Shown piece by piece: positions 1 to 37,982 of a stretch of 37,982 nucleotides of DNA (the stretch's first letter is position 1; each line of letters opens with the position of its first letter). The notes under the pieces were generated by a model. The model saw only the letters and a list, made by a program, of their open reading frames with translations, was not told the origin of the DNA and did no database searches. Source of the stretch: a virus; the IMG/VR virus record IMGVR_UViG_3300020419_000002, positions 1 through 37,982 of that record; one strand, given 5' to 3'. Made by a program: the position numbers and the translations under genes.

Positions 1-77
1 CGTATGCACTAATTAAGTGATAGTTTCCAACATTCCAACAGAGTTTTCTACCTTGATTAGTTGTTAATAAATAATTA
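1..77. repeat. Terminal direct repeat, left copy (circular overlap)
   Basis: Bases 1-77 are identical to 37906-37982. One small gene continues in frame across the join, so the contig closes into a circle of 37,905 bases. A length of exactly 77 equals a common assembler k-mer size, so this is most simply an assembly overlap and not the biological terminal repeat of a T7-like virion, which is usually longer. Confidence 0.95.
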
Positions 78-151
78 GTTTCTGTTGGATTGTGTGTTAA
101 CTCGTTTAATTGTTTAATTAAACTTTCTATATGTTTAGTTGTAGTTCTCAT
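1..151 (-). CDS. Small early protein, N-terminal part (gene crosses the contig join)
   Basis: This is the first 50 codons of a 111-residue protein that continues in frame at 37905 and stops at 37721. The start ATG at 151 is preceded by AAGCGAGGTATAAA, the ribosome-binding motif shared by early genes here. The protein is soluble, with no signal peptide or membrane segment. Its middle is rich in Gly, Tyr and Asn (AYGGYNLAQVVNNDGGI). Short proteins of this style recur in phage early regions from memory, but I cannot assign a function. The last codons overlap the next small gene at 37728. Confidence 0.75.
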   Translation of the reverse strand, partial: MRTTTKHIESLIKQLNELTHNPTETNYLLTTNQGRKLCWNVGNYHLISAY

Positions 152-176
152 TTTATACCTCGCTTGTTAATGAGTA

Positions 177-201
177 GGTGACAACCTTAACGGTTGCCAC
201 C
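177..201 (-). promoter_or_regulatory. Intergenic RNA stem-loop
   Basis: On the minus transcript GGTGGCAACC pairs with GGTTGTCACC through ten base pairs, one of them G-U, around a five-base loop. On the plus strand the same position would be an A-C mismatch, which suggests the structure works in minus-strand RNA. It lies between the ArdC-like stop (216) and the next start (151). No U-tract follows, so it is not a classical terminator. A processing or stability element is possible. Confidence 0.6.
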
Positions 202-215
202 AGTTATTATTATTA

Positions 216-1217
216 TTATGCAACCTTCTTTAAATTCTCTTGAAAGTTACCGTTAACCTTGCCAGTTTCTAAGATAGCATTTACTAAATAGTTACTGGAT
301 TTTTCTGCAAGTTTAAATGCTTGTTCAATAGCTTTTTTATCGTTATCACAAGACTTCAACCAGCTTTTAATATACTTTGTGTGGTCACTTCTAATGTAGA
401 AACTAACCTTAAAAAACTGGCTTAGAAAAACTGAAGTTAATTCTGCAACTAATTCTTCATTAGCATAATCTAATTTCTTTTTATTAACTCTATTACAACG
501 GTTTTCAAGCATTGTTGAATGAGCTAACTCGTGAAATAGAACTGATAAATAATCCTCATTAGAATTAAACTGCTCTTTTCTAATCATATTAATGGTATCT
601 GTTGACGGTCTATAAAAACAACCACCAGTATTGTTATCAATAACCTTAACACCTATATTCTTGCAACCGTTAATAATATCCTCAAAAGAATTATTATTAA
701 TGTTGGTTGCTTTAACATATTTACTGTTAAACTTATCCATTAAATTTTTATCATCTTTGATAGTTGTTTGATTAACATTAAATACATTGTAATACTTCCA
801 GTTAAAGAAAATAATTGTTACAATGTCACCGTCTATTTTATACCTTAGATAATCAGGTATTTCTTTATATTTATTTTTAAACTCAGATAACGACATTGTT
901 TTTTTAACTACCTCATAAAATTGTATTGGTGTTGATTTACTACCTTTTACAACCTTATGATTTAATTTAGTTATCTGTTTAAATGTTAAATAATAAGGTG
1001 AATTATATTCTTCTTGATTATCCAACATAGTATTAAAGAAACAATTAAACCAGTTACTACCCTTATATATTGTTGGTGTAATTGGATTTAATGCCATAGG
1101 TGACTCACTCCAACATTTAGACCAGTTACCGTTCTCTTTTTCTAATAAAGATTTAAAATTAGATATGGTTTTATTAATCATATCTTTTTTAATTTGATGT
1201 TTAGTTTTTTTAACCAT
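216..1217 (-). CDS. ArdC-like antirestriction protein (ssDNA-binding domain plus zincin)
   Basis: A 333-residue two-part protein. The N-terminal region (about 10-150) resembles the ArdC single-stranded DNA-binding domain. The C-terminal region holds a zinc-peptidase signature, HELAH at residues 229-233, followed by EELVAEL at 254-260, where E255 or E259 could be the third metal ligand. ArdC proteins protect incoming DNA from host restriction. The gene lies in the early region, where T7 places its own antirestriction gene 0.3, so early synthesis would fit that job. The start at 1217 has the motif AAGCGAGGTAATACA upstream. Domain assignment rests on motif recognition; the peptidase target is unknown. 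Confidence 0.8.
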   Translation of the reverse strand: MVKKTKHQIKKDMINKTISNFKSLLEKENGNWSKCWSESPMALNPITPTIYKGSNWFNCFFNTMLDNQEEYNSPYYLTFKQITKLNHKVVKGSKSTPIQFYEVVKKTMSLSEFKNKYKEIPDYLRYKIDGDIVTIIFFNWKYYNVFNVNQTTIKDDKNLMDKFNSKYVKATNINNNSFEDIINGCKNIGVKVIDNNTGGCFYRPSTDTINMIRKEQFNSNEDYLSVLFHELAHSTMLENRCNRVNKKKLDYANEELVAELTSVFLSQFFKVSFYIRSDHTKYIKSWLKSCDNDKKAIEQAFKLAEKSSNYLVNAILETGKVNGNFQENLKKVA

Positions 1218-1246
1218 TGTATTACCTCGCTTGTTTATGGTTGTTA

Positions 1247-1471
1247 TTAATTGTATTTATTATCAATGCTTATAAATGTCATAGCAATTGACACTGGTAT
1301 CATAACTATATTGATTAAGATACAAAATATTAATCCCTCAATGCCAGTTACTAATAAAAGTATAGTCGTTAATATAAATAATATTATATGAACTATTCCA
1401 GAAAAAAACCATTTATCAGAATTTTCCATTTCATTAAAAGATTTACTTAGTTTATTTAGTGTATTTAACAT
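1247..1471 (-). CDS. Small early membrane protein
   Basis: A 74-residue protein with two predicted membrane helices, about residues 23-43 and 45-68, separated by a very short turn near Gly43-Ile44. The first 20 residues are hydrophilic (LNKLSKSFNEMENSDKW), so the chain probably forms a hairpin in the inner membrane. It is the first gene after the early promoter at 1506-1533 and has the early-type ribosome-binding motif AAGCGAGGTAATACA. I do not recognise the family. Small early membrane proteins in T7-like phages often act on host functions, but no specific role can be read here. Confidence 0.75.
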   Translation of the reverse strand: MLNTLNKLSKSFNEMENSDKWFFSGIVHIILFILTTILLLVTGIEGLIFCILINIVMIPVSIAMTFISIDNKYN

Positions 1472-1505
1472 TGTATTACCTCGCTTTGTTGAATGTTATA
1501 TCTTA

Positions 1506-1533
1506 AATATAATTACTGGTTTTTATATGTCAA
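1506..1533 (-). promoter_or_regulatory. Early host-type sigma70 promoter
   Basis: On the minus strand a perfect -35 box TTGACA (1533-1528) is followed after 16 bases by TATATT (1511-1506), a five-of-six match to the -10 consensus. Transcription would start near 1499 and read the first early gene at 1471. The surroundings are very AT-rich. This is the expected position for promoters used by host RNA polymerase before the phage enzyme is made. Confidence 0.7.
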
Positions 1534-1726
1534 CTATTTTTTAGAAATAATTTTAAATTAATTATATATAAAAGTAAAAATCTAAAAACAGATAACAAAA
1601 AAGAAACGACTAAATAAAAAATTTTGATTTAATTTGATGTTTTATCCATCAACTATTTTATAAATATAGTTTAATGCTTTTATTTTCTTAGGTTTACAGA
1701 AATTTTTTTTATTTTTGTAGAAGATA

Positions 1727-1795
1727 CCACCCCCATACCATCATTTTTTTACGGTCTACCCTAAGGGGAAACGACCCCCAGCACCCCTACATACT
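1727..1795. other. GC-rich patch in the late/early junction
   Basis: This segment stands out from its AT-rich surroundings. The minus strand carries G-runs of 4, 5, 3 and 5, and a short GGGG...CCCC inverted repeat around 1764-1779. There is no open frame and no T-tract after the inverted repeat. Candidates are a terminus-processing or packaging signal, a weak terminator, or part of the terminal repeat; the sequence alone does not decide. Confidence 0.45.
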
Positions 1796-1810
1796 GGTTG
1801 TCAGATTTTT

Positions 1811-1993
1811 TTACCAAAATATTTTAGATAGGTACGGATAAGTAACATAGGCAAACACAATACCTAGAAGAAATCTTATAGAAAACATCTCTTTTAATCC
1901 ATAATATATCAGGTAACACATACCTAACATCATCATTGAGAACCATATACCACTATTTAATAAGTTAGTTCTTAGGTTTATCTTCCAATTCAT
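1811..1993 (-). CDS. Small membrane protein near the end of the late region
   Basis: A 60-residue protein with two hydrophobic stretches, about residues 14-31 (WFSMMMLGMCYLIYYG) and 38-56. It overlaps the preceding small gene (1965-2123) by 29 bases. There is no strong Shine-Dalgarno site before the ATG at 1993, so it may be translated by coupling. It lies past the large terminase, a position held in T7 by small genes such as 19.5, but I see no sequence relation that would name it. Confidence 0.55.
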   Translation of the reverse strand: MNWKINLRTNLLNSGIWFSMMMLGMCYLIYYGLKEMFSIRFLLGIVFAYVTYPYLSKIFW

Positions 1994-2123
1994 CTAATTC
2001 TTTCAAAGATAAATCTATAACATAATCAAAGAAATCATCTAAATGCTCTAATATAAAGATTATTGCACGGTCAGATGTCTTTATTCTCTTGTTCATAACT
2101 ACATATCTACTTATCTTCTTCAT
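1965..2123 (-). CDS. Small hypothetical protein, 52 residues
   Basis: The frame from the ATG at 2123 encodes a protein with a basic N-terminus (MKKISRYVVMNKRIKTSDRA) and an acidic, leucine-rich C-terminus ending in DELEDKPKN. No Shine-Dalgarno site is visible, and the frame stays open upstream of this ATG to about 2200 without another usual start. It overlaps the following membrane-protein gene. The charge pattern and tight packing support a real gene, but the evidence is modest and no function can be given. Confidence 0.45.
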   Translation of the reverse strand: MKKISRYVVMNKRIKTSDRAIIFILEHLDDFFDYVIDLSLKELDELEDKPKN

Positions 2124-2229
2124 ATACTTATAGTTAATTCTAATATTATCATTAAGATAACTTGTTCTTGTTGTATATCTTATAATTGTTTTAATATAAC
2201 ATAAGGTTTATACTAATAGTGGAACTTTT

Positions 2230-2433
2230 TTATTTTATCTTAGTTATAGAATCTTTAATATATCTCTCTAACAAAGCACTATAAGTTGGAGTGTCCTCTT
2301 TTTTAAGCATCTTTTTCTTTGGTCTTTTAGCTTTCTTAGGGTTTTTCTCTTTCATAGTTTCAAGAACAGACAATGGTATATATCCTTGACTCAATGATTT
2401 AGCATCTTTCGGTAATTTATACATTTTTTTCAT
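2230..2433 (-). CDS. Small basic protein downstream of large terminase
   Basis: A 67-residue, strongly basic protein. The central lysine-rich stretch (about 30-46, KNPKKAKRPKKKMLKKE) suggests nucleic-acid binding or disorder. The start ATG at 2433 is preceded by AAGGAGAAATT, a strong Shine-Dalgarno site, and lies 12 bases after the terminase stop, so it is co-transcribed with the packaging genes. I do not recognise the family. Confidence 0.65.
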   Translation of the reverse strand: MKKMYKLPKDAKSLSQGYIPLSVLETMKEKNPKKAKRPKKKMLKKEDTPTYSALLERYIKDSITKIK

Positions 2434-2445
2434 TATAATTTCTCC

Positions 2446-4116
2446 TTATATCCAAGTATTATTATTAGGAACATTATAGAATTTTTCTAGTTCTTCCATA
2501 ATTAGTTCATCTTTTCTTTGTTTAACAGCTATATCTTGGTCTTTAGCTAGATGTTCAACCCAGTAGTTACAACACATTTGTAGAGCATCAAGTCTATCAT
2601 CTTGCACTAAGGTGTTTGCTCCATATTGTATTCTACTCAGTTGATACATTAATTGGTATTTTAAAGCTCTCTCAGAGCTATAAATTGAATTGGTGTCCTC
2701 ATAGTCAGATTTAATTACTTTGCTGTCTACGACTACTCTATGCTGTGTTAAAAGGGGTTCTAAAGTGTCTATTATCCTTTTATGTTTATTAGTAGATTGA
2801 CGAACAAGTTCAGTAGTACACGGATAGGATTTTATTAAATATGGTTTGAGTAATGCTTCAAACATTCCCTGACCAAAGTTATCTTCTATAAGTATTTTTT
2901 TAACTTTGTGTTTCTTAGCCAAGTCGGTTAATTTATTTAAGACATATTCTGTATAACCAGCATTGAATCCACCACTAGCTACAACATAGATATTACCGTT
3001 GAGTATTTTTGTAATACAATATGCTGTTTCATCTGCACCTCTACCTGAAGGGTCAATAGACATTACACACCCAGTATACTCTAACCAAGTACCTTGAGTT
3101 TGCATTGGTCTATAATAATTATCACCTTGTAATCCAACACACGGTAAATCATTAACTATAAGTTCAGGACTACTTGCCCATATAATTTTTTCAGGTGCAT
3201 TGTCAGGATTTGTATTCATTATAACAAGGTCACTTAATTTGAGAGGATATTTATGTAAGTCAGATAAATTAGTATCTAACTGGAACTGCATATTAAAACC
3301 TAGTCTACCGTAACTAGCTTCTCTTTCTAATAAATCTTCATTACTAAATCTATTAGGGTCAGTAGATTCACCTATCATATCTGCTGTCCAAGTGTTCTTA
3401 ATAATAGGTGACAAATTATTTCCGTATGATTTTAATTGTCTTTCATCAGGATACCTAGATGTCCAAAACCTAACTCTATAACCTTTTTCTTGTAAGCGAT
3501 TGTAAATACTTTGTTCACATTGAGGTGTACCTAGATATATAATCCTAGATGTTTTAGGTTTAATAACAGCTTCAAATTCTGTAATAGCTGTTGATAATTT
3601 ATCTCGCATAAACTGAGTCTGAGTATTACCTGAAGTTTCTACATCATCAGCAATAACAACATCAGCTCTACTACCAGTTATTTGAGATGTTATACCTAAA
3701 GACTTAACAGACGGTTGATGACTAGCCATAGCTGGTGCGACATCAAAACTTATCTTAGATTGTCGTTGATTTTCCTTAGGTTTTAGATGATGCAATATAG
3801 GCATCTCTTCTAGCAATCTTAAACAAAATGTGCTAAAATCGTCAGCTCTATTTTTACTGGCTGATACAACTAATATGTTAAGTTGAGGGTCTAATAATAA
3901 TCGCCATAATACATAAGCAGAAGTAATCCAAGATTTACCTACACCTCTAAAAGCACAGACAATGATTCTTGATTCACCAGTAGCAATATAATGAGCTATA
4001 TCATATTGTATCTTTGTAGGTTCAGGAAGGTTAAGTTGTTTCCAACAAAGATATAAAAAATTTCTAAAATCAGTTAATTTGTGGGGTATCTGTTTCATCA
4101 TTAAATGGTAACTCAT
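2446..4116 (-). CDS. terL: Terminase large subunit (T7 gp19-like)
   Basis: The packaging motor, 556 residues against about 586 in T7 gp19. The ATPase half has a Walker A motif FRGVGKS (56-62) and a Walker B region VVIADDVE (153-160). The nuclease half has SIDPSGRG (acid D355), IEDNFGQG (E411) and DDRLD (506-510). The stretches around PTKIQYD and DPQLNILVVSASK closely follow T7 gp19. It translocates concatemeric DNA into proheads through the portal and cuts at genome ends. The start at 4116 overlaps the small subunit gene by 47 bases; in-frame ATGs at 4101 and 4098 are alternatives, since none has a strong Shine-Dalgarno site. Confidence 0.96.
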   Translation of the reverse strand: MSYHLMMKQIPHKLTDFRNFLYLCWKQLNLPEPTKIQYDIAHYIATGESRIIVCAFRGVGKSWITSAYVLWRLLLDPQLNILVVSASKNRADDFSTFCLRLLEEMPILHHLKPKENQRQSKISFDVAPAMASHQPSVKSLGITSQITGSRADVVIADDVETSGNTQTQFMRDKLSTAITEFEAVIKPKTSRIIYLGTPQCEQSIYNRLQEKGYRVRFWTSRYPDERQLKSYGNNLSPIIKNTWTADMIGESTDPNRFSNEDLLEREASYGRLGFNMQFQLDTNLSDLHKYPLKLSDLVIMNTNPDNAPEKIIWASSPELIVNDLPCVGLQGDNYYRPMQTQGTWLEYTGCVMSIDPSGRGADETAYCITKILNGNIYVVASGGFNAGYTEYVLNKLTDLAKKHKVKKILIEDNFGQGMFEALLKPYLIKSYPCTTELVRQSTNKHKRIIDTLEPLLTQHRVVVDSKVIKSDYEDTNSIYSSERALKYQLMYQLSRIQYGANTLVQDDRLDALQMCCNYWVEHLAKDQDIAVKQRKDELIMEELEKFYNVPNNNTWI

Positions 4117-4285
4117 TCATAAGAGATTTGAGTGGTGAGTCATCAGTTGGCATAGCATCAACCCCATTATCTCTTAAAAATTGTCTAGCTACATTAAGTT
4201 CACTAGCAGTTACTTCTTCATCTTTGACTTTGGCAAGTAACTTCTCAGCTAACTCATTATGTAGTTCTTTTAATTTATCTTTCAT
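4070..4285 (-). CDS. terS: Probable terminase small subunit (T7 gp18-like)
   Basis: A 71-residue protein directly upstream of the large terminase and overlapping it, the position of T7 gene 18. The N-terminal half is helical and charged (KLKELHNELAEKLLAKVKDE), followed by ASELNVARQFLRDNG, typical of small terminases. The C-terminus is acidic. The start at 4285 is preferred because AGGAG lies just upstream; an in-frame ATG at 4312 lacks this and would overlap the previous gene. The small subunit recognises DNA and regulates the large subunit. The name rests mainly on position, size and fold-like sequence features. Confidence 0.75.
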   Translation of the reverse strand: MKDKLKELHNELAEKLLAKVKDEEVTASELNVARQFLRDNGVDAMPTDDSPLKSLMNELPFNDETDTPQIN

Positions 4286-4293
4286 TTTTTCTC

Positions 4294-4740
4294 CTAAGTA
4301 AAATATATCCATAAGAAAAATATAATTATACTAGCAATCATAACAACTAATGCACCAATAGCTAGTGATTCAATTAATTCTTCTTTATTCTTTTTAGCAA
4401 GTTCAATTCTTTCTTTTCTTTTCTTTCGTGCTTCTGCACAAAATTTAACATAGTCTGTATATAAATTTGGTCTACCATATAACATCATAAATTCACGGAG
4501 TTCTTCTTCTTGTTTTTTAATTTTTTCTAAAGCCATAAATTCTTCTAAATCAGAAAACTGAGTTCCTTTTAATGAATGATATATACTATTCTTTTTACTT
4601 GCTCCTTTTTCTCTAAGTTCTTCTTTAGCTGAAACGAATTTACTTATAGCTTCTCCAGCATCTAGTATTTCTCTACCATTTTGAATAGTCTTTTTGATAA
4701 CTGCAAAGGCACTATTAGCAAGAGCCAATTCTGCAATCAT
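4294..4740 (-). CDS. Conserved phage protein with C-terminal membrane anchor
   Basis: A 148-residue protein. It begins with a hydrophobic-alanine segment (MIAELALANSAFAVIKKTI), continues as a long charged helical region rich in Glu and Lys (about 20-120), and ends with a single membrane helix (about 125-147). I recall similar proteins in marine T7-like phages near the holin and terminase genes, but no proven function. A role in lysis (spanin-like) or as a membrane-bound virion factor is possible. It is tightly packed, 3 bases from the preceding gene. Confidence 0.75.
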   Translation of the reverse strand: MIAELALANSAFAVIKKTIQNGREILDAGEAISKFVSAKEELREKGASKKNSIYHSLKGTQFSDLEEFMALEKIKKQEEELREFMMLYGRPNLYTDYVKFCAEARKKRKERIELAKKNKEELIESLAIGALVVMIASIIIFFLWIYFT

Positions 4741-4743
4741 AAC

Positions 4744-4929
4744 TTAACCTATTCTCATAAATATGGTAACACACAAGGATACTATTGAAACGATACTTGC
4801 CATTACCATAGCTTCTAACCTCCATAATCTTTTGTCTAAAGTTGATAGTTTGTCAGAAACAGCTTTAGCTCTTTCAGCACATTCTCTTTCGTGTGCGACT
4901 AATTCAGCTTGTGTTTCTTTGATGCCCAT
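4744..4929 (-). CDS. Holin-like protein (coiled coil plus C-terminal membrane helix)
   Basis: A 61-residue protein. Residues 1-38 are charged and helical (ETQAELVAHERECAERAKAV, then LSTLDKRLWRLEA), and residues 41-59 form one membrane helix. This layout resembles XhlA-type haemolysin/holin proteins. It follows the tail-fibre genes and precedes the terminase genes, exactly where T7 has its holin gene 17.5. Its ATG overlaps the stop of the preceding tail gene. A holin would time membrane opening so that the amidase reaches peptidoglycan. Confidence 0.6.
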   Translation of the reverse strand: MGIKETQAELVAHERECAERAKAVSDKLSTLDKRLWRLEAMVMASIVSIVSLCVTIFMRIG

Positions 4930-7064
4930 TAAAATACTATTGGTTGGAATGTTGATTGGTTGTTACCACTATAATCACCAGTTTGACCAGTATTACCATA
5001 CCCAGTAGAATATACTCCACCATCATCAGTAATAATTGTGTAACCGTTTTCTGAAGTATCGTGACCAAGAGAACATATATCAACTATTGGTTTTTGAAAT
5101 TTTGCTTTTTGCCAAGTGTTTTGGTTAGTTGTATTACCAATACCTAAGTTACCTACACCATTATACCCAACTCCAAATACTTCATTGTCAGATGTTAGAG
5201 CCATTACAGACTCATAGTTTCCACCACCTGACACAACCATTTTAGTTATATTCGTAGGAGCAGTTGATGATTGTGTAAATGTACTTCTGTTAGTTGTGTC
5301 ACCTACACCTAGTTGTCCATAACTGTTGTACCCACTAGCATATACTTCACCATTAGTTTTTCTAAACCAAGCATTACTATTTCCGTTAGATGATTTTGTT
5401 GCAACTATTTCAGCTACATTAGTTTCAATTTGTGTAACAGCTTGTGTTGTTGATGTTGTACCGTTACCAAGATGCCCAGCATAAGGATAACCCCAACCAT
5501 ATAAAGTTCCATTATCACTTAATGCAAACCAAGAATGTCTTGTTGGAACACACTTAATTATATTATTACTGTTTGAATAAAAAGTAGTTATTTCTGTTGG
5601 TACAGAATAGTTTGTGTTTGTATTGAAACCATTTTGATAATCTCCAGCATAACCCCAAAAGTAAACTCTAAATGTTACTGGTGTTTGTGTTAAAATATCC
5701 GTAGTTGAACCAACAGTACCACCACCAACTAGTGCATCTCCATATACTGCACCCAATCCAATATGAGAAGTGTATCTATCACCACTTGCAAATATCTTCC
5801 AAAATTTAAGAGCTGTCTGAGAAACAGCACCAAATCTATTTGAGTTTGTTGTAGATGAGTTTCCTAATTGACCGTGACCATTATAACCACAACCGTGAAG
5901 TGTTCCATCAGTACATAATACCATTGTAGAATTGTAACTTTGAGAACAAACAGTTTGTGCTATTTCGTATGCTTCTTTACCATTCAATGAATTGGCTGAA
6001 TCAGCAGTAGCATCATAAGGTGTTAATCTATTTGTTGAAGTTCCATCACCAATATGTGAATAACCGTTATAACCCCAGTTATATAAATGTCCATTATTCC
6101 CTATAATGTGCATATTGTAATAATTAGATTTTATAACTGCATCTCTTATAGTACCGTCAGACTCTATCTTTATACCAGTAAAATTATTTGAATTATCAAA
6201 TGCTGGAGTTACTGGAGCTTTCCTAGTTGTTGTAGTGCCATCTCCTAAAGTACCGTATGAGTTTGTACCCCAACCTCTCATACTACCATCTTCCATTACA
6301 CAAAAATTTCTTCTGTAAGATTGAGTATTAAAGTTCCATAGAAACTTACCTTTAACACCACTTCTGTAATTCGTATCACCCCAAACTGGAAGTTGTGTAG
6401 TACCGTCTATTTTTAATACTTGATTGGCATTACCAGTTGGAAGTCTTTGTAATTGTGTACCATCAAAATAAATTAAATCTCCTGAATTTTGACCTACCCC
6501 TAGACTACCTTGAGCAAGTAAATTCCAATTAGATGTTGTTGTTGTACTTGTAGCATAACTTGGTGTATTAGCTGTTCCACCCATTCCTGAGTGATTACCA
6601 CAATAGTAATAAAGCAAAGGAGCATTAGAAGCTACTACTATTGTTACGGTAGCTCCAGCAGAACCAGCAGTTCCACTAGATGTTACACCAGTTGTATATT
6701 CAGTACCTGAATTATGAGTACCATTACTTGTTTCTGAAAATTTTAAAGGGTGGTTGGAAAGACTAGAATCCGATACATCAAATATATAAGTATTACCTTC
6801 GTATAGTTGTAATGTTGGTGTCTTTACACCATCAATGTAAAAATAGTTACTGCCATAATATTGTTGTACAGTTACTGTTAAATTACTTGTTGTTGGACTA
6901 GTTGTAGAACTAGTTGCAGTTGGTGCAGTTCCACTCGTATTGTCTGTTATACATACAAATGAATCACCAGTATATTCCACAACATCTTGTGAATTATAGG
7001 TTGTACTGGCATCATAGCTTCCTTTCCAAGTGAAAGCGACTTTGCCAAGACTTACAGTAGTCAT
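4929..7064 (-). CDS. Tail protein with cupredoxin-like domain and RCC1 beta-propeller
   Basis: A 711-residue virion protein, probably receptor-binding. Residues 5-40 resemble a small carbohydrate-binding fold (WKGSYDASTTYNSQDVVEY). Residues about 62-163 look like a cupredoxin: LYEGNTYIFDVSDSS, then H105 in SNHPLKFS, then C155, H158 and M161 in YYCGNHSGMGG, the ligand set of a type-1 copper site. From about 255 to the end lie seven clear RCC1-type repeats (such as WGTNSYGTLGDGTT) and one degenerate copy, predicting a seven- or eight-bladed propeller. It follows a second RCC1 protein and the gp17-like adaptor, and has AAAGGAGC before its ATG. Confidence 0.85.
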   Translation of the reverse strand: MTTVSLGKVAFTWKGSYDASTTYNSQDVVEYTGDSFVCITDNTSGTAPTATSSTTSPTTSNLTVTVQQYYGSNYFYIDGVKTPTLQLYEGNTYIFDVSDSSLSNHPLKFSETSNGTHNSGTEYTTGVTSSGTAGSAGATVTIVVASNAPLLYYYCGNHSGMGGTANTPSYATSTTTTSNWNLLAQGSLGVGQNSGDLIYFDGTQLQRLPTGNANQVLKIDGTTQLPVWGDTNYRSGVKGKFLWNFNTQSYRRNFCVMEDGSMRGWGTNSYGTLGDGTTTTRKAPVTPAFDNSNNFTGIKIESDGTIRDAVIKSNYYNMHIIGNNGHLYNWGYNGYSHIGDGTSTNRLTPYDATADSANSLNGKEAYEIAQTVCSQSYNSTMVLCTDGTLHGCGYNGHGQLGNSSTTNSNRFGAVSQTALKFWKIFASGDRYTSHIGLGAVYGDALVGGGTVGSTTDILTQTPVTFRVYFWGYAGDYQNGFNTNTNYSVPTEITTFYSNSNNIIKCVPTRHSWFALSDNGTLYGWGYPYAGHLGNGTTSTTQAVTQIETNVAEIVATKSSNGNSNAWFRKTNGEVYASGYNSYGQLGVGDTTNRSTFTQSSTAPTNITKMVVSGGGNYESVMALTSDNEVFGVGYNGVGNLGIGNTTNQNTWQKAKFQKPIVDICSLGHDTSENGYTIITDDGGVYSTGYGNTGQTGDYSGNNQSTFQPIVF

Positions 7065-7086
7065 AGTTTGCTCCTTTTATTTATTA

Positions 7087-8778
7087 TTAAAATTGAACTC
7101 TTTTCGGAGTCCATTGGTGACCGTCAATATTATTACTTGCATAATAATTGTTATAACCAAAAGCATATAAAGTATTACTTTCAGTTAAGGCAAGAACTGT
7201 AAAATATCCAGTTCCACTTGATGAATAACCACCAACATCATAGTCAATGATTTTCTCAGGTATTTTTACTGGTGCTAGACCATTAGGTGTTGTTGCATTG
7301 TTATAGCTACTTCCATAACCAGCTCCGTCACTTCCTTGACTTGTCGCACCCCAACAATATAATATTCCATCACTAGTAAGTGCTGAAAAGTGGCTACCAT
7401 AGTGTCCACCTAACATATTAATTTTAGTTACATTTGTAATTGGTTGATTATTATAATCTCTATACTGATTCCAAGCAGTTGTGTTACTACCAGTAGGACT
7501 CGTACTGAATCCACTATAACCCCTATGCCATATTGTACCGTCAGTTCTTCTTGAAAGTATTCTACCATATCCACCATTCATAGCAATTATCTCTGCACTA
7601 CCAGTTTCAATAGGGTCGCTAGGCACAACGGTGTAGCCATTTTGTCCTTGTGAACCCCAACCAGCTTGGTTTAATCCACTATTAGTTAAGTTAGTAACAT
7701 TCCCATTTTGATGTAAAACCATAAGAGTTCCATAGTATTGAGAACCAGCTACCCAATGACCGTCGTGAATGTTTGCAGTTATATCAATAACTGGAGAACC
7801 AACTGAGTTAAGCATAGTTACTTTTTGAAAAGTAGTTCCAGTAGGTTGTAAACCGTAATTACTGTGATTACCACTTGTCCATAAAGTATCATCTTCTGTC
7901 TGTAAACAAGTCCAACCATAAGTAGATGGGAGAGAAAACATTCTTTTTATTGTGCCTAATTCTTCACCAATTCTTTTTACTGTATATACAAAGTTAGTAG
8001 TACCATCTCCTAGTTGACCATAGTTGTTTTGACCCCAACCATATACTTTCCCACTTTGAGTAAGCATCAATATTTGACCATATCCATACCAACCGTAGCC
8101 ACAATGTACATCTACAATTTTTTCATTTTGTAATTCAGGTAATACATCATACATTCTTTTTGGTGTTTGTTGATTAGATAAACCACTTGTATTTGTATCT
8201 GTTCCATCATAAGCACCCCAACTCCAAGAATGACCGTTTGTATCTATTGCAATTTTTAGTGTTGCATTTCCATATAATTTATCAATTACAGTTCCTTTAG
8301 GAAAAGGAAGCATAGCTGGTCTAAAAGTATTACTGTTCTGTCCGTAAACTCCAGTTCCGTGTCTACCATCATTATTTCTTCTACCCCATTGTCTAACTGT
8401 ACCGTCTGACATAATAACCATAGGAGTATCATAAAAAGTTCCTAAGTAGTTTCCTCTATGTGGACTATTGTTTCCAGAACTCATCAATCTTTTTACATAA
8501 GTTCCATTTCTTTCATCTGTGTGTCTAAACTCAATTCCTGAGTTTAATTTAGAATGTAGTAACTGAGAATTTGTACCACCAACAGAAGTTCCACCAGTAA
8601 GTAAATGACCTTTACTTGTAACATCTTGTTGACCCAAAGCAAAAGCAACTAAGTTTCCTGAAGCATCAATTTTATATGTTCCTGAGTTATAATAAACAAC
8701 ATCATTCTCTATATATGTTCCAGTAGGCGAATATTGCCCTTTCCATCTATAACCTAGTTTATCTATATTTATTTGCAT
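7087..8778 (-). CDS. RCC1-repeat tail protein (second beta-propeller)
   Basis: A 563-residue protein that shares its design with the next gene downstream. The N-terminus (YRWKGQYSPTGTYIENDVVY) matches the same small carbohydrate-binding-like module. The rest contains about eight diverged RCC1-type repeats, for example GKVYGWGQNNYGQLGDGTT and GTVRQWGRRNNDGRHGTG. The cupredoxin-like domain of its neighbour is absent. The gene lies between the gp17-like adaptor and the other propeller protein, so all three probably form the tail-fibre apparatus that contacts the host surface. The specific ligand is unknown. Confidence 0.82.
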   Translation of the reverse strand: MQINIDKLGYRWKGQYSPTGTYIENDVVYYNSGTYKIDASGNLVAFALGQQDVTSKGHLLTGGTSVGGTNSQLLHSKLNSGIEFRHTDERNGTYVKRLMSSGNNSPHRGNYLGTFYDTPMVIMSDGTVRQWGRRNNDGRHGTGVYGQNSNTFRPAMLPFPKGTVIDKLYGNATLKIAIDTNGHSWSWGAYDGTDTNTSGLSNQQTPKRMYDVLPELQNEKIVDVHCGYGWYGYGQILMLTQSGKVYGWGQNNYGQLGDGTTNFVYTVKRIGEELGTIKRMFSLPSTYGWTCLQTEDDTLWTSGNHSNYGLQPTGTTFQKVTMLNSVGSPVIDITANIHDGHWVAGSQYYGTLMVLHQNGNVTNLTNSGLNQAGWGSQGQNGYTVVPSDPIETGSAEIIAMNGGYGRILSRRTDGTIWHRGYSGFSTSPTGSNTTAWNQYRDYNNQPITNVTKINMLGGHYGSHFSALTSDGILYCWGATSQGSDGAGYGSSYNNATTPNGLAPVKIPEKIIDYDVGGYSSSGTGYFTVLALTESNTLYAFGYNNYYASNNIDGHQWTPKRVQF

Positions 8779-8787
8779 ATTTATTCC

Positions 8788-9708
8788 TTATGGTAAATCT
8801 ATTTGTAAAGTGTTGTTAACTATTTGAAATGTTACATTTTCAGCTATAAGTTGGTAGTCATAATCTGAAACATTATAATTACCAGTTGTGCTTGTTGTTT
8901 GGTTTAATTGACCATTAGTTAATTTCAATCCATAGAATTTAGGTGAAGCAACAGAGCTTACAAGCTCGTAAGAAGTTTCTCCTGAATTAACTTGTAAGAA
9001 TTTTCCAGCATTACCTGATAATGTTTGAGGTAATGAAGCACTAGATAGTAATGTTTGTGTTGATGTATATAAAGTATTAGTGTCATTTTTTAATTGTAAT
9101 GTATCAGCTTTTAATTGTGTAACATCACTCTTTAAACCAAGTGTATCTGTTTCAGCTTGTTCAGCATCAGTTTTTGCTTGAACTGCATCATTCTTTGCAT
9201 TGGTTGCATCTGTAACAGCTTGGTTTACTGTTGATACAGCATTGTTTGCAGTTGTGACAGCTGAAGCTGTAAGTGAGTTTACAGTTCTAACATTTACTGC
9301 ATCAGTATCAGCTGAACCGTCAGCTACATTTTTTATTACTTTATTTAGAGCATCAAACTTATCATCTGTATCAACCCCCATTTTATTAGCGACACCATCA
9401 GTAATCTCTTGTACTACAAAGAAGTTTTGGTTAGCAGATTTATCTAAGTCTGATTCTGTTAATACTGAGCCATCTTGAAAGTCTACAAGTCTTGCATCAA
9501 TAGGTGTTGTTCTCTTAAATAAGATAGTTACACCAGTAGCTGGTGGTGTTGTAAATGTTACTGTACTTTGGTTGACAGTAAATCCTGAAGTCTGAGCAAC
9601 ACCATCAAGAAACACACCTAAATGTGAAAGGTCTAAGTAATCAAAAGTCAATGTAAATTGACTAGTATTACTGTCACCAGTAAAGGTTTGTTGTGCTAAT
9701 AGTGTCAT
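8788..9708 (-). CDS. Tail fibre adaptor (T7 gp17 N-terminal domain)
   Basis: A 306-residue protein. Residues 1-140 match the N-terminal tail-attachment domain of T7 gp17; the stretch RLVDFQDGSVLTESDLDKSA is diagnostic. Residues about 150-220 form a repetitive helical rod (DAVQAKTDAEQAETD), as in T7 fibres. It then ends in a short Thr/Ser-rich tail instead of the T7 C-terminal receptor tip, so the protein is about 250 residues shorter than gp17 (553). The two RCC1 proteins encoded just downstream are likely to supply the receptor-binding part. The ATG at 9708 follows AGGAGT. Confidence 0.88.
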   Translation of the reverse strand: MTLLAQQTFTGDSNTSQFTLTFDYLDLSHLGVFLDGVAQTSGFTVNQSTVTFTTPPATGVTILFKRTTPIDARLVDFQDGSVLTESDLDKSANQNFFVVQEITDGVANKMGVDTDDKFDALNKVIKNVADGSADTDAVNVRTVNSLTASAVTTANNAVSTVNQAVTDATNAKNDAVQAKTDAEQAETDTLGLKSDVTQLKADTLQLKNDTNTLYTSTQTLLSSASLPQTLSGNAGKFLQVNSGETSYELVSSVASPKFYGLKLTNGQLNQTTSTTGNYNVSDYDYQLIAENVTFQIVNNTLQIDLP

Positions 9709-9721
9709 TTATTACTCCTAA

Positions 9722-12700
9722 TTAAAAATTTTGTAGTTCATCAAGTGGAGATACCTCTCCTTGTCTTTTACTAAAGTCAACGGATTGTGTTCGTTTATTT
9801 TCTAACCACATTCCAAAAGGTAACTCTGTGTTTTTATCAAAATATTTATTTATATTATTATTCTCATTATTTTCTATATTACCTATAACGGTCATAACAA
9901 ATGCTTTTCTAATGGTGTTAAGGTAATCTATTTTTGTTTCAGCATAATCTTTTAGTCCAGCTTCTCTTATTACACTTGACTTCAATGGGTCAGGTAATTT
10001 TTTGTACTCAGGACTATTTATAGCTTGTAATAACATTTCATTTAAAGTTTTACCTTTAATCTTTGTTGTTCTAACTTGTTCAGCAAATTCCATATATGCA
10101 CTTCTACCGTCTACATTTTCAAAATTCTTTAAATCAACTGGTGTACCGTTGAATGTCATTTTTGATTTAGGTGCTGAGAATGTTTTATCTAATCTTAATA
10201 ATTCTTTATACAAAGGATTGTAATTATTATATTCTTTTTGTGTAAAAGGATTTATAGTTCTTTGTAAAAATCTGTCTAGATTAGGGTCAATATCTCTTGC
10301 TTCTCCATACAAAATATCAATGTAAGGTTCTGCACTATTTTGTACACCCAATCTTTGTTTTATACCATCTAACATTTCTCTAACATCTCGCATATATGGG
10401 TCGTTTTGTGCTTTAACGATTATGTTAGGAATGTAACTTGCTATGTGATTACCTATAAATTTCTTTAATTTTTGTTCATCATCACTCAACATAGCATCTA
10501 AAAAACTATGAAAGTTTTTAGTAAATGTTTGGTTTGCGATTGTGTTTCTAAATGCTTTACCTAAACTTCTCATACCTTTATAATTTTCAGCTACATCTTC
10601 AGTAGACATATAAATATAAGATGACATTAATAAAGCACTTACAGCATCTCTTTCTTTTTCAGTAAGATAGTCATAATATCTTGCATATTCGGCAACTGCA
10701 TTAAATATTGTACCAAAAGGTGCAAGAAGTTTTACTTGATTTTGTACACCTGAATCTCCTTTAACAGAGTAATCTGTAAAATTAAATTTAGATTTTTTAA
10801 ATCGTAATAAATAAGATTCTGAGAATGGGTCAATATATCTTTCATCAGCATAACCACCTGAATTTGATAATTCATTATGACGATAATAATTGTATGCCAT
10901 TGTCATAAGCATAGCACCAACAGCCATTTGTCCTCTTGCTTTAGCTATCATCTCAGGATTTTTAGATATACCCATTAAATGATGTAATCTGTATATAGGC
11001 AACATTCTGTCTGTTGTTGCTTTTGTAAGATTCCAAGTAACTTTTATAAACGGAAAGAACTGTTTTAATACTGGATAGCCATTAACTAAGTCATTGATTT
11101 TACTAACAAAACCAACAAGCTCATTCTTAAATGTCATTTCTTTTGCATAAGTAAGAGCTTCTTCATTAGTTCCGATAAGACCAGTTTCATCAAAGCTATC
11201 TTTTTTATATTGCTCTACTGCATCATTGTATGGTTTTGTTCCTACTTTTCCACCAGTTTTTTCTTTTGCATATCTATCAGCTAAAACTTCTAATTTAGCT
11301 CTATAATTTATCTGCATAAAAAATTCATCAGTAGCATTTAATGCTCGTGAAGGTAAACGAACTGTACTTCCAACAACATTTACAGCTTTACCAGTTAGGG
11401 TATCTCCTTTAGTTTGTATTGCTTTTTGTGCAACACTATCTACTTTTACTTCTGAAGCTGAAGTTAATACTGGGTTTTCTTGTTTAAAAGCAACTCCAGT
11501 ATATTTAAAACCATCTTCAAGAGATTTTACAATATATTTATATATTCCAAATGATTCTCTCATTTCTTTATCAAATTCTTTATACATTTGGAAATTTTTG
11601 TCACCACCAAATACTGCTTTTCTTACAAAGAAATCTCCTTTACTTAATAAACTTCCTAGTCCTTGTTCAAGAGGTGCAATAGCTGTAAGACCAGTATTAC
11701 CAGTTAAGTTTGCAAATATTGTTTTAGGTGAGGATAATATAGCATTAATCCAAACTTCGTTTAGAATATTCCAAGTTCTGTTTTGAAATGCCCATTTAAA
11801 TACTTTTACTAAAACATTAGGGTCATCAGTTTGTGCTAATTGTTTTGCTAAATTTTCAAAACCATCTTTACCACCTTTCCATTTAGAAAAGTTATTAATT
11901 TCGTAATTTAAGTTTTGTATAAGTCCATTAATATCATAAGTACCGTCTTTAGTAATACCAAATATTCTTAGCTGTCTACCAATACCTTCAGCAATCTGAC
12001 CTCTTGATTCAGCAATAGTTCTGAACAATGCAATATAAGTTTCTAATTCTTTTGCTGTTGTTTCCCCTCTTATAAACTGTCTTGCTAGTGAGGGTAATGC
12101 TTTTGCAAGAGTAGCAAAATATGCTTCTCCAGCATAAACTAAAGCTGGTGCATCTTTCTGACCTTTAGCATAATTTTTATATTCTCTAATAAATCTTTCT
12201 ATTCCTTCAGGATTATTAGGGTATCTTTTTAATGCTAATCTTTTTAATTCTTCGTCAGTTAAAACTTTTTTTACTTTTGATTTATAAATATTATCGTAAA
12301 TATCTATAAGAGCTTTAGCACCTTCAACATCTAAACCATCATCTTTTATAAAAGGTTTAATGTTTATATATTTAGAATTAAGTGTAAGAGCTTCATCAAA
12401 ACTAATTTTACCTTCTTTATATAATTCAAAGTTTTCCTTCATTTCTTTAGGAATTTCTTTAAGACCTTTTGTGAAGTTAACTTTGTCATAAGATGACATA
12501 TTAGATTGATTTACTGCTTGTTGTGCAAAATTTCTTTTATCTCTTAACTTAGGTACAATGTTGTTTCTCCAGTAATCTCTATAACCTATTTTACTAGATA
12601 CTTCTCTATCATTACCTATCATAGACTTCCATTCTTCACTTCTACGAATGTTCTCGTCTATATCAAAACCTTTATAACCTTCATCAACCATAGTCCATTT

Positions 12701-14581
12701 ATGATGATAAATTTGTTCGTTTGCTTTTTGTCCAGTAAATAAAGTTGTTCCGTCACTTCTTACTAATATTGTATCACCAACAGTAGGTTCAAAGTTTGTA
12801 TCAAAGTCAGCTGACTTAGTAAAAGCAACAGTACCATTCTTTGAATCATAACGAACAACTGCATAATCAAAATCTTTTGGTAAAGACTTCTTAGCTTTAT
12901 TCAATGTTTCTTTTGGTACAACTTTTGATTCAGAAGATTTATGAACATAGGTTTGTCCACCTATTGTTTTACCTACACCAAATTTTGCATCTCTTTTTAG
13001 TGAAGGGTCTATATTTTTTAGTTTACCAATAGGAGATTTAACAACTTCTATGTGTCCACCTTTAACTATTCTTGCAGAGTTCTTACCAAATACTTCTTCT
13101 ATTTCTGCAATATATTCTTTATTAGCTTTGCCTAATTGAAATCCTTGTTTTGTTGCACCTTCTTTTGGTGCTTTATAATTATCAATGTAAACAACACCAT
13201 CATCTTTTATAGCAAATTTAGCTTGTTCTAATATCCTTCTTCTAACTGTTTTCTCAGGAACAACATTTAAAACATTGGCAATAACAACATTATCTACACC
13301 ACCGTCTTTATCTTTTAAATCTTTTATCTTTTGTATTGTTTGTGCATTTTCTTCAGGTGATAATCTATAAGGGTCATACTTAATATTCGTAACTTTTTTA
13401 CCGTTGAGAAACTCATCAGTAACCCTACCCTTCCCACTACCAATTTCTAAACTAACACTATTTTCTTTCCAACCACCATTTTTATCAATGTTTTCATATA
13501 TAGCTGGTTTTCTGTTACTTTTAAAATTTACATCAGTTTCAGCTGAACTAATACTTTGTTCTTTATCTACTGTGTTGTAGTTATACAGTTCGTCAATTTC
13601 ATCAACATCAGTTTCTTTTGATGAAGATATATTTTGTTCTTGTTTGGCTAAAGAATCTAATTCAGCTATTTTTTCTAAATCTTGTTCTTTTTGTGCATAA
13701 TCTTTTTTTAATTTTGAATGTTTGTAATATCTAGCTAAAGAAAAAATACCTTCTAATGTGCCACCAATACCAGCACCTTCTAATGTATTTTTTAATCTAG
13801 CTTCATACCATTTGTCATCAGGGTCACTTTTTAAATAACCTAAATAATCGTCAACAGTATTGGGATAATATTCGTGTAATACATCTGTTAATCTTCCCAT
13901 ATCATCATCAAAGGCGATAAAGTCAGCTCCAGCACCAGTAGCAATAGATTTAGCAAATTTTCCACTTAATGATGGTGTTTTAGCAATTTTAACAAATTTA
14001 TCTATGCCTTTAAATCCTATCATAAATTGCATCATACCCTCACCAAAAGGTGCATACCTATTAGTATAATGACTTGGATTTAAACCTATTGCTGTAAGAA
14101 ACTCATTATCAGGTGCTTTGATATTGTAAGAATCTTCAACACCAATACTACCAGTTATAGGAAATAAGATACCTTTTGTTTCAACTTGGTCTTTTTCATC
14201 AACAGCTTTGTTGTATGGTACATATTCAATAAGACCGTTCTGTGCATCTTTACCGTATCTAAATCCACCTAGATTTGTCGTTTCTCCTAAAGTGTCACCT
14301 ATATCTTCTGTTAAACTAGATACACTATTAAGAAATTTTCTTGAAGCATTGTACGGAGCTTTTAAAAATATATCATTAGCTGTTGCTGGTGTAGATAAAA
14401 CTTCATTTGCAATTTCATCAAACCAGTTTGGTCTATCATCAACTTCTTGATTATTGTCAACTTCTTCGGAGATATTTTGATTATTGTTTGTATTGTTTAC
14501 TTGTTCAGTATTTTCTTCATCTACTGGTTGTCCGTCATCATTGACCTCAACAAGTTCTCCGTCTATAAGTTTTAGTGGCAT
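9722..14581 (-). CDS. Giant internal virion protein (gp16-like) with methyltransferase-like domain
   Basis: A 1619-residue protein in the slot of T7 gp16 (1318 residues), between the gp15-like protein and the tail fibre. The N-terminus is acidic and Asn-rich. Residues about 370-515 look like a Rossmann methyltransferase: motif I LEIGSGKGR (378-386), acidic YDPYR (402-406) and ANVLNVV (435-441). Such domains occur in phage polyvalent proteins injected with DNA. The C-terminal half, including AILSSPKTIFANLTGNTG, resembles large polyvalent-associated regions. I do not see the lytic transglycosylase that T7 gp16 carries at its N-terminus. GGAG precedes the ATG. A phage-type promoter sequence lies within codons 94-99. 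Confidence 0.85.
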   Translation of the reverse strand: MPLKLIDGELVEVNDDGQPVDEENTEQVNNTNNNQNISEEVDNNQEVDDRPNWFDEIANEVLSTPATANDIFLKAPYNASRKFLNSVSSLTEDIGDTLGETTNLGGFRYGKDAQNGLIEYVPYNKAVDEKDQVETKGILFPITGSIGVEDSYNIKAPDNEFLTAIGLNPSHYTNRYAPFGEGMMQFMIGFKGIDKFVKIAKTPSLSGKFAKSIATGAGADFIAFDDDMGRLTDVLHEYYPNTVDDYLGYLKSDPDDKWYEARLKNTLEGAGIGGTLEGIFSLARYYKHSKLKKDYAQKEQDLEKIAELDSLAKQEQNISSSKETDVDEIDELYNYNTVDKEQSISSAETDVNFKSNRKPAIYENIDKNGGWKENSVSLEIGSGKGRVTDEFLNGKKVTNIKYDPYRLSPEENAQTIQKIKDLKDKDGGVDNVVIANVLNVVPEKTVRRRILEQAKFAIKDDGVVYIDNYKAPKEGATKQGFQLGKANKEYIAEIEEVFGKNSARIVKGGHIEVVKSPIGKLKNIDPSLKRDAKFGVGKTIGGQTYVHKSSESKVVPKETLNKAKKSLPKDFDYAVVRYDSKNGTVAFTKSADFDTNFEPTVGDTILVRSDGTTLFTGQKANEQIYHHKWTMVDEGYKGFDIDENIRRSEEWKSMIGNDREVSSKIGYRDYWRNNIVPKLRDKRNFAQQAVNQSNMSSYDKVNFTKGLKEIPKEMKENFELYKEGKISFDEALTLNSKYINIKPFIKDDGLDVEGAKALIDIYDNIYKSKVKKVLTDEELKRLALKRYPNNPEGIERFIREYKNYAKGQKDAPALVYAGEAYFATLAKALPSLARQFIRGETTAKELETYIALFRTIAESRGQIAEGIGRQLRIFGITKDGTYDINGLIQNLNYEINNFSKWKGGKDGFENLAKQLAQTDDPNVLVKVFKWAFQNRTWNILNEVWINAILSSPKTIFANLTGNTGLTAIAPLEQGLGSLLSKGDFFVRKAVFGGDKNFQMYKEFDKEMRESFGIYKYIVKSLEDGFKYTGVAFKQENPVLTSASEVKVDSVAQKAIQTKGDTLTGKAVNVVGSTVRLPSRALNATDEFFMQINYRAKLEVLADRYAKEKTGGKVGTKPYNDAVEQYKKDSFDETGLIGTNEEALTYAKEMTFKNELVGFVSKINDLVNGYPVLKQFFPFIKVTWNLTKATTDRMLPIYRLHHLMGISKNPEMIAKARGQMAVGAMLMTMAYNYYRHNELSNSGGYADERYIDPFSESYLLRFKKSKFNFTDYSVKGDSGVQNQVKLLAPFGTIFNAVAEYARYYDYLTEKERDAVSALLMSSYIYMSTEDVAENYKGMRSLGKAFRNTIANQTFTKNFHSFLDAMLSDDEQKLKKFIGNHIASYIPNIIVKAQNDPYMRDVREMLDGIKQRLGVQNSAEPYIDILYGEARDIDPNLDRFLQRTINPFTQKEYNNYNPLYKELLRLDKTFSAPKSKMTFNGTPVDLKNFENVDGRSAYMEFAEQVRTTKIKGKTLNEMLLQAINSPEYKKLPDPLKSSVIREAGLKDYAETKIDYLNTIRKAFVMTVIGNIENNENNNINKYFDKNTELPFGMWLENKRTQSVDFSKRQGEVSPLDELQNF
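14287..14302 (-). promoter_or_regulatory. SP6-like phage promoter sequence inside the gp16-like gene
   Basis: The minus strand reads ATAGGTGACACTTTAG, identical over 16 bases to the site at 32552-32567, and followed by GAGAAAC. It differs from the SP6 promoter core (TTTAGGTGACACTATAG) at few positions. It lies within codons 94-99 of the gp16-like gene, so it must also encode protein. It would drive the rest of that gene and the tail, lysis and packaging genes. The predicted first base is G at 14287. Confidence 0.6.
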
Positions 14582-14589
14582 ATCATCTC

Positions 14590-16590
14590 CTATTTAAATC
14601 TATCATCATTAAAGAAGTTTATATCTTGAGCTTGTAATTTTTGAATTACTTTATCAGGTACTTCTTGAAATTGTGGATTATTTTTTAATTTTTCAAAATC
14701 ATTAGGTTTAACCCATCTTAATAAAAATACTTTTGGTTCAACTTTTTCATATAATAATTTAAAACTATCTTCTCCAATCGATATAAATGTATCATATTTG
14801 CTTAATGCTCTTTTAGCTTCTCTAAGAAAATCAGAATTATTTAGACCGATTGGTACATAACCTTGACCCATTTTTTGATTTACATTGTTTGCAAATTTAG
14901 GATATATGTCTTGATTTGTCATAAAACTCCAGCTTGGTTTTGGGTCAGGTTTAGGAGTTTCTTTAATACCCTTTATTATTTCTTCATTACCAGTTAATCG
15001 TCTAAAACTATTAGGGTCAATGTATTCAGCAACAGCTGAGAAATCAGGACTATTTTTATATTTCTCAATCAAAGACACAAGATATTTGTCAAATCTTGCT
15101 ATGTATGTTGCTTTATCTTCGTTATCTTTTTGTTTATTTTTGCTTGACCATAAATGAACATCTCTTTCAAATACACTTACTAAATTTGCCATTTGTATTT
15201 TTTGGTCAGCTTCTGTAAATATTTTATCTAAAGGGTTTGAAGAAAGATTTTTAAGATTAGTTAAATGTTCCGAAAAGACTTTGTAAGATGATTCTTGTGT
15301 TGTAAATAAAAAATTCTTATCAGGATTAACAAGTTCACCCTTTAAAGTATTAAATAAAGTTAAAGTATCTCTATCATATTTTGCACCGTTATCGTCAAAA
15401 TGTTTATTTATACCTTGCAAATCACCTTTTCTACGGAGTTCCATTAATTCTTCACCAAAATAATCTCCTTCTAATCCTTGATACAAATTCAATGATTGTA
15501 TAGCATATTTTCTACCGTAGATATTTTTAGTATTATTTATATACTTTTTTAAATATGCAATTTTATCAGGTATTTCCTGATACCCACCTACACCAAGTTC
15601 AATATTATCTTCAGCTATTTGTTCTTTATAATTTCTATCTGCAAATTGTACTCGTAATTGTTCGTTATTTTTTTCAATTAATTTTAATTTTTGTTCTTTT
15701 ACAAACAATGCACCTCTATTTGTATCAGCATAATTACCAGTACCTAAAAGAACTTTTGGAACAACATTTTCTAAAATTTCTAATTTTACATTATTATCTA
15801 TCATATCTTCACCTATTAATGCTTCAAGTCCTTTTTCTATATACTCAATAGGAACTTTTGAATCTCCAGTTATATTAAACATTGTTTTAATTTTATTAGT
15901 ATAAGCTGTGGCTATCGCATCATAACCATTCTTTTTACCGTAATGTTCTTGTATTGTTGTAGTAAAGTTAGTGGCTATTTCTTTTTGGAACATAACATCA
16001 GCATTATTTAAAATGGTTTGATTATGTGATGCTGATAAACTATTTCTATAACCATCAGTTTTCTTAAAAAAGTTTTCATTCATAACAACTGGGTCAAAAG
16101 CATTTAAGTTGTTATCAACAATATATTTCTTTAAAGTTTCACCATAAAAATCATTAAATACATTTGGTTCATTTATAGCTCTATCTTTAATATTATTTTT
16201 TGCATACTCTGTATTTAAGTATGTTTGAAATTGTCCAGCTTTATTTTGTAAATAAAGGTTTTTCATTTCCGTTACATAGTACGGATTAGCATTGTTGCTT
16301 ATATTGTTTTTCTTTGCATACTCAGCAAAAGTTTTTATACCCTCATCATATTCTATTTTAGCTGTATCTGCTTTTGCCTTTGCTTCCCCTTCTTGTTGTA
16401 GTTCAATTTCATCAGCAACAGCCATCTTTGTTAATGCACCTTTTGCAAAATTATCTAATGTCTTAGCTAAATCACCGTATGTATCGCTTACTGGTTCGGC
16501 TTCAGGTTTGTAAAACCAATTTAAATCTTGAGATACTACCTGAGGTAATTCAGGAGTTATATCTAATGTGGGTAATCTAGTTTTTGCCAT
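14590..16590 (-). CDS. Internal virion protein C (T7 gp15-like)
   Basis: A 666-residue protein in the T7 gene 15 position; gp15 of T7 has 747 residues. The start (MAKTRLPTLDITPELP) and the long soluble helical body, rich in Asn, Lys and Glu, fit this family, which forms the periplasmic part of the DNA-ejection channel with gp14 and gp16. There is no signal peptide or membrane segment, as expected for a protein stored in the head. It overlaps the gp14-like stop by one base, and GGAGGT lies 12 bases before its ATG. The name relies largely on gene order and size. Confidence 0.78.
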   Translation of the reverse strand: MAKTRLPTLDITPELPQVVSQDLNWFYKPEAEPVSDTYGDLAKTLDNFAKGALTKMAVADEIELQQEGEAKAKADTAKIEYDEGIKTFAEYAKKNNISNNANPYYVTEMKNLYLQNKAGQFQTYLNTEYAKNNIKDRAINEPNVFNDFYGETLKKYIVDNNLNAFDPVVMNENFFKKTDGYRNSLSASHNQTILNNADVMFQKEIATNFTTTIQEHYGKKNGYDAIATAYTNKIKTMFNITGDSKVPIEYIEKGLEALIGEDMIDNNVKLEILENVVPKVLLGTGNYADTNRGALFVKEQKLKLIEKNNEQLRVQFADRNYKEQIAEDNIELGVGGYQEIPDKIAYLKKYINNTKNIYGRKYAIQSLNLYQGLEGDYFGEELMELRRKGDLQGINKHFDDNGAKYDRDTLTLFNTLKGELVNPDKNFLFTTQESSYKVFSEHLTNLKNLSSNPLDKIFTEADQKIQMANLVSVFERDVHLWSSKNKQKDNEDKATYIARFDKYLVSLIEKYKNSPDFSAVAEYIDPNSFRRLTGNEEIIKGIKETPKPDPKPSWSFMTNQDIYPKFANNVNQKMGQGYVPIGLNNSDFLREAKRALSKYDTFISIGEDSFKLLYEKVEPKVFLLRWVKPNDFEKLKNNPQFQEVPDKVIQKLQAQDINFFNDDRFK

Positions 16591-17174
16591 TAGCTAACTG
16601 TACCTCCATCTTTCTTCGCTTGTTTATATCCTTTAACATTTAGTTCTTTTTGTGCTTCAAGAGCAAAATAAGTTGATGCTACATTAACAGCACCATTAAC
16701 TAATAGACCTACTGGGTCAGGTGGAGTTAAATATGTAGCTTGTGACTCATAACCAAGTTGAATATTTTTCATATTTAAATCATATTGGTCATAATTCATT
16801 TTTAAATTTCTTGATAAAGAAGCCATATAGTTTCCTTCTTTTCTGTAATAATCATTGTATACTGCCATAGCACTTCCTCTTAATGCTATGTTTCTTTCAC
16901 CAAATACATTTCTAGCTTCAGCTCTAGCTTTCTTTGCTTTCAATGATTGTTGATAACCTTTTTCTAAACTTTGGTCTGTAACTTGTTTTATTTTTAGTTG
17001 TTCACTTGCATATCGTGCAACAGCATTTTTTCGTGCTAAATCGTTTTGTCTTTGCTGTTGCTTATACACAGATTTCTGTTGCTGGTATCCTTGATAGAAC
17101 TGAAGTCCAGCACTAACAACAGACATAGCTACCATAGCTTGGGTAGCTGTTATACTTGATATTGGTTCACACAT
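16590..17174 (-). CDS. Internal virion protein B (T7 gp14-like)
   Basis: A 194-residue protein, almost the same length as T7 gp14 (196). The N-terminal 30 residues are hydrophobic (ATQAMVAMSVVSAGLQFYQG), followed by a long basic and glutamine-rich helical region (YQQQKSVYKQQQRQNDLARK). This is the hallmark of gp14-type proteins, which enter the outer membrane during DNA ejection. A second hydrophobic stretch lies near 152-172. It overlaps the gp13-like gene by 25 bases and the next gene by one, so the ejection proteins are translated as a coupled set. Confidence 0.83.
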   Translation of the reverse strand: MCEPISSITATQAMVAMSVVSAGLQFYQGYQQQKSVYKQQQRQNDLARKNAVARYASEQLKIKQVTDQSLEKGYQQSLKAKKARAEARNVFGERNIALRGSAMAVYNDYYRKEGNYMASLSRNLKMNYDQYDLNMKNIQLGYESQATYLTPPDPVGLLVNGAVNVASTYFALEAQKELNVKGYKQAKKDGGTVS

Positions 17175-17647
17175 AATTTAGCAATCTCATAAAAAGGTTT
17201 ATTTAATACTCCGTAATTTAATTTTCTTATAAATTTAAATCCACAAAATTTTAACCATTTTATATGCAAATCATTTCTTGCATCAACATAGTTCCAAAGT
17301 AGTGGATATTTTTTGTTAAAGGTATCAACAACTCCTCTACACTCTCTTAGAAAAGGTATTGATATTTTTTCTATTTCAGGTGTAGCTAGAAACCAAATAG
17401 CTCCAACATTGTTTACACCGAAAATAGCAATAGGTATGTCTTGTACATTACATATAGTAAAACATAAGTCAGATTCAGATATTCCATAAGATATTGCCAC
17501 AATCGGCAAAGTACCTGATGCACTAAGTATTTCTCTTTTGTCCTCGTATCTAAGATTTTTTGCAAGTATCTTAGAATCAGATAATTTGGATAACCTAAAA
17601 TACCCATAATCTTCTACTCTCCTAGATGTCTTGCGATTGAGTGACAT
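17150..17647 (-). CDS. T7 gp13-like protein (GNAT-like fold)
   Basis: A 165-residue protein at the T7 gene 13 position. The segment YPLLWNYVDARNDLHIKWLK followed by CGFKFI matches the C-terminal motif of T7 gp13 (LWNYV...HIRFLK...GA). The family resembles acetyltransferase folds and is needed for virion morphogenesis, although T7 gp13 itself may not stay in particles. The start at 17647 is chosen because GGGAGGG lies just before it; an upstream in-frame ATG at 17668 has no such site and lies deeper in the gp12-like gene. Confidence 0.8.
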   Translation of the reverse strand: MSLNRKTSRRVEDYGYFRLSKLSDSKILAKNLRYEDKREILSASGTLPIVAISYGISESDLCFTICNVQDIPIAIFGVNNVGAIWFLATPEIEKISIPFLRECRGVVDTFNKKYPLLWNYVDARNDLHIKWLKFCGFKFIRKLNYGVLNKPFYEIAKLCVNQYQV

Positions 17648-20000
17648 AATATCCCTCCCAATTTGCATTAATAAAGTTGGAAGGTAAATGAGAATTATTT
17701 TTTAATATTATTGACAAGTTGTCATTTCTTGATTGTACAGCAAATTTAAAATCACCATCTTCTAAATTAACCTGACCTAATAAACCAGCACCAGTTATTG
17801 TACCAGTAAATATAGATTTAGATGTATCTCTAGTTTTAGGTGTTACTTCTGTTGTGAAGAAACCAGTATTGTTAAATGACACACTCCAGTTTCTAATTTG
17901 TAATCTACCTTCCTTAACAGAAATTCTAGCTCCATTACTATCAGCTAATTGAACAAATTGTTGTGAAAACTTAAAACTAAATTCGTATTGTTCTCCAACA
18001 AAGAATTTAAAATTACTCAAATCTCCTGACACAGTTATTGTTGTACCAGTTTGTGTATTAGTTAATATCTCTCTACCAGCTTTATTTGAACCACCTACTC
18101 TACCTACAACTTTCATAGGATTAGTAATAGTGTATGGAAGAGTTATTGTTGTTATGTTTGTTGATGCAGAATAAACAACTGAAGTACATTCAGCTTCTGT
18201 TAATTTTCTGTCTAAGTGTGTAAGATATGTAGCACCAGTATCAACGAGAGCTGGTGAAACATCTACTTCTTCTAAGTAAACACCGTCACTTCTCTCATTT
18301 ACAATAATTAATTTATTTTCAATAAAATCTATATTTAAAATTTTATCTGACGATAGTGTACCGTAATCCCACTTATGCCAAGCACTCTGTAATCTTTTTA
18401 CACCTGATACATAATATTGATATATGTAAATACAATTTTCATTATCAGAACTTAATACAGCTAATATATTTTCGTTTGTAGCTGAAGTAATTTTAAAAAC
18501 ATTTTTAGGAATATATACTGGAATATTTGCTGTAATATCATCAGCTCTTTTTGTATCGGTATCTGAAGCAATATAAAATTCTCTCATACCAGTATAATCA
18601 CCTTTTGGAAATGTAAAGAATACATTACTACCAGCACCTTTAGGTTTTGTTTTTCTGTCTGCTTCAAATTCTGTTGCAACATTTATAGCAACATTAGATG
18701 CTGTTAGTGTTGCTTCACCACTCATTATAAATTGTGTTTGGTCACTAAATAAAAGTAATTCTTCATCAAAAGAAATGGCGTGTCTTAAAATAGAAACTTT
18801 TGTGTGTGTACTAGCAATATCAATAGGGTCAGTATCTAATAATTGAGTTACCGTTTCAGGAAAGAAATCAAAGAACTCACCAGCTCGTGACATAATAACA
18901 TTTTCATCAGACAAAAAACCAAGTCTATTTCTATGAAAGAATAAATCATTTAATTTTCTGCCAACAAAACTAGGAGTCAAAGCTGATTCTTCATCTCCAG
19001 CAACTCTTTGTCCGTATTTAGGTGTTGTATAATCAGTACCACCTACTTGATATGTTGTACCATCAAGTTGTGTAAATCTAAAATTACCGTCAGCTGTTCT
19101 TATAAGTGCGTGTGGTAGTGTTGTTGAATCCAATTCAACTTTTATATCAGGTGCAACAGTTTCTTTCCAAACACCATCACCATCTTGAAACTCTTCAAAT
19201 ATAACATAGTAGTTATCAAAAGTATTACCAGCATCACCAGTAACTTCAACAACCATATTATTAATAGCTGGTGAGGGTAAATCAGCAAAGTTTTGTACTT
19301 TGTCTTTTACTACTTGAGAAGCATCATTTCCATAACCATCAGATGAACTTACATTTAAAGTTCCAGTTGATTTTGTAATACCTATACTACCAACACCTAT
19401 TTCTGTTACAGTAACATTTGCTGGTGGACTACCTTGTATTGCAGAAAATAAAGCATCTCTAATAGTTTTACCGTTACTAGAACCACTAGTAGTATATACT
19501 GTATTGTCAATAGTTAATGAATAACTAGCTGAAGATACTCCTTGTGTTACTGTATATACAGCTTGTTCTATTTTGGCTGGAGATGTTGTGCTTGAAAAAG
19601 CTGGGGAAGTATTTTTATTTAATATAAATGTAAAATCAGCAACAGTTGTCGCTACATAATCTTGTTTTGGATTTGTTGCATTTAAATAATTAAGAGCATT
19701 TGTTTGAGTTACTACCGTTTTTTCTGTTCCATCAAGTTCAAAAACTTTTATATTACCAGCTGAAATAGAAATAATATATCTTTCAGTTACATCTCTATTA
19801 ATAGTGTGAACAAAAGAATTAGCAAAACTTGATGTAGATATTTTTGCAATATGTTTGCTTGGTGGTCTTTTCTTTAATCCCTCTACAACTGAACTAAATC
19901 CATTTATTTGTTCATCAGCTTGAGAAGGTAATCTTAATATTTCAGGTTGTTGTGATACCCCTTGTACTAAATTAGGTATTGTTCTTGACACTAAAGGCAT
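17622..20000 (-). CDS. Tail tubular protein B (T7 gp12-like nozzle)
   Basis: A 792-residue protein, near the length of T7 gp12 (794). The opening MPLVSRTIPNLVQGVSQQPE is typical of the family (a 'GVSQQP' motif close to the N-terminus), and later segments such as FLSDENVIMSRAGEFFDFFP are conserved in podovirus nozzle proteins. It forms the tip of the short tail through which DNA leaves. It starts within one base of the gp11-like stop, with AGAGGT upstream, and its end overlaps the gp13-like gene. Confidence 0.93.
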   Translation of the reverse strand: MPLVSRTIPNLVQGVSQQPEILRLPSQADEQINGFSSVVEGLKKRPPSKHIAKISTSSFANSFVHTINRDVTERYIISISAGNIKVFELDGTEKTVVTQTNALNYLNATNPKQDYVATTVADFTFILNKNTSPAFSSTTSPAKIEQAVYTVTQGVSSASYSLTIDNTVYTTSGSSNGKTIRDALFSAIQGSPPANVTVTEIGVGSIGITKSTGTLNVSSSDGYGNDASQVVKDKVQNFADLPSPAINNMVVEVTGDAGNTFDNYYVIFEEFQDGDGVWKETVAPDIKVELDSTTLPHALIRTADGNFRFTQLDGTTYQVGGTDYTTPKYGQRVAGDEESALTPSFVGRKLNDLFFHRNRLGFLSDENVIMSRAGEFFDFFPETVTQLLDTDPIDIASTHTKVSILRHAISFDEELLLFSDQTQFIMSGEATLTASNVAINVATEFEADRKTKPKGAGSNVFFTFPKGDYTGMREFYIASDTDTKRADDITANIPVYIPKNVFKITSATNENILAVLSSDNENCIYIYQYYVSGVKRLQSAWHKWDYGTLSSDKILNIDFIENKLIIVNERSDGVYLEEVDVSPALVDTGATYLTHLDRKLTEAECTSVVYSASTNITTITLPYTITNPMKVVGRVGGSNKAGREILTNTQTGTTITVSGDLSNFKFFVGEQYEFSFKFSQQFVQLADSNGARISVKEGRLQIRNWSVSFNNTGFFTTEVTPKTRDTSKSIFTGTITGAGLLGQVNLEDGDFKFAVQSRNDNLSIILKNNSHLPSNFINANWEGYYVTQSQDI

Positions 20001-20602
20001 TAGTAACCTCTGTATCTGTTAACTATATAATTCTGTTCAGGTGTATCAAATATAGAATAATCACCAGTTGCAGATTCTGCTTGTAATAATATTGAGTATG
20101 CCTTCTTTTCATCTTCAGTTGTAAACTTGTGTAAAGCATTAGCTCCTAATGTTCTATCGTGAAATATTCTTGCACTTCTAATTGTAATATATTTTTTTGC
20201 TTGTTCAGGAATATCCTCAAAATTTAATAAATAAACAACAACTACATCTTCAAAATTTTTTTCAAAAACATCTGAGTTAGTTGCTAAGTTATATAAAAAA
20301 TCATTTCTTTGAACAACATCATAATCTTGTTTAGGATACTTTCTAGGATTAAGTTCTACTCGGACAACATTTGTAGCTATGGGTATTCTGTTTGCTGTGT
20401 TTCTAGCTAACTGAACTTTGTAGTGTGTATTAAAATGCCAACCTTCAGATTGAACATCTCTTGCTACTTCATTCAAAACATTTTTTGCTACTGTTCCGTC
20501 AACTGGTAATGTACCTATAAGTGTATTTAAAGGAGCTTCACCAATGGTAGAAAGAATTGTATTTACAGCTTCTAATTCTGTTGTTCTATGTGTAATTGTC
20601 AT
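20000..20602 (-). CDS. Tail tubular protein A (T7 gp11-like)
   Basis: A 200-residue protein matching T7 gp11 in length (196) and in its N-terminal motif ELEAVNTILSTIGEAPLNTL. It forms the adaptor ring between portal and nozzle. The middle region GWHFNTHY is also typical. The ATG lies only a few bases after the base of a rho-independent terminator hairpin (20603-20635) and has no Shine-Dalgarno site, which is unusual for an essential structural gene. It may be made from read-through transcripts, giving less gp11 than capsid protein. Confidence 0.92.
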   Translation of the reverse strand: MTITHRTTELEAVNTILSTIGEAPLNTLIGTLPVDGTVAKNVLNEVARDVQSEGWHFNTHYKVQLARNTANRIPIATNVVRVELNPRKYPKQDYDVVQRNDFLYNLATNSDVFEKNFEDVVVVYLLNFEDIPEQAKKYITIRSARIFHDRTLGANALHKFTTEDEKKAYSILLQAESATGDYSIFDTPEQNYIVNRYRGY

Positions 20603-20635
20603 AATAAAAATAGGGGAGTTTTTACACCCCCCTAT
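20603..20635 (-). terminator. Rho-independent terminator between capsid and gp11 genes
   Basis: On the minus strand ATAGGGG pairs with CCCCTAT around a 12-base interval, and is followed directly by TTTTATTAT. Extra C and G residues may lengthen the stem. The position, between capsid (ends 20644) and gp11 (starts 20602), is that of the T7 T-phi terminator, which limits expression of tail genes relative to capsid. Confidence 0.85.
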
Positions 20636-20643
20636 CCTCTAGT

Positions 20644-21597
20644 CTATGCAGTTTTAATTGATACAGCACATTCAGGTCTTAGGATACCAGCTCCCATTAC
20701 CATTCTTGCTGTCATTAATGTACCTAATCTTCTTGGGTCATAAGTTACCTCAGTTACCAAGTTCTTAGCCATCAATGCACCAATAGCACTTTTGTGAAAC
20801 ATTACTGCTGTGTGATTTGAGAAATCACCAGTATAAGTATTGTTCTGACCAGTAGTTGAATCACTACTTTGGTCAGCAAAAGCATCTACTGCTGTATTTG
20901 ATTTTATTACTGGAACTCCACCAATAGCAACGACAGAACCTCTACCGAAGTCACCGTTGTTATCAGAGAAATCTCTGCTTACTAATTTATCTACATTAGC
21001 AAGTTTGTAATAAATATCAGGGTTAACAACAATCACTCTATCATTAGATGGTACATCATTCTCGTCTAGTCTTTGAATACCTTCAAAGATAGAAGAAATC
21101 ATTGAGTCCATATTTGTGTTAGAGTCAGCATCAGTAATTTCTAAACCACCAGCTGTATCACCACTAATATTTGCACTTGCTTGTGAAGCAAGAATCATTA
21201 GTGACATTAGATGTTTGTCTACTCTGTTTGATAAGGCACGAGCCAATTCGCTAGAATAAATTGACCTCACTTCGTAACTGCTCTTAATTTCGTCAAGTTC
21301 AGCTACGAAAGCACTTGATACTAGCATATCATCAAGATTAATAATTTTCTCTTGATGCTTGATTGCTGTGCCAGTTATTTCAGTTCCAACAGTATGATAA
21401 GAACTTGATGTCTTACCAGTAATTGCGAAACTTGCACTCTTACCCTGAGTTAATGTTCTTTTCTGAACCATATTCAGCATTAGGTTCTCTCTTTGAAATA
21501 CAGAAAGAACTTCCCCTGAAAACTTTTTCAGAAAAAGAGCATTAGCATCACCAGTAGCAAGAGCTTGACCTAGTCTACTTACAGTTGCATTTGCCAT
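20644..21597 (-). CDS. Major capsid protein (T7 gp10-like)
   Basis: A 317-residue capsid protein with the HK97-type fold expected for this group; T7 gp10A has 345. Signs are the N-terminal MANATVSRLGQAL, FSGEVLSVFQRENLML, the region DDMLVSSAFVAELDEIKSSY and the late VTYDPRRLGTLMTARMVMG. It forms the icosahedral head with the scaffold and portal. The ATG at 21597 has AAGGAGAAAAC upstream. Two stem-loops lie in the leader and a strong terminator follows, both consistent with high, separately controlled expression. Confidence 0.95.
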   Translation of the reverse strand: MANATVSRLGQALATGDANALFLKKFSGEVLSVFQRENLMLNMVQKRTLTQGKSASFAITGKTSSSYHTVGTEITGTAIKHQEKIINLDDMLVSSAFVAELDEIKSSYEVRSIYSSELARALSNRVDKHLMSLMILASQASANISGDTAGGLEITDADSNTNMDSMISSIFEGIQRLDENDVPSNDRVIVVNPDIYYKLANVDKLVSRDFSDNNGDFGRGSVVAIGGVPVIKSNTAVDAFADQSSDSTTGQNNTYTGDFSNHTAVMFHKSAIGALMAKNLVTEVTYDPRRLGTLMTARMVMGAGILRPECAVSIKTA

Positions 21598-21679
21598 AAG
21601 TTTTCTCCTTTTCTCTTGTTAATTGTTAATGTTAAGCTACCCTATCTACTTTTTTACTCAGAAAAGTTATCACTCGTAA

Positions 21680-21725
21680 GTGGCTTATCTTTTAAAATTT
21701 TGATAAGTCACCTCTCTAAAGAGAG
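21680..21725 (-). promoter_or_regulatory. Tandem stem-loops in the capsid leader
   Basis: Two inverted repeats lie between the stop at 21733 and the capsid start. One is CTCTCT/AGAGAG (21712-21725) with a two-base loop. The other pairs GTGGCTTATC (21680-21689) with GATAAGTCAC (21702-21711) around an AT-rich palindromic loop, with one G-U on the plus strand or A-C on the minus strand. No T-tract follows on the minus strand, so transcript processing or stabilisation of capsid mRNA is likelier than termination. Confidence 0.5.
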
Positions 21726-21732
21726 ATGATGA

Positions 21733-22008
21733 CTATGATAATTTAGTACCTAACTTCCAACTTCTTACTGCCCAGTAAACTGGTGATAAGTTTTTTTGTC
21801 CTTTCACTTTTGCTAGTGTTGCTTTATGTCTAGCCATAAAAGATTTTCTTCTTGCTGGGTCATCTCGCTTGATGCTCATATTGGCATCTCCAAAACGAAT
21901 TGTTTTTATGTTTCCATTAGATTGGTTTTTAACAAATACTTTAAATTTTTTGTTACCTTTAGTTTCCCTAATAATTTTATTTAATGGTTTATTTTCTTTA
22001 TTTGACAT
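21733..22008 (-). CDS. Small conserved basic phage protein
   Basis: A 91-residue basic protein. The central stretch RFGDANMSIKRDDPARRKSF followed by MARH and a C-terminal YWAVRSWKLG is a pattern I recall from a small conserved phage family (possibly the one called DUF5754). The arrangement KFKVFVKN...KTIRFGD suggests a compact beta-rich fold. It overlaps the preceding gene by 11 bases and lies directly upstream of the capsid gene, so a role in head assembly is plausible but unproved. Confidence 0.75.
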   Translation of the reverse strand: MSNKENKPLNKIIRETKGNKKFKVFVKNQSNGNIKTIRFGDANMSIKRDDPARRKSFMARHKATLAKVKGQKNLSPVYWAVRSWKLGTKLS

Positions 22009-22234
22009 CTTCTAAAACATACCCTTGACCTATTTGTCTTAATCTATGTACTTCTTCATTTACACAAGCATACCCCCAAACTTGTTGTTGTTCTTCTTCT
22101 GTAAGTTTCTTTTTCTTAATATCTTCAATAACAGTTTCTACCTCGTCACAAGTTGTCACAGTACCAACATATCTTTCTTCACCAGTAGAAAGTAAAAGAT
22201 ACAATGCAAAAAAAGGAAGTATTTGTATACTCAT
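21998..22234 (-). CDS. Small protein with N-terminal hydrophobic segment
   Basis: A 78-residue protein. Residues 3-16 (IQILPFFALYLLLS) form a short membrane anchor or an uncleaved signal sequence. The remainder is charged and probably helical (VETVIEDIKKKKLTEEEQQQ), with Cys28 and Cys55 that could form a disulphide if exported. Its ATG overlaps the stop of the preceding small gene (ATGA), so it is translated by coupling. I do not recognise the family. Confidence 0.65.
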   Translation of the reverse strand: MSIQILPFFALYLLLSTGEERYVGTVTTCDEVETVIEDIKKKKLTEEEQQQVWGYACVNEEVHRLRQIGQGYVLEDVK

Positions 22235-22374
22235 TTTCCAATTTGTTTTTGTGCTTTTTTATGTGCAGAATTAAAAGACTTACCCTGATTTATTTCTTTA
22301 ATCATCATACTCATATGTTTTTTAGAATGATGTTTAGAATGTATCTTGAGTTTTTCTCTTGTCTTTTTATCCAT
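22231..22374 (-). CDS. Small basic protein, 47 residues
   Basis: The frame from ATG 22374 encodes a His- and Lys-rich protein (MDKKTREKLKIHSKHHSKKH, later SFNSAHKKAQKQIGK). Its start overlaps the stop of the upstream gene (TAATG) and its stop overlaps the next start (ATGA). Such tight overlaps on both sides strongly support translation. The composition suggests nucleic-acid binding. No family is recognised. Confidence 0.65.
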   Translation of the reverse strand: MDKKTREKLKIHSKHHSKKHMSMMIKEINQGKSFNSAHKKAQKQIGK

Positions 22375-22550
22375 TATTTTACTTTTAACTTTTTCTTAAA
22401 ACCACCTTGCATATTTTTGTAAGCATCAGATGAAATAGTAGATTTCTTTTTTGACCTAGATGTACCAGCTTTTTTTCTTTTGTTTATATTGTAATACAAA
22501 CCTTTCTTAGCTGTTTTACCACTTTTAGTTTTATGAGTATGTTTTGGCAT
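22374..22550 (-). CDS. Small conserved basic head-region protein, 58 residues
   Basis: The frame from ATG 22550, with AAGGAGAAAAT upstream, encodes a very basic protein: MPKHTHKTKSGKTAKKG, then YNINKRKKAGTSRSKKKSTI and a C-terminal AYKNMQGGFKKK. I recall the pattern 'NINKRKKAGTSRSK...AYxNMxxGF' from other marine phages near head genes, without known function. The charge would suit binding of DNA or of the acidic scaffold. Confidence 0.72.
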   Translation of the reverse strand: MPKHTHKTKSGKTAKKGLYYNINKRKKAGTSRSKKKSTISSDAYKNMQGGFKKKLKVK

Positions 22551-22569
22551 ATTTTCTCCTTATAGATTA

Positions 22570-22950
22570 TTATTTCTTCTTTATGAAACTTGAAACACCT
22601 TTGATTCCAAAAGAAGCCGATATACTTATGAGTATTCCCCATTGTAGAAATTCAGGTAAATCTTCTCTAAGAAATCTAAACCCTTCTTTCAATACTGGGT
22701 GCATACCCTCAAAAAAACAAAGTGTCATAATTCCTATAAACCAAATTGTCCATAGCTCATCTTTTATACTGGAGCTAGAAGCATCAGCCATAGATTGTTC
22801 CCACTCACCAGTTTTTTCAATCTTAGATTTTTGTGCAGTAAGTTTTGTTAATTCTACTTCTTGTTTTAGTTGTGCTTTCTTTTGCCTACCTTCTAACCAA
22901 GTACCAGCAAGAGATGTTATGCCACTAAATATAGAAGAGAATGGAATCAT
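22570..22950 (-). CDS. Membrane protein, possible three-helix holin
   Basis: A 126-residue protein. After a weakly hydrophobic N-terminus (IPFSSIFSGITSLAGTWLEG) and a charged helical section (22-57) there are two clear membrane segments, about 66-85 (ELWTIWFIGIMTLCFFEGM) and 101-121. The layout resembles three-helix holins seen in gene transfer agents and marine phages. It lies among head genes and overlaps the scaffold stop (ATGA). If it is a holin, the phage has two candidates, this one and the gene at 4744. A minor virion protein is the alternative. Confidence 0.55.
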   Translation of the reverse strand: MIPFSSIFSGITSLAGTWLEGRQKKAQLKQEVELTKLTAQKSKIEKTGEWEQSMADASSSSIKDELWTIWFIGIMTLCFFEGMHPVLKEGFRFLREDLPEFLQWGILISISASFGIKGVSSFIKKK

Positions 22951-23774
22951 ATTATACTACTTTTACCTAATCGTCTTTCCACCATCTCTCTAAATGCTGG
23001 GTCTTTCTCGTATTTAGGATTATTCATATCAGTAGTCATTTCATTAATAGAAGCATAAGGAGCATCTGAAGAATAATCAGGACTTACACCTTCAAATAAA
23101 TCAGGTTGCTTTTGTGTGTTAGGTGACAAACCAGCTCTACTCATCAAACCACCTAATGCCATATTAATTTGTTCTACTGTTCCGTAATCAACAGTATGGT
23201 TAAAAGCATTTTTCTCTTGTTCAGATAAATTCTCACTTGCCCAACCCATCAATGATTCATAACTATCTTTACCACCTACCGTTTGGTGTACAGCATCAAT
23301 GTGAGTATTAGCGATAGCTTTTTGACCTTCAATATAACTATCAACCAATCCTTTAGGTAAACCAAGTTCTTCTAACTCGTTGTAACTTTTTTCGGTTAGA
23401 CCACCTTCAGCTTCAAATTCATCATAAAATTTTTGTAAAGGAACTTGCTCTACATCTCCATCATCTTGTGGTTGTTCTTCAGTTTGTGTTTCCTCTTCGC
23501 CTGATGATTGCTTCTTCTCTAGTTGAGAATATGCTTTTGCCATTTCTTCTGCACTAGTAAATTTTTCAGGCAACCAATCAGGTCTTGTTTCGTCTGAAGA
23601 TTCAGCTCCCATTGGTCTTGTATCAGGTGTACTTATCTCAGCAACAGTACCGTCTTTAGATGTCACAACATCTTTAGTAATATCAATACCTTCTTTTGCT
23701 AAGTTTTCTTGACTTGTATCCACATCATCATAAATTTGATTTGGACTTATTTCTACTCGTTCTGTGTTACTCAT
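22947..23774 (-). CDS. Scaffold (capsid assembly) protein, T7 gp9-like
   Basis: A 275-residue acidic protein between portal and capsid, as in T7 (gp9, 307 residues). RPDWLPEKFTSAEEMAKAY is a common signature of phage scaffolds, followed by a Glu/Gln-rich disordered region (88-112) and a helical C-terminal half. The last residues are basic (VERRLGKSS), typical of the part that binds capsid subunits. The ATG at 23774 has AAGTGAGGTAAAAATAT upstream. Confidence 0.88.
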   Translation of the reverse strand: MSNTERVEISPNQIYDDVDTSQENLAKEGIDITKDVVTSKDGTVAEISTPDTRPMGAESSDETRPDWLPEKFTSAEEMAKAYSQLEKKQSSGEEETQTEEQPQDDGDVEQVPLQKFYDEFEAEGGLTEKSYNELEELGLPKGLVDSYIEGQKAIANTHIDAVHQTVGGKDSYESLMGWASENLSEQEKNAFNHTVDYGTVEQINMALGGLMSRAGLSPNTQKQPDLFEGVSPDYSSDAPYASINEMTTDMNNPKYEKDPAFREMVERRLGKSSII

Positions 23775-23789
23775 ATATTTTTACCTCAC

Positions 23790-25412
23790 TTAAAAGTTTT
23801 TATCTTCAACAGCTAATTCACCATCTTGGTTCATTGTAACTGCTTTGTTATTTTTGTCTATGTGTTCAGCCATCTTATTTACCACTTGAGGTTGCATTAC
23901 AGCTTGGCTCATCATTTGTTGTTGATATGCTTGGTTTTGTTCATCAGCTATTTGCTCTTTGGTTTTTATCAATCCATCAATATCAATAGCATTTGCCACA
24001 GCAAATTTATGAATAGCATTATCAAGGTTTATGTGCCTTGCTAGTGTTTCAGCTCCTAGTGTTTGTGCTAAGTCAGATATGAATGTTATTAATCTCACTC
24101 TATCTGAAGCTCTACCTAGACTTTCTAAACCTACCAGTATCTTTACTTTTACTAAATCTGCTGGAAGGTCAGGAAGAAGTTTTGCTTCTCTAAGCAAATT
24201 CATCTTCACTCTTAAATACGGTATCTGAAACTCATTTGTTAAGATACCATAAACATTACCCAACTGTTCTTGTAGTTCGTTTTTGAGTAATTCTATTTCA
24301 GTAGCTGTAACTCTTTCTGCTTGTCTTTGTACAGAAGAATTTAACAAGAAAGCAAACTGTAATCTTTGCTCTATTCTTGCCATTGTTTCTAATGCTACTC
24401 TAAAATCATTAAACTTGTTTGCTTGTAATACACTTACATCACCAGCTGAACCCTCTATAATAGCTCCATTTGGTGCTTTTGCTAGACTTCTAGCTCTTGT
24501 TGTTCCGTTAGGTGAAACCATAAATAACATTTTAGAAGATGCTGAACTACCTTCTATAATAGATTTTGTTAATCCTTCTAAACTTCGTAAGTCACCAATT
24601 ACATTTTCAACTAATCCTCTACCATAAGACATACCGTCTATAAGATTAAATGTAAGTGGTATATAAGGTAAATTATCATCAGTAAAATTTTGTTTACTTA
24701 TTATAATTTTACCAGCTTCTTGTATAACCATATACCCTTCTTTATCTTTTTGCACACAAGTATATAGTTCAACATTCCCACCTTTATCTTTATCTTCTTT
24801 AGGTATTTTGTTTGCAATTTCTTCAGGTAAGTTTTCAACAGCAATCATTTCTTTAATTACTATCTTAATAGGAATACCTCTTGGACTCCTACTTATTGTA
24901 TAATTATCAAGTCTATAAACTTTTAATCCAGTATCAGTAACTCTTAATAATGTATTTCCTGACACTATTAATTGTTTCAATGCTTCGTATACAGCAACCC
25001 TATCATTAGTCGCATCAATGTTATCCATTATGGCTTTTTCTATTTTAGCTAAACCTTGTTGAACTCCTTGTTTAGCTTCAGGGTCATCAGATACTTTTTT
25101 AAAAACTAATTCGTCAACATCTAATCTGAAGAAGGGAGCTTGGGGAGGAAACAAAGCCAACATCAGTTTAGATGCCAACGAAAGGACACCCCTTGAACCA
25201 ACACTTTGAAAAGGTGTGGTATATTCAGTAGCTTCATTTGCTCCTGAAGGTGGGTATAAATATGGTATTGTAAGCTCGGCTGAATCTCTTGCTCTGTTTA
25301 AGTATATCTCTCTATTCAGTTGCATCTTCTGATACTGTCCTTGAATAGTTGTGGGTTTACCAGTTCCACTATTACTATCATTCATTGGAATGTTGTAAGA
25401 TTCAGTTGCCAT
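23790..25412 (-). CDS. Portal protein (T7 gp8-like head-tail connector)
   Basis: A 540-residue protein close to T7 gp8 (536). Family signs include the N-terminal RARDSAELTIPYLYPPSG, then GSRGVLSLASKLMLALFPPQ, and YGRGLVENVIGDLRSLEGL in the middle. It forms the dodecameric ring at one head vertex through which DNA is packaged and ejected, and binds the terminase and gp11. The C-terminus is Gln-rich and disordered. The gene lies directly before the scaffold. Confidence 0.95.
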   Translation of the reverse strand: MATESYNIPMNDSNSGTGKPTTIQGQYQKMQLNREIYLNRARDSAELTIPYLYPPSGANEATEYTTPFQSVGSRGVLSLASKLMLALFPPQAPFFRLDVDELVFKKVSDDPEAKQGVQQGLAKIEKAIMDNIDATNDRVAVYEALKQLIVSGNTLLRVTDTGLKVYRLDNYTISRSPRGIPIKIVIKEMIAVENLPEEIANKIPKEDKDKGGNVELYTCVQKDKEGYMVIQEAGKIIISKQNFTDDNLPYIPLTFNLIDGMSYGRGLVENVIGDLRSLEGLTKSIIEGSSASSKMLFMVSPNGTTRARSLAKAPNGAIIEGSAGDVSVLQANKFNDFRVALETMARIEQRLQFAFLLNSSVQRQAERVTATEIELLKNELQEQLGNVYGILTNEFQIPYLRVKMNLLREAKLLPDLPADLVKVKILVGLESLGRASDRVRLITFISDLAQTLGAETLARHINLDNAIHKFAVANAIDIDGLIKTKEQIADEQNQAYQQQMMSQAVMQPQVVNKMAEHIDKNNKAVTMNQDGELAVEDKNF

Positions 25413-25421
25413 TAATTATCC

Positions 25422-25661
25422 TTATGCTGTTGGGAAATTAACACCACTTGAGCTAAGTCCTGAAGAAGCTAGAGGTATTCTTAAAGAACTTCTACCTACT
25501 CTTTTCTTTTCCGTAACCCTTGCTCTACCTTTAGCTTCAGATTCAGCATCAATCGGTGCTGATTGTTTTCTTTCAGCTGTCACATCTTGCACCTTAACTG
25601 GTGGTTCAGGTGGTGGAGGTGGAGGTGGTGGAGGACTTGGAGCTTTTGGTGACATACACAT
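25422..25661 (-). CDS. Proline-rich virion-associated protein (T7 gp7.3-like)
   Basis: A 79-residue protein with nine consecutive prolines (residues 10-18), a charged middle and a C-terminus GRSSLRIPLASSG...VNFPTA. The order just before the portal, the small size and a C-terminal 'K-S-L/S-x-SSG' pattern match T7 gp7.3, a small tail-assembly and host-range protein. The ATG at 25661 is used; GGAGATGAG lies upstream inside the end of the preceding gene. Function is by position and weak similarity. Confidence 0.6.
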   Translation of the reverse strand: MCMSPKAPSPPPPPPPPPEPPVKVQDVTAERKQSAPIDAESEAKGRARVTEKKRVGRSSLRIPLASSGLSSSGVNFPTA

Positions 25662-25663
25662 AT

Positions 25664-25849
25664 TTACTCATCTCCTATATTGTTATGTTGATTATCATAT
25701 ATTTGTTTTAAATGCCTATACACACTTCGTTGACCTGATTTATAATATATATCTTTCATTTCATCTTTTAGTTCTGCACAAGCATCAGGAAAAATTTGAT
25801 TTAAATACTCAATAACTTCTTTTGAAATAGATGGCTGTTTAATATTCAT
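25664..25849 (-). CDS. Small hypothetical protein, first gene of the structural operon
   Basis: A 61-residue soluble protein (SKEVIEYLNQIFPDACAEL, later SVYRHLKQIYDNQ), predicted helical, of unknown function. It is the first gene after the phage promoter at 25861-25876. Its Shine-Dalgarno site AGGAG begins at the predicted transcript start, so the leader would be only about 11 bases. Its stop is two bases before the next ATG. Confidence 0.7.
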   Translation of the reverse strand: MNIKQPSISKEVIEYLNQIFPDACAELKDEMKDIYYKSGQRSVYRHLKQIYDNQHNNIGDE

Positions 25850-25860
25850 TACAATTTCTC

Positions 25861-25876
25861 CTAAAGTGTCACTTAT
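25861..25876 (-). promoter_or_regulatory. SP6-like phage promoter for structural genes
   Basis: The minus strand reads ATAAGTGACACTTTAG, one base different from the sites at 32552 and 14287 and very close to the SP6 core. It overlaps the stop codon of the gene at 25869 and leads straight into GAGAAATTGTAATG, the start region of the first structural-operon gene. Its place matches promoter phi6.5 of T7. Confidence 0.8.
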
Positions 25877-26153
25877 CTCTATCCATTAATTCTCCAGCAA
25901 TACCAATGTAACCACAACCATCAACATAATTATCATCATTATCTTCACCAGCTTGTGTTCTTGCAATCTTTAGTAATGCCATCATTATAGCAACATCTTT
26001 AGGTTTTAAAACAAGTTTACAATTTTTATTGTGTATATATGCTGTCCATAAATTAGCTATATTTTGGTGATTAATTAGTTTATCGCCATACTTTTTGTGT
26101 CTATCTTCACTAACCAAGTTGCTTGATGTCTTTAATATTTGTGAACTTTTCAT
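25869..26153 (-). CDS. DUF6378-like protein
   Basis: A 94-residue protein with the pattern RHKKYGDKLINHQNIANLW, then KPKDVAIMMALLKIARTQAG, then DDNYVDGCGYIGIAGELM, which I recognise as the small helical phage family DUF6378. The family is common in phage genomes and its function is not known to me. A resemblance to MazG-like nucleotide hydrolases (acidic residues next to helical pairs) is conceivable but not shown. GGAG lies upstream of the ATG, within the overlapping exonuclease gene. Confidence 0.75.
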   Translation of the reverse strand: MKSSQILKTSSNLVSEDRHKKYGDKLINHQNIANLWTAYIHNKNCKLVLKPKDVAIMMALLKIARTQAGEDNDDNYVDGCGYIGIAGELMDRDK

Positions 26154-26895
26154 AGTTATAACTCCATAAATTTATTTGATTTGTATTAGTATTATAATCA
26201 TTAGCTGTAACTATCCGTGCAAGTCTTGCCTGATGGTAAGCATCATCAACAGTATGACCAGTTTTAAGATACTGTTTAACAACAATATCCCAGTTATCAT
26301 CTAGTGAATTTTTTTGTTTCAACAATCGTTTAGCTGAAACTTTTCCTATACCTTTACAACCACCGTATCCATCTGTTGTATCGCCAGTTAATGTTTGCAT
26401 AAGAAAATTGTAATCAGCTTCTTGTTGTGAAATCTTTATTAGCTTTTCTTCCTCATCATCATAATGAGTACCAGCTATTGTTTTTAAATCTTTATCAGTA
26501 GAATATATTACACATTTATCTACATAAGTTCCAGTAGCTAAGACACCTATGGTATCGTCACCCTCAAGTCTTGAATATTGTTGCGATACTAATTTAGTTT
26601 GTATATAGTCTTTTAGAGGTTTATAACATACTGGTTTTCTAATACCTTTACGGTTAGCTTTGTATGTTGGTTCTAGTTCTTTTCTAAAATTTTCTTTATC
26701 AGAGAAACAATGTATTGCATAATCACATAAAGATTTTTCTAAATAATATCTATGTAATTGTAGGTATTGTTCTTTGGCTTGTTTGAAGTCACAATGTAAT
26801 GTCCACTCATCATTACCCCAATCAACTGGTTCTTCTAGTGCCGAAGTAATTTTATATAATAATATGTCAGCATCAATCAGTAAGGTTTTTGGCAT
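26110..26895 (-). CDS. 5'-3' exonuclease (T7 gp6-like, FEN family)
   Basis: A 261-residue nuclease. Acidic clusters at the metal site are visible: LLIDADILLYK (D8, D10), RLEGDDTIGVLA, YSTDKDLKT and LTGDTTDGYGGCKGIG, the last leading into a helix-hairpin-helix DNA grip (GKVSAKRLL). This is the FEN/T7 gp6 family, which removes RNA primers and recombination ends and helps digest host DNA. T7 gp6 is 300 residues. GGAGAAGATAA precedes the ATG; both ends overlap neighbouring genes, consistent with a replication operon. Confidence 0.93.
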   Translation of the reverse strand: MPKTLLIDADILLYKITSALEEPVDWGNDEWTLHCDFKQAKEQYLQLHRYYLEKSLCDYAIHCFSDKENFRKELEPTYKANRKGIRKPVCYKPLKDYIQTKLVSQQYSRLEGDDTIGVLATGTYVDKCVIYSTDKDLKTIAGTHYDDEEEKLIKISQQEADYNFLMQTLTGDTTDGYGGCKGIGKVSAKRLLKQKNSLDDNWDIVVKQYLKTGHTVDDAYHQARLARIVTANDYNTNTNQINLWSYNYEKFTNIKDIKQLG

Positions 26896-27295
26896 TTATC
26901 TTCTCCACAAAATATGAATGATTAAACACTTTGTTAATAGGGAGTAATACTAATTTTGATGTTCTGTTATCTCCACCAAAAATGTAACCATTCTTTTTTA
27001 AATAAAACTCAACAAATATTTTTAGCTTATCTGTCGGTATTAATATTATACTAGGGTTCTCAACATCTTTTTCCCATAATATAAAACTCCAGTAATGAGC
27101 TGTTGTCACACGGATACCTGAGGGTTTACCCCTTGACTCAATTTCAACTGCAAGATTCCCAGTAACACTCCACTTCCTATCAGTTTTAACTTCAACTTTA
27201 ACATCAGTTAAAATTTTCTTTAGTTTGTTTTCCCATTTAAGTCCAAACTCTAAGTCCTTTTTGAAATCTATGTCATACTCTTTAGTGTGTTTCAC
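26873..27295 (-). CDS. PD-(D/E)XK nuclease-like phage protein
   Basis: A 140-residue protein beginning with GTG at 27295 inside the last codons of the DNA polymerase gene. The core KVEVKTDRKWSVTGNLAVEI contains an E-x-K pair and downstream acid as in restriction-like folds, and SRGKPSGI...TTAHYW is a conserved phage pattern. It sits between polymerase and exonuclease, so a DNA-processing role is likely. I cannot say whether the active site is complete. Confidence 0.65.
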   Translation of the reverse strand: MKHTKEYDIDFKKDLEFGLKWENKLKKILTDVKVEVKTDRKWSVTGNLAVEIESRGKPSGIRVTTAHYWSFILWEKDVENPSIILIPTDKLKIFVEFYLKKNGYIFGGDNRTSKLVLLPINKVFNHSYFVEKINAKNLTD

Positions 27296-29012
27296 TCCAA
27301 TTTTTTCCTACTTTAAGTTCACCATCAAGAGGTACTCGCAACTTTAATTTATCTTGAGTTGCCTTAAAGATTTGTTTAGTTATTGTTTTAAATTTATTTA
27401 ACTTATCCTCTCTTACTATGAACTGCATTTCGTCGTGAATATGTAAAACCATTCCATAGTCTTTCCCCCAAATAAAACCAGCATCTTTTAATAGTTGATT
27501 AAAAATTATTGTACCTTGTTTCACAACAAGTGAACCACCTGATTGAACAAGTGTGTTCAAACTAGAATGTTCACCTCTAGGATATAATTTTCTACCGTCT
27601 AATCCCCTAATAAATCCTCTTTGTCTAAGTGTAGCAATAACATTCTCTTTTAATTTTACTAAAGCTGGAATATTTTTCTCCAAATTTTTTCTAATTCTCT
27701 TAACTTCACTAGCATCTTTTGAAATAATCTCACCAATTTTTTTATCACCAGCTCCATATATATAAGAAAAGATAAATCTTTTACTATCTGTTCTGCTACT
27801 GAGTCCAAGTGCTGTTTGATTTTCGGTGTGTAAATCTTTCTCAAGAAGTTTGTTAATAAAGCTACCCCCATCAAGAGGACATAAGAAATGCCCAGTAATG
27901 CGAAGCTCCAAATTACTGAAATCAATCCCACACATAACCATAGAATCAGGAGCATAAAAGAAACTCCGTATTTCTTTACCGTATGGTAAGTTCGCTGAAC
28001 AAACCTGAGCAAGGTTTGGAGAGTGGTGCGAACACCGACCAGTAACTGCTCCATTAGTGATAACTTGTCCATATATTTTTCCTTTCCTTTCTACTTTTAA
28101 ATACCCTTGTTCACCATCTGATATTTGACCTAATCGTTTCTGTAACATAAAGTGTTCAGCTAACAAACTTGCTTCAGGATAATTTAAACTTTTTAATATT
28201 CTTTCATTTACCTCAGGTTTACCAGTAGGTGTAAACTGTCTAGGTTTCCAACCATACTTCTCAATAAGTCTTGCTGATATTTGTTCCCTTGAACTTGGGT
28301 TAAATATCTCAATCTTATCTTTAAGTTTCTTACCAGTTTTTTCTGAGATTCTTTCTATTATTTTTTCAGGAAAAGATTTTCTTAGTTCTCTTTCTATCTT
28401 AATATTTTTCTTTAATAATTCTTTTTGTAATTGTTTTGCTCCATTTACATCAAAGTTAACACCAAGTCTTTCTTGTTTTCTTATCCAATGTGCAAAGCTG
28501 TGTTCAAGTTCAATAGCTTGACTTGCATAATTCTGCTGTTTAAAATATTTATATAATGCTAAAGTTACTTTGTTATCATTCTCACAATATTCTTGCATCT
28601 CAGGTGTCCAACTATCCCAACCATTTATGTTTAGATACTCACCCTTTTGCTGACCTAAACGATACCCCCAAGATTCAAGACTATGTTTACCAAACAACCT
28701 AGAAGGAATTTTATTTGCTTTTAAATCTAAGTCAAATAAGTTTGTATATATTAATCTTGATACAATTAATGTATCATACACTTCTGCTTTTATTTCTGTA
28801 TTATAAATCTTCTCTATAACTGGTATGTCAAACCCTTGTATGTTGTGACCTATTAGTAATGTTGCTTTAGATAATAAATCAATACCCTTTTCTACCTCTT
28901 CAGGTTTAAAAGAATATACTTTGTTTGTATCTATATCTTCTGCAACAATACAAAAAATTTTTGTTACATCTTTTAATAGTCCGTTTGTTTCAATATCAAA
29001 TACTAATTTCAT
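27282..29012 (-). CDS. DNA polymerase, family A (T7 gp5-like)
   Basis: A 576-residue replicative polymerase, shorter than T7 gp5 (704). The proofreading domain has DIET (D6, E8), FDIP (D62) and YCEND (Y142, D146). The polymerase domain has motif A DFSNLELR (D364), motif B R407/K411/F415/Y419 in RTDSKRFIFSYIYGAG, and motif C HDE (H526, D527). Residue F415 matches Phe762 of E. coli Pol I, where T7 has Tyr. The thumb insertion that binds thioredoxin in T7 is missing: FNPSSR follows the thumb helix after only a short link. GTGAGGTAAA precedes the ATG. Confidence 0.96.
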   Translation of the reverse strand: MKLVFDIETNGLLKDVTKIFCIVAEDIDTNKVYSFKPEEVEKGIDLLSKATLLIGHNIQGFDIPVIEKIYNTEIKAEVYDTLIVSRLIYTNLFDLDLKANKIPSRLFGKHSLESWGYRLGQQKGEYLNINGWDSWTPEMQEYCENDNKVTLALYKYFKQQNYASQAIELEHSFAHWIRKQERLGVNFDVNGAKQLQKELLKKNIKIERELRKSFPEKIIERISEKTGKKLKDKIEIFNPSSREQISARLIEKYGWKPRQFTPTGKPEVNERILKSLNYPEASLLAEHFMLQKRLGQISDGEQGYLKVERKGKIYGQVITNGAVTGRCSHHSPNLAQVCSANLPYGKEIRSFFYAPDSMVMCGIDFSNLELRITGHFLCPLDGGSFINKLLEKDLHTENQTALGLSSRTDSKRFIFSYIYGAGDKKIGEIISKDASEVKRIRKNLEKNIPALVKLKENVIATLRQRGFIRGLDGRKLYPRGEHSSLNTLVQSGGSLVVKQGTIIFNQLLKDAGFIWGKDYGMVLHIHDEMQFIVREDKLNKFKTITKQIFKATQDKLKLRVPLDGELKVGKNWSETH

Positions 29013-29024
29013 TTTACCTCACCT

Positions 29025-29294
29025 TCAATTAATTAGTGCTATTCTTACTTTTCCAACAGTAGGTATAAACTCAACCAACCTTGATAGTGCATCAGCCACT
29101 ACCAACTGAGTGTCTACATCTCTTGTTAGAATTACTGGTATAACATTCTGATGTTTTATTGCTAGATAAATTGAATCCATTATCGTTTTAAAAACATCAG
29201 CAATATATTTCTTTTCTGCTTTAGTGTATGTATTATATTCTTCTTGGTCTACAAGATAATCCATAATTAATTTTTTAAGTTTTCGTTTATCCAT
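29025..29294 (-). CDS. Small hypothetical protein between helicase and polymerase
   Basis: An 89-residue protein. The N-terminus is charged and helical (KRKLKKLIMDYLVDQEEYNT), and the C-terminal half is more hydrophobic (VIPVILTRDVDTQLVVADAL). It overlaps the helicase gene end by 28 bases and has no clear Shine-Dalgarno site, so coupling is likely. No family is recognised; T7 has small genes (4.3-4.7) at this position. Confidence 0.65.
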   Translation of the reverse strand: MDKRKLKKLIMDYLVDQEEYNTYTKAEKKYIADVFKTIMDSIYLAIKHQNVIPVILTRDVDTQLVVADALSRLVEFIPTVGKVRIALIN

Positions 29295-30898
29295 TTTTCG
29301 GTTAATCTGTTAGTGTTTTCATTCCATACTAATGTTGTAGCATAACCGATTGTACCACAAAACCTATTCTTTAAAACTCTAACCGTCATATCTGTACTCG
29401 CTTCATCAGACTCTTGCCTTCTTGATAAAGAAATAATTCCATCACTCAGCTGTGCCAAACTTTGACTACCTCTTAAATGACTAAGACTTACTTGGACTTC
29501 ACCTGACTCGTGACCCTTATTACCGTCTAGTCTTTTTAGATGACTAACTAAAAATAAACATATCTTTAATTCTTCAACTAATTTTCTAAGAGCTGTCATA
29601 GTATTATCTATTAATCTTCTTTCGTCACCCTCACTTAATCCTGATATTACTATTGATATATGGTCTAAGAATATATATTCACAACCTAAACCTTGAGCCA
29701 TATATCTTATTCTATTCATTAAATCATCAGAGTCAGTTGAACCCCAATGGTCATAAAAACAAACATTGTCTGCGACATTTTCCCAAGCTGTTGTAAGTTC
29801 TTTATCAGTACATAAACTTCTAACCTCAGGTAGATGTATAGGTTTTTCCATTTCAAGAGAAACTAAACCTCTTATACTTCTTTGTACTGATTCCTCTAGT
29901 GCTATGTATCCAACTTTCTTTTTCTGTTTAATAAGATAGTGTGCAAGTTCTCTACATACTTGACTTTTACCAGTACCAGTTCCAGCACATATTAAATTTA
30001 ATTCTGATTTTCTAATACCTTTTAATTTTTGCTGTAATCCTTCCCAGCCATACGGTACTGAAGCAACTAAATCATCTTGTAATAATAACTTCTTTGTTTC
30101 ATTACCTAATATTATTCCTTGTGGTGTAAATGTTTTAGCTTCAAATATACCATCAATGATTTTATTTTCTTTACCCTTAACCAATAATTCATTGGCATCT
30201 TTCCCTTGTAATGTAGCAATCTTACATTTCCTTACTGGTAATATACTGGCACAATCTCTTGCTGTTGAGATACCAACCTCATCATTATCAAAGCATAAAA
30301 TTATTTCTTCAAACTTTGATAGCCATTGTAGTTCTTTTAATATAAATTTTTTAGCTGAACCTACACCTGACGGTATAGAACAAATTGGATAACGGTGTTT
30401 TTGTATTTGACTTATACTCATACAATCAAGTTCACCTTCTGTCAGTATAACTTTCTTGCCACCATCTCTCCAATTCTGTTGACCAAACAATGTTACATTT
30501 TGAAAATCACCTAGCCATTTAAATGATTTGTTTGGATACCGTAAATGTTGTGCAATAACTTTGTGATTATTATCATAGTAATTAGCAATATGTACTGGCT
30601 TACCTTTATCTTTTCCAATTTGATAATTGAAAAACTTACAAGTATCCTCATTAATTTTTCTCTTTAATAGATTGTCATAATCTCCTTCTAAAAATTCTTT
30701 GTTTATTTCTTTTGCTGGTGTTATCATTGTTTCCTCGTTTGTATCATTAGTTATTAAATCCTCGCATTTAAAACACCAACTATGTGTTCTACCATTGGGG
30801 TGTTGATACAATGCTCTATTGTCTTTTGACCCACATAACTTGCAAGGTATATGTCTTACAAATTTACTCGTCTTGTTTATGGTGTCTATCGTAGTCAT
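29267..30898 (-). CDS. Primase-helicase (T7 gp4-like)
   Basis: A 543-residue bifunctional protein (T7 gp4A: 566). The zinc finger has C19, C22, C42 and C45. The TOPRIM primase core has TEGELD (E154) and FDNDEVG (D204, D206). The RecA-type helicase has Walker A GTGTGKS (306-312) and IFLDHISIV as Walker B. It unwinds the fork and makes RNA primers for the polymerase. Met58, just after the zinc finger, has its own GAGG site (30733-30736), suggesting a shorter helicase-only form as in T7 gp4B. The first start (30898) has GAGG about 12 bases upstream. Confidence 0.96.
   Translation of the reverse strand: MTTIDTINKTSKFVRHIPCKLCGSKDNRALYQHPNGRTHSWCFKCEDLITNDTNEETMITPAKEINKEFLEGDYDNLLKRKINEDTCKFFNYQIGKDKGKPVHIANYYDNNHKVIAQHLRYPNKSFKWLGDFQNVTLFGQQNWRDGGKKVILTEGELDCMSISQIQKHRYPICSIPSGVGSAKKFILKELQWLSKFEEIILCFDNDEVGISTARDCASILPVRKCKIATLQGKDANELLVKGKENKIIDGIFEAKTFTPQGIILGNETKKLLLQDDLVASVPYGWEGLQQKLKGIRKSELNLICAGTGTGKSQVCRELAHYLIKQKKKVGYIALEESVQRSIRGLVSLEMEKPIHLPEVRSLCTDKELTTAWENVADNVCFYDHWGSTDSDDLMNRIRYMAQGLGCEYIFLDHISIVISGLSEGDERRLIDNTMTALRKLVEELKICLFLVSHLKRLDGNKGHESGEVQVSLSHLRGSQSLAQLSDGIISLSRRQESDEASTDMTVRVLKNRFCGTIGYATTLVWNENTNRLTEKWINENLKN
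30725..30737 (-). promoter_or_regulatory. Internal ribosome-binding site and start for a gp4B-like form
   Basis: The minus strand reads CGAGGAAACAATG: GAGG (30736-30733), five bases, then an in-frame ATG at 30727 that is Met58 of the primase-helicase. It lies 13 residues after the last zinc-finger cysteine. Starting here would give a 486-residue protein without the zinc-binding domain, the same arrangement as T7 gp4B (start at Met64). Confidence 0.75.
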
Positions 30899-31328
30899 AA
30901 TTTGGAATGTCCTCGTTCATTAAAAATTCATCTACATCAAAGTTAGGACAAGTTTTAATATCTGATAAATGATAATGTCCTATAATTTTAGCACTAGGAT
31001 ATTTAACTGCTAACCTATCTAATTCTTTTATAAGTGACTCCCATTGTTCAGCTGTAAAATTATCTTCAGGTTCTTTGTAATTAGTTTCTTTACTGCCACC
31101 TATAAGACATACTGATGTTGATATATTATTAAAACCCTTACAATGAGCTTGTACATCATCATCATCTCTACCTCTTTCAATTTCTCCATTTCGTTTTATA
31201 ACAGTACCGTAACCTACTTTTATAAAACCTCGTTCTCTATGCCACCTATCAATTTCTTTCACACCAATATCTTGTGACGGTCTAGTTGCTGAACAATGTA
31301 TTACAATATAGTTAGTTTCATATCTCAT
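30864..31328 (-). CDS. N-acetylmuramoyl-L-alanine amidase (T7 lysozyme, gp3.5-like)
   Basis: A 154-residue zinc amidase, close to T7 lysozyme (151). VIHCSATRPSQ carries zinc ligand H11; VGY has Y40; the GHYHLSDIKTCPNFD region gives H118 or H120, K125 and C127, equivalent to the T7 zinc and catalytic residues. It cuts the amide bond between glycan and peptide in peptidoglycan at lysis. T7 lysozyme also inhibits its RNA polymerase; whether this one does cannot be seen. GGAGAAGTA precedes the ATG, and the end overlaps the primase gene. Confidence 0.93.
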   Translation of the reverse strand: MRYETNYIVIHCSATRPSQDIGVKEIDRWHRERGFIKVGYGTVIKRNGEIERGRDDDDVQAHCKGFNNISTSVCLIGGSKETNYKEPEDNFTAEQWESLIKELDRLAVKYPSAKIIGHYHLSDIKTCPNFDVDEFLMNEDIPNYDYDRHHKQDE

Positions 31329-31538
31329 TTACTTCTCCATTCTATTAAATAATCTTCTTAAAAAATAACTTCTAAGAAGAGATATGATTGTGAATATTAT
31401 ACCCATACCACTAGCTTCTAGTAATGATGGATAAAAACCAAACAAAGGTAACACTAAAATATTTGCAATAACATTGATAATAAAACCAACTACTATATTG
31501 GTACAACTTTCTATAAAACTGTATAACTTAGTTTGCAT
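31329..31538 (-). CDS. Small membrane protein, DUF7220-like
   Basis: A 69-residue protein with two membrane segments, about 10-34 (NIVVGFIINVIANILVLPLF) and 40-60, and a C-terminal RSYFLRRLFNRM. The pattern 'E..TN...G...N....P.FG......FT..S..RSY..RRLFN' is one I recognise from the phage family DUF7220. Function unknown. It is the gene directly before the amidase and could assist lysis or act at the membrane. Confidence 0.75.
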   Translation of the reverse strand: MQTKLYSFIESCTNIVVGFIINVIANILVLPLFGFYPSLLEASGMGIIFTIISLLRSYFLRRLFNRMEK

Positions 31539-32004
31539 TTAGTGATTTAATTTCCTTCACCCAATTACTTGGAAATAATTTTTTCGTTGAAGCAATACAA
31601 TGATAATCAAATCCGTAATGCCTACACCAATCTCCATAAGTTGTTTTACTTTTCTTACCAATTTTTATTTTGGAATTAGAAAATATAAACCTGACTTTGA
31701 TGTTAGGAAACTGCTCCTTTATGATTCTGTGTTTCTTCCTATCAGCTGTAACAAATCTGCCTTTAGCTTCAATAAAGATAGCTTCACCTAAATCATTGGT
31801 GTAGTTAAACACAAAGTCAGGTCTGTAAAATCTCTTCTGAGCTGGTTGCATAAAATAAATTTTAGCACCTTCATAACTAAAGTTTAGTTTCCTAGACTTC
31901 AGAAATCTATAAAGGTCTTTCTCCAACCCTGACTTGAGATTCGGTTTGCTAGAAGTCGGCATCAGATGGTTTGACTTCTTGCTCTTCATCAAGTGAGAAA
32001 CCAT
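31528..32004 (-). CDS. Endonuclease I (T7 gp3-like Holliday junction resolvase)
   Basis: The frame gives 158 residues (T7 gp3: 149). Catalytic residues E28 (SGLEKD), D63 (YRPDF), E79 and K81 (IEAKG) correspond to E20, D55, E65 and K67 of T7. DRKKHRIIKEQFPNIKVRFIF and TYGDWCRHYGF also follow T7 closely. The enzyme resolves branched DNA before packaging and helps degrade host DNA. The start is uncertain: ATGs at 32004, 31989 and 31962 are in frame and none has a strong Shine-Dalgarno site. It overlaps the SSB gene. Confidence 0.92.
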   Translation of the reverse strand: MVSHLMKSKKSNHLMPTSSKPNLKSGLEKDLYRFLKSRKLNFSYEGAKIYFMQPAQKRFYRPDFVFNYTNDLGEAIFIEAKGRFVTADRKKHRIIKEQFPNIKVRFIFSNSKIKIGKKSKTTYGDWCRHYGFDYHCIASTKKLFPSNWVKEIKSLNAN

Positions 32005-32524
32005 CTAGCTTATCTAGTAGATTATCCCCTTGTGAACTGGTATATTCTTTAAGGTCAATGACTTGTACTATTCTAGGTTGTAGTGTTACCCCAGCTCCTA
32101 TTGCTGGTGAGTAGTATCTTTTTGGAAGATATACAATCCTAATAGTAGAACCATTACCAATAAGTTTATCCATTGGTATTGGATTTTTTTGAGAGTCAAC
32201 TATTCGTATCCTTCTCTCATATCTCTCATTGGTCTTACTATTTATACCACTAGCTTTTACCTTAAAGTTAAAGACATAATCAGCACCATCTTCATTAAAT
32301 GGTTTAGGTGCTTCTTTAACTGTCTTACCTTGATTGCTTCTTTTAGCATCTTCAAGAGAGTCAACTAGAGCTTTCTCAATATCAGAAAGCATATCAGTTG
32401 CTTCTTCCTTTTTGACTTTAAGTTTTACTGTATATAGTCCGTCTTTATCAAACTTCGTATCAGCAACTTGTAGTCTAGGGTAAAGTGCTTCACCCTGAGA
32501 ACTAACTTTTAGTTCATCTGTCAT
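31949..32524 (-). CDS. Single-stranded DNA-binding protein (T7 gp2.5-like)
   Basis: A 191-residue protein (T7 gp2.5: 232). The OB-fold region includes ADYVFNFKVKASGI and TIRIVYLPKRYYSPAIGAGV. The C-terminus is acidic and ends in Phe (EEQEVKPSDADF), the tip that T7 gp2.5 uses to touch polymerase and helicase. It coats single-stranded DNA at the fork. It is the first gene after the phage promoter at 32552, and AGGAG lies upstream of the ATG; T7 also has promoter phi2.5 here. Confidence 0.9.
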   Translation of the reverse strand: MTDELKVSSQGEALYPRLQVADTKFDKDGLYTVKLKVKKEEATDMLSDIEKALVDSLEDAKRSNQGKTVKEAPKPFNEDGADYVFNFKVKASGINSKTNERYERRIRIVDSQKNPIPMDKLIGNGSTIRIVYLPKRYYSPAIGAGVTLQPRIVQVIDLKEYTSSQGDNLLDKLDGFSLDEEQEVKPSDADF

Positions 32525-32551
32525 ACTATACTCCTATTCTGTTAAGTATTT

Positions 32552-32567
32552 CTAAAGTGTCACCTAT
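32552..32567 (-). promoter_or_regulatory. SP6-like phage promoter upstream of SSB
   Basis: The minus strand reads ATAGGTGACACTTTAG, very close to the SP6 promoter core. It overlaps the end of the RNA polymerase gene and lies 28 bases before the SSB start. Predicted first base G at 32552. The identical 16-mer recurs at 14287-14302, and a one-base variant at 25861-25876. Confidence 0.85.
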
Positions 32568-34237
32568 TATATACAAAAGAACTCTGAGTCTAAAACACTA
32601 TCTAGTTTCAGATTACCTTTTGCTGGTAATTCAGGAAACTTTTTCTTGTTTTTATCAGACAACATATCGTACATATATGATGACCATTGTTTCAGCAAAT
32701 CCTCTGAGTACAAATCAATAAAAGATTTTCTCAAAGACTTCGCCATTATGTTATAGTCATTAGCAACAACACCAAAGCTATCGTGTATAATACTAAAACT
32801 ATCAACCCCTTCTTCACTAGCCATAACTACTGACTTCATTAATAAACAAGCATCAATACTATGTATAAGATTAGGTGCAACAGATTGAGATGTTGCTCGT
32901 GGGCAAATCTTATTTGTTTCTCTTTGTATGGATACTTTAATTATACTATCACCCATTTTAGTTTTGACTCTTTTGTTTTCCATCTTATAGTTTAACATTT
33001 GTACTGGTGCATTTAACGGTGTTATCCAAGTAACTGGTAAGTTCTCACTTGCAACTAATCTCGCTATTGTTTGTACATATTTCATAACTTGCCTTGCTCC
33101 AACAACAACCTCACCAATACTATCCCAAACTATTGGTGTAAGATATTGTGTAGCTTGAAACAACTCATCACCAAATGGGTGTTGTTTATTCTTTTCGTTA
33201 AGTTGTTTCGTAACTTCATCTTCTAAGTATTGCCTACAACTATATCTAGTTAAACCGTAAGGTAAACACATTGTTGACTTCTTACATATCTTTCTATCAA
33301 TACCCCAAGCTAACCATTTACAAGCTAAATTATCTTTTCGTTTTTGTAGCTTAGATAAAACTCTTTCAGCAATCATACCATATACATCTTGTGGTTTATT
33401 ATCAGGCAATAAGTTAGTTGCCTTACCACCCACCTCATCTCTCAACATAGCTGAGTAATGTTGTAAACCTGAGTTACTACAATCAGCTTGTATTGGTAGT
33501 GACGATATAAATTGTAAAGAAAACTTTTCATCAGCTAGTTTTTTATACTCGCAACACCAAGCAAAAAATGTAAAAGGTTTATCAGCTGTTGCCCACCAGT
33601 TATCATCTAATGGATTCTTTGCTGTTGATAAAATTCTTTGCTCGTTATCTTTTACCCACTTCAGTCTAGTATCAATATCTTCTTTATCCGTTTCTCCGTA
33701 CAACCCAGCTCCAGCTATTTGTAATCTCATTAAAGCATCATCAGTTTTCAATCGCTTACCAAACTTAAATGTTAATAATGTTCTTGACCAATCAGCTCCT
33801 TGTGGATTTAACAATGCTGGTTTAGGATATACTCTCCATCTAAAATCATATTGATGTGGAAAGAATAAACTCTTATCCAACATCTGACTTGCTATTCTTA
33901 GACTCTGATGTACTTGAATGAACTTAGATTTTTCTCTGTGCTGTGCATTATAAATTTTATTTGCTTTTCTTTTCCAATCTTTCAGAGCTTCTTTATCATT
34001 CTTTAAATCACCAACCTTAGGTGGCAACTCAAGTGTGTCAGGATTAACTGGTAAGTTGCCTAGTCTATAATTATTTTTAAGGCATACTTCTATCAGGTTA
34101 TAAACATCTTTATTAATAATCCATTCAGTATTTTGTATGGTGTTAATAGCTTTAAAAATAATAGGCATATCTTTACACCTATTATTTGCTTCCTCAAGTA
34201 TGTTTCTTGTTCTTGTTTTTTGTAGATTGTAGTGCAT
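32567..34237 (-). CDS. Phage RNA polymerase, catalytic (C-terminal) part
   Basis: A 556-residue frame covering the palm, fingers and thumb of a T7-type single-subunit RNA polymerase. Catalytic residues are all present: D252 (ADCSNSGLQH), R315, K319 and Y327 (RKICKKSTMCLPYG), H485 and D486 (IIHDSFG). The end LPAKGNLKLDSVLDSEFF matches the T7 C-terminus. Together with the preceding frame the length is about 886, as for T7 (883). It has its own GAGGT site five bases before ATG 34237, so it may be made as a separate subunit. A one-base error in an A6 run is the alternative. Confidence 0.93.
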   Translation of the reverse strand: MHYNLQKTRTRNILEEANNRCKDMPIIFKAINTIQNTEWIINKDVYNLIEVCLKNNYRLGNLPVNPDTLELPPKVGDLKNDKEALKDWKRKANKIYNAQHREKSKFIQVHQSLRIASQMLDKSLFFPHQYDFRWRVYPKPALLNPQGADWSRTLLTFKFGKRLKTDDALMRLQIAGAGLYGETDKEDIDTRLKWVKDNEQRILSTAKNPLDDNWWATADKPFTFFAWCCEYKKLADEKFSLQFISSLPIQADCSNSGLQHYSAMLRDEVGGKATNLLPDNKPQDVYGMIAERVLSKLQKRKDNLACKWLAWGIDRKICKKSTMCLPYGLTRYSCRQYLEDEVTKQLNEKNKQHPFGDELFQATQYLTPIVWDSIGEVVVGARQVMKYVQTIARLVASENLPVTWITPLNAPVQMLNYKMENKRVKTKMGDSIIKVSIQRETNKICPRATSQSVAPNLIHSIDACLLMKSVVMASEEGVDSFSIIHDSFGVVANDYNIMAKSLRKSFIDLYSEDLLKQWSSYMYDMLSDKNKKKFPELPAKGNLKLDSVLDSEFFCI

Positions 34238-35186
34238 TTGATACCTCTTTTAAATTGTTATCCTTATTGTATTTTTTGCCATAGTATCCACCGTCAAAAA
34301 AATTACTCCATTCTTTTGGTGGCATAAGCATAGGCATAAACTCAGGGTGAAGTGCTTCGTTAGACATATTAAATTTTTGTATGTCATTCATCAACTTAGA
34401 AGTTGCTTCAACATATTTAATAGATTTATTTCTAGCAACCTTTCTAGTCTGACATTTAACTAGTCCAAGTATACTAGCTAACTCTATACACTTTGCACCA
34501 AGATGAACTCGTTCAACTTTATCCCACTTAGCAAACTCTAAGTTTGCTTTGTTCATATAATAAACCCAAACATTTTTCTTATAGACATACTTGTTTTCTG
34601 TCATAGGAATTGACTTGCTACTTGACATTCGTTTAGCAATCTTTCTAAATGTTGGATTATCTTTTGTTTGGAATAAAGTTATTCTTGATTCCATCTCAAG
34701 AGAATTGGCAATCTTAACAGACAATCTATTTAAAGTTTGTCTATGAGATATACCGTCAATACAAGATTTCAAAATAATTAAACTACAATTATCCCACTTA
34801 CTTGTGTTATCGTCTTTTAATTTTTTTCCTTCAAAATGTTTTGACTCAAGACATTGGCATATAAGTTTACTAGCAATCTGATGTCTACCAGCTTGACCAC
34901 TCAATGCAATCTTAACCCAGTTATTTATCTGTTCACTTAAAAGAGATACATATTTTTGTAAGAGTAATACTCCTACTAGGGTTGTTGATTCTTGTTGTTT
35001 AGCTAGTGCATTGTTCCAGTTTCTTTTGCTCCTATCTATACCACCTCGCAACATCTTTTCTTCCCATTCTAATTCTTGCTTAACCATATCAGTATAATCA
35101 GAATTAGTTTTGAACTTACCACCAACACCAACTCGCAATAGTTCTGCTAAGTGTTCGTCAAGTTCATCAAGATTGTGTCTTATCAT
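34194..35186 (-). CDS. Phage RNA polymerase, N-terminal domain part
   Basis: A 330-residue frame matching the N-terminal domain of T7-type RNA polymerase. The end, EFMPMLMPPKEWSNFFDGGY, is equivalent to the T7 segment VVPPRPW...GGGYW. After this the frame runs 26 more residues and stops at 34194, while the next frame continues the homology in the +1 frame after a 44-base overlap. The domain binds promoter DNA and nascent RNA in T7. AAGGAGCATAT precedes the ATG. It lies directly after the integrase region, as in integrase-bearing pelagiphages. Confidence 0.9.
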   Translation of the reverse strand: MIRHNLDELDEHLAELLRVGVGGKFKTNSDYTDMVKQELEWEEKMLRGGIDRSKRNWNNALAKQQESTTLVGVLLLQKYVSLLSEQINNWVKIALSGQAGRHQIASKLICQCLESKHFEGKKLKDDNTSKWDNCSLIILKSCIDGISHRQTLNRLSVKIANSLEMESRITLFQTKDNPTFRKIAKRMSSSKSIPMTENKYVYKKNVWVYYMNKANLEFAKWDKVERVHLGAKCIELASILGLVKCQTRKVARNKSIKYVEATSKLMNDIQKFNMSNEALHPEFMPMLMPPKEWSNFFDGGYYGKKYNKDNNLKEVSNALQSTKNKNKKHT

Positions 35187-35343
35187 ATATGCTCCTTAGT
35201 TTAAGTTTAAGTTCTGTAATCTTAGCTGATACTTCTTTACATTTTGTTATGTCGTAAACCTTATTATCGTCACTCCAAATATGTTCCTCTAACTTTTCAA
35301 ATGCCCAAGCTAGTAGTTCCATTTCATCTCTGTTTAACTGCAT
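35167..35343 (-). CDS. Small hypothetical protein between integrase and RNA polymerase
   Basis: A 58-residue helical protein (MQLNRDEMELLAWAFEKLEE, later KEVSAKITELKLKLRSIYD). The ATG at 35343 is preferred because it follows the integrase stop by four bases and is preceded by GCGAGTGAG, a variant of the early-gene motif; an in-frame ATG at 35373 would overlap integrase. Its end overlaps the polymerase start by 20 bases. No family is recognised. As a small charged protein next to the integrase, a directionality or regulatory role is conceivable. Confidence 0.6.
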   Translation of the reverse strand: MQLNRDEMELLAWAFEKLEEHIWSDDNKVYDITKCKEVSAKITELKLKLRSIYDKTQS

Positions 35344-35347
35344 TGGT

Positions 35348-36226
35348 TTACTCACTCGCCCTCTCCAACTCATTATGTAATTTACTCATCATCTTCTCAG
35401 TTGGTTTTGCATAATAAGTTAATGTAGTTTTAATATCTTTGTGACCCATAAAATATTGTACACTTTTAATATCAACACCAGCTTCAACTAATCTAGTACA
35501 ACAAGTATGTCTAGTTGAATACGGTGTATAACTTTCATCTAACATACTTGCCAACCTTACCTTCTTCCATAAATAGTTTAGTCTATTCTTATCATACTTT
35601 GGTACATACTGATTGTTGTGATTAAAAAAATATTCAACTTGTCTATTAAGATATACTGGTCGTGTGTGTTTAGTTTTACCACTATAAATATTAATAATTT
35701 TTGACTCAGACTTTAGAGCTTGTTGAACCTTCTGCATATCTAAACAATTAATTTCTATGTGTCGTAATCCAGTATTGATTGCAAACACAAACCAAGCATA
35801 AAAATCTTTATCAGGAAATAAATTATTTATATTAGCTTTAAAGTTTTGTTCTTGCTGTTTAGTAAATATACCTTTAGCTTTACAATCACTAACACTTACT
35901 CGCTGAACTTTAGGCATATAGTTTATTAACCTTAGATTGTTTGCTTCTTCTAAAATAATTTTTAATACTGACAATCTAAAATTAATACTACTACCTGACG
36001 GTTCACCACCTCGTTTTCTATTAGTAATTTTATTTGTTAGATGTACTTTAAATTTTTCTATTAGTTGATAATCAATATACTTAATATTTTTGTTATCAAA
36101 AAATTCTTTGATGTCTTTGTAATAAGTTTCAACTGACATCTCAGACGGTTTACCTCGCCACCGTTTATCAAATACATATTTATAAACCTTATCTAAATTG
36201 TAAGTTTCTTTTTTATTTATATTCAT
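35348..36226 (-). CDS. int: Tyrosine recombinase (phage integrase)
   Basis: A 292-residue site-specific recombinase. An N-terminal SAM-like core-binding domain (30-105) precedes the catalytic domain with R155 (NTGLRHIE), K184 or K186 (SGKTKHTRP), R239 in YSTRH, H262 (MGHKD) and nucleophile Y271 (TTLTYY). The first histidine of the usual H-x-x-R box is Tyr236, a known variation. It would integrate the genome into the host chromosome, usually at a tRNA gene in pelagiphages. I found no tRNA-like attP core. The start has AGCGAGGAACAAAA upstream. Confidence 0.93.
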   Translation of the reverse strand: MNINKKETYNLDKVYKYVFDKRWRGKPSEMSVETYYKDIKEFFDNKNIKYIDYQLIEKFKVHLTNKITNRKRGGEPSGSSINFRLSVLKIILEEANNLRLINYMPKVQRVSVSDCKAKGIFTKQQEQNFKANINNLFPDKDFYAWFVFAINTGLRHIEINCLDMQKVQQALKSESKIINIYSGKTKHTRPVYLNRQVEYFFNHNNQYVPKYDKNRLNYLWKKVRLASMLDESYTPYSTRHTCCTRLVEAGVDIKSVQYFMGHKDIKTTLTYYAKPTEKMMSKLHNELERASE

Positions 36227-36402
36227 TTTTGTTCCTCGCTTTTTCTTTTTAAATAATCAATATAATATCCTGATGTAGTTGTATCTGCATACAACTTTAC
36301 TCGTTGGTTAATATCTAAATCTTCACCCTTTGCTTTGATTTGATGTGTCGATTTTCTAGGATTACCTTTACCTAATCGTTTTAAAAATTTTTTATATGAC
36401 AT
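36223..36402 (-). CDS. Small basic protein upstream of integrase, 59 residues
   Basis: The frame from ATG 36402 encodes a basic protein (MSYKKFLKRLGKGNPRKSTH, then DLDINQRVKLYADTTTSGYY). It has the early motif CTAGCGAGGTAAA upstream, and its stop overlaps the integrase ATG (ATGA), so the two are translated together. Size, charge and coupling would suit an excisionase or DNA-binding accessory factor, but no recognisable helix-turn-helix is visible and I give no name. Confidence 0.65.
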   Translation of the reverse strand: MSYKKFLKRLGKGNPRKSTHQIKAKGEDLDINQRVKLYADTTTSGYYIDYLKRKSEEQK

Positions 36403-36415
36403 TTTACCTCGCTAG

Positions 36416-36586
36416 TTAAACATTAAAAAAATAATCAGGGTATCTAAAATACTCTAATAGTTCTATTACTAATAAACCAAATAATAAGAGAGCAATTATG
36501 GTATGATAAACATTCCATAAAACATACTCTCTATCTTTTCTATTTAGTTTAAGAAATTTCTTTATAAGATTATGATTGAACTTCAT
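36416..36586 (-). CDS. Small single-span membrane protein, 56 residues
   Basis: The frame from ATG 36586 encodes a basic N-terminus (MKFNHNLIKKFLKLNRKDRE) followed by one membrane helix (about 27-46, VYHTIIALLLFGLLVIELL) and a short aromatic tail. It starts two bases after the stop of the preceding gene; GAGG lies within that gene's last codons. The orientation is probably N-in by the positive-inside rule. No family is recognised. Confidence 0.6.
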   Translation of the reverse strand: MKFNHNLIKKFLKLNRKDREYVLWNVYHTIIALLLFGLLVIELLEYFRYPDYFFNV

Positions 36587-36588
36587 TA

Positions 36589-36741
36589 CTAATTATCCTC
36601 AGGAATAATTGTAACTGGACTAAACAATCCATCAACTGGATATTGTTTGTCTTGTTCTTCTAACCTTACTGGTAGTTTCCAAATATTACCAGCACCTAAT
36701 TCTATTTCAGTTACTAGTATTTGTTTATCTTCATCAAACAT
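36589..36741 (-). CDS. Small acidic early protein, 50 residues
   Basis: An acidic soluble protein (MFDEDKQILVTEIELGAGNI, then WKLPVRLEEQDKQYPVDGLF), likely beta-rich. The start at 36741 is chosen because the motif AAAGCGAGGTAAAA lies immediately upstream; an in-frame ATG at 36771 has no such site and would overlap the previous gene by 38 bases. The acidic character recalls small inhibitors of host enzymes, but this is speculation. Confidence 0.65.
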   Translation of the reverse strand: MFDEDKQILVTEIELGAGNIWKLPVRLEEQDKQYPVDGLFSPVTIIPEDN

Positions 36742-36880
36742 TTTTACCTCGCTTTCGTTTGATTGTTTCATTTATATATCTATCTATAACAGCATTAAAT
36801 AAAAGTTCAACTTCTTTTTGAATAAGTTTACAATTAACCTTATCGTTAATATCTTTTCCATATAATGTTAATTTTATCAT
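36734..36880 (-). CDS. Small hypothetical protein, 48 residues
   Basis: The frame from ATG 36880 encodes MIKLTLYGKDINDKVNCKLI, a helical stretch (QKEVELLFNAVIDRYI) and a basic end KRKRGKNV. The last codons contain the ribosome-binding motif of the next gene, and the stop overlaps that gene's ATG, as at other early junctions. It has no Shine-Dalgarno site of its own; a motif copy lies about 60 bases upstream in a hairpin loop. Confidence 0.55.
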   Translation of the reverse strand: MIKLTLYGKDINDKVNCKLIQKEVELLFNAVIDRYINETIKRKRGKNV

Positions 36881-36924
36881 CAGTTGCTATTGTAAATAGA
36901 TACAGTAAACCTTATAATTAATCC

Positions 36925-36964
36925 TTGAGGTTGTCTATATCCTCGCTAAATTAGACAACCTCAA
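36925..36964 (-). promoter_or_regulatory. Perfect 13-bp hairpin with a ribosome-binding motif in its loop
   Basis: TTGAGGTTGTCTA (36925-36937) and TAGACAACCTCAA (36952-36964) are perfect inverted repeats around a 14-base loop. On the minus transcript the loop reads ATTTAGCGAGGATA, which contains the same AGCGAGG motif that precedes nearby early genes, but no start codon follows at a usable distance. There is no T-tract after the stem. It separates the gene ending at 36979 from the one starting at 36880. Confidence 0.7.
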
Positions 36965-36978
36965 CCAATCAATTATTA

Positions 36979-37173
36979 TTATTTATTTTTATTTATATTA
37001 GTTGCAACAACCTTAATTATATCTTCAGGTTGTAGACTTAAACCGTGACTATTATTTATTAACCTTAGACATTGTACTAAATCAAAAGCCATTTGAGTAA
37101 AAACCTTATTATCTTTTGTTTGTAATTTATATGTCATAGGCTTATTTTTATTTATTATATTATCGTAGTTCAT
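36979..37173 (-). CDS. Small early protein, 64 residues
   Basis: A soluble protein (MNYDNIINKNKPMTYKLQTK, then FTQMAFDLVQCLRLINNSHG and a C-terminal EDIIKVVATNINKNK), probably mixed alpha/beta. The ATG at 37173 has AAAGCGAGGTATAAA upstream, with the stop of the preceding gene inside that leader. No family is recognised. Its stop is followed within 15 bases by the large hairpin. Confidence 0.65.
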   Translation of the reverse strand: MNYDNIINKNKPMTYKLQTKDNKVFTQMAFDLVQCLRLINNSHGLSLQPEDIIKVVATNINKNK

Positions 37174-37174
37174 T

Positions 37175-37561
37175 TTATACCTCGCTTTTCTTTTGTTGCT
37201 TTAATATATCTTTTTCTATTTCTAGTATTATATTAGACATAAAATCCCAGTAACCTTGTTCAACTTTATTTCTTAATCTATTACTAGGATTAGGATTTAT
37301 AGAACCCATTTTAATAGCTAGTTCCACAATATCATTATAATAAAATGGTAAATCTAAAGCTAAACCACTTAACCATTCTGATATAGCTTTTTGTTTTCCA
37401 ACTTTAGGAATCATAAAACCGTATTCTGAATAAAACCGTTTAAATAAATAATCAACTTTATCTGAATATTTAGTTATAGGTTTATCGTTTATATCAGTTT
37501 CAATAGTTGATAATATAAACCTTTTATAATTATCTTTGTATTTTGTATGATGTAATTTCAT
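37175..37561 (-). CDS. Conserved early phage protein, 128 residues
   Basis: A soluble, mostly helical protein. The stretch KAISEWLSGLALDLPFYYND followed by IVELAIKMG is a pattern I recall from early-region proteins of marine and enterobacterial phages, without assigned function. ATG 37561 overlaps the previous stop (ATGA) and has AAAGCGAGGTAAAAA upstream. Its last codons (KKSEV then stop) contain the ribosome-binding site of the next gene. Confidence 0.72.
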   Translation of the reverse strand: MKLHHTKYKDNYKRFILSTIETDINDKPITKYSDKVDYLFKRFYSEYGFMIPKVGKQKAISEWLSGLALDLPFYYNDIVELAIKMGSINPNPSNRLRNKVEQGYWDFMSNIILEIEKDILKQQKKSEV

Positions 37562-37728
37562 TTTTTACCTCGCTTTGCTTGTTGAATACAATTAACATAT
37601 AAATAATTTAAACCTTCACATAAACCGTAATACTCAGCACAACTATGTGAATCGTTACCTTCAGGATATGTTTTTTTAATTTTTGTAATTATACTTTTTA
37701 TTTGTTTTAATGTTATAACCTTATCCAT
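37558..37728 (-). CDS. Small early protein, 56 residues
   Basis: The frame from ATG 37728 encodes MDKVITLKQIKSIITKIKKT, then a cysteine-containing middle (C32, C39 and C48) and a basic end QAKRGKK. The motif AAAGCGAGGTAAACA lies upstream. The stop overlaps the next ATG. The overlaps on both sides support translation. No family is recognised. Confidence 0.65.
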   Translation of the reverse strand: MDKVITLKQIKSIITKIKKTYPEGNDSHSCAEYYGLCEGLNYLYVNCIQQAKRGKK

Positions 37729-37982
37729 TGTTTACCTCGCTTTGTTTAAGATTGTTTTGAATACAAAAAACTTTAATACCAACTCTAACACCGTTAGTAT
37801 ATGCAGTTAATTTATTATAAAGTTCTCTTTTAGAAACATAACCACCGTAAATAGGTTCAGTTATTCCACCATCATTGTTGACAACCTGAGCTAAATTGTA
37901 GCCACCGTATGCACTAATTAAGTGATAGTTTCCAACATTCCAACAGAGTTTTCTACCTTGATTAGTTGTTAATAAATAATTA
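37721..37982 (-). CDS. Small early protein, C-terminal part (gene crosses the contig join)
   Basis: This is the continuation of the protein that starts at 151; the last 77 bases here repeat bases 1-77. It encodes, among others, SAYGGYNLAQVVNNDGGITE and YVSKRELYNKLTAYTNGVRV, and stops at 37721, overlapping the next gene's ATG. The full protein is 111 residues. Its frame stays intact through the join, which is good evidence that the circle is closed correctly. Confidence 0.75.
   Translation of the reverse strand, partial: NYLLTTNQGRKLCWNVGNYHLISAYGGYNLAQVVNNDGGITEPIYGGYVSKRELYNKLTAYTNGVRVGIKVFCIQNNLKQSEVNNG
37906..37982. repeat. Terminal direct repeat, right copy (circular overlap)
   Basis: An exact copy of bases 1-77, including the start of the gene region that continues at the left end. 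Removing one copy gives the unique circular length of 37,905 bases. Confidence 0.95.

Follow-up and report, generated by a model that had tools for sequence, protein, structure and literature searches.

Textbooks present T7 RNA polymerase as the model of a single-chain polymerase, and the locus described here raises the question of whether an enzyme of the same type is made by a phage as two separate proteins or whether an ordinary gene appears broken in the record. The window, by which is meant the whole 37,982-nt stretch of the IMG/VR virus record IMGVR_UViG_3300020419_000002, has two minus-strand open reading frames of 330 and 556 amino acids, which lie in different frames, overlap by 44 nt and are called rnapN and rnapC below. 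A first-pass annotation, made from the letters alone, had described the same two frames, each with its own ribosome-binding site and the second with GAGGT five bases before its ATG, and all of these elements are present. The polymerase of this phage is very probably composed of two subunits that assemble non-covalently, an association and an activity that we infer from the evidence discussed below. The relevant features of the window are as follows.

34194..35186, minus strand, rnapN, proposed N-terminal-domain subunit of the T7-type RNA polymerase, 330 aa (PF14700, PHROG 414, AlphaFold2)
32567..34237, minus strand, rnapC, proposed catalytic subunit with thumb, palm, fingers and specificity loop, 556 aa, starting MHYNL (PF00940, PHROG 414, AlphaFold2)
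34194..34237, minus strand, the 44-nt rnapN/rnapC overlap, in which the rnapN tail is read in another frame
34243..34247, minus strand, Shine-Dalgarno GAGGT of rnapC, 5-nt spacer to the ATG
35192..35197, minus strand, Shine-Dalgarno AAGGAG of rnapN, 5-nt spacer to the ATG (direct sequence reading)
34216..34221, minus strand, A6 run, earlier suspected of being an artefact, though it does not cause the split
35348..36226, minus strand, tyrosine integrase upstream of rnapN, the context of a temperate pelagiphage (PF00589, 68.7 bits)
31949..32524, minus strand, T7-type single-stranded DNA-binding protein (SSB) downstream of rnapC, synteny conserved (PF21265, gene order of isolates)

Profile searches show that the two proteins together account for a complete T7-type polymerase, as had been proposed from their combined length. 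rnapN matches PF14700 (RPOL_N) with 51.7 bits against a cut-off of 30.1 and rnapC matches PF00940 (RNA_pol) with 313 bits, while a search of NCBIfam gave no match. On the 816-position PHROG 414 profile, rnapN covers positions 3-277 (E 9e-39) and rnapC positions 262-814 (E 9e-179), so that the pair tiles the whole profile and nothing is lost. The catalytic residues are all kept, as the first-pass annotation had stated: rnapC has identical counterparts of T7 D537, K631, Y639, H811 and D812 in motifs A, B and C. The break also lies where it had been placed, near the border between the N-terminal and polymerase domains. In alignment with fused outgroups, the rnapC start MHYNL[VI]K corresponds to R-PLALVR of T7 at about residue 291, and rnapC is thus read in the ancestral frame; the rnapN tail that follows GGYY is new and variable.

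Structure prediction agrees with this assignment. The AlphaFold2 models were made of rnapN and rnapC separately. The rnapC model (pLDDT 89.4) matches T7 RNA polymerase with a TM-score of 0.87. The rnapN model has moderate confidence (pLDDT 72.6, with the tail below 50) and matches T7 RNA polymerase chains with TM-scores of 0.56-0.59 and a best E of 8e-9, being closer to the elongation than to the initiation structures. When modelled alone, rnapN folds with low confidence over its C-terminal ~35 residues, as does rnapC over a few residues at its start, and these segments may become ordered only upon complex formation.

The window pair thus has the domains and catalytic residues of the T7 enzyme and tiles it from end to end, but it consists of two chains where T7 has one of 883 residues. 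It also differs from T7 in having Lys at the R632 position and the C-terminus FFC[IV]. By descent the window polymerase is a member of the T7-like family, although it is not a single-subunit enzyme. Across the clade, the position that follows the motif-B Lys, R632 in T7, is occupied by Lys in 110 of 118 members, the other eight being unmatched by the search pattern; every fused outgroup compared has Arg there, and N4 has Gln. The rnapC C-terminus of the split clade is FFC[IV] or YFCS and not the T7-type end.

Whether the split is a property of one record or of a lineage is answered by its relatives. Scans of IMG/VR and GTDB genomes, together with phage records, yielded both halves at 171 loci; these amount to 118 distinct junctions, drawn from isolated phages, contigs of IMG/VR and genomes of SAR11. 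The polymerase is split in 117 of these 118; the patterns of one scan included the rnapC start and were therefore biased toward split forms, and the scans independent of the start agree. GenBank already annotates two polymerase genes in HTVC041P, Eyrgjafa, Gjalp, MedDCM-OCT-S30-C28, HTVC025P and Deep1-GF2-KM23-C739, and ten genome contigs labelled as SAR11 lineage also have the split polymerase, which they probably carry as prophages. The window and three relatives (L001-L003) form a lineage of their own with a 44-nt overlap, and their rnapC is ~54-58% identical to that of other split phages. Outside the clade, no break at the junction is seen in the homologues of Methylovorus, Aquisediminimonas and Achromobacter, nor in that of S42-C7 as far as its record runs. 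Salmonella phage LPST153, an otherwise ordinary T7-like phage, also has two polymerase frames, but the break is inside the catalytic domain and is probably an unrelated frameshift or error.

The anatomy of the junction is conserved at the start of rnapC and variable in the overlap or gap. In the 117 split junctions the start codon (ATG in 110, GTG in seven) lies at one homologous place and is always followed directly by H-[YF]-N. All 117 have a Shine-Dalgarno sequence of at least 4 nt located 5-10 nt 5' of this codon, against a background, taken from out-of-frame internal ATGs in the genes of the window, of 11% for at least 4 nt and 2% for at least 5 nt. The overlaps are 44, 32, 29, 20, 11 or 1 nt long and the gaps 1, 3, 5, 9, 131 or 497 nt. 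All overlaps of at least 11 nt (71/117) are in one frame relation, equal to that of the 1-nt gap, a pattern that would fit if an adjacent stop codon had been lost and the rnapN frame had then run on into rnapC. The gap of 497 nt, in HTVC025P (positions 4482-4978), has two small open reading frames that have no PHROG match, and the 131-nt stretch separates the halves in a phage designated L100. An intron or intein was considered and rejected, since there is no Rfam match at the junction in the window or in HTVC025P and most junctions are too tight to accommodate one.

The rnapC tree, which included 12 fused outgroups and was built by a quick method, with long outgroup branches, places all split forms on one side of a branch with 99% support, so that a single origin suffices. 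Selection has been maintained on both sides of the junction. Pairwise dN/dS between the window and two members of its lineage (L001 and L003) is 0.04-0.08 for rnapN and 0.04-0.12 for rnapC, and over all pairs where dS is measurable the ranges are 0.04-0.26 and 0.03-0.26. Judged by these substitution ratios, rnapN and rnapC are under strong purifying selection and neither is decaying. The conserved split, start codon and Shine-Dalgarno sequence, together with purifying selection on both halves, argue for translation of two polypeptides, and the separate translation suggested in the first-pass annotation is strongly supported.

The single exception is HTVC011P (KC465900), which as deposited has one continuous polymerase gene. 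It is nested within the split clade in the rnapC tree and, at the junction, differs by one inserted or deleted base from split IMG/VR contigs that are 99% identical to it. It also retains the rnapC start ATGCACTACAAT with AAGGA upstream, now out of frame. The one-base difference and the nesting imply that its fusion is not ancestral, and it has likely either arisen very recently or been introduced by an error in the record. Given the sequence as deposited, a fused polymerase may be tolerated. The first-pass annotation had looked to relatives with one continuous gene and no start site as the finding that would speak against two genes; of the 118 junctions, that of HTVC011P alone is continuous, and its start is still there. 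This suggests that a reference genome of ordinary appearance is the odd one out.

These observations are best accommodated by a polymerase in two parts. rnapN would provide the N-terminal domain, with the AT-rich-loop and intercalating-hairpin region, while rnapC would provide the thumb, palm, fingers, specificity loop and all catalytic residues. The two adjacent genes are presumably on one transcript, and initiation of rnapC at its conserved Shine-Dalgarno sequence and ATG would be either independent of rnapN or coupled to its termination. The two proteins would then join non-covalently to form one polymerase that transcribes phage genes. The split itself would go back to a single event at T7 residue ~291 that predates the divergence of the Fussvirus, Stopavirus and Chosvirus types. 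This model is favoured by the tiling of PHROG 414, the AlphaFold2 matches to T7 RNA polymerase and the sequence present between the halves in HTVC025P and L100. Its feasibility is indicated by N4 RNAPII (PMC4496689) and engineered split T7 RNA polymerases (PMC4299498).

The alternative that survives best is that the halves act separately, rnapC being active alone and rnapN serving as a detachable promoter or regulatory factor needed for initiation only. The position of the split near the border of the N-terminal domain and the thumb, which would allow stoichiometry to be set apart, and the start site that each half has for itself are in accord with this idea. The N-terminal domain of T7 RNA polymerase, however, belongs to the machinery of initiation and to that of elongation alike, and the halves are kept close together at every junction found; separate action is improbable on these grounds.

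Programmed +1 frameshifting in the overlap, which would yield a fused polymerase and make the two-gene reading secondary, is somewhat less probable still. Both frames are open across the 44 nt of the window with A-rich codons, and the longer overlaps have one frame relation, although the latter would also fit run-on of an older adjacent stop. Frameshifting would have no need for a conserved Shine-Dalgarno sequence and start codon, and the length and sequence of the overlap differ among relatives. Since 46 of the 117 junctions have a 1-nt overlap or none and two of them have 131 or 497 nt between the halves, it cannot be the general mechanism.

Decay of the polymerase gene, with rnapN or rnapC a non-functional remnant and transcription left to the host RNA polymerase, would agree with the term "fragmented" that Chen et al. 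used for the gene (PMC6811365), but it is very improbable in view of the purifying selection on both halves, the retained catalytic residues and the persistence of the split gene over a deep clade. A sequencing or assembly error, in which an extra base in the A6 run that had indeed been located inside the overlap breaks an ordinary continuous gene like that of HTVC011P, deserves practically no credence: the junctions that are split vary in sequence and geometry, the A6 run present in L001 and L002 is broken in L003 (84% identical in rnapC) and the gene is split there all the same, split relatives 99% identical to HTVC011P differ from it by a single-base indel, and no unsplit polymerase reads mapped to the phage genome in the study of Chen et al. 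2019 (PMC6811365).

The two-subunit polymerase can be placed beside several known systems. The gene split itself is already known, since fragmentation of the RNA polymerase gene was reported for HTVC019Pvirus group III pelagiphages by Chen et al. 2019 (PMC6811365), who noted it in a few relatives and gave no model of the enzyme. These phages (HTVC025P, HTVC041P, Eyrgjafa, Gjalp and S30-C28) are split at the same position as the window and have the same order of integrase, RNA polymerase, SSB and endonuclease I; their rnapC starts with MHYN[LF], or VHYNF in S30-C28, as compared with MHYNL in the window. A natural two-gene polymerase, of which the first-pass annotation knew no case, also exists in phage N4, where RNAPII (gp15/gp16) is a biochemically proven T7-like heterodimer encoded, like the window polymerase, by two adjacent genes (PMC4496689). 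The N4 split is at T7 residue ~453, after the thumb and DX2GR, and its N-terminal domain is truncated, whereas the split of the window is at ~291 and the whole N-terminal domain is kept. The first-pass annotation was correct that artificially split T7 polymerases work: two or more co-expressed fragments give active enzyme, with five seams and named split points that include 67, 179 and 601 (Segall-Shapiro 2014, PMC4299498). Those splits are engineered, while the pelagiphage split is natural.

Searches of open-access PMC did not return the extent of the split over more than 100 distinct junctions including a deep Chosvirus-like branch, nor the status of HTVC011P, the conserved start signals, the selection on the halves or the placement of the seam at ~291 versus ~453 for N4. 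A deep natural clade with two proteins adds a second split architecture to that of N4. It shows that evolution can tolerate a seam between the N-terminal and catalytic domains, and its subunit pairs, matched by nature, are a resource for split-polymerase tools. A bolder reading, that the polymerase is an obligate two-subunit enzyme throughout the temperate SAR11 phage clade, split once between the N-terminal domain and the thumb and independently of N4, is tentative and somewhat less probable than its contrary. If it is true, the level of rnapN, and hence promoter-dependent initiation, could be regulated apart from rnapC.

A few further observations concern the rest of the window. Its integrase, with 292 aa, is shorter than those of relatives, which have roughly 366-427 aa. 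For the group III pelagiphages of Chen et al. 2019 (PMC6811365), a tRNA-Leu carried by the phage at its attachment site is expected. ARAGORN found no tRNA in the window; the contig may be incomplete or the phage may use another attachment site. Among its other genes, the phage encodes at 7087-8778 on the minus strand a 563-aa protein with RCC1/WD40-like repeats.
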